Shown here piece by piece: positions 1 to 64,000 of a stretch of 64,000 bases of DNA. The position numbers and the translations under genes were made by a program. Source of the DNA: Hirudinaria manillensis (Eukaryota; Annelida; Clitellata; Hirudinida; Hirudinidae); contig CM067527.1 in assembly GCA_034509925.1 (NCBI GenBank), positions 10,897,501 to 10,961,500 on the forward strand, in the 5' to 3' direction. The notes under the pieces are model-generated. The model made no database searches. It was not told the DNA's origin and was given only the letters and a program-made list of their open reading frames with translations. The stretch's first letter is position 1; every line of letters begins with the position of its first letter.

Positions 1-46
1 ATCTCTTCCATACATCTGTCTCAATCGTACTTTTCATCTTTTAGTC

Positions 47-245
47 AACCATCCATCCATCCGTCCATCCGTCCATCCATCCATCCGTCCATTCATCCAT
101 CCGTCCATCCATCCATCCATCCACCCGTCCGTCCGTCCGTCCACCCATCCATCCATCCATCCATCCATGGACGGACGTCCATCCATCCGTCTACCTATCA
201 ATTTAGCCCTCCGCCCATCCATCCATCACTCCATCCATCCACCCA
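47..245. repeat. CATC/CGTC tetranucleotide array
   Basis: Imperfect array of CATC units with interspersed CGTC and CACC. It stays open in several frames on both strands (SIHP-type or MDGW-type peptides) only because a 4-bp unit without stop codons reads through. A shorter related patch lies at 300-355. No gene is seen between here and 880. Confidence 0.95.
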
Positions 246-881
246 AATAACCATAAATTCTTTCCATTGTTCATATACCTCCTCATTAATATGCCACGCC
301 TTCATTCATTCATCTTCCGACGATCCATCCATCCATCTCTCCATCAGTCCATCCATTTGGCCAACATCTACGTAACACGGAGTAATTCATTATGCTCGTC
401 CCGTTCGCATTAACAATGTTTTTCAACAAAAAAATCATTATTAATACCCTCTAATTATTATATATTAATTTTAAATTATTATTTAATTATTTATAAATAC
501 TTTTAAAATACTTATTATGTTTAACAATCACAATAAAGAGTGCAGTCATCAACAACACTGCCATACGATTATCAGTATCGTATTCTTCATAATAAAAAAT
601 ATAATAAATAAAAAATATAATAAATAAATATCTAATATATTAAATCGATTTACTTAAAAGTCATCCAATGCAACTAAAATCTACGCTTTTCCAGTAGGGA
701 TGTCCTTATGACTCATCAATTTTCTTAGCCCCTCCCACCATTGGGGGGCTCAAACCCTTCAATCCATCCACTCTCTTTCTGTCTTTCTTCCATTCATCCT
801 TCAATCTTCTTCTTAAGAATGCAACATGATTCACGTCCCGAAATTGAAGACCATTGGGAAAAACCAGCATCAGGATCTCAA

Positions 882-934
882 AACAACAACAACAACAACA
901 ACAACACCAACAGCAACAACAACAACAACAACAG
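882..934. repeat. AAC trinucleotide array
   Basis: Near-perfect AAC repeat inside otherwise unique sequence that shows no splice structure or recognisable protein. The Asn/Thr/Gln runs predicted across it are read-through of the repeat. Confidence 0.9.
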
Positions 935-1137
935 CACAACGACACAACGATACGACCGTCATCCATCGCAGCCTCTACTCGGGATGTCTATACGACGGAA
1001 AGCTTCCGGCCAGCCGATTGACCGCCGTATTAAAAATGACGTCACCTGCGGTTCCAGTTCCGGTTCAGCGCTGGCAAGTGTCAATCGTATGCGACTTGTT
1101 AGATGACAACTGTGGTTCAACAGCCACTTTCGTCACC

Positions 1138-1145
1138 ATGGATGG

Positions 1146-1181
<36 letters not shown>

Positions 1182-1362
1182 ATGGATGGATGGATGGATG
1201 GATGGATGGATGGATGGATGGATGGATGGATGGATGGATGGATGGATGGATGGATGGATGGATGGATGGATGGATGAATGGACGGATGGATGAATGGACG
1301 GATGGACGGATGGATGGATGGATGGGTGGATGAATGGACGGATGGACGAGTGGATGGATGCA
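1138..1362. repeat. ATGG tetranucleotide array
   Basis: About 130 bp of perfect GGAT units followed by a degenerate part with GAAT and GGAC variants. The sharp start after CCATGGATGG and the decaying end suggest a perfect core with an ageing flank. Confidence 0.95.
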
Positions 1363-1498
1363 TTTTGAATAAATGAAGAAGCAAATATATTTAAAATAAA
1401 TTTTAAAATTGGAAAAGAAAAAGAATTGGACAAGAGCAACAGCCGATGAGAAATCGAGAAACTGGATCGATGGACAAACTTTCTCGTTTACCAACACC

Positions 1499-1577
1499 AT
1501 CATCGTCGTCGTCATCATCATAATCATCATCGTTGTCGTCGTCGTCATCATCATCATCATCATCATCATCGTCATCA
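1499..1577. repeat. TCA/TCG mixed trinucleotide array
   Basis: Alternating TCA and TCG units with a few TAA interruptions. It is one of many arrays in the window where the two units are interleaved (others near 13540, 14460, 15500, 18320, 18840 and 56110). Confidence 0.9.
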
Positions 1578-1707
1578 ATTCCAGTTTTTTCGTTCAAAAA
1601 ATCGTTGCCAGTGTAATTTGGAGTCATATTTCAACGGGCTTTTCATTTGAAGATCGTATGCCGTACGTGTCCTGAAATGCGATAAAAAGCAGATTAATGG
1701 GTGGATG

Positions 1708-2326
1708 GTGAGTGAGTGAGTGAGTGAGTGAGTGAGTGAGTGAGTGAGTGAGTGAGTGAGTGAGTGAGTGAGTGAGTGAGTGAGTGAGTGAGTGAGTGAG
1801 TGAGTGAGTGAGTGAGTGAGTGAGTGAGTGAGTGAGTGAGTGAGTGAGTGAGTGAGTGAGTGAGTGAGTGAGTGAGTGAGTGAGTGAGTGAGTGAGTGAG
1901 TGAGTGAGTGAGTGAGTGAGTGAGTGAGTGAGTGAGTGAGTGAGTGAGTGAGTGAGTGAGTGAGTGAGTGAGTGAGTGAGTGAGTGAGTGAGTGAGTGAG
2001 TGAGTGAGTGAGTGAGTGAGTGAGTGAGTGAGTGAGTGAGTGAGTGAGTGAGTGAGTGAGTGAGTGAGTGAGTGAGTGAGTGAGTGAGTGAGTGAGTGAG
2101 TGAGTGAGTGAGTGAGTGAGTGAGTGAGTGAGTGAGTGAGTGAGTGAGTGAGTGAGTGAGTGAGTGAGTGAGTGAGTGAGTGAGTGAGTGAGTGAGTGAG
2201 TGAGTGAGTGAGTGAGTGAGTGAGTGAGTGAGTGAGTGAGTGAGTGAGTGAGTGAGTGAGTGAGTGAGTGAGTGAGTGAGTGAGTGAGTGAGTGAGTGAG
2301 TGAGTGAGTGAGTGAGTGAGTGAGTG
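1708..2326. repeat. Perfect 619-bp GAGT microsatellite
   Basis: About 155 uninterrupted copies of GAGT (ACTC on the other strand). I see no interruption across the tract. Both flanks are unique: GGGTGGATGGTG on the left and GTAAGATAAG on the right. The unit is stop-free in some frames, giving a THSL-type pseudo-protein that is not a gene. Confidence 0.98.
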
Positions 2327-2595
2327 GTAAGATAAGAACAAATGAAAGCTGATGGGATCTTAAGGTAAGACAAACAGAAAAAAAAACAAGTATAAATCCT
2401 TCGACAAACGTCTGCTCGTGTTAGCGGTAAATGTTCCGAATATAAAGTGGTTTTAATTTGGAACTTGGAAGTTTAACTCAATTTTCTACGTCCGGAACGA
2501 AGGAATTGAATCTCTTAAAGTGATTATTGAACAAATGGCAGATACAATTTTGTCGAGTACTTTTGTGCACATCGCTGGAATTTCAAAAAATCTAA

Positions 2596-2641
<46 letters not shown>

Positions 2642-2690
2642 TTAATATTAATAATAACAATAATAATAATAATAATATTAATAATTGTTA
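2596..2690. repeat. TAA trinucleotide array
   Basis: AAT/TAA repeat with a perfect first half (about 14 units) and a degenerate second half. It is followed by AT-rich TTATTATTTA-type sequence to about 2890. Confidence 0.9.
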
Positions 2691-2984
2691 TTCTTTTTCC
2701 AGAGGGTAGCCTTTTTTTTTAATGTCATAGACGACATTTCAAGAAATATTTATTATTTATTTTGTTATTCATTTATTATTTATTTATTAATCATTTCGTC
2801 GCATATTTGTGGCTTCCATATGAAATTTCACAGAGTATTTATTATTATTATTATTTTATTGTTATTATTGTTTTTATTTATTATTATTATTCAAAGAAAA
2901 CATCCCCATCCCTGATTTACTGATCTCAGAACCAGCAGAGCAGATGGACGAGATAAGCCATCAAAAAAAAAAATGAATTCTTTG

Positions 2985-3270
2985 ACGTAGAATTCGTCCC
3001 GTAGCGAGGATTCGCATTCGTTCAGAAGTCTCTGAGTTCGAGTCCTGGCTCGGACCGCCATTTCGTCATTTGACTAGCGATTCACGTGACTGTATTCAAT
3101 GACTTATAATCGCACTTCAGGGTTTGCACCCAGCTCGACTATTGCGACCGGACTACTGGAATCACGCTCCACATAAATGCTTTTCGACTCCCTGAATACA
3201 GCGCTATATAAATTAAACAGCACTCTTCTCCCGAGTGGGCGGAGGATGGATAAAGGGGGGCCATCTTTGA
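2985..3270 (+). mobile_element. tRNA-derived SINE-like element
   Basis: The left part resembles RNA polymerase III internal promoter boxes: an A-box-like GTAGCGAGGATTCG near 3001 and a B-box-like GAGTTCGAGTCCTGG near 3033. The body ends with AGCGCTATATAAATT near 3201, a motif I remember from invertebrate SINE tails. I could not fold a proper cloverleaf, so a functional tRNA gene is unlikely. Boundaries are approximate and no second copy was seen in the window. Confidence 0.4.
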
Positions 3271-6106
3271 AGCAATGGAAAAGCAAAAGAATGAATTTTT
3301 AAGGAAAAATTTCAAGAACATTTAAAGGAGAATTGATGGCCGGCAGAGAAATCTCGAGGTTCGCAGCCATTTTCCGACCTCAATCATTATCATGCCCTGG
3401 AAAAGGTTGGTCGCTTCCGGATGTTTTTTCTCCAGTTGGAAATTTACAGTCCGGCGATGAGGTGTGCGCGCCCGGGTAACGCGAGGCTTTCCTCTGAAAG
3501 GAGATGTGTGCTCGTATGAGACCTGAGGGTACGATCCACCTTTCTTCATTCCTCCGTCCGTCCGTCCGTCTCACCGTTCTTTCCATCGTCTCTTGTTCAC
3601 TTCTGCAGGTTACCTTCGGAGACTGAGTGCCTCAATTAACATTAATTGATGCTGCCATTTTTGCTTTTATCAATTTTCTTCATTATCTTGACCGACAATT
3701 TTCTCTTCTCGTTCTCTTTATTGCATCCTCATCCATCCATCCATCCTTCCACCCACAGAAAGTTCAGCTCTGTAGGTCATTAACTTTATTCATCTACTTG
3801 TAACCCGAATCCACTTCCGTCTGACCATCCAACTATCTTCTCATTCATTGAACCTTCCTTCTTTCTTTCCTTTACTCTCCTCCTTCAGTAACGACGGTCT
3901 CTGCGTCTTCATTCGGACTTCCCACGGACGTGAAAGTTTTACGGAATTTCATTCCACGGAGGAGGTATAATATTCACCCGGAGTCTGCTCTCTAATTGAC
4001 TTCTTTTGTTGAACGTGGCTATCTTATCGACTGCTCTGGGATCACAGATCTCTTTGTCGTCCTTACTTCTTCCAGCTATTCTTTTCCATACTGTCAACGA
4101 TCTAGTTTGACAGTTCCATCGTAGATGTTTCCGATAATGGCATAAATCTCAGATTTTTAAAAACTCTCACTAGAAAAATTCGCTTCAAAAGTCCACAACC
4201 TCACTTCAATCACTCAGACAGAAAGACTTTTTCTTTCTTTCTTTCTTTTTTTTTCAAATGTATGGCCGACTACGTTTCATTTAATCTTGTTTCCCAGAAA
4301 TAATATTGAAATGTCGGCGTTCAAATTATTTTGCTGTTTAATCCATATGAAGAGACTCTTTTTATAAGAAAGCCCAATTTAATGAAACTTTTGACAGTCT
4401 ACAAATGTCGGAACTTCTTATTCGGGAATCTCATTTAAAAGCAGTTCAATAGAGAGCGCTTTATCTTTCCATTATCGGATGCATTTTCAAAGAATTTATT
4501 TGGGCGTTCGTTCATTTGATTTAAGAATATTTATTCACTAAATTTATTTTACTTGACGTTTATTCCAACAATTGTTTGCTCGGTAATTTAACAAACGTCA
4601 AATTTATTTTTAGTGCTAACTCGGGTTTCAATGAAGCGCTCAATTCACCTTTCATCATTTTCGAATGTAAACAAGCGTCGTTCTTTTCTATTTGCGGTCT
4701 TTTGGCGGCATCTTCTCTGATGGAATTTTTTTTCTCTTCGACAAAAATCGATCTTCCTACGTGAGCTTCTCAGTGAGCGGGAAAAGTCCTTTTGAATTTG
4801 AAAGCGAATTTCCGCCAGAGCTCATCTCCCGGCCATCTGTAACTTTAGCAGAAAAAAGTCCTCTGCAGCTCTCGGCGGGTTGTTTTTATCCCGATTCGAA
4901 TTCATCTAAGAAAAAATAAGAAGATTCTTATCAGACAGTCTTTTTTTTTTCAAGGCTTTCTTCGTCCGTGCATGCGTATTAATGAAAACCATTACGAAAT
5001 GAGATTCGTCTTCCTTTCCTCACCAGTCCCTCCAGAGAACTGGAATCTTCTCCGAAATACCTTACAAATTGGGTCCAGACCATCCCCCTCGACGCCTTCA
5101 TTCGATGCCATAAAAGAAGGCCGACGACTTAGGAAGATGAGCATCGTAGAATAATATTCCGATAGGGAATTGATGATGCCGAGAGCCGTGCCTAAGATTT
5201 CCATCGTCTCGCTCCTCCTACGTCCAACAATCATGCACCCTCAAGGTAGCAATAAAATCATTGAGCAGAAGGCAGATTGCCAGAAAACATGAAGACATAT
5301 TGCCTCGAGCAAACCGAGATAGACACACAATTCATAGCCAAGAATTACCTCCTGGCGGGAAAATTACAAAACGAAGCAGTCATTTTGCCAACATAATTCA
5401 GTTAATGATAAAGCATGGAGCCAATAACTCCACGGATTCCTAGGAACAAAAAAGTCGAGCCCTAAGCAAATCCCACAGCCACCCAAGTCCCCCAATGTTT
5501 GAAATTGTCGTATCGAAAAACGACGACAAATACCAAGTTGGCGTTTCGTAACACTCGCAGCTATCTCAGCCAATTACTAACCAAAACTAAAAACTTTAAC
5601 TGCACAGGGCACGCCTCTTAAGCTATCTAAACTTTTTCGCACACTCCCCTGGAAATTTATTAATCCGTCGCCTCCACCCCATTATGCCACTCAAGAGGTT
5701 TAGCTATGCAGATGGGCAAGTCTAACCAACAGATTTTTTACCCCAACTATTTTATAGAATCAGACATCAGAATAAACAAGACACATTCCACAAAAGGTTA
5801 TCAATCTCATGAACCAACAAGTGTAGAAAAAAAAACAAATAAAACCAGAATAATAATAATAATAGCAACAACACCTCATGAATAAGTAATATGTAGAAGT
5901 TTACTGGTAAATATGAGTACAATTTTTCATATTTTCATATTTTTGACTTCATTACAATGTAAACAACACCGAGAGAGAATCTCCCCCAAAGAAATTCAGT
6001 CTTCCAAATAGGTCACAAAAGTGACCTCCAAAGGTCACATGGGGACAAAGTCCAAATGGCCAATCAGTTTATCCAAGGGGTTGCAACCAATGGCTACGTC
6101 CATAAG
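3271..6106. other. Gene-poor intergenic region
   Basis: No open frame here has splice signals, a recognisable domain or protein-like composition. The longest frames (for example minus strand 4992-5234 and 3322-3549) look like chance frames. Contents are unique sequence, short CATCC patches near 3730 and 3545, and AT-rich sequence near 5830-5960. The end of the region should hold the 3' UTR of the minus-strand KHDC4 gene. Confidence 0.6.
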
Positions 6107-8160
6107 TCACTTGGAATCGACTTCATCTTCTTCTTCATCGTCGTCTTCACTTCCAGAACCATAATAGGCTGAAGCAATGGGAATAATTCAATCATTATTA
6201 TAGCATTAAAATTTTTATTAATAATCCTTAATTAAAATAATGTTTAACTGCATTAACATGAGTTTAATCTGATTGACAAGTTTGGGATTATAACGAGAAC
6301 AGGAGAGGGGGTGGTGCTCACCCACAACACTTTTTAAGGCACCCTGTACTTTCTTCGGTTGACTTGAAGATCCCTTGAGAGACGAATCCTTTGCGTCTTG
6401 AAAAAGATGAAAAGCTATTAGCATCGATCGTTACTCCAGAAAAAAGTATGACATAACTTTTGCTATTAATAGCAATTTAAATTAATTTTATAAATCAATT
6501 GACTTGATTTACAAGTAATTAAATATTCAGGTATTCTTCTCAAGAGAGGCACAAACATAGAGAAATATATTTCGACAAAAGCTACGCAGCAAAAGCTACG
6601 AGCGAGGCACTAACCCGTGTCGGGTCTCTTCCTCTTGAGGTTGACCACAGGGGTGGGCAACACGAAGCCCTCTGCATCCTTAGCTGGTCTGAAATTGATT
6701 GATTAGAGATGTCAATCATTCATTATTGATCCACCTTTATTATAATTAACCACTGTAGTTGAATAATTAAGCATCTGCTTATCATTAATCATTAACTATT
6801 CACGACAAAAAAATTTAAACAAATTCACACCAACCCTTGAGTAGATTTTGCGTCTTCTTTCAGCACATCCTTCTCGATCTTTGACGCTGGCAGCAAAGTT
6901 TCCTCTTGCTATTAGATCATGAAAAGTATCAATAATAACAATAATAATATTATTAATAATAATAATAATAATTGTTGTCTCAATTGGAAAAAATTTGTCT
7001 AAAAACCTCAACAATTCCATAAATTGGCAAATAGATCCAAAATTCTAATCAGACACTCCACAGTCATTTAAATGTCACCATTCACAACAAATCGAAATCC
7101 TTAATTCAGCGAAACAACTCGGCTCAAAAGCAAGAAACCGACCTCAGAAGTCTTCGAGTCGTGCAAATCGTTTTCATCGTCTTTACACTTCCTCTCCTCC
7201 TCCTCCTCTTCTTCCAACTTTTCCTGGAACCTCCTGCGAGTCCCCTTAGGCTCCCTGAAGGCGTCCGTCGCTTCCGGAGAGTCGGATCGTATGCACACCG
7301 GAGACGCGAGGTACTGCTCGTAGTAACTGAGGGCTACTGAAACTGATGAAATCTGTGTTGAGGAGGCCAGGGGGAGGCAGAACGAGAGGAAGAAGTACGA
7401 GGTTAGCAATCGTCAGCTCGATTTAAGTTTTTTTTAACTAATTCGAATAAATTTTAAACTTTCTCGACTTAAATGCTCGACATTAGCTCCGATCGAAAAT
7501 TCGGTCGATCCACGATACCTGGGTAGTCGGAGGAGGCGGCGGGGGCGGAGGAGGAGGCATCGCCGGGCAGAGGACGGGACCCCCGAACGCGGAGAGGCCG
7601 GTCGGCATTTGGAGTCTGCTCGGCGAGGCGAACGGGGCGGAGCTGCCGTTGTAGGACTGTCGAGTTCCCAGCGAAGGGGATTGGAAGGTCATCGAGGCAG
7701 GATTTGGAAGGAACGACGGAACTGAGGAAGCTGCCTGGCACGAGTACGGAAATCCTGGGCAGATAAGTAAATTAACATGATTTTAAAATATTTAACTATA
7801 ATCTTAACAATAATAATAATAATAAAGAAAATATTTCTAGCTTATTGGACTGTATTAGTTAAAAATGAGACTTATTAATTCCAACCAAAAATAAATGACA
7901 TATAAATTGTCGTAATAAATCATTGTGCAGGTTATAATTACCTTGAACTGACATAGAAGCAACCCATGCAGCCGGATTGGGCAGAGGAAATGCTGTTCAA
8001 AATAACGAACCAATTAAATCGATGTTAAAGGCGCTCATGAATATTTATTTCTAAGCACAAGTCCATCCACCCACAGCAGGTTTGGAAATGTCAATTTTGC
8101 ATAGCAATTAACAACTAACTTTAAAAGGCACCTCCTATGTTACACAGGTTAACTGTAGAC

Positions 8161-8191
<31 letters not shown>

Positions 8192-11100
8192 GGCCAACAA
8201 TGGTCAAGAAATGATTGTTGGTTTCATTGAAATGGTTAATTACTATTAAATTAATAAATAACAATTAATAAACTACCTGGTTGATGGAGACCAGCAAGCA
8301 TGGAAGCTGTTCCTGGGTTAACAGCAGGTGGCACAAGAGCCAGTGCTTGCTGGAAACTGGCATAATCTCTTTGGACCTGTTTTTGAATGGCAACCACAGA
8401 CATAACTACACTAATTAATTACTTTGATTAACATTTTAATGCAAACTAAAGACTATAATAAACAATAATTACAAAGTAATAAACTTAATAATAAACAAAT
8501 AAAAATCAAACTTCTCACCGTTTCAAGGAGATTCTGTGCCAATTGCTTGGCTTGCTGAAGTCCCACTTGATTGCTATGCCTGTAGTTGATGGAATGGAAT
8601 ATTGAATAATGGGAGAATGGTAACCAGTTCATTGATTAAGATATTGAACTGTAGCAAATAGTTTTCAATGGATGTTTTTTAGCTTAACATGTTAATTTTT
8701 ACTAGTTATTTTCTTAAATCTGCAAATTACTAGGAATAATTATCAGATAATCAATAGAAATTAATCTAACAAAACAGAAGTCCAAATCAAAAGCCTCTTA
8801 ACAGAAAACGCAATCAGCTTTTAACACCAAAATTCCACGAGTTCTATGCCTCACTCATGGCTTCTCCAACAGACCCAAACAAACAAATAAATAAATAAAC
8901 AAAGACAGGATAAGCAATCCCACGCCAGGGAATTTCCGAGTTATAATCTTATAAGCACGCACTGTAAGTAAATAAACATGGGCTCGAAAGCCTCTCTTCC
9001 CGAAGTCGGCTCTACGAAGCCCGATCCTTTACCCCGTAGCATGACCTTTGCCCCGGTCTCCAATTGGATGTGTTGCAAATAGGAACCCTGGTTGGATGGA
9101 AATGTTGATCATGTTTAATGAATGGTTAAGTAGTATGATGCAAATTAATTGTAATATAAAGTATCCTTTGACAAATGCTAAATAGATTAACATCTCATAT
9201 AAATTTAAATGCTAATATTATTATTATTATTATCACTAATATTATAAGCAGGCAAAATGCCAAATGTTGGACTTGATTTTAAAGAACTCTCTTAGAATAA
9301 TCTCAGCTTAAGTAGTAAAATTACAATGCTATAATTACTGTACTCACGACAACAGCGTGCAACTACTAACAACAGCGTCGCTAAGCAACTACCATTACTA
9401 CTATTATTACTTAACGATTTTAGTAATGAAAACACGTCTGCATCGGAATGCCGGAGACTAACGTTGGGTCCGAGGATTTTTTGTTTGACATCAAAGTTTG
9501 GTGGAGCGTGTTCTAAACCAACAAACAATTTATCTTGAACAAAAGCAAGCTGTGGTTATGTGTGAAAAAAACAATCATTTCAATGTTAATGACTGGAAAT
9601 GAATTTCATTTAATTTAAATTTAATAAATTATCAATCGATCAATCAATCAATCAAACAAAATCAATCACTCTTCAATAGCATCATCATCACCACCGCCAT
9701 CATCATCATCATAATTCAATTCCTACAGTACTGAACCTATTTAAGTTAAGCTTCCTTAAAACTCCTATGCAAGATTAAAACTTCTTGTTGCATATTAAAA
9801 GAACCAATACAACTAATTACTAACAACCTAAATTCTAATCCAATAAGAATTATATAAATCTTTTAAGCCAATTAACTGAATTAAATGTTGCAACTAACAT
9901 AGCAATAGCAAATATCTATTCTAAAATCAGCCTAGCATCCTCATCAACATCATCATATCCTCATAACATCATCGCATAATTATATTCATAATTATGAAAT
10001 GAAATCATAAAAATCTCGGTCGATTGCGACCGATACCGACCGGGGGTGCGGAGCTGTTGGCGGATGAGGCCGTGGACATGACGGTCCTGACGTTCGTGGT
10101 TCCGGAACTGATGGAGAGAGAGGAAAGGGGAATGCTGCACATGGAGTGGATGATGCTCGAGATCCGCTGGACCGCGACTGTCGGGAAGGAAAGTCACGTC
10201 ACAGATGTCATGGATGACGCATCGAATCGAGATTCGTCCGTCAACTTTTTGCAACGAGTGACATTAGCTCGGCTCAACTAAACCTTTGCTTAATTCGTTT
10301 TATATCTCATGTTCATTATAATAATATTATATTATAAATAACCAAATTAAAATATTGATTGTAATAGCTAAATTAAATCATTCATTGTAATAACCAAATT
10401 AAAACATTCATTATTATAACCAAATTAAAATTTAATAAAAAGCACTGTTGACTAACCATCAACGCTTTGTTGGTTTGGACCCTGCACTGACAAGTACAAC
10501 GGCCTCTCGCTGCAAATCAATCGAAACCAATTAAAAATCAATCACCAACCAACAATCAGTATTCGATCTATTTAACTATTTATAATTAATTGTGCTCATT
10601 TGATTATAACATCGTGGACACCTCACCCGGTGCTCGTGGCTTGCGTTCTCTCCTCGGAAGACATGAACCGACCCCTGGTGGCAACTTTTGCACCACTGAC
10701 TTTCAATATCTGCGATGAAGTTTCAACAGAGGTCGTGATGATGATCATGATGATAAAGTCATCCATAATTACATAAAGACAACCATAATTAATAACAAAA
10801 AACAAACATTCTTAACATTATATTCCCTGAGGCGACAAGGTCGAGAGGAATTTGAAATCAAAATTTGGTCATGAAACATCGTATGAATGCTTTCTCACGT
10901 CTTCTTGCGTGACGGATTTGGTGAGGAGGTTGCGACACGCGTACGTAATGTCGTTTATTTCTATCTCGCAAGAGAAAGCTTGGTTGTCGACGGAGGTCGA
11001 CATCGACGTCGTCCCGGCAGCGGTCGGCAAAGGAATGAAGTCCGCCTGTCGAGAATGGCAATGCTTCAAATATGACGGCTTTGTAAAAACATTTTTGACA

Positions 11101-11460
11101 AAGCCGAACGATTGAAACTTCACGAAAGCAAACACATTTCTAAGCATCAGACCATGCACACACACATACACACAAAAATCACATTTCAAATTGCACCAAT
11201 CTAAGATTCAAACACAACTCTTACCAAACTATCCTAAATCTTTAGCAACCATAACCAGGTTTAAAACCATTAAAAGCACCTTATTAGAAACCTCCTCTTT
11301 CTTGACAGTCACTAGCGGTGGCTCTTTGCTTTCATCCTCTGGATTGATCTTTCCTTCTGCAAGGAGCCTCGAGAAGACTTTGGCAGCCGCTTCTTTGGCA
11401 GCTTCGAGGCATTTGTCCCTTGACCTTGGCGTGGGATCGTCCCATTTCCGATGCTTGCCC
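6107..11460 (-). CDS. KHDC4: KHDC4/BLOM7-like KH-domain splicing factor (5' exon missing)
   Basis: Sixteen exons with consistent phase and GT-AG ends, 5' to 3': 11460-11280, 11045-10899, 10709-10627, 10509-10457, 10177-10041, 9549-9463, 9087-8963, 8579-8519, 8376-8277, 7992-7942, 7754-7519, 7352-7143, 6908-6835, 6688-6615, 6396-6322, 6168-6107 (TGA 6107-6109). This gives about 585 residues; the human protein is about 614. Family signatures are HRKWDDP near the start, [79 protein letters not shown] and SGREAFEPM, i.e. the tandem KH region. A Pro-rich middle follows, then an acidic [16 protein letters not shown] tail matching the human C-terminus. BLOM7 proteins act in the nucleus in pre-mRNA splicing. 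The first listed exon enters in phase 2, so a short start exon lies upstream of 11460 but could not be picked out. Confidence 0.92.
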
Positions 11461-14400
11461 CTGAAGGTTGGAAGTTCATTGGAGGTTAAAATGTTTAAAG
11501 CATGGCAAGTAATAGCCATCAAATATTTTTTCTATTTTCTATTCAACAGCACTGCCTATTCTAATGATTGTCAATCAGTATTTATGCCCAAACACTCATG
11601 TATGAGTTGCATATCAATTACATACATTATAACAATGTCAGAAAGGAAGCCACAATATTTCAGGCATCAGAGGCTCATGCCATGAATTTGAATTAACATC
11701 ATATAATTCAACGCGTTCCATTACTGGTATTTACTATTCAAGTGATTTTAAAAGGAGAGTTCGTTCAACCGAAAACTTATATGCATTTCAAAATGTTTGC
11801 AGAGATGACTTAGAAACGTCAAAACACCTCCGCAAACAAAAACTAATGCAATCCAAATAAATACATTTCAAAACTTCCTAACATTTTTTGACTCTTTCAA
11901 GGAAATTATTAAAAAATCGAATCAACAAAAGTCAGAAAAGCAATCCGAAGTTAAATATGGCCGATGGCTTGTTTGGATTTTGTGTGTTTTGCCTAGTCTT
12001 GTTTTGGGCGACAATTATTTCAATTAAATGTATCCACTTTATATTTTTTAATTTAAAAAAAAATATTTTTAAAAATTTTATGACGGCGTGTATGAAATAA
12101 GCCATTCGATTTTTATTTAAAAAAGAGCTTCTCAAAAACTGACTTGACAAGAACCTAAATAAATTGAAGTCTTTCCAGAACATTTGGAAAATATATTATA
12201 GATATTTTTTTAACTTAAGAGTTTAATTGAATGATCATACTGCTGAAGTATTTAAAAGCATTTTGAGGATCGCCGGTTCTTCAGAAGTCCTTGCTATGGT
12301 CCTTTACTGCATGCTCTTTCAGTACATTCCAAAATCAGTAAATCTATAAACGAAGACATTTATCCAATCAGGTTTCATAAATAATTAATAAAATATAAAA
12401 AAAAAACAGCATTCTCAAATAATATCATAAACAAATAAATCAACAATAAAAATAGAAACGTTCCCTCAACGCGATGCATCCTTTGGCATTGGAAAGGTTG
12501 GGAAATAATCAGATGAAGCGTCAGGATTGATGGAGCCTTAAAGACGATGTCAATCCTTTTAATCCGTCAGCGTGGAAACAGCCTCCTCCGCATCTTCCAT
12601 CAGTCTTTGATGAGCGATGGAAAAAGCAGGGGATGAGTAGGAGATGAACACTTTGTCTTCTTTTCATCTTGTCTTGTCGCCGATTTTATCAACCATTTTT
12701 ATCGAATACAAATAAAACATAAATCAAATATAAAATAATATTAAATGTATTATTATTATTATTTTTATTTTTTGTTATCAACAAACATATAATATAATGT
12801 TAAGCTATAACTCTAACAATATAATGGTTTAAATTATAATAATAATCCAGCTCTATAATGAAATAATTGATTTAAAATAATAAATCGTCTTTTCTAAATA
12901 GAGTTATTATTAAAAAAATATTGACCCAAAAAGTTATTAATATCCACAAATTAAAAATAAAGCGATGTGAAGTCACGTGTTATCATTCTTTAGTATCTTC
13001 TGGTATTGATAATTCCGGTATTATATTCTGGTATCAATTCTGGTATTGACCGAACGAACGTAAGTTTCTTCCTTTTTTTTCTCGAATTAATTTTAAATAA
13101 ATTTAATTAGGCTGTTGATGGTGAGCGTTGCATGTTACGGCATTGGAGACGATGCTAATGGTGATTGAACATCTTAATTATTGATTCTTTGTTTAAGAAA
13201 TTTAGGAAAATAACAAAAGATCATTCATCTGTTCGTTCATTCGTTCGTTCGTTCATTCATTCACTCATTCATCTGTTCATTCCTTCATTCATCCTTCCAT
13301 CCATTCATCCATTCACCACTGCAAGTTATTATGAAAATATTTTTATAATTATTTACAAAATTATTACATTCGTTTTGTTTATTACAACCAATTGACCTAC
13401 GAGAAAGGCAGAGGTCTCAAGCAATTAACTCCAATGTTGACATACGAGGTGAATATTCTCATATGAAAAGTGGGACCATAAATGGAACGCTTTTTTCGCA
13501 CTAACTCCCCTCAGAACCAAGAGGATGAGTCATCATCATCATCACCATCATCATCGTCATCATCATCGTCGTCGTCGTCGTCATCAAATGTAGTGTTATG
13601 TCAAGTGTAACTTAAAATTGTAATAGATAGTATGTTATTAACAGAAATTATTCCTAAAATTGTTATTAAACATTTTCATTATATTATCTCTAGTCATTAC
13701 TATTACAAGCGTTAATTAATAATTAATAATTTTTTTACAATAATTATTTTATAATTACCAACAGTAATAAAAATAATCTTTCCAGTCTTGACAGAAATCT
13801 GGTGACAGTATGAAAGTCGATAAAAAATAATTTAAATAATTATTCGATACACTGACTTCGTGCCACGTGATAAAACAACAACCAACTTCATCGGGCCCCC
13901 TGACCTCTGAACTGAGCTCACCAGAAGGGTGAACGACCTGACCTTATAATTATATATAATATTATTATAATAATAATTAATAATTAACAAATTACTTTTT
14001 TTTTTATAAATAAATTTATGGCTTAAAATGAAAAATAACAACATTAACCATTACCGCTACGATGACGACGACGGTCACGTGAACAGTGTAATTATTTAAG
14101 GGAATTATTTTGTGAAATAACACGATATCATCCAATTTTAAACTTCCTCTTTAAATTACGATTTTCCCAAAAAGAACTGAAAAGAGCAAAAGAATAAAAA
14201 TAAAAATAAATAAAATAAAAAATAAGATGAAACGAAGAAAGAGATGAAGAAGAAAAAAAGAATTGAAATGGTCGCCATGGTGACCTGACGAGGGGATTTC
14301 TGTCGTATTAACGACTCTTGTGCTATGACCCTGCATGGTTGGATGGATGGACAAACAGATGAATGAATGATTGAATGATTGAATGAATGAATGAAGGAAT

Positions 14401-16117
14401 GAACGAAAGAACGAAAGAAAGAAGGAATGGATGATATAAGCCTGAATGATCATCGTCATTGACATCGCCATCGTCGTCGTCGTCATCAGCATCACCATCA
14501 TCATCATCATCATCACCGTCATTGTTCTACTAAGTACGTCATATCTTTGGATGATCCCGAAGAATCCTTTAAAGTTTCGTTTTCAATTTCCTTGTTCTAT
14601 TTTTATCGTCCAATCGGCGTCCGGCCTGTCCCTCTGTCCCTCTGTCCACCTCCCCCCCGATGTTTGGCGGGGTCTATAAAAGCACTGACGTGCCGGATGC
14701 CTCACTCCTTTAACCGGCTTTTTTATTCGTCGTCATGGAAACGTTTGTTTTAGAAGCGGAGGAGGTTAGGACTGTGACGTCAGGCGGTTAGGAACGAGTG
14801 AATGAATTCTTAAATGAGATAATTTATTATAATGAGAGATTATTATTATTTATTAATTAATTATTTATTAATTAAAGTTGATTATTTATTAATGAGATTG
14901 AAAGCGAGTCTTTTAAAGTCTTTGAGTCAATAACATTCATTTTTTAGTCATCAAGGGAAAGGTCAATTAAATCGTTATTTATTTTTAATTGTTACAATAT
15001 TAATTTTATTATTTTTTTGCTTAAAATTAAAGTTTGAAATGAAATTGAATTGTTAATTGATTAAAATTAATTAATTGTTAATTAATAAAAAAAATAATAA
15101 ATTAATTAATAAAAAAATAATTAAATTAATTTAAAAATAACTAAACTAATAAAGTGTTTGCAACATTGATTCTTGTTTTTCATTTGTGACAATCAGATCT
15201 GATTGTGATGTTATCATCGTCGTCGTCATCGTCGTAGACGTCATAATGTCATAATGTAGTTTTACTATTTTGAAGTATTGTTATTATAATTCGATTATTT
15301 TTGTTATTATTATTATTATTATTATTATTGTTATTATTATTGTTATTATTATTATTATTATAGACATTATTATTATCATTGGCGGCGTTGTTATTATTAT
15401 TAAAGCTCCTGCCTTTCAATGACAAACAAACTGGGATTTGTTAAGAATTTCAAGAAACTTTTCAAAGGAAAAGAAATGTAAACCCGGATAAAAAACGTGA
15501 TGATGACGACGATGGTGGTGCCAGTGGTGATGATGATGATGATGACGATGGTGATGATGATGATGATAATGACGATAGTAATGATGATGATGGTGACGAT
15601 GATGATGACGATGACGTCGATGTTGACGGAGGAGAAGGTTTATAAAAGAAAATCAGATCTATAATAACATTGCTGACCATTTTGTCCTTCGAAATGGAAT
15701 TATTGATTAATTAATGTTAATTAATATTTTAAAAAAAAATTAATTTGTGTAACAAGAATTTATTCAGACTGATCTAAGAGACGTGATAGGATGATTACCG
15801 CAAAAAATAATAATAAATAAATAAATAAAAAACCCCAAAAACTGATTAAAGAATAAAAAAAAAGAAAAACTGAAATGAATTTACAGTCAACAATTGATAT
15901 GAAATTTATAATTAACAACTGGTTATCATAACACGATAAGCGTGCATGGAAACTGGGACAACAAGAGCAACAAGAGCAACAACAACGGTAACATAAAACA
16001 AAAGCTCATAAATAATTCTAAAGAAGGGGATAACTACAAAATCAAGTACATGACGACTGAACACATATTGAACACGCCGGAATGGACTCGAGATTTCCAG
16101 CAATAAACCTCTGAATT
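11461..16117. other. Intergenic region between KHDC4 and the GPCR
   Basis: These two genes are transcribed divergently. The stretch should contain the KHDC4 start exon and promoter, and the GPCR 5' region. I see AT-rich sequence (12700-13000, 13600-14050, 14800-15150), an ATTC/GTTC array at 13222-13318, a TCA/TCG array at 13535-13585, GAAT repeats at 14350-14430, a TTA array at 15299-15400 and a GAT/GAC array at 15497-15630. No protein-like open frame is visible. Confidence 0.6.
14675..14680 (+). promoter_or_regulatory. TATA-box candidate upstream of the GPCR
   Basis: TATAAAAG sits in a locally GC-richer patch (GGCGGGGTCTATAAAAGC) and is followed by TGACG, a CRE half-site. It lies about 1.4 kb upstream of the GPCR start codon, so use by that gene would need a long or spliced 5' UTR. 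Confidence 0.3.
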
Positions 16118-16743
16118 ATGGACCTATCGACAACAAGTTTTCTGCATCCCACCCATCATCATCATCATCATCATCAACAACAACAGCAACATCATCATTA
16201 TCAAGAGCAGCAACAACAAAGCATCGACCCGTGGTCCGACCTTTTGAACGCCACGGGCACGCCCCTGACACCACAGGTGCGAAACATCTACCTGGCTTTG
16301 ATCGAAATCACGGTGCAAAGCCTCATCTTCCTCGTCGCAGTCGTCGGCAACGCGAGGGTGGCCGTGCTTCTCCATCGGTCGAGGACCGTGGCTGCAGGAC
16401 CGACCAGAGCGGCCAGGAACGACTCCGAGAGGGAGTCCGTGGTGAGGATGGACGGACAGCCGGAGGAGAAGAAGGCGACGACGACGACGACGAAGAGGAA
16501 GAAGAAGATGACGAGACTCTCTAGGATGAACTACATGATGGCCCATCTCACCGCTGCAGATCTCTTCGTGGCCTTCTTTAACGTCCTACCCCAGGTCAGC
16601 CTTAGGGCATCATCATCATCATCGTCATCATCATCGTAATTGCAATCGTCGTCGTCGTCTTCTTCTTCATCGTCATTACCATACACTTCATCATCATCGG
16701 CAAAATCGTCAACATAATATGAATCATAATATCGATATCATCG

Positions 16744-16785
<42 letters not shown>

Positions 16786-19492
16786 CCACCATAATCATTA
16801 TCATCACCGTCGCCATCGTATTTGTCGAAATTGTTGTAAACACGTTACTAGGGAAAGTTGGAGTTTAGTTGTCAACGGACATTGTTTTAAATTCTTTTTT
16901 TTTTTGGGACTCGACATTTGCATGTTTCAAGTTGATTCACATGGTTTTTAGCTTTTCAAGTTACAGTTGTTGTGTTGTTGTTGTTGTTGTTGCTGCTGCT
17001 AATGATGATGATGATGATGATGAGATGATGATGAGGAGGAGGAGGAGGATGTTTCTGATGTTGTTGTTGTCGAGCTTGTTGAATGTGACAGTAAGGTTGT
17101 TGGAAAGATAAATACTGGCCAGGCCAGTCTAAAATTGTGAATCAACAAAACATCATCATAACCATAACCATCATCATCATCATCGTCGGCATCGTCATCA
17201 TAATCCTAATCATTGTCATCATCATCAAGTCAATATTCGTCTCCATGTCCTGGTTTGATGGGCTCTTAAAGCTCAACCATGTTTTAAGTTCAAGATGATA
17301 ATAAATAAAAAATATATGTCATAAATAACTGAATAAATAAAATTCTAATTGATGATTAATTAATTATAAATTAATTAATAATTGATTTAATTGTAAATAA
17401 TTAAATCTTCGTTTGTAATAAACCAGTAATGAATAAACTTAACATTATGATTATAATAAATAATTATAATCTCATATTAATTATTCTAATGATTTCTCCC
17501 AGTAAATCGTCATTAATAACTGATGATGACGACGACGACGATGATGATGGTGGTGATGATGATGATGATGATGATAATGCAGGCATTCTTAGTTGAAATG
17601 TCATAGTGTCACGCAATGCCTTGGATGTCAACGTTGGACACGAGATTTCAATCAAACCAAGCAAAACCTTTGACAAAAAAAGTCAATCAGAAGTCAATCA
17701 AGCATTCGATTGAAATGATGATTGATGGGTTGATGTTCCATCGATTGGTTGAATCGCCATCTTGATTCATGTCAAGCCTGAGTCAACTTCGAGTCCTTAT
17801 TAGTTTTGGATTTTTTTGGTTTACATATTATAGTCATATTAAATATTTATTCATTTAATATATTATATTAATATTTATTCCTTTATTATATTATAGTAAC
17901 ATTTATTTATTTATTATATTATAGTGATATCTATTATTTTATTATATTATAGTCATATTCAATCATTTACTATATTATATTAATATTTATTCATTTATTA
18001 TAATATGGTAATATTTATTAAGTTATTATATTATAGCAATATTTATTAATTTATTATATTATAGTCATATTCAATCATTTATTATATTATAATAATGTTT
18101 ATTAATTTATTATATTATAGTAATATTTATTAATTTATTAGAAAAATATTTATTTATATTAAAAATATTTCAGTTTGGAAACGAAATGGCAATTTATTCC
18201 AGCACTCGTTTTGGACATTTTTTTGATTCATTTTTGAGAAAAGATTTGGAAATGTTTGTGAGTGGAAGATAAGACATTCATGTTTCAGAGGTTGTCGGTG
18301 ATGATAATTAGTTCGAATGATGATGATGACGACGACGATGATGATGACGACGACGGCGATGATGATGATGATGACGATGATGATGGTGACGGCGATGACG
18401 ATGATGAGGAGTTTTATGGTTTCGGTATTGATGATGATACCGGCGATGATGACAATCCCCAAGGATGGAGATCCAGCGAAGCAAAGGAAATCAGATATGG
18501 CCACCAAGATCCATGTGATCCTGAATATTTTTTACGCACTTTTACGCAATAATATCGCGATTTAATTGTCACCATATTTTCCTTTAATTATTACAATAAT
18601 AACTTTAATTATTATTATTATTATTAATGTGGCTGTAATATTAATAACAATTAATTATAATATAATAATTACATATTACATTTTATAATGATAATAATAT
18701 TTATTAACAACAACAACAACAACAACAAACAACAACAAAACTCCTGACTTGAAATCCTTTTTGGTGGACATTCAGGCAAATTGGTCCTTCACGGTCTGCT
18801 GGATGCGAAATCCTCAAAACGTACTTACGTCATCATCTTCATCAACGTCATCGTCGTAGTCGTCATCTTCATCAACGTCATCGTCGTAGTCATCATCACT
18901 ATCATCATCACTATCGTCGTCATGGTCACCATCGTCACTACTTCTCTTCAAGGAGAGCCATCTGTCGAAACTTCATCCAAATTTGGAACATCTCGAAATG
19001 TTAAACATTCAAAAAGTTCATGAAATGTTAATAAGATTAAATTAAAAACAAGCAGTGGCAAAAAATAATTAATCATTTAATCAATAAATAGATTAATTAA
19101 TCATTTAATTAATAAATAAATAAATTAATTAATTAATCGATCAATTACTTCGCATGTTGATTGCATGGCGAAGGAAGTGGGAAAATCATAATCGTGGAAA
19201 TATATTTATTGGTCTCAGAAATTGAGTCATTTATTTTTTACAATTTATTTTTAAATCTCCAGTAAATATTATTTGCGATATTAACAGGAATTATTATTAT
19301 TATTATTAGTATTATTATCGATGATGATGATGATGAGGAGGAGGAGGAGTAGGAAGATGATTATGATGATGAAACCACGACGTCCTCGAAGATATTTTTG
19401 GCATAAAATGACTTCATTCTATTTTGTACTCATTTTAAAGATTAAAGACATTTTTTGGAAATGTGGGAACGTTTGCTGTTTTGTTGATCGAT

Positions 19493-19528
<36 letters not shown>

Positions 19529-19545
19529 GTTATTATTATTATTGA

Positions 19546-19585
<40 letters not shown>

Positions 19586-19595
19586 GTTATTATTA

Positions 19596-19635
<40 letters not shown>

Positions 19636-20714
19636 ATTATTAATTTTAAATAATTTATAATATTTATTACAAAAAATGCGGCATCAGTTGATATTTTACT
19701 TGATATAGTAAAATTTAATATTACAAATTGATATTTTTACTTAAAAAAAGGTTATATGATATCCAACTTTATACTTTACAACCTTAATAATAAATAATAG
19801 ATTTTTTAATTTAAAAAAGAATTATTTCTAAAGGAAAAATCCAATATTGGCTAATTATTCAAGCAACATAGAATGGAAATTTCCATAAAATTGGAAAATA
19901 ATGATTGATGTCCTATTGATTTAACCCTCATCTTAGCTTTTAATGCCAGAGAGTTGGCTGAGTGCAAGTCTTTTAAACCCTGCACTCTGATTGGTTAATG
20001 CTTCACATCCGGGTCAAGCCGGTGCCTATCATTATCATCGTTACCACCACCGACATATCTTTTTTTTTTACGAGAAAAATTAATTTTAAACTCAACCGGA
20101 ATGTCTAAATTATTTAAATTATTAATATTATTTTGTTGATATTCCTCGGTAATAAGAGAAAGTTGGAATTGGAGTTTTTCTCAGAATTCCCGGATGTTAC
20201 TAACAACTGACCCACGGTTTCACATTATCGCCACCGGATGCTGTTTTTGACGACGACGAAGACGACGAAGATGTGGTTGTTATTACGGATTCAACCATAA
20301 TTCCTTCGAACATTCAATAGCAGTATAATAATACTTAATTAATTGATTACTTAACTAACGGAAATGATGATGATGATGATGATGACGATGACGTCATCGC
20401 TGTTAACAGAACCACGGTAGCGATGATAATGATGACGTCACTATCATCAATGGTGGGCACCGATTAAATCTGAGTAGAATTTGAAATTCCCGCCACCTCG
20501 TTGCAATTCCGATGACGACTTCCGGTCTGATTTAGAGCAATCAGGTCAAACGACTCGCGCCTTCAATTGGTCGTGCTATAAATAGCTCCTGATGATACAA
20601 ACAACTCACGGTGCCTTTTCTTGAGATTGTAATTAAGACTTTATTTTGACATTTGATTGAGTAAAAGAGACATTATGGAAGTCACCATCGTCGTCGTCGT
20701 CATCGTAGCCGTTA

Positions 20715-20761
<47 letters not shown>

Positions 20762-20779
20762 TATTACTATTACTATTAC

Positions 20780-20818
<39 letters not shown>

Positions 20819-21205
20819 CGTCATCATCGAAGTCATTATTTATTATAAAAAATTTTTAAATATATTTAAAAAATTTATTATTTTATTATATAAAAAATTA
20901 TTTCATGATCGGCGCATCACTCTTCAAAGTTTACATCTCCAGCTGTCAACAGGATTCTTTCAACGACGTGTATTCTTCATCCTTTTCACGGCCAGGTCAA
21001 AAGTTGAAGGCCATTATGATGATGATGACGATGAAGATGAGGAGGATGAAGATGACGATGATGATGATGACGATGATGATGAGGAGGATGAAGATGAGAG
21101 TATATTAGTGATGGCTGTGGAATAAAAATAAATGAAATGAAACATTATTCTACCGAGGCGACATGTCTCTTTTCTTGTTTATAATTACATGATTTCATGC
21201 TCATA

Positions 21206-21294
<89 letters not shown>

Positions 21295-24002
21295 ATTATT
21301 ATTGTTGTTGTTGTTGTTGTTATTGCCTTAATTAACCTCGGCTTCATCACCGTCATCGTCATGGTCACAATTACCGGAACTTCTTAAGATGATCGATGAC
21401 AGTAATAAGAGGATGCATTGTTTTCTTGGCAGGAGATGATGACGACGACGATGCCATAGATGATAGAGATGGTGGTGATGATGATGACGACGATGACGTC
21501 ACAAGAGGAGGAGGAGGAAGCAGATGGAGGGTTTGATTGGGGTGACCGGTTTAACTGCCGGTCTGGCCCCTAGTACCCTGCAGTTAGTTTTTAAAACTTC
21601 CTCCTTCTTTACGATCCACCCATCCTCATAAAACATCAAACATCCACCACGGCTTCAGAGCTGACCGGCGGACATCTGTGCCTTGTCTAGTCCATGTGTT
21701 AACACTGGAATGCCGGTGTCTATAGTAGTAACAAGACATTGATGATGATGATGATGGTTGCGATGATGACGACGATGATGATCATCACGGTGATCGTAAG
21801 GTGTGATAGTGACTACTGTCGGTGATGACATTTCGTTGATGAAAGTGGTGGTGATGATAGTAGTACTTGTGACAGGTCGCTAGACTTTTCGCACCGTTGG
21901 GTCTCAAAGGTCGACATCGTGTTAAGCATTGTTGACCTCGAAACTACAATAAAAACAAAAACAACAACAATAACAGAGAAAAAAATAAATATTTTAAAAT
22001 TAAAAAATTTTTTTCATGAATTTCAGTGAAGGTGTGCGTCGTGTTGATTAAAATGTCCTTCTTCCAGTGGGAAATGTTTGTCGGAGATGGAGAAAAGTAA
22101 AATAAAATAAAATAAAATAATATAAAATGGTATTCAAAATGCAAATAACTGTTTCAGTAAATAAATCGAAAGTAACTCATTTGATAGATTAACATTGAAA
22201 TATAAAATAAATTTAATAATTAAATTTAAATTTAAAAAAAACTACATAAATTAAAGTTTAGCAATAATGAAATACAATATTTCAAAAATATATTTGAATT
22301 AAAAAAAAAACAAAACGCATCCTCCCTATTGTTATCGACGTCTGCAATTTCCGTGCGCTGAAACTTGGAACTATTTACATCCGTTGCCAATGGTGACGGA
22401 TGACGCAGTCGATTATGGACAGCTGAATAGACAATCTGTTGACCAATCAGATATCCGAGTTCATGAATAATTAATTTTCATGCTCAAATGTATTTAAAAA
22501 TGGTAGCGGGAATTTTATTTACAACTTGAAATCACTTTAAAAGATAATTAAAAGTGAAACTCAAACTTAAATTATTTGCTTTGGTTATGAATTTCGAATT
22601 TTGTATCACAAAGTCATGGATATTATTGAATACATATATTAATTATAAATTTAAACGAAATTACCGGATTAATTTTTAAAGATAAATCATTTTATGAAAT
22701 TTTATTCATTAAAATTATTTTAAGAAAATAAAATAATTTTTTAATCACTCGACCATTTAAATCATGATTTCAGCTCATTTGGGACATCACCGAGAAATTC
22801 CGAGGCAATGACGTCATATGTAGGTCAGTGACCTACTTGCAGCTGGTTGCCATGTACGCCTCGTCCTATGTTTTGGTGGCCACTGGACTCGACCGACACA
22901 GCGCCATCTGCCGACCTTTGAACTCAATAACCTGGTCAGCTAGAAGGTCGAACAAGATACATCTTAAATAATTAAATAATTATAATATAAAAATATAATT
23001 ATAAACATGTATAATTATTATATTATATCATTTTATATTATATTATTATTATTGTATTATATATTATTGTATTATATTTTTTATATTATAATGTTATTAT
23101 TATTATCCCTTCATATATTATATATTTAATTGAAATAATAACAATAATTATTATTTTTATTATTATGTTTTTATATAACATTATTATTAAAATAATGTGT
23201 CTGCGCAATTACCATCGAAATCCATTTCCAGTTAGGACCGTCGGAATCTAATTAAGCAACGCCAAGACATTTGCACCCGAATGACCTCGAAGGTCAACGA
23301 TCACGTGACGCTTTGACCTTCGACACGACGAAGCTTTCGACTGATATCTTGGTGTTTTTTTTTATTGTTATCTTTGAGGCTTAAGTGGGGGTAAGACATT
23401 AGCACATTAAACGGAGTGATGGACAGATGGATGGATGAATAGACGGATGGATGAATGAATAGACGGATGGATGGATGAATAGACGGATGGATGGATAGAC
23501 GGATGGATAAATGGGTGAATGAATCAACGGATGAATGGATGGATCTAATGGAAGAATGTAAAATAATTAAACGGAGTGATGGACGGACAGCTGGATGAAT
23601 GGATGGATGGATGGATGTAATGGAATAATGTACGAGTGAATAGTTTGTGGGTTGGATGAATGGAACGACTGTTGGATGGATGGATGGATGGTTCTCTGGG
23701 TGGATAGGTGGACAGACTGTTTGGCAAAAGAATGGTCGTGTAAATGGCTGACTGGATTGGTGGGTGGAGGAATAAAAGAAGTGGACGAATGGCTGGCTAA
23801 ATTGGTTGGGCTGATGGTTGCTGGGTTTCTCAATGGAAATGGAGTGGGTAGGATGTGATGTTGTGTCGCTGTGTGTACTAGGATGACCTGGTCGGACGAT
23901 TGAGTGGCTGAGGGCTTGAAATGCTTTGGTTGAATGATTGATTGGTTGATTGATTAGTCGGTTGGTTAGTTGATTGGCTGATTGATTGATTTATTTACTT
24001 AC

Positions 24003-24036
<34 letters not shown>

Positions 24037-25428
24037 ATTGATTGATTCATTGATTCATTGATTGATTGATTGATTGATTGATTTATTTATTTATTTATTC
24101 AACGACAAACAACAAACGGTTCTTACTTTTTATTTAATTGGGAAAATTATGATTTAATTATCTGATGAGTCATTACATGTTCTTCTTGTGGTGTCAATAA
24201 AAATTAACCAATTTGAAAATGAACATCTATTATTATTATTATTATTATTATTATTATCATTCATACTTCCGTGGTCAACTTTTAGGATTTCCTCTGAAAT
24301 TTATTTATAAACCATTTTGAAATATATTTATAAATCATTTTAAAATGTATTTATAAATCATTTTTTAAATTTATTTTTAAACCATTTTAAAACTTATTTA
24401 TAAACAATTTTAAAATTTATTTTTAAACCATTTTATTTAAACCATTTTGAAATTTATTTAGGAAACCAATGTCACTCGTCATCACCGTCTCCATGGTAAC
24501 ACAATAACCGGAGGACTGTAATTAAATTTCCACCCCATTATTGAATTACGATGATAATTATTTGCATAATTTATTCAATACATATTCATTATATATTATA
24601 TGTAGATAACATTTATTATGTTGATGCTATTATTGTTATCGTTACACAATTTTGTTTGTGTACAACATGGATCCATGTGATAAGAATACTTAAAGGTTGT
24701 AATAATTGTTAGTATATTAAATTATTAAATTATTTTAAATTTGTTATAAAGACGAAATCTCAGCTTGGAATATGATGAATTTAAACAATTAAATTAGAAT
24801 TTTTTTTAATTTCCGATATGTTATTTAAAGAAAACAAATTCAATTTCATGTGCGCTTTTTATGGTTTTTAAGAAAAAAATATTTTTAATTAAAACATCCG
24901 GCGGCCATTTTGTCAACAACTTCCTGTTTATGCGTCACAGTTTTTCTGTTTCATTCTGTTTTAGTGGCGCTCTGAGAATTTCATCGAACCCTGTTCTTTC
25001 TATTTCACCTCGAATTATAAGAATATTTATGTTATTTTATTTTTAAACGTAATAATTAAATTTCCTATTCAATAATGATTTAATGAAATTGTTTTCTAAA
25101 ACATCAATATTAACTCTGATCGAATATTTTGTAATATTTGGAAATTTAAAATAATTGTGAATTTTTAAGAAATTAAAATAATTTTGAAAATTAAAAAGAG
25201 TCTTTATTAATAAAATTGATAAAACTCCGTCAAGAAACAAACGTTGTTTGCAATAAGTATTTATAAATACAAATAAATAACTATTTATAATTATAAATGC
25301 AATAATAATGATAATATAATTAATATCATATACATAGCTTCGGAATTATAATATAGTTTTAATCACAATATTTCTACTCATAATAACTATTAGGTAGCAT
25401 TATTATATTACATTAAAATTTTTTATTA

Positions 25429-25461
<33 letters not shown>

Positions 25462-26204
25462 AATATCATCATCTTTAACATTTAATTGCTCCTAATTTAA
25501 CTGCAGATCAAAGATTCTAATCTCGGCAGCCTGGTTGTTGGCCTTTGTTTTTGGAATTCCTCAGGTGTTCATCTTCTCGTACAGGTGGGACCAGAGTGGG
25601 TCACTCAACTGTTGGGCGGTCTTTCAGCCCCCGTGGACCATGAGGGTCAGTCGGTGCATATATTATAATAATAAATAATTATTAAATAATAACAAAAAAC
25701 ATTTTGTTCATAACGTTAAAAAAGTTTTTTTAATCAGTTATTCGATTCAATTTTCTGGCGAGGAGTTTTGGTTGGCGATTGGTTGGCTTGATTGATGTTG
25801 ATTGATTTGATTGATGTCCGTGATTGATGTTTCAGCTGTCAATTGATGACAATGATTGAAGTTGTCGTTGATGCCAAGCATAAATTTATTCCAGTTGGGA
25901 TTTCATGGAGCCACTCAGTTTATAAATGACCTTTCGATGACCCCGTAACCCCTTGGACCTCCCCACCTTCATTCATTCATGTGATTGTCTTCTTTCAAAC
26001 ATCCATCCATCCATCCATCCATCCATCCATCCATCCATCCATTCATCCGTCCATCCATCCGTCCGTCCGTCCATCCATCCATCCGTCCATCCATCCATCC
26101 ATCCATCCATTCATCCGTCCATCCATCCGTCCGTCCGTCCATCCATCCATCCGTCCGTCCGTCCATCCATCCATCCATCCATCCATCCATCCATTCTCTC
26201 TTCT

Positions 26205-26236
<32 letters not shown>

Positions 26237-27582
26237 TCTCTTTTATCCATCCATCCATCCGTCCATCCATTCTCTCTTTTATCCATCCATCCATTCATGC
26301 TTCTACAAATCCTGATGAATGAAGTTCCATTTTCAATCCATGATTTTATCGGAGCACAGGCTTTCAATGAAAGACGTTTTGAAACATTTTCTGCATTTTT
26401 TTTCTCCCGTGGATTTTGTGTTCTTTTTATTGAATTTAAAAAGATTTCCACATAATTCAAAATTTATTATTTTTATCGTCTCATATTTATTGTTCATAAT
26501 TTGAAGTTTAACTCAGTTAAGACATCATTACCATCTAATATTGTTTGAATTTAGTGTTGTTGTTGCTAATGTTATTACAAAATATGTAAGTGGTCATCGG
26601 ATAAAAAAAATTTAAAAAAAATGTTGTTGTTGCTACTAATGTCAGTTATGGGAATTATGTTATGATGTAATAATAATTTATAGTTTCATTAATAACAATA
26701 TTATTATTATATATATTTACATTAGTAATAATTATTATTTAATATTATAAGTAAATATTTTGTTTAAATTTAATTAAAATTTAATTATAATTATTATTAT
26801 TATTAATTATTAATAATAAATAAATTATATAATAATAAATAAATAAATATTATTATTATATAATAAATAAATAATTATTATTATTATATAATAAATAAAT
26901 TATTATTATTATTATTATATAATAAATAAATAAATATTTATATGGATTTATATATTATATAGATATAAATAATAATTATTTATTTATTATTATATAAATA
27001 ATAATAATTATTATTATATAAATAGTAATAATTATTATTATTATTATGTTTATTATTACAGTTATTAATGTTGCTGTTTTCTTCGTCGTCTGCAGAGAAG
27101 AGGCTGCATGAAGTTCACGAATTGATGTGACCTTGAGGACTCTGGTCATCTTTCTTATTTGGATGTTTTTAGTGTGTTTGTGTGTGTGCTTGTGTGTCTG
27201 TGTGTGTGTTTGTATGTCTGTGTGCGCGTGTGTGTACGTGTGTGCTCGTCCTTGTGTTGTAATCTCGTGTTGCTTCCACACTTGTACATCATTCTTTCGA
27301 TTACCAGTGATTTCGTTGTTTTACGGCAGAGGTCCATTTTTAAAAAAATCTCTTTTTTTAAACTGTAAATTGTACTGCAAAGTGTGCAAGCAGCAACATG
27401 GCGGGCCTTAGAAATCCATAAATAACCCGCCAATAAGAAAGGAGATAATAAATTGATTCGTGGGCGCTACAAGTGCACTCGTATGACCTGCAATAAAGGG
27501 AAAGGATATTGGGATGCTGAGATATTATGTCACGTGATCCATTAATAGTCATGAGAATGCAAATACGTATCAAAGAAATGGA

Positions 27583-27667
<85 letters not shown>

Positions 27668-28671
27668 TTAATATTAATAATAATAATAATAATAACAGCC
27701 GTAATTATAATAAAAGTATCAAGAGCTACCACGACAAACATATGATAATTATCAATATATAACTTATTATATAATAATAATAATAATATCAATATATTTT
27801 GACAATAATTACTAGTAGAATCCGACCCTAAAATAGCCTTTTTTAAAATTTATTACCATGTTTCATCAACAATTGCAACGAAATTGTTTATTTAAATTAA
27901 AACTAAATAAAAATATTTCATTTTGATTTTATTATAAAAATAAAATTATATAAAATTATAAAATAAAATATATAAATAATATACATAAAAATATAAAATT
28001 ATATAAAAATATATTTAATTTATTTATAAATCGTTTTAACTTTTAAAACTCTTAACTGATAACAAATCACTTAGTCATACCTTTAATTTTAAAATAATAA
28101 TATTTTATATATTTATCATTAATTACAGATTCACTTTTCCCCTGATAAATTATAAAATTACAGTTATCATAATGATAATAATAATAATCAATATGCAATG
28201 TAATATATTAATCTTAATTAAATCAATAAATACAGCACTTAAAAAGAAATAAATGGCAATAATTATAAATAAATAATTATAACAAATAATTGTTCTGTAA
28301 TTAAAGATAATAACAAAGCTCAGCAATATTAATGACGGACCATGCATCAAGCTCTTAAAAGCCCCATTAGCCAGGTGCCCTGGGGTGATTCCCCAACCCC
28401 CTCAGGGGTCAGGCCATTATGGTGAATCATTTCTGACTGATCGCGTGATCTTTTATTTTATTTTTATATTTTATTTTATTTTTTTTTTCAAAATAAATTA
28501 TTTTGTGACGACTTGTTGTTGTTGTTGTTGTTGTTTTGTTCCCAAAATGTTTTCAACCCCTGTTTCGAGTTGCTGTGATGTTTTGAAAAATTAATCTAAA
28601 ATAATAAAATATATTTTTTATAAAGATTTTGAAAACATTTGTTTATTTTCTTATGAAATGTAAAGAATAAA

Positions 28672-28705
<34 letters not shown>

Positions 28706-29897
28706 CTAAAATAGATAATAAAATATAAAGTAAAATAAGAAATAATTTCCATCAAATCTTCTCTGACGAAACAGATTTAAAAACGTGACTCACTCCATCT
28801 GAATACTCTCCAATGGTTTTCCTTTGACGTTCAAAATCTTTTTAAGGTTTCCAAACATTTTTTTTGTTTAAATAGTTCTATTTAAGAATTTTATTTTTTT
28901 TTTTAATATTTTAAATTGTTTTATATTTTATTTTAGTCTTAAATATATAAATATATTTATATATATAGTATATAATAATAATACTTTGTTGTGAGCGTTA
29001 ATAGAGTGCGGGCCTTCAATTTGTTGAGAAATAAATAAATAAATAAATAAAATAAATAAAATATATTATATATAATATAGTATAATTTGTATACATTATA
29101 CATAACCATATATATATATATTTCATATTTTTCAGTGGTATTCTTTTGGTACATTTGACAAAAGTATTAATTTGTTTAAAATATGGTTATCTTTAATTTA
29201 TTAAAAAAGTTATTTGAGTTTTTTTATTTTTATTTGAAATAATTATCATTAATAATTTAATTGTTCAGAGTAAGATATTTCGTAATCATTTTAAGATAGC
29301 TCTAAGATAGCTTGAACATGAAATGAAAAAGAAAATTATAAAAATATTTCTGAAATCATAAAAAATTCTGATTATTGATGATATTTATTATTAAATTATT
29401 AAAAATCATATTTTAATAAAAGCAGATTGAAGCTCGTAAATAGTTACGAGAAGTTAATTCCAAGACAATTTGTTTTGTTTACGACGAGAAAAATACTTCA
29501 TTGGAAAGTCACAAATCAAAGATGGACGATGGTTCGTAACTGTCTTACTGAAGCACGTCTTCATATCCTATTTATTTACGATTCTCTGGTATTAATATTA
29601 TAATATTTTAATATTATACTTTTAATATTATAATATTTATGTTATGTTATTATTAAAATGTTACTTATACCGTGGTATTTTGGTATTATATTGTGGTATT
29701 AATAATAAGGTTGCAGTGTAAATTTTTAATAATTATTATGTTGTTATTTTTAAATTATTCAATATCACTTGTGTTTATAATAATACTTGGTATTAATTTT
29801 AAATTAGTTGATTAATCATTTAATCTATTTAATTATCACTTAAAGTAATTACTTAATAAAATGATAAAAAAGTAATTACATGAGTAAATAAAATTGC

Positions 29898-29930
<33 letters not shown>

Positions 29931-32152
29931 AATATTATCTCATCCTTTAATAAAATAATTTCGTAATAAATTGTTGAATGCCAGTGAAAATGCTTCAACC
30001 TCTCCATAATTTCCAAATCATTCTGCTTTTTGACGTCCACAAATTTGTAATCAAAAATTTGTTTTTGGTTCAAAATGTACTATCAATTAGTCCTTGTCAT
30101 ACCTTTGAGTGCCTCGAAATATCATGGTATTTTAGATCCGATTTATTCCTGAAATAAATATTATTAAGAGTCAAATATTAAATATACTTCGTATAGTATT
30201 AGTGGTATTGTCTCATTTAAACGGTAATGCTGTAATTGTGATATAATTATACGAAAATACTGTAAATAATTGTAAGGGCGCAAATTGCTAGTTTTTTTCA
30301 ATTTTTATTTATGTCAACCCTCGAAAAAAAAATTTTATTTTCTCTTGATAAAAAACATGGACGAAATTCGCTCAGCAACGATTAAGAAAACGATTTTAAA
30401 CCAGGTGTACGTAATCTGGGTGGCCCTCTCCATATACGCCATTCCGGTAATAATCCTCCTCTGCACCTACACCCTCCTCTGCAGAGCCGTTTGGACGAGT
30501 TTCCAGACAGGCGTCGAGCCGGGCATGAGGGTGGAAAGAAAGAAGTTCTCGCTGACCTCTTTGACCTCCAGTTTCAGATCCACTTCCACCAAAACAAGTT
30601 CCCTTCTGAGAGGCAGAAGACCCTTCCTCAAAAATCATTTTCGATCGAAGACTGTCGAGCAGATCGAAAAGGTCGACAAAGGAAACGGTCTGGAAATGGA
30701 AATCCTCATTCCGTTCGGAAATCGAGGAATCCAGAAACAACATCAGCAACCCGTTCATCCAGCATCGAACGACGAGGGTCACAATTTCAGCGACAAAATC
30801 AGTCGCAAATCTCCGTTCGTAGCCGGCGTCGTGACATTCAAATTGCCAGAGAAAATCCTGGAAAGCGATCGTCGACTTCCTGGGCAGTTTCGCAGAAGCG
30901 CCAAACATCCAACGTTCGCTGGATTAAGCGCCGTCGCCGGCCGAAACTGGAAACTGAAGATCCGATCGGAAACCTTTGCTGGATCTCCAGCCACGAAGTC
31001 CGAGCTGGAAGAAGGCTTTACCGAAGATGCTCGGAAACAAAACGGAGAGACTTTCAACGATCCGGCAAAATCGGAGGCCGAATTGGACGTCGGTCTGTGT
31101 ATCGAGCAGGCTAACAGAGTGCCCACCGTGTCAAAGAAGAAAAGTCAAATGTCACGGGCCAAGATACGAACGGTGAAGCTGACAGTCATCATCAACATCT
31201 CTTATCTGCTCTGCTGGTGTCCATTTTTCTTCTCCCAAGTTTGGGCGGCCTTAGATGCCAAGGCTCCATACGAGGGTAACTCGGCATTTCTTAGTTTGAT
31301 TGTTATATTTATGGATTGTTTTCTTGTTAAATTCTTTATTTGTTCAGGTTTTCAAAGAAATTATTTTAAAAAATGGAACAGTAAAAATCATTAAAAAATA
31401 ATATCAGTTAATAACATAATGTTTCTTCATTATTAGTCTCAAATTATCTTTGTTTTCTATTTCCAAGATTTATACTAAACAATAATCAAATAACTAAATA
31501 ACATTAACTTCAATAAATAATTCTTATTTAGAGCAGAAAAATTCTGATCTCGTACGTAATATAATATAGTTTAATATAACACAATAAGATCATCCTTTGC
31601 CTTCTTTATGCTCCTCGCACCCTCCTCCCTTGGCAATGCTCAGTGGATTGCGAGCGGTTTGACATTTTATGGTCGTATTTTTGAAGCAGAAAAAAATCTT
31701 AGCGGACAGCGATTTTATTTTCGAGTCACAGATTTCTTTAAATTTACAATTCTTGTTATCTTCTGAGTCCGGTCCAATACGTTTTCTGGGAACAATTTAA
31801 CACTTCGCAAGCTTCCACTTCATGGACTGTTACTTTCTGAGTTTGATTTTCTCCATTGTTGATTTATAAACTTGGAACTATTGGTGGAAAAAAATGGCAG
31901 GTCAAAAAATCGCATTCGCCGAAGCATTATGGCAGCTTTATCCAAAACCCATTTGGAACTGCGGAACAGATTAATCGCTTAATGCCACAATTTGGTAGAA
32001 TTTATGAATTTATTTATAAAAGAAAAAATTTGTTTTCAGGTCCAGGAATGACAATAACCACACTTCTGGCCAGTCTCAATAGCTGCATGAATCCCCTGAT
32101 ATTCATATTTTTCGTTCACATCCAGCGAGACAAGAAAGTACGGGTGAAATAG
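16118..32152 (+). CDS. Vasopressin/oxytocin-type G-protein-coupled receptor
   Basis: Five exons: 16118-16594, 22774-22946, 25507-25645, 30405-31275, 32040-32152; 590 residues. TM1 is about residues 58-85 (GN at 77-78), TM2 about 138-157 ending FFNVLPQ. TM3 carries Cys175 and ends LDRHSAIC (D199 R200 H201 in place of DRY). PARRS-like SARRS precedes TM4. Extracellular loop 2 has [10 protein letters not shown], the family signature, with Cys252 pairing Cys175. TM5 is about 268-292. TM6 follows SRAKIRTVK (513-521) with [13 protein letters not shown]7 has [14 protein letters not shown]. These match vasopressin/oxytocin receptors closely, so a plasma-membrane neuropeptide receptor is likely. Oddities are a His/Gln-rich N-terminus (13-34), an Asn44 glycosylation site, an intracellular loop 1 of about 50 residues, a loop 3 of about 218 residues, and a very short C-tail. 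A GT after DKK (about 32136) could splice to a further exon. Confidence 0.9.
17826..18140. repeat. AT-rich minisatellite, roughly 36-bp unit
   Basis: Tandem degenerate copies built on TTATTATATTATAG plus TAATATTTATTAATT or TCATATTCAATCATT variants, about eight or nine units. The two variants appear in a partly ordered series, which suggests unequal exchange inside the array. Confidence 0.8.
20566..20585 (+). promoter_or_regulatory. Intronic TATA plus reverse CCAAT candidate
   Basis: ATTGG (reverse CCAAT) at 20566-20570 is followed closely by TATAAATAG at 20577-20585, a near-ideal TATA consensus, in a short GC-richer island within GPCR intron 1. It could drive an alternative transcript or a non-coding RNA. 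No downstream coding exon other than GPCR exon 2 (2.2 kb away) was seen. Confidence 0.25.
23422..23720. repeat. ATGG/ATGA tetranucleotide array
   Basis: Degenerate GGAT units with GAAT and GACG variants, in GPCR intron 2. A second array of GATT units (TTGA repeats) occupies 23925-24082. Confidence 0.9.
24296..24465. repeat. AT-rich minisatellite, 22-27-bp unit
   Basis: About seven degenerate copies of a unit like AAATTTATTTATAAACCATTTT in GPCR intron 2. Confidence 0.75.
25998..26300. repeat. ATCC/GTCC tetranucleotide array
   Basis: CATC/CGTC array with an internal higher-order pattern. A block of roughly 68 bp with CCGTCCGTCCGTCC recurs near 26060 and 26130, and a TCTCTCTTTTATCC motif recurs three times near the right end (26196-26282). 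It lies in GPCR intron 3. Confidence 0.9.
26690..27060. repeat. AT-only TTA/ATA-rich tract
   Basis: Almost G/C-free sequence made of TTATTA, AATAAATA and TATATAA motifs in GPCR intron 3. It is followed by a TG-rich stretch at 27168-27250 and a long AAT array at 27573-27697. Confidence 0.85.
27698..30404. other. AT-rich remainder of GPCR intron 3
   Basis: Extremely AT-rich sequence with short TTA and AAATA tracts (28676-28702, 29035-29060, 29900-29927) and one TTG run (28513-28537). I see no coding-like stretch or RNA gene. Confidence 0.6.
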
Positions 32153-32754
32153 AAAGCTTTCAATTTTCCTTGATGCAGAATGAACGATAGAAATAAGTAA
32201 TCAAATTAGATTTTATTAGTTATAACATGGCTACTTAACTGGCGATTTTTTGCGTATGCGAATTTGTCCAAAAAACTTTCTGCTTGTGACATCTTGCTTA
32301 TTGTTAGTAATTTCGTAGGATTTACTCGCATTAACTCGGTTCTGATGGGTAAAACACGAGAACTTTTATATTTCTAGTCTACTTATTTACAAATCAAAAC
32401 TTCTATTTTGTATTTCCTTTTACGATTAAAAATGTCACTTGTTTGAAGCTTCGTCTGTTTGGCGTCCTTTATTTACCAGCGTCATACGAACACGACAACA
32501 AAGTGCGTGAGCACGACAACAAAGTGGATCATAAAATAAACAAAAACAAAATGTCCAAAACATCTTTGGACTTGTCACACGTTAACGCGATCTGATTTTG
32601 TTTATCAGGAAGATGTATTTTTAAAACCTTAGAATTTTGAAAGATTTGACGGAAATCCCAAGTCGAACAGCCCGTAGAGCACTCATGCATGTGCCGAAAG
32701 CCGCACAATAGTCGAAACAAATAAACTGCTACTGTTGCCACAACAACTCGCGGC

Positions 32755-35700
32755 ATGTCAGTGACACAGAACATGGATGCTAAACATTACGAGGGACTCA
32801 GAGTAATCAGAGGCAGAGATTGGTGCTGGGGAAATCAAGATGGAGGCGACGGTGGAATTGGTACTGTAATCAGTACTAGAAATGGATTGGGCGCTCTCAC
32901 TATTACTGTCGTGTTGTGGGACAACGGTTTTATATCGAATTATAGGACGGGCAACGATGGGAAACATGATCTACTGGTTTACAACAGTGCACCTGCAGGT
33001 TGATTAATAACGAGAATTTGTCTGATGTAATTTGTTCTAGGAAAATATCGGAATCTTGATTTAAGATTACTTAGTATTTTTATTTTAGCCTCTAAATTTC
33101 AGCTATGAATCACTATGGATAAACAAACAACTTTTGTTCAACTCTAGATTGCATTTTCAAGTTTATATTAACTTGGAAAGATTTATTTAAAGTTTGATTA
33201 AGTATTTAGTGAACCAGTCAATTAATAGTATTTCAATTGAGTAAAGGGAATCTATCAACAGGTATCCAGCATGGATCAGAAGTTTGCACCAATTGTTTCA
33301 AAAAAATGTGGGGCATGAAATGGGATTGTTCCATCTGCCCCAATGTGCACTTGTGTAGCATCTGTTACATGTCTGATGCTCATGACATCAATCACAACTT
33401 CTTAAGACATGATCATCCCAACTCGACAGAAGGGTTTAGTCATTTTATTTCTTTTTACTTGGCTTTCTTAAGGCAAAGCAACAAATTTATTCAGATGTTT
33501 TCTTTTGGAAACAATGACAAAATGAAGACTTATGCAGGATTTTTAGGATCGAAATAGTCACTGAGGATTAAGATTATTTAGATTTTTCTTTATATTTTAA
33601 GATTTTTAAATAAATTTCTCTGAATCTACACAGAAAATTTAAGCAAAAATGTTGCATATTGTTTCAATTGAATATTTGACAATTACAAACCTGAAATTAG
33701 AAAACAATGCACCCACAATAAACTTCCATTTGACTTTGTTATTGCTGAGGAATGAATATTTACCCTTAATCCATCAAATAGCTATGAAGTTTAATGCTTC
33801 CCAGATGCAAAATACTTTTTCAACATTTGTTGTGATGAAGGAGTTATAATGAAGAGTTATAATGAGGTAGTCTGGCAGATTAAGAGTTAACTAACTATCC
33901 TGAATATATATAGCATAATAAAACTTTAACTTCTAAATAATATTAATTAGTAATTAATTATTTAATGTGCTAAACTCACAACCCCAATAAAGGGATAGAG
34001 TGCCAGCCAGAAGAGGTTCCACTAAGACAGAGTTGAAAGGAATTTTTGTCAAGTCCAGGGTTCAGAGGGGAAGGCATTGGCAGTGGAATAACCAGGATGG
34101 TGAGTGGTTATTAGTAATCACTGTTACTGGTTACAACAGAATGCAAATTAAACATTTTTTATAAATGCAAGTTAGAATTTAAGTAACGTCATAATCATTA
34201 TGTTATTGTGCCTTGCTGGAGCTGAGCTACAATGTTATGATGAAGTTTTGTTGAGTTTGTATGTATTAAAATAAATGGGATAATGACCAAACTTATAATT
34301 TTCATCTAACGATAGCCATTGGTAAATATTGTTATTATTATCCTTATTGAATAATATTATCCTTATTTATTATTGTTATTATTATTGTTAATTAATTAAT
34401 TAATTTAAGGTGGTGAGGGCAACATTGGAACTGTCTTGGAAATAAAAGATTTGTTCAAGGAATCGGGTCGCAGTGTGGCCAAAGTCTTGTGGGACGGAGG
34501 CACGGAGAATGTTTATAGGTCAGGTCACCGTGGAAAGGTTGACCTCATTCTGAAGTCCTTCCCATGGGGTGAAAACTTCTGCTACAAAGAACATCTGCCT
34601 GTACTCAGTCAGTGATTCTAGTACTAGTTGCAAGATATTAACATTGTTAATACTAATTATGACAATAATGTTTATTAATAATCTTTATTTTGTTTTAATG
34701 TTAGGTCTAAAATAAATCTTTATTTTGTTTTCATAGAGATAATTATAATATCATTATTATTAATATTGTCATTGTTATCAATAATATTGAAGTGTATAAT
34801 TGTTATGGCATAGATGAATCTATATCAATTCATTTATAAAGAAGAAATGGTCTTTAATTATATCGTCTGTAATTATAGATAAAAATTATGGTGATTATTG
34901 TTATTGTTGTTGTTGTTGCTGCTGCTGTTGTTGCCGTTGTTGTTGTTGCTATGGTATGGTGATGGCTGGGTGTCATCCCTAAAGTTTGTTCTAATATAAT
35001 AATCATATGATGAATATTGAGAAGAATTATTTTCAACAGCTCCATTTTATATTAAGAAGATCAATGACTGGAACCAGGAGGAGGTTGTGATGTCCTCACA
35101 AAGTCACGATGTCAATTGTCACATGGCAGGTAGACTGCAGGCATTGGATGTTCAGGTTCGTGACTTGATTGACAGGACATCTGATGATGATGATGATCAT
35201 GATGATTTAATTTTCTAATTTTGAGCATTAATTCACATTAATTTTGTAATCCACTGATGCCATAATAACGACTATAATCATATTTAGTCATTATAGATAT
35301 GCTGTTGTTGTTATTGTTATTGTCTTGATATGGCAGGACGGAGGTGAGGCGAGTGGCAACCGTTCAGGAGGAAAACTCGTTGAGAATGTCGTCGTCAACA
35401 TGTTGGAAGATGAAATGTACGACATAAACAAGCAGGTTGATGGAGTCTTCTTAACCAAATCTGACTTTGTACTTTAGCTGACCGATCAATTCCTAAGCTT
35501 TGGGTTACTTTTAGTAAATTTTCACTTCATTGGGATTCTTGCAATTGCTAATTCACTGATAATGTGAGCACTGTCTGTTTCCATGTTTCCATCAGTCTAT
35601 CACTTCATTGCATAAAATTACCACTAATGACCATCATAGGACCAAAATGGTGAAACCATCCTACACCGGGCAATCCAAGGCGGTTCGGAGAGGGTGCTGA

Positions 35701-37669
35701 ATAGCGTCCTCGCTCATGCCTCCCTCATTCCGAGCATCAGCAACTGGAATGACGAAGATGGTCTTCAGCTTGCTGCGAAGTTCGGCAAAACCTCGTCAGC
35801 CGTTTGCGCTTCTTTTGTCTGTGATTTCTAAACTGTTAGAATAATAAAACTGATAAAAAGGAATGAAAATTATAAAAATTATCAATATAATATAATGGTT
35901 ACTTAGTTTGTAGAAAGTATTGTAGATATAATTGCAGATTGGATATAAAGAGCTTAAAAACCTTATTTAATTCAATAAGCAAAACTATTATTGGCTTGAA
36001 TAATTTAAAAGTCGATTCAAAATCACAATTCGGCTCTTTTGAAACAAAGTGCCATCAAGAAGATACTAGAAAGGTGGCCCAGCATGGCCACGAGGGAGAG
36101 GCAGAACAACTCTGCCCTCCACTTGTCTTGCATCGAGGGCAACTTGGAAGCAGTCAAGTGCCTCATGGAAAAGGTCTGTGGTCATTTTTGGAAAATGTTT
36201 CTCAGATGCAACCGACATAACGTGCGTCGATTAATATTCATGACTAGGGAGGAGCCTCGGTTAACGTCGCCTCGCCCTGCGGATACACCCCGTTGCATTT
36301 GGCCATTGAAAACGGTCACACGGATGTAGCTGTATTTCTCGTCAGTAAAGGTCTGATCGGACGACTGTTTCATGACAAGCATTGTTATTTGAAGCATTAA
36401 CATGTCATCCTGGTGTCATCATGTCATCTTGTCTTATAGGAGCAGATTTAAACCAGGCACATCCGATGGGAGAAGGATGTGTTGAGCTGGCTCTCAGCCA
36501 CATAAAGAAACTCAAAATTTCAGAAGAATTCTTGAGTGAAGAGCTGTCAGAGGTTCTTATGCACAAGTACAAAGTCGAGGAATGATTGTGCAAGTTGGCT
36601 CAGAGGGTTTTGCACGACAAAGAAATAATAATGGCATATTTTTTAAATTATTATGTTAGAGTGTTTTAAGCCCATTTCGTACCACTTTCCTCTGACGATG
36701 TGGCAGTCCACGAATGAATGTCATTTATTAAGTCAGTTTCTAAAGTAACAACTAACTTGACCTTAATTATTTAATAATAATAATAATAATATTAATAATA
36801 ATTGATACGTTTTGAGAAATGACATCAAACTAATGTTACTGATTATAACAATATGACTGTTAATAACTATCACGTATCAAAGTAACATAATCTCATAATA
36901 AATCGTAATAATGTCAGATTGCGAGAGAAATCAATCCGTCTCTCGTAGACAGCTACCCTGGTCTCCCTCTGGCTTGTCTCCTTGTGAGGAGAGGTGCTAC
37001 CCATGACGGTCTTCATCTCTCTTTCCCTCAATGCATCCGTGGGGTGCTCACTGAACAAGCCAAAAAGTCTACCCTTGTTTTTTGTTTTTTTTTATGACTA
37101 CCATTATTATTTACCAATATTAAAGATAATATTAAGATGACAGTTAATTAATCTGAATATTTAATTAGCACTTGCTGATGAAAGTCTGCAAAAGTTTTAA
37201 TAAAATCAAGAAATTCTCAATGAAATTACATAATCGATAACCAAACCATAACCAAATAAGTGTTAAACTTATTACTCAGTTGCAATTTGAATTTGAATTT
37301 GAATTTATTGGACACAATTGAAGGGCCCATTGGGCCACTAATACAATTGCAAGCGGAACAGAGAACATCGACCGGCGTGTACACAGGGGCAGCATTAAGT
37401 GTAATTTACAGATTAAGTGTAATTTAAATAGCTATTAAAATCCAGGTCTTGTATTGTGATTGATTGGTCTGGTGATTTCCAATAGCAGAGGCAAAGCAGT
37501 GATGCCTCCAAAGTCGAGGGAAGTCCTTGCCTGCGTCATCTGCATGGAGTCGAAAGTCGAAGTTGCCTTTCAGTGCGGCCATGTTTGCTGCAAGAAATGC
37601 TCTCTTGATCTATCGGTTTGCCACATGTGCAAAGCTCCCGTCATTCAGAGGATTGAACTCTTTTTATGA
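32755..37669 (+). CDS. Mind bomb-like E3 ubiquitin ligase (MIB-ZZ-MIB-ANK-RING)
   Basis: Eleven exons: 32755-32998, 33262-33433, 33993-34099, 34410-34607, 35040-35155, 35337-35435, 35640-35794, 36050-36173, 36248-36350, 36440-36566, 37486-37669; 542 residues, phases consistent. The first MIB/HERC2 domain (about 13-75) ends with YRTGNDGKHDL. A ZZ zinc finger (about 90-130) shows CTNC, WDCSIC and LCSIC. A second MIB domain (about 142-235) contains WNNQDGGEGNIGTV and YRSGHRGKVDL. Ankyrin repeats span about 313-450 (GETILHRAIQGG, NSALHLSCIEGN, GYTPLHLAIENG). A C-terminal C3HC4 RING uses C498, C501, C512, H514, C517, C520, C527 and C530. Mind bomb ligases ubiquitinate Notch ligands at the cell membrane, but canonical MIB1/2 are about 1000 residues with more ankyrin repeats and extra RINGs, so the substrate here is open. 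The 36566 donor and 37486 acceptor are the least certain junction; without it, exon 10 would stop at 36585. Confidence 0.82.
37282..37405 (-). mobile_element. Non-LTR retrotransposon 3'-end remnant
   Basis: Read on the minus strand, unique sequence (AGTGGCCCAATGGGCCCTTC) runs into GTGTCCAATAAATTC and then an ATTCAA repeat tail. That is the form of a 5'-truncated LINE 3' end. It lies in the last intron of the mind bomb-like gene. The family is unknown. Confidence 0.4.
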
Positions 37670-38569
37670 TTGAATTTGAACTCAAGCGATTGATTTCTTA
37701 CTTGGTTGGTTTCAACAGCCATCAATCAATCAATCAATCAATTAGATACTTTATTTATTTAACTTAAATTTTGTTAGGATTATTCTAGAGTGTACCAGAA
37801 GCAAAAGCAAAAATCTAGATTCAAACAATGTTTGGCAATGTTAACAATTGCCATTCCCTTTAGACTTATTGTGTTAATTTTTAAATTATTTTGTATTATT
37901 AACATTTATAATTCTACAACCTTTTAATTCCTTTCTGCTTGAATCAAGCTTTTTTTTTACTATACAACAGTTCTCAACTTTGTTGTGTTTGTGTTGCGGT
38001 GGATTCTTTCACCTAGACTGGATGTTTGTTTGTTTATTTTGTCTTGTTGGAACATACATATATTTATTATTGAAATATCAAAGTCCAAATATCATAAATA
38101 AAAATTTTTGTGGTCGGTTTGTGAGCTGTCAGTTATGATGTAGCTTTTAATCTTTAGGTTTTGTGTTTTTCAACCTTTTTGGGTTAAAATTTTTTTGTTA
38201 GAATTAATCAAAGTCAATTCAACTGATCAATTAACCTGAACAGGATTGGATTTGTGAACCTGAAGGAGCATAAATTACACACCTAGAGAGTATTAAAGAT
38301 GTGACAATAACAGTACACGATGGATGTTCCAATGGTGATAGTTGCAGTAGATTAAATATTTATTACATAATCGTTGCGACCGGTTTTCGAGAAACGATGT
38401 TGTCCTGGAAAATACTTGCTGCGCGGCAAAAGCTGAACCAACAAAAAAGTGATTGCAAACAGTCGAAGGGTATTGCGTTAATGGGAAAAAGAAGCCAAGC
38501 TTAAAACTTTGAACACTTGGCTCCAAAATTAAGTCATCCCTCCTGAAGTAGATTCAAAACCTAGTCTGC
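37670..38569. other. Convergent 3' regions
   Basis: Lies between the plus-strand mind bomb-like gene and the minus-strand protocadherin. AATAAA at 38097-38102 could end the former. TTTATT at 38359-38364 (AATAAA on minus) could end the latter about 210 bp after its stop codon. A short ATCA repeat is at 37722-37741. No gene is seen. Confidence 0.5.
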
Positions 38570-41092
38570 TCAGACATCAGTTGTGTGTAGGAGACAATTT
38601 TCCAAGTTGTCTCCCCATAGCTGAGGAGTTCTGAGAAAATCTACCTCTGGTCTCGCGAATCCTTCTCTTTTGACGCTCCAGACGGGTCTGAATTTCTCTG
38701 CTCTGTTTGGACTCGACTTTCTGGTCAGGTTCCTCAAGTAACCAGCTATGAAGAAGCATGCGAGAACCGTGGAGAAGGTGAGAAGAGCAGTCAACGCTCC
38801 AACCACGAGGAGATTCAACTTGGTATTGACATTACCCAGGATAGTTCTGGCCCTGGACAGGTTCCAGTCGCTGGTGGAATTTGTGGACTCGTAGGGACAC
38901 GTCAGCAACAATTCGAGAAAAGAGCATAATTTTGGCAAGCCGCCATCGCACGCCTCTGCCACCAAGGAAATGGTTTCTCGGTGATTGCAATGGTAGTGGT
39001 TGGTGAACTCTATCTCTTGCCTTGCGACATCGAATCTGAGAAGGGCAATCGAACTTTGAACTTCGACGCCGATTTCAGCGTTTATTCCCTCGTCAATGTC
39101 ACTGACATGGACAGAGAAGAGTATGGTGTTGGCTGAAACGAGCGCTGGCAAGATCAGACTAAAGGACATGGAGAATAAGTTTGAATTTCTCTGCCTTTGG
39201 TCTGAGTAGGCTATAAAGTGCATCTCTGGAACTGTAAAGGATTTGTAATGTCCGCTAAATTGCTCAACCAGAGTCAAAAATGGAGAATTATCATTCTCGT
39301 CGAGTATTTGAATCGACACATTGGCAGTGTCAGCCACCAATGTCTTGCTGCCTTGTCTAACATCCAAGACTTCAACCTTGAAATGATAGAATTCTCTCAT
39401 TTCTCTATCAAGTTCCGTGGATGCCATAAGTTTGCCAGTGTGAGAATCGAGATGAAAATTCTCGTGTATCAACTTGTTTCCTTTTAAGCGGAAGGCAGTA
39501 TTACCGCTTTTGGTGGTGTTATGTTTTTCCTTTAACTCGCTTTTCGAAGCATGGCCAATTCTTCTGCTCATGAGGCTAAGGACGCCAATAGAGGTTCCTT
39601 CGGGTTGGTTTTCGAAAACTTGGAAGGAAAATTCTTTCCTTGAAAACTTCAAATTGATTTCTTCGGATCGGTCGGCTTCCAACTTTGCTGCTGTTTCTGG
39701 CAAGCCAATCTTCATGAGAGACTTGTGGTATGGAGAGCTGTGGCTGTTGTTAATGACTTTCTCGGGAACGGAGTCACGATGTGATGAACTGAGAGAAGGA
39801 ATGATTCTGACGAACACCGTTGTCCTGTCGCTTAATGGATGTTCTCCGCGGTCCTCAACTCTCACGACCAGTCTATAGACGACGGTTTCTTCTATTTTCC
39901 ACAAGCGCTTCTGAATGAATATCTCTCCAGTCGTTTCGTCCACGACGAAAATACTTGCGGATTCAAAGTCGGTCTCTAAAGGAGGATTCTGCCATTCGAT
40001 TGGAGAAAGGAGTTGGCAGGAATCAATGAAATAATGAACTTCACCATTCTTCCCGCTATCAAAATCTCCTGCCTGAACTTTTCCCAATGCAAACTCACCA
40101 ATCGTTATTTGGTTGACATCGAATTCGTAGATAGACTGTTCAAACTTTGGAGAGTTGTCATTAAAATCTTCAACTGTAACTTTGATCAACAACTGAGCTT
40201 GAAAGGCCGGATCACCTCCGTCAACAGCCAGCAGCCTTAGCCAATGAACGGCTCTCGATTCTCTGTCTAATTGAGTTTTAATGCGCAAAACCACGCCCAG
40301 AATTAGACCAGTTTCTTTTAATTTCTGGATGTCCAGTCGGAAAAATCTGCTCGTCGCTTCGTTTGTTTCCGAGAGTCCGCGATATTCGAAGCCGGTGTCA
40401 TGTAAACGTGAAGTGATGTTTTCTGCTTCTATCATTTCTTCGATGAAATAAGTTTGAATGCCGAACTTGATAGAATCCTTGTCTTCAGCCAAAGGCAGAG
40501 CAGATCCGCTGCCAATCGGCGCAAGTTCCGAAAACGAGACTTGGAAAGATTTGCCGGAGCGTTTGAAGGTCGGCTTGTGATCGTTAATGTCTAAAATATA
40601 GACTGAGATTTTTAAGATTTCACGAAAACACGGCCAACCTCCACTCTCGACTGAGTTGAGAACGTCCAAATGAACGAGACAAGATTCGTGACTGAGAGCG
40701 TTGCCTGAACATAACTCTTCACGGTCGATCTTTTCGGCAACTTTCAAGATCCCAGACGTCGAATTAACTCCGAAAAGTGTCAAAGAGCTGGACGAATGCC
40801 TTCCGAAAAGTTTTTGGGAGAGGATGAGGAAGTTGTTGCTTTGGAAATTGTTATAGCTAATCACTGAACCGAAATTTAACTTTAAATGTTTCAAGTCAGC
40901 TGTCAAATCTGCTACCACCGTTTCGGGCGGCAATTCTTCGAATGTTTCGTATCGAAGCTCAAGTTGTCCAACATCGGATTGATTCCTCTTGATAGTATCA
41001 TTTCTTAAAACAGTTTTTATCGCGAAATTTTTATTCTTAATCAATTCGATCAAGCCAATAAAGAATAACAACGAAATAGGCATGCTCAACAT
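38570..41092 (-). CDS. Protocadherin-like cell adhesion protein, single exon
   Basis: An uninterrupted 840-residue frame. A hydrophobic N-terminus (ISLLFFIGLIELI) serves as signal peptide; an in-frame Met at residue 4 is an alternative start. About five cadherin repeats are visible. Calcium-binding linkers are DINDHKPTF, DFNDNSPKF and DENDNSPFL, with DRE-type motifs IDREEL, LDRESR and LDREMR. Repeat 3 lacks a DxNDN linker and repeat 5 is degenerate. One membrane segment follows (about 760-786, LLVVGALTALLTFSTVLACFFIAGYL in part), then a basic cytoplasmic tail of about 54 residues. Calcium-dependent homophilic adhesion at the cell surface is expected from the family. Encoding the whole ectodomain in one exon is typical of protocadherins. 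There is no catenin-binding tail. Confidence 0.88.
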   Translation of the reverse strand: MLSMPISLLFFIGLIELIKNKNFAIKTVLRNDTIKRNQSDVGQLELRYETFEELPPETVVADLTADLKHLKLNFGSVISYNNFQSNNFLILSQKLFGRHSSSSLTLFGVNSTSGILKVAEKIDREELCSGNALSHESCLVHLDVLNSVESGGWPCFREILKISVYILDINDHKPTFKRSGKSFQVSFSELAPIGSGSALPLAEDKDSIKFGIQTYFIEEMIEAENITSRLHDTGFEYRGLSETNEATSRFFRLDIQKLKETGLILGVVLRIKTQLDRESRAVHWLRLLAVDGGDPAFQAQLLIKVTVEDFNDNSPKFEQSIYEFDVNQITIGEFALGKVQAGDFDSGKNGEVHYFIDSCQLLSPIEWQNPPLETDFESASIFVVDETTGEIFIQKRLWKIEETVVYRLVVRVEDRGEHPLSDRTTVFVRIIPSLSSSHRDSVPEKVINNSHSSPYHKSLMKIGLPETAAKLEADRSEEINLKFSRKEFSFQVFENQPEGTSIGVLSLMSRRIGHASKSELKEKHNTTKSGNTAFRLKGNKLIHENFHLDSHTGKLMASTELDREMREFYHFKVEVLDVRQGSKTLVADTANVSIQILDENDNSPFLTLVEQFSGHYKSFTVPEMHFIAYSDQRQRNSNLFSMSFSLILPALVSANTILFSVHVSDIDEGINAEIGVEVQSSIALLRFDVARQEIEFTNHYHCNHRETISLVAEACDGGLPKLCSFLELLLTCPYESTNSTSDWNLSRARTILGNVNTKLNLLVVGALTALLTFSTVLACFFIAGYLRNLTRKSSPNRAEKFRPVWSVKREGFARPEVDFLRTPQLWGDNLENCLLHTTDV

Positions 41093-41168
41093 TGTTAGTA
41101 AGCCAGCCTTAATGGCAGATTCTTACAAAATGGGCCTGAAAGAATTAAAAAAATTGGATTTCTGCTTC

Positions 41169-41177
41169 TTATATATA
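41169..41177 (-). promoter_or_regulatory. TATA box of the protocadherin gene
   Basis: On the minus strand TATATATAA lies about 80 bp upstream of the protocadherin start codon. This is compatible with a short 5' UTR starting near 41140. Confidence 0.45.
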
Positions 41178-41837
41178 ACGTGACCTCTAATTTTCTAATG
41201 CATCTTTCGACGGGTTCAACTGTGAAATCTCCAGGTCAAATATTACCCTAATGGAAGTCATTTGTTACAATATAAAATTTCATTCTTGTGCAAATATCTT
41301 CTAAACTAGACATAAAAATTGTTTTCAAATAAAGAAAAATATTAAAATCTATTAGATGTCTACTTTTGGAATATATATTTGTTTTTGTTATGAACGATAT
41401 TTGATTTAATTTGGCAAGCGTTTTAAACATATTTGTTGAATAGAATAACAGAACTGTGAAACATTTATTAATTATTATTAATATTAATTGGATGCTCAAC
41501 CGTCAAATTGGGAGTACAAAACACCAACTCGTTTGTACAAAATCGACCAAAAGAAACACGATGACAAGTAAGTGAATGCAAAGCACGTTGACGAATCTTT
41601 AAAATTGGATTCAATTTTAAAGTATGGTGTTTTAAGTAGCAACTGTTTGTTGAGAAACAAAACTTTTTCGTTACATTTGAACGAAAGCATTATAAAATTT
41701 TTGTGACTATGTACAAAAAATCGACTCAAAGGTAGTAGAAATTAATTTCAGGAGTTATTCTTAACCTAAGTTGCAGGCTTTAGATGTGGATGAATGAAAA
41801 TTAGTTATTTAGGAATGCGTAGTTAGAAAAATTAGGA

Positions 41838-43644
41838 ATGCATAATAAGTCTTATAATACATTTATACCAGATAAACATAAGCAAGGCAAGTCAAAATGC
41901 AGTGACGACAGTGACAGCGATGGAGCCCCAGAAGAAATGACTTTCAAGGAAGGGCTGGAGAAAATGCTCGAGACAAAGAGGAACATCTCCAAGAAACTCG
42001 AAGAGGAAAAAGAACGACTGAGGCAGAAAAGGAAGAGACACGAGGAATTGTTCATTGAGCAAAAGGTTTGCTTTTCGATTCTTATGCTGAGCCTTGATTT
42101 GAATTTACTTTGTTGAATTGATGGTTGATTTGCAAAATTTGTTTGAATGGTAAATGTTTCAGTGTAACTGCAGGAACTTGTGTAAACCCATTTAAGCTGT
42201 CAGAAATATTCCCTTTTACCATTGTGTTAAAAATAAAACAATTTAAAATTCATGATGAACACGTGGCATGTTTTGTATCACCAAACAGAAACAGAAGTTG
42301 GCCAAACTCGAGAGCATGAAACTGCCGGAGGATTTCCTCGAAAACATCGACGACAAACCCAAAAAGATTTCCAGGAAGTCCGAAAAGATTGAAAATGACG
42401 ACGAAGAAGAGGAAGAGGAGCAGGATGACATGAGTATGTTAATTTGACTGATTATTTTTGTGTTTGTTGTAAGTATTATTGTTTAATGTTAGTTTTTATT
42501 GTCTTGTTTTACATTATGGTTAATATAATAATATGTTTAATAATATTTACTTTATATTATATTTAATATTTTTATTTATTTACACATTTTAAGCTGTGAA
42601 TTTTATGACATTTGGGCATGAATCAATTAATTGAGTGCAGAAAAGATGAATAATTGATTTTAATGTGTCAAGTGTGTGGCTTTACATTCAAAGGATTGTT
42701 GAAAGCTGTTTGCTGTCACATCATATTGTTTTCAATTGCATTCATTTAATCAGATGCTGATGATGATGATGATGTCAACATGGACGGCGATGAGGAAGAT
42801 GATGAAGAGGAGCACGAGGAAGATGATGGTGATGATGATGATATTGAAGAAGGGTTGGTGATTTGTTTGTTTATAAAAACAATAATGAATTAGTGCATAA
42901 TAATAATAATAATATAAAATTGCAATTGAACAATGAATATTTTACCGCTGCACAAATTAAAAAAACTCTATTTTGAATAAATCTGTAAATATAATCTGAA
43001 ACATAAAAAGAAAATGTTATCAAATATTACCTGACAATGGTACATTTCCACTGTCATCCAGGAAAACTGGCATAATTGTCATTCATTCGGTCCCCAAGAA
43101 GAAAACCACCCCTGCCTTTGAGAGGGCACAAGAGTTCAAGATGAAAGCTCTTTTTGGACCATCGGCCAAGAGGCAAACCAGTCAGTGGCTCAGATTTTAT
43201 GTTTTGTTTCTTTGAATTTATTTATTTATTTGGAAACTTAATAATACTTTTAGGAATAATTGGTTAATTTGCTTAGTGCTTTCTCTAATCAGTTCTGCAA
43301 CTATTTATCCATTTATAAGTGCTTGTGGTGGTAGGAATTTCAAGCGCAACATGTTATGATGTTTATTAATATCGTTGCATGAATATAATTATATAAGATA
43401 ACTCTGTTTATGATCAATATAACTATATAAGATAACTTTGTTATACCATTTACCCACTATTATTTATTGTATTTTTTTTTTGTTGTTGATGATTTATCTC
43501 TTTATTAATTTATTTCAGATTTACATCTCCTATTTCTATGATTTGTAATAATAACATTTCAAAATAAATAAATAAACAACTTTAAAATCGTTTCCAGTGA
43601 AAGCCTACCTCGGCATGCGAGAAAAAAGGAAGTTCAGAAAATGA
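41838..43644 (+). CDS. NOL7: NOL7-like nucleolar protein (SSU processome)
   Basis: Five exons: 41838-42065, 42289-42433, 42754-42853, 43062-43180, 43598-43644; 212 residues, phases consistent (human about 257). Exon 1 contains APEEMTF, then a charged helix and QKRKRHEELFIEQK, almost identical in pattern to human NOL7 (APEELTF and KRREELFIEQK). Exons 2-3 encode a very acidic linker (DDEEEEEEQDD and long Asp/Glu runs). The C-terminal NUC129-type region has AFERAQEF, LFGPSAKRQT and REKRKFRK. NOL7 is nucleolar and works in pre-18S rRNA processing. An acceptor-like AG at 41868-41869 inside exon 1 means the true first exon could lie further upstream. AATAAA is at 43701-43706, 57 bp after the stop. 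Confidence 0.85.
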
Positions 43645-43892
43645 AAGAAATCAAACTGTTACCTTAGAATGACTCGTCATTGATTTAAGATTAAAAGTAA
43701 AATAAAGACCATTTAATAACCAAAATGATTTTTATTGAATATCAGGGTCTCGATTTTGAAATTTCCTCGCTGAGTAGTTTTGATATCCATCCACATTTGT
43801 CCCGTTTCAAAGTCTTGAGTTTCACGAACTTCTTGTGCAAATTGTAACTAACAGCAGTAATAATATTACTAATAATAATGGTATCAGATTCT

Positions 43893-44220
43893 TCAAATAT
43901 TGCCCCATTTGATGAAAATATCCAAGTTGGGGTCCACAGTGTTTACAGTTGTCTCATTCTCTGCTCTAATTATTTCTGGCTCAAAATCTTTTCCTATATC
44001 ATTGAAAAAAGTAGAATAATTATTGCTAACAAAGTCATTATTGTTATTATTATATTTTATTCCAACAACCTTTAACTATTTCTAATTATTCTAAATGTAA
44101 ATTATTTAACTTTAAAAAGCATTAAAACAGACTCTCATCAGTCTTCAATCCAGCTTCTGAGTGCCTCAGGAGACAAATCAGGGACACGAGCAGAACAAAG
44201 TGTTCACGTTTTACAAACAT
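43893..44220 (-). CDS. Small secreted peptide precursor 3 (62 aa)
   Basis: Unrecognised by homology. Exon 1 (44220-44133) encodes a signal peptide, MFVKREHFVLLVSLICLL, then RHSEAGLKTDE, and ends in phase 1. Exon 2 (43993-43893) restores the frame at a dibasic Arg-Lys and continues as DFEPEIIRAENETTVN to IKWGNI and a TGA. The result is exactly 62 residues, the same length as the gene at 44777-45395, with the same exon phase and a basic pair at the junction. The acceptor is an unusually AT-rich ATATAG. AATAAA on the minus strand at 43731-43736 ends it, about 25 bp from the convergent NOL7 signal. A TTTAAAT near 44256 may be the TATA element. Inferred to be a secreted, proteolytically matured peptide; function unknown. 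Confidence 0.55.
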
Positions 44221-44776
44221 CTCGATACAAACTGAGGCCGCATTGCTGTCATCCATTTAAACCGTTTTCGTCAATCGCTCTTACCTTTTTATTAACGATT
44301 GATTATTAAAAATGGCTTGATATGATTTATGATTGACAGATAATATCAAAGGCCATTGAATTTCAGATTTATAATGATAAATGGAAGTCAATAAAACGTG
44401 GCTGATGCTAAAATCTTGTTGTGATCTTGTTGCTGAAAAGGAAGCACAAAGCTGGGAGCAACGTATCATTCTTTTAGTTAGCTGCTTTCTTGTATTAATG
44501 TTTTCTTGCGTGTCAATAATAATACTACTTGACATACTTTTCTATAGAAAGTTTTTGTTTTTTTTAGGTTTAAAAGCTGAATTTCAGGAAAATTATTATT
44601 TCTTTATTTTGCGACCACGTTCAGTGTTTATACTTTCAGTATTTAAAAATGTCGTTTTAAAAAATGGAATTCATTGAGAGTCAGAGCACCATTTTATCGA
44701 AAATTTTAAGTTATTTCTTTTGCCATTTTCAAAGTTTTGAGATTTTCACAATGAAATAAAAATCAATATCCGCCTG

Positions 44777-45395
44777 CTAGCAGGTCTTTGCTGAGACAGA
44801 AGTTTCAGGATTGAGTGGATTGCCATTTAGATCGGTTTTGATGTTAATGTACGCCTCTGGATCTTCCGCTCTCTTTCCGTCTGGAAAAATATTGAAACGA
44901 ATAATCGTGAGATTTTTGTTAGTTTAATTAGTTTTGGCCCTGCAAGGGTTTATTATATTGATTGCTGTGAGTAAAAAGACTTGCATCTATTTTTTAAGCC
45001 TAGATCGTTGCTAGTTAAAGCTTAGATATAATATTTATTTATTTAATATTTTAAATTTAGAACAATTTAAAACCGCTTTTAACTAGTTGCGAGTAGTAAT
45101 TGTAATATTAATAACAGAAATCCATTATTTCTGAATATTTAGACTTTTCAATTCGCACAGAATAACCATAAAAATAGCTGTCGAATAAATCCTCAAAACT
45201 GGCGCCTCTGAAACCAATTGAACCAAAGAAACCAACTGTTTATAAACTTATCAATACTTAATTATTCATTAAGTGTCTATTAATATTAATTTTTGAACGT
45301 CAAACTTTACATGTTGGATTTCCATAAGGAACAGATTCTGTTTGAACCAAAAGGCAGATTAAAGTAAGAAACAGAAATGCTTTTCCGAATTTCAT
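44777..45395 (-). CDS. Small secreted peptide precursor 1 (62 aa, GKR site)
   Basis: Exon 1 (45395-45311) encodes MKFGKAFLFLTLICLLVQTES, a clear signal peptide, then VPYGNPT, and ends in phase 1. Exon 2 (44880-44777) opens with the completed Tyr and GKR, a classic amidation-plus-dibasic cleavage site. It continues with AEDPEAYINIKTDLNGNPLN and ends SAKTC, with TAG at 44777-44779. If processed as neuropeptide precursors are, the product before GKR would be an octapeptide VPYGNPTY-amide, with a 30-residue C-terminal peptide. TATAAA on the minus strand at 45455-45460 lies 60 bp upstream of the start, and AATAAA lies at 44603-44608. No known family recognised. An alternative internal exon near 45210 was examined and does not fit the phase. 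Confidence 0.6.
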
Positions 45396-47568
45396 GATGA
45401 ACTCCGCACGATACAAGCCAAGAAACATTCAATTCATTCAGCCCAACGCTTAAATTTATATCAAGCTAATTTATTTTAAAGTAATTCTGACGTTGATTTA
45501 TTGTTTTATCATGTTCGATGTTTGTTACGACTTGTGATGACAACTTTATTGACGAGTTTTTAGTGGCTCTGAAGATTTTACGGTTCGTTGATTTTGTGTC
45601 TTAAGGAAAGTGATATGTGTTTGTGACTTTTCGAGAGGGGAAGGAAAACTACTATTATTACCATTAAAATTATTATAATATTTTAATCCAGCAACTGTTA
45701 ACATGTGTTTTAAACGCATTTAACTGCGCGCCTTTGGACATTCTGTCCAACTTTCTATATTGAAAAATATTGAAATGGCAATTATATCGGAGGGTTTAGT
45801 GGGGCTACAGGTGTTAAGATGTTACGGTTAGTCATCAGACCAGTACTGCGCGATTCAATTGGCAGATCATCCATTCGTCCTTTTGTTCGCCCGTACATTC
45901 ATTTCTCGGTCTGTCTGTCTACCCATCCATCCATCAGGTAGGAAGGAAGGAAGGAAACGAATTGTCATGAATGATTTCTTGACGAACGATGAAACACCAC
46001 GGATATTGGGTGATGCTGGAGAAGGAAAGCTTGGTGGTGGAGGCGGTGTGATAGAGCGATCGTTTAAAGCATTTGTTTATATAAAATTAATTTAAAATAA
46101 AAAGATTTCAACACTTTACCCCGTCGCTCGACTAAATTTGTCACAAAATGAAAGTATTTATTAAATTATAAAAAATAAAACAAAACTAATGAAGGCATTA
46201 AAACATCAAAGCAAACATTCAAAGCAGTTTATTATCAGATAATAATTTTTCAATATTATCAAATTAATATTGTCATTATTTATTAATATCGTTTATTGAA
46301 TATTTAATCGGTAATTTGAAATAAATGGGTTGCTACTCCATCCTTCTTCAGTCCTGCATCTGTCGATGATGGTATAAGGTTTTTTTTGTCCAAATTTAAA
46401 TATTTCTCAGTCAACTCAAGCATAAATCAACGAACCTTCTTGACATCGAACTGACTCCTGTCTTGCAATTTATTAAACTTCATTGTCATTCGAGCAGAGA
46501 AAAAAACGACTGAACGTCGTATCTTCTACGTATTTCACATAAAATATTATCACTTATAAATGTCCCATTTTAATTAAATTATTTTATCACCAAACGACAA
46601 AGGATATGTAATCTTTGCCCGCATTTAGTGCAACTGGAATCTGTAGAACAATCCTGAAATGAAATCATACTGTCACAATATTTCATTATTTTTTAAAATG
46701 ACCAGGAAGCCTTTTTAAACCTCGTTTGTTATTTCTTGAAATCGCTCGATTTCTTACTGCAAAATACTATTTTTAAATCCACAACCAAACAAGTTCCAAA
46801 ATTACAATTTATGGACGATCAACTTGAAATTTAACTTGCATTTATTTTTCTATTTTTCGAAATTTTGCAATTATCGGACGTAATTCATTTTACTCTCAAT
46901 TATCATCAAATTAATCAATTAAACAATTAAATTGATTGTAAATGCAAAATAAAATCAATTGACATCGTTAAATTAGGGTCTGGATGGGTTTAGGTACTAA
47001 AGACCCCTACCTGTGAGTTGTCATTTGCATGCCACTTAACCTAATTCGGTTAAGTAAGAAGTTTAGAACGTGTAATACGAATTAAGTTTATTTAATAATT
47101 AGTTAAACAGTTAACTTTCCAACAGAGGCGCGCCAAGTGAATGTTTTTAATTCATTTTTAATGCAAAAATATCAATTTTGACTATTATATAATATTGCGC
47201 TCCGGCCAATTTAGGTAGGGCTTATCCTTATTGTATGGGCTGCATCAGTTAATCAACTTCTCCGAATGAAATTCCACGGTCGAAAATAAAGCCATAAGTT
47301 AAAAATTAGTCGCTAACTTTCATGTAATAATGATAATCGCTTTTATATGTTTTTGGCAACACATCCCTGCAATGAAAAGCAGGAGGACAATTTTAAAAAT
47401 TAATCTGGAATTAAAAAACTTCAACACTTTATTTCGATCTTCAATCTAAATACTTTATAAAACGTAAACTGCCATATTTATTTAATTACAAAAGAATAAT
47501 CATAATTAGATGAACATTATATATCTCTGCGGGTCTGTAATTTTCAGGGCCGAAGCATTTCCAGAGGT
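45396..47568. other. Intergenic region with an orphan promoter copy
   Basis: No coding exon is seen. It contains the duplicated 5' flank at 46337-46985 (listed separately) and AT-rich unique sequence. A frame at 45859-46095 on the plus strand has repeat-like composition (CATC and GGAA units) and is not supported as a gene. AATAAA on the minus strand at 47477-47482 serves the gene at 47569-48318. Confidence 0.6.
46337..46985 (-). repeat. Diverged copy of the 5' flank at 48315-49015
   Basis: Same order and orientation as the flank of the gene at 47569-48318. Shared stretches include CTTCTTCAGTCCTG, ATCTGTCGATGATGGT, AACTCAAGCATAAATCAACG, CTTGACAT.GAACTGACTCCTGTC, AGAACAATCCT and AGGAAGCCTTTTT. 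Similarity begins exactly at the start-codon position. Here the would-be start is followed at once by GAG TAG, so the signal-peptide exon is absent. Confidence 0.85.
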
Positions 47569-48318
47569 TCAAGGCCAATCGCTCGTTATTGGTCCAACTT
47601 GTACACTAGGCAAGCCGACCTGAACATCGGGCAAGCCAACCTGAACATCGGGCAAGTCGACCTGCAATCCGGGATAATTCACGTCAACACCTGGCAGACC
47701 AACACTTCCGGATACATCAGGAAGGGTAGGATAAAGAGGATCGACAGCCACGTTGGGGTACTGTGGTTTGGTTTTGTCGAAGTTGAGATCCAACAATTTC
47801 GTACCCAAGAGGCCGAGGTAAACGCCGTTCACATTGCCTTGCTCGTCCCAATCGAAGCCGATGGTACGCTTGTCTGAAATAATAATAATAATAATAGAAA
47901 TAATAATTACTGTTATCAATAATAATTAACAATTACTTAATCATCATTAAACAATATTCTAGTTCACTACAGAGAGAAATATGGTAACTAAAATAATTTA
48001 ACTGTACCACAATACTAAGACTATAATTGTAGCCACAGTATTAAATAATCCTATTTATGCATTTAGTATTATTACTGTGATTATTGATTAATAATATAGC
48101 AAGACTACCAGGACCAGTGAAAATATTTAGCCTGGAAACTTTAATAATGGCATTAATGCTTAATATACAGTGGTTAATATAGAAATAAAAAGTAATTAAG
48201 GAATATTTTATTAAATATAAAAAATAAATTATCTTCAAAGCATCATGAAACCTGTTGGTGCTGCCTCTGTCAGGAAGAGTAAGCAAGCTACTGAGACGAA
48301 CAAAGTCTTGGCAATCAT
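47569..48318 (-). CDS. Small secreted peptide precursor 2 with GLPDVQV repeats (123 aa)
   Basis: Exon 1 (48318-48252) encodes a signal peptide, MIAKTLFVSVACLLFLTEA, then APT, ending in phase 1. Exon 2 (47873-47569) opens with DKR, a dibasic site, then TIGFDWDEQGNVNGVYLGLLG. The C-terminal half is repetitive: VDLPDVQVG, LPDVQVG and LPSVQVG in tandem, preceded by LPGVDV and YPGLQV variants. It ends ITSDWP with TGA at 47569-47571. The exon plan and junction dibasic match the two neighbours, and the QGNVNG segment resembles DLNGNPLN of the gene at 44777-45395. Secretion is well supported. The 7-8-residue Gly/Leu/Val repeats would suit a structural, adhesive or antimicrobial role, but this is a guess. 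AATAAA lies at 47477-47482 (minus). Confidence 0.65.
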
Positions 48319-49698
48319 CCTTCTTCAGTCCTGTATCTGTCGATGATGGTTTAAGGTTCCTTCGGCCGAATTTAAATGTTTTTCAAGCCAACTCAAGCAT
48401 AAATCAACGAACCTTCTTGACATTGAACTGACTCCTGTCATGCAATTTATTAAACTTCATTGTCACTCAAGCAGAGAAAAAAAAAATTAAGTGTCACATG
48501 CTTTGTACATTTTACGTGAAATATTATCATCCCTATCGTAAATAAATTGTTTTAATACCATTTTATTGCCAATTGACAGAGAAGGAATATAACATTTATA
48601 TTTCATAATTTAGTCTGCAACCGTTAGAACAATCCTCAAACTAAATCGGGCTGTCATAATATTTCATTAATTTTAATATTTTTGGAAATGATCAGGAAGC
48701 CTTTTTGAACCTCATTAGTTATTCATTAAGTCACTCAAATTTTTTTGGTGGCAAAATAGTATTCAGTATTATTTAAATTCATAACCAAATAAGTTCAGGT
48801 AATTTGTTATTTAATTTTAATTTTATTTATATTCAATTTAATTATAAATTGTGGACGAACATTTCGAAATAAACTTCTTGTGGACATTTTGCATAATTTG
48901 AAAAGTCAATCTGATTATAACAGATGAAATTCATTTTACTCTCCATTATCTTCCTATAACTAGATTAACCCAATAATTAAATTGATTCATTGAAGCAAAA
49001 TAAAATGAATAAAACATATAAAATATTATATTCAAAATATCGACATCCGTCATCAATTTGAGAATGACAGACGACTCGAGTGTTTATTGAACATTAACCG
49101 AAGCACGTCACGCTCCGTCGACACTCAAGGACAAAACTGTCGATTGATTCGTTCAAATAAATGCCCGAATAAACTATGAATTTCATGACAATTTACAGTT
49201 TTTAATAAAAAATCTTTGGCAATCGTCCTTCTGCAGATTATGGAACCATTTTGAATGGCCATGTGATCGTAGAAAATGCCAAAAAAAAGGAGAAGAAACT
49301 GGGGGTATTCCAACAAATGACATCATCTCAGTTCCATCGACAAGTCATCACATCATGTCACCCACATCCCTTGTTATCATCATCATCACCAGTACCTGCT
49401 TTTAGAGGCCAACTTGTCCCATAAATATCATTTGAAAATACATCTGCGCTTCCCAGAAAACACACATTATTATTATTATTATTATATTATAAAAAAACGA
49501 TCATAATAAATATTATAAACAAATTAAGTATGGTTACACCAATTACAAAGTATTGTTCATGCTAAAAACATCAAGTAACACTAATAATAAGCACAGCACA
49601 TCGATGATAACGACCACGGGTAACATACAATTTATTACAATAAATAATAAACCTTGCTAATTAACATTAAATATGGAGAAGTGACTGCAATTATGCAA
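48319..49698. other. 5' flank of precursor 2 and intergenic sequence
   Basis: 48315-49015 is the sequence duplicated at 46337-46985 and should include the promoter, with a TTTAAAT at 48371-48377 as TATA-like element. At 49208-49235 a short stretch resembles the start-codon region of precursor 2, but with ACG in place of ATG, possibly a decayed copy. A minus-strand AATAAA (TTTATT at 49631-49636) belongs to TRAIP. Confidence 0.5.
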
Positions 49699-52073
49699 TC
49701 AAAACAAATGATCAATTTTAGAAAACGATGTCGAAGAGGAGAAAAGTTTCCTGCTCGAAGTCTGAGCAGACGGATTGGAATTCTTCGAGGGTCCCAAGTT
49801 TTTCCGGAGGGCGGCCGAGGGCAGGGCGGGCTTCGAGGTAGGTCGGGGCGCGAGGCTTTCCCTCGGACCGACGTACTTCTCGTGTCCCCCGAGTCCGTTG
49901 TATCCCTCCCGGACGACCATGGTTCCGTTAGAAGTTGATGAATTCGAGGTCATGAAGCCGGACTGCTTGACCCCGTTGAACGAGTTGTGCCTCTTGAAAA
50001 TGCCCAACTCGAGCAGGGGATTACGAATGGCAGTCGGTATCGAAGCCTGGTTTTGCTTTTTCAATTTCTTTGCAGGTAGGGCCTCGGCCGTGACCTCATC
50101 TTTGGATGCTTCTTCCGGTTTTGCGTCTTTAGGGGAAGACCGAGCCGAGGACATATCATCGCGACTTTCTTCTTCTTCGGGACTCTTTCTCTTCCTCGAA
50201 GCCTTGTTTTCCTTCGAATCTTCTTGCGGCTCGCCTCCCATTTTCCTCGGCTTTGCCGCCCTTTCCGACTTGGGCAACGAGGGCGTGCGGAAGGAGGAGT
50301 CGTCGAGGTTCGACACGTTCATCGGAGCAGGACTCTCGTGGAGGAGTCTGTGAACGAGACTCTTCGAAGTATGACGAGGAGAATTTATGGCTGCCTGAAG
50401 GGATAACAGTTATTAATTAATTAATTAAATAAATAATTATTAATTGTTATTTGAATAGTAACTAATTGCCAATTTAAACAAAATTGTATAGAAATATTTA
50501 CATGTCTAAAATGTTGCTACCAAGATAACATGATAAAATAAATATAAATTTTATAATAAAATATTTATTATAGCCCCTAGCATTCTCATCCCCCTATTCT
50601 TCTAAATACACAAATCTCCAGCAGACGATCGACAAACCTGCAAAGCCACCATTTTTTTTGTGAGACTCTTTATTTGATCTTCAAGTCCATTAATGACCTC
50701 CTTGTTATTCAGGTCATCTTCCTCCAATCGCTTGACACGTTCTGCAGACTCCTCCCATTTGCTCTTGTAGGACTCCGCCTCCTTCCTGAGTCTTCGAGTG
50801 GTGTCGAGGGCAAGTCTCAAGTCGACTTTCTTTCTTTCCAATTCTTTCCGGTAGACGCTGCACCAGGTGGCGAGCTGCTTGACATCCGTCGAGTTTGACA
50901 CCAGAGATTCGATTTCCTCGTCACAACCTGATGATTAAGATGGTAATAATAACAATAATAAGCATGATTATAGTTTAATTAATAAATAAAAAGTTAAATA
51001 ATATGCAGAAATTGACAGGAACAAGTCTGTTACATGCACTTCAAATGTTAAATTAAATTGTGTTTAGTCATGATGCCACAGATAATCAGCAATCAACACC
51101 AGCTGACATCATCATCACCAGTTGTAAGAAACATTGCTGTGCAAGTATTGAAAATATTAAGTGTAAATATTAATAGCAAGACATGAATCTTATGATTTTC
51201 CTCAAAACTATGCAAATTAATGGAGTATTGAATCCAACCAACCATTGATGACCAACTGGACATTTGCAAAGGTTTCCACTTTCTTCTTCAGCTCACCATT
51301 CTCTCTGCTGGTCAATCCAAGAGATGCCATGCAAGTCTTGAGTTCCTCTTGAAGTGTGACTGTCAGAGATTTCTCCTGTTTCTGAAGTTTCTCTGACTTT
51401 CTGGTGTGGACGTTTAGAATATTTAATGTGAACAAGTTCTGTCTTTTATTTGCTTGTAGATTAGCTTTGTACTTAAAGTAACTCACAGCTCATTTTTTGG
51501 TTTACATACAACTAAAGTGATTAACATAAATAGCATAATTAACTTTAATGTGATAACACAGGATGGTGAGAGTTTAATTAGCTAAATAAACTAAAACTCC
51601 TTATAATTTAAAAATATACACAACACCCAAATAATTCTGAAGGTATTAGAACATGTTCTACAAAAAATGAAGCTAATCCCATAAAACAATTTCCAGTCAA
51701 CAATAGACAATCACTTGAGCCTGTCTGTCAAATCTTTGATCCTTTCTGTGTTTCGACTTTTTTCTTCGACTAGCAAAGCGTTCTCTAGTTTTGTTTCTTT
51801 CAGGGAGATTTTGGCAGCACTCAACTCCTCATCGAGTCTATGTTTCTGTTCATCATCGCTGATTAAAACGCTGTAGTTAGAACTACTGCTTAAAGAAAAA
51901 TATATTTTGAAGACGGAATTTCTCTTGCATTTGGCTCTGCACTGCGGACAATCGCACTTTTTATCGTGCCATTTTGCCAGGCAAACTTCGTGAAATAAAT
52001 GTCCGCAAGGTAGACCGACTACTGAAGCGGATTCCGTAAGTAAATCCGCACAAATCGGACATTGAATTAACAT
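49699..52073 (-). CDS. TRAIP: TRAIP-like E3 ubiquitin ligase (RING plus coiled coil)
   Basis: Four exons: 52073-51715, 51400-51243, 50927-50638, 50394-49699; 500 residues (human 469), phases consistent. The N-terminal RING-H2 uses C5, C8, C23, H25, H28, C31, C42 and C45. A long coiled coil follows (about 75-265, for example LTVTLQEELKTCMASLGL and RLEEDDLNNKEVINGLEDQI). Then comes a family-specific segment, VHRLLHESPAPMNV, and near the C-terminus VREGYNGLGGHEKYVGP, matching the TGFDGLGGRTKF region of human TRAIP. The extreme C-terminus, FSKIDHLF, sits where human TRAIP has its PCNA-binding PIP box, but it lacks the key Gln and double aromatic. TRAIP acts in the nucleus, ubiquitinating the replicative helicase at converged or blocked forks. 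The middle is lysine-rich (KENKASRKRKSPEEEE), fitting nuclear location. Confidence 0.92.
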
Positions 52074-53092
52074 CCTAAAATTATATAATTAATTATGGCT
52101 TAAATCGACTAGGTTCTGAATGTAAACAAATTTCTTTTCGTCTTGGTTAAATTTCCCCCCGGCAAAAGTTTAAAAGTGAAGAGTCGTCATTTTTTGATTT
52201 TTACGGACATTTAACAATAAAATTTTTATTTAAAACTAGACAATGAATTTTAATTCAAAACTATTTTAACAGATAAAACTTTATAGGAGCCAAATAGAGA
52301 AATATTCGTAGTTGAAGTGATGCCTAGAAAGGTATGATACAATTTATGATCTCAACAAGTAGTGTTGCAGAGTTTTATCAAACATCCCTTCCCCAAATGT
52401 TCTGACATGTTTTATAAATCTTAAATATTCTAGTTTTTAAATTGTGGATTCACTACCTAAAGTCAAGGGTTCGGGACAATATGTAAGTTATTGTTACGTA
52501 ATAATGGTTCGTGGCGATATGGAGCTTTCAGTTCCTTTTTGACACTTTCACTATCAAACCATTTCTGAAAGGCCAAACAAAAATTTAGATCTGGTACTGT
52601 TTCTGTCGTAACATTTCATTTTTAAGAAACTAAAAAAAAAGCTAATTGCTTGCCAATAAAAGAAAGAAAAATATAAAATCAAGCAATCGTTTTTTAAACA
52701 AAAGCACGAATGCATTCCGCATATCCAAGGGAGTTGCATGTCGCCACGGAAACACTGACACAAGATTAGGTGCACCTGGAGATTCATTATACACGACTTC
52801 AAGTGTTGACGTCACAAGTAGAAATTAACTCGTCACCATTACGATTGTTTTAAATAACGATGGAATGTAGAAACTATAATTGCGATATTAAAATTAGTTT
52901 TAAAGTCGAATCAACTCGAGATCTTTAAATAAAAGTGAAAAAAAGGTTCAATTCTTGTTCGTGTTTATCAACAAATAAACCAAAGACTCCTGCATTCAAC
53001 GCTGAACACATTCGTTGTTCAACCGAAGAACTTCCGACGTCACATCGTCCTAGAAACTCGGAATTCGACTCCTTCCTGATGGTTTGCAAGTG
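52074..53092. other. Divergent intergenic region between TRAIP and the channel gene
   Basis: No coding exon can be supported. An ATG with a nearby donor-like GT (ATGCCTAGAAAGGTATG at 52320-52336, plus strand) could be a tiny first exon of a gene divergent from TRAIP, but no second exon was found. Confidence 0.45.
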
Positions 53093-63888
<10,796 letters not shown>

Positions 63889-64000
63889 ATGGAATCTCTT
63901 TTTTGAACTTTCAAACCTGTTTTTTTGTTCTTCCTTGAAACTTGATGTTCGACTTTCAAGGTAATATTGTACGAATCATGCAGACTAACAATTAAGTCAA
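63889..64000. other. Start of the channel gene 3' UTR
   Basis: No AATAAA is present before the window edge, so the transcript end lies beyond it. Confidence 0.5.

Follow-up and report, generated by a model that had tools for sequence, protein, structure and literature searches.

Gene 3, one of three minus-strand two-exon gene models at 43893..48318 of the 64-kb stretch of DNA analysed here (the window), is, as judged from its sequence, a real gene, conserved, of a new family and of an ordinary kind. It has been duplicated in tandem, and the copy has lost its coding part and kept its promoter. On balance it seems somewhat probable to us that the locus is a small tandem array of leech genes for secreted proteins, apparently restricted to its lineage, in which gene 3, encoding a gland or epithelial product, is the clear member and genes 1 and 2 are diverged relatives; their sequences make gene 2 a likely and gene 1 a plausible member of such a tandem secreted family. 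The features of the locus are as follows:

48316..48476, minus strand: gene 3 proximal promoter and leader, with TATA-like CATTTAAATT 60 nt before the ATG
48401-48413 and 46424-46436, minus strand: 13-mer GGTTCGTTGATTT at gene 3 and at its dead copy
48318-48252 and 47873-47569, minus strand: gene 3, exons 1 and 2, ATG at 48318, 123 aa
48252..48318, minus strand: gene 3 exon 1, putative signal peptide MIAKTLFVSVACLLFLTEA^APT (cleavage by eye), phase 1 end at CAG/GTTTCA
47569..47873, minus strand: gene 3 exon 2, KR and then a 98-aa acidic, Cys-free mature part, stop TGA
46339..46960, minus strand: dead copy, upstream region and leader to the ATG, coding sequence absent beyond the ATG
46083..46188, minus strand: dead copy, partial gene 3 3' UTR, 67% over 113 columns
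45582..45594, plus strand: 13-mer GGTTCGTTGATTT upstream of gene 2, inverted relative to the other two window copies
45395-45311 and 44880-44777, minus strand: gene 2, exons 1 and 2, 62 aa
45311..45395, minus strand: gene 2 exon 1, putative signal peptide MKFGKAFLFLTLICLLVQTES^VPYGNPT (cleavage by eye), donor GTAAAG
44777..44880, minus strand: gene 2 exon 2, (Y)GKR and then an acidic 30-aa peptide, stop TAG
44220-44133 and 43993-43893, minus strand: gene 1, exons 1 and 2, 62 aa
44133..44220, minus strand: gene 1 exon 1, putative signal peptide MFVKREHFVLLVSLICLLRHSEA^GLKTDE (cleavage by eye), weak donor GTCTGT
43893..43993, minus strand: gene 1 exon 2, RK and then an acidic 31-aa peptide, stop TGA

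The exon coordinates of all three models, first proposed in a sequence-only reading of this DNA, agree with their spliced translations, and the single exon plan proposed for them is correct: the introns are all phase 1 and the second exons start at DKR, (Y)GKR and (E)RK in genes 3, 2 and 1, respectively. All three proteins pass a simple hydrophobicity rule for a signal peptide, their mature parts are acidic (net charge -9, -3 and -5 for genes 3, 2 and 1), no protein has more than one Cys beyond its basic pair, and an AATAAA follows the stop codon by 136 nt in gene 3, 169 nt in gene 2 and 157 nt in gene 1. These features support the prepropeptide layout of signal peptide and basic pair that had been read from the sequence, and the two 62-residue proteins, those of genes 1 and 2, do both carry LICLL. 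The segment D..GN.N, said to be common to two genes, is present in gene 3 only (DEQGNVN), gene 2 having DLNGNPLN, i.e. D..GN..N; this likeness has no weight because shuffled sequences align as well as the mature parts do (below). No Rfam families or tRNAs were found within the 64-kb window.

The evidence for gene 3 comes first from its homologues. Its mature part has a conserved N-terminal segment, LPDVQVG-type tandem heptads and a conserved VGPITSDWP end. The protein P0001, which is presumably from another leech, is a homologue of gene 3 exon 2 (73% identical over 102 columns); from the basic pair on, 41 of 45 residues are identical, and the P0001 reading seems to pass from intron into exon at the position of that pair. 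"Fast-evolving" is not an apt description of gene 3, given how well its mature part is conserved in this second genome. P0002 is a shorter homologue (70% over 87 columns), and P0003, added by a profile search, is a diverged paralogue in which the basic pair reads MR and the C-terminal ITSDWP is absent. P0001 and P0003 each come from an ENA contig of 612,950 bases, probably the same one, and P0003 is closer to P0001 (55/92 identities) than to gene 3 (45/90), so it looks like the product of a within-lineage duplication or conversion. From these sequences, a second copy, diverged or decayed, is present in both genomes, that of gene 3 and that of P0001. Protein searches of the window's own genome with genes 1, 2 and 3 each gave self-matches only, and P0003 retrieved only gene 3. 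A lineage restriction of the cluster is suggested by the three matches P0001 to P0003.

No Pfam family matched genes 1, 2 or 3 at E 10, which bears out the earlier statement that no described family could be recognised, and none matched P0001 or P0003 at E 0.01. A PDB sequence search with gene 3 gave a best E of 0.36, which is not meaningful. The AlphaFold model of gene 3 exon 2 (pLDDT 40.7) was too poor for a fold search; in this low-confidence model strands are predicted only at exon 2 residues 4-9, 15-21 and 25-29.

The duplicate of gene 3 lies between genes 3 and 2 at 46.08-46.96 kb and had been missed in the sequence-only reading. Its leader can be aligned with that of gene 3 exactly as far as the ATG, likeness to the gene 3 3' UTR resumes ~150 bp after the copied ATG, and tblastn found no coding remnant in it; by these alignments gene 3 and the copy at 46 kb share a common origin. 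The promoter and leader of gene 3 (48316-48476) and of the dead copy (46339-46499) are 90% identical, and the alignment of the two has 144/160 identical columns next to the ATG versus 349/549 (~64%) distally, with a better distal patch of 33/40 at 48625. No further copies of this block were found beyond these two in 148 Mb at the search sensitivity used. The much higher proximal identity suggests that selection has acted on both promoters during most of the time since they separated; in that case the coding part was lost recently or the promoter of the dead copy still serves. Local gene conversion is an alternative cause of the high proximal identity.

Promoter features extend in part to the other genes. 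TATA-like boxes are present 60 nt before the ATG of gene 3, 61 nt before that of the dead copy and 65 nt before that of gene 2 (TATAAATTTA), and gene 1 has only weak TATA-like candidates, 74 and 41 nt before its ATG. The 13-mer GGTTCGTTGATTT occurs 19 times in the genome (its reversed control has 3 copies), and three of these sites are at this locus, before gene 3, the dead copy and gene 2; gene 1 is without it. No flanking repeat common to the 19 sites was seen by eye, except that between gene 3 and its copy. The sequence CGTTGATTTAT is present at 45491-45501, upstream of gene 2. The link that the promoter word makes between genes 2 and 3 is suggestive only, since BLAST of their upstream regions gives an E of 0.059.

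Are these models better than chance would supply? A permissive search of both strands of the 64 kb for a signal-peptide-like ATG exon, a phase-1 GT and an AG, which also required a basic pair in the first 5 residues of exon 2 and at least 28 codons, found 31 ATG/donor models. Six of the seven top-scoring models are gene 3 or lie on long coding exons at 30.4-31.4 and 38.6-41.1 kb. With a donor matrix that was loosened by hand after the introns of flanking genes had been viewed by eye, and so was not independently trained, the top three outside those two long coding exons are gene 3 (51.2), gene 1 (12.0) and gene 2 (10.3); a non-cluster model with a poor acceptor, 5234/4756, falls just below gene 2 at 9.8 (8.8 with another donor), and the next model elsewhere scores 3.4. 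The highest score among the 20 windows simulated with a first-order model was 5.7. All three genes exceed it, so the pattern rises above what this chance model yields, though by a narrow margin in genes 1 and 2. With a generic metazoan donor matrix, used at thresholds of 0, no model in the window passed, genes 1-3 included.

The donors of all three genes are non-canonical (GTTTCA, GTAAAG and GTCTGT in genes 3, 2 and 1). Comparison with six frame-consistent introns of the flanking TRAIP-like and NOL7-like genes, one of which is open in two frames, showed GTAAGT in none of the six, T at +3 in four (as in gene 3), G at +5 in five (absent from genes 3 and 2) and C at +3 in none, whereas gene 1 has C there. 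Codon usage alone supports exon 2 of gene 3, where 0 of 465 null stretches were equally good. For gene 2 exon 2 the value is weak, as 4.3% of 5932 null stretches did as well and another frame equals its score, and for gene 1 exon 2, at 24% of 6208, there is no support; for the first exons 7% (gene 3), 49% (gene 2) and 10% (gene 1) of null stretches were equally good.

These figures bear on the possibility that only gene 3 and its dead copy are real, and that what look like genes 1 and 2 in this AT-rich DNA are open frames due to chance or genes with no relation to gene 3. The ordinary codon score of gene 1, the borderline one of gene 2, their weak donors, the lack of homologues (sought for gene 1 in its own genome only) and the near equality of the non-cluster model with gene 2 all point that way; but both genes score above the best of the simulated windows, both have polyA signals and signal peptides that resemble that of gene 3, and the TATA box of gene 2 stands at nearly the same distance as that of gene 3. 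We regard this explanation as rather unlikely.

If genes 1 and 2 are genes, are they related to gene 3? The putative signal peptides of the three end in CLLFLTEA, CLLVQTES and CLLRHSEA, i.e. CLLxx[ST]E[AS]; CLL..[ST]E occurs in none and CLL in two of 270 random signal-like frames, although the motif was chosen after the genes had been seen. In each of six comparisons the signal-peptide exons match one another better than at least 268 of the 270 frames do, a result that may overstate kinship because the null consists of random frames and not of real signal peptides (34 of 44 sequences were used, 10 window-overlapping loci being excluded, and removal of the three genes took the frames from 273 to 270). 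When gene 3 was compared by tblastn with the six frames of 43300-47560, the two best matches were the signal-peptide exons of genes 2 (E 0.086) and 1 (E 0.68), neither of them significant alone. Whole-protein alignments of genes 1-3 beat composition shuffles (p 0.0005 to 0.01) and the mature parts do not (p 0.15 for genes 1-2, 0.42 for genes 2-3 and 0.99 for genes 1-3), so the likeness sits in the signal peptides. No candidate homologue of gene 2 was found in a protein database search, where short exons may be missing, none of gene 1 in its own genome, the sole place searched, and no paralogue of either in that genome. The tandemly duplicated family that had been proposed is thus firm for gene 3 and its dead copy, which share promoter, leader and part of the 3' UTR, suggestive for gene 2 (the 13-base promoter word and signal-peptide likeness) and weaker for gene 1.

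Signal peptide, short peptide, GKR and remainder is the typical layout of precursors of amidated peptides, and gene 2 has that order: signal peptide, VPYGNPTY, GKR and a 30-aa remainder. The genes could accordingly be read as neuropeptide or peptide-hormone precursors from which convertase cleavage and amidation would make short signalling peptides, chiefly VPYGNPTY-amide from gene 2. The candidate amidation signal G[KR][KR] is found only in gene 2, as GKR; gene 1 has none, and gene 3 has one basic pair and, in place of a short conserved peptide between cleavage sites, a long conserved chain from KR on. Neuropeptides are usually conserved within a phylum, and the database search gave gene 2 no homologue. 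VPYGNPTY and NPTYamide were not found in the literature searched; GFDWDEQGN, YLGLLGTKLLDLN, GPITSDWP and YGNPTYamide were likewise in none of the literature text searched, and searches for papers on leech neuropeptides, leech dibasic precursors and Hirudinaria neuropeptides gave no title that concerns the locus. The Platynereis neuropeptide precursors of PMC3890597 are alike in signal peptide and basic cleavage site, to which gene 2 adds Gly-Lys-Arg; gene 3, compared by description and not by sequence, differs in having no repeated short peptides, amidation site or second cleavage site. The neuropeptide layout seen in the earlier reading therefore does not fit gene 3 and is possible mainly for gene 2, and as an account of the locus we find it distinctly unlikely. 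For gene 3 a gland or epithelial product is favoured because what is conserved in it is a long chain that contains no additional basic pair and no amidation site.

Attacin-type insect antimicrobials have a short propeptide that ends in a basic pair, followed by a Cys-free mature chain. Gene 3 shares this attacin/coleoptericin layout of signal peptide, short basic-pair propeptide and Cys-free chain, and its copy duplicated and decayed at the locus, with a second diverged copy (P0003) elsewhere, would also suit innate immune effectors; the mature parts are acidic, however, and genes 1-3 have no Pfam match, and we think this highly improbable.

The genome also has at least 63 antistasin-domain matches, 50 of them on contig C2, which carries the window, and 8 matches on contig C4 to hirudin, a leech family (best E 5.8e-6), which mark the host as a hirudin-bearing leech. 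Leech antithrombotic families are mostly Cys-rich. According to an account of those of H. manillensis (PMC10671345), 9 of 12 multi-gene families each lie on one chromosome. Their products are small and secreted, as those of genes 1-3 would be, but are protease inhibitors and the like, whereas genes 1-3 match no Pfam family.

For the secreted-protein cluster we propose the following, with splicing and secretion deduced from the open frames and the exon plan. The signal peptide of gene 3 would be removed after TEA, and a furin-type convertase would then cleave at KR and take away the 4-residue propeptide APTD, releasing a 98-residue, Cys-free protein of net charge -9 that most likely acts extracellularly as a secreted gland or epithelial product and not as a receptor peptide. 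The other two genes, 2 and 1, are probably relatives of older origin; both would have retained the signal-peptide exon, and gene 2 the TATA-type promoter as well, but their mature parts may have diverged beyond recognition. A variant that we think rather unlikely is a leech-restricted family that kept its promoter and signal-peptide/propeptide exon while the mature exon was replaced or diverged, as toxin families do, with an amidated VPYGNPTY-NH2 among its products and a dead copy whose selected promoter possibly drives an RNA.

Gene 3 would thus encode a conserved and probably secreted protein that has not been described before and carries a convertase-type site, from animals whose secretions serve medicine. 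It stands in a compact locus whose promoters, signal peptides and mature parts seem to evolve at differing rates, and the dead copy offers a ready-made footprint of its promoter.

Several other features of the window lie outside the cluster of minus-strand secreted-protein models:

1624-2373 and 826-1578, long tandem arrays of low complexity (THSL and HPSI repeats)
16118-16639, plus strand, N-terminal exon candidate by eye
30375-31391, plus strand, 7TM receptor exon (PF00001 match)
38570-41092, minus strand, a single open reading frame of 840 aa in which PF00028 detects cadherin domains (E 3.3e-26)
57049-61270, plus strand, retrotransposon-like gag-pol frame of 1193 aa with an overlapping 268-aa frame, by eye

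The THSL and HPSI repeat frames are artificial, being produced by the tandem arrays, and the cadherin-domain frame is open without interruption across 2.5 kb. Among PDB sequences, receptors for oxytocin and vasopressin are nearest to the 7TM exon, with a best E of 8.2e-15; the stretch at 16118-16639, ~14 kb from that exon and with no match in a Pfam scan, resembles by eye its N-terminal exon. The 268-aa frame likewise looks like the remainder of the integrase part of the gag-pol frame.

In the genes flanking the cluster (41.9-43.2 kb, plus strand, and 49.7-52.1 kb, minus strand), none of the six frame-consistent introns checked has a GTAAGT donor, and four of the six have T at donor position +3.

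The proximal promoter and leader of the dead copy, the coding-deleted duplicate of gene 3, are 90% identical to those of gene 3 itself (46339-46499 and 48316-48476, respectively, both minus strand), whereas its distal flank is near 64% identical to that of gene 3. The stretch 46339-46499 could be a live promoter that has lost its gene.
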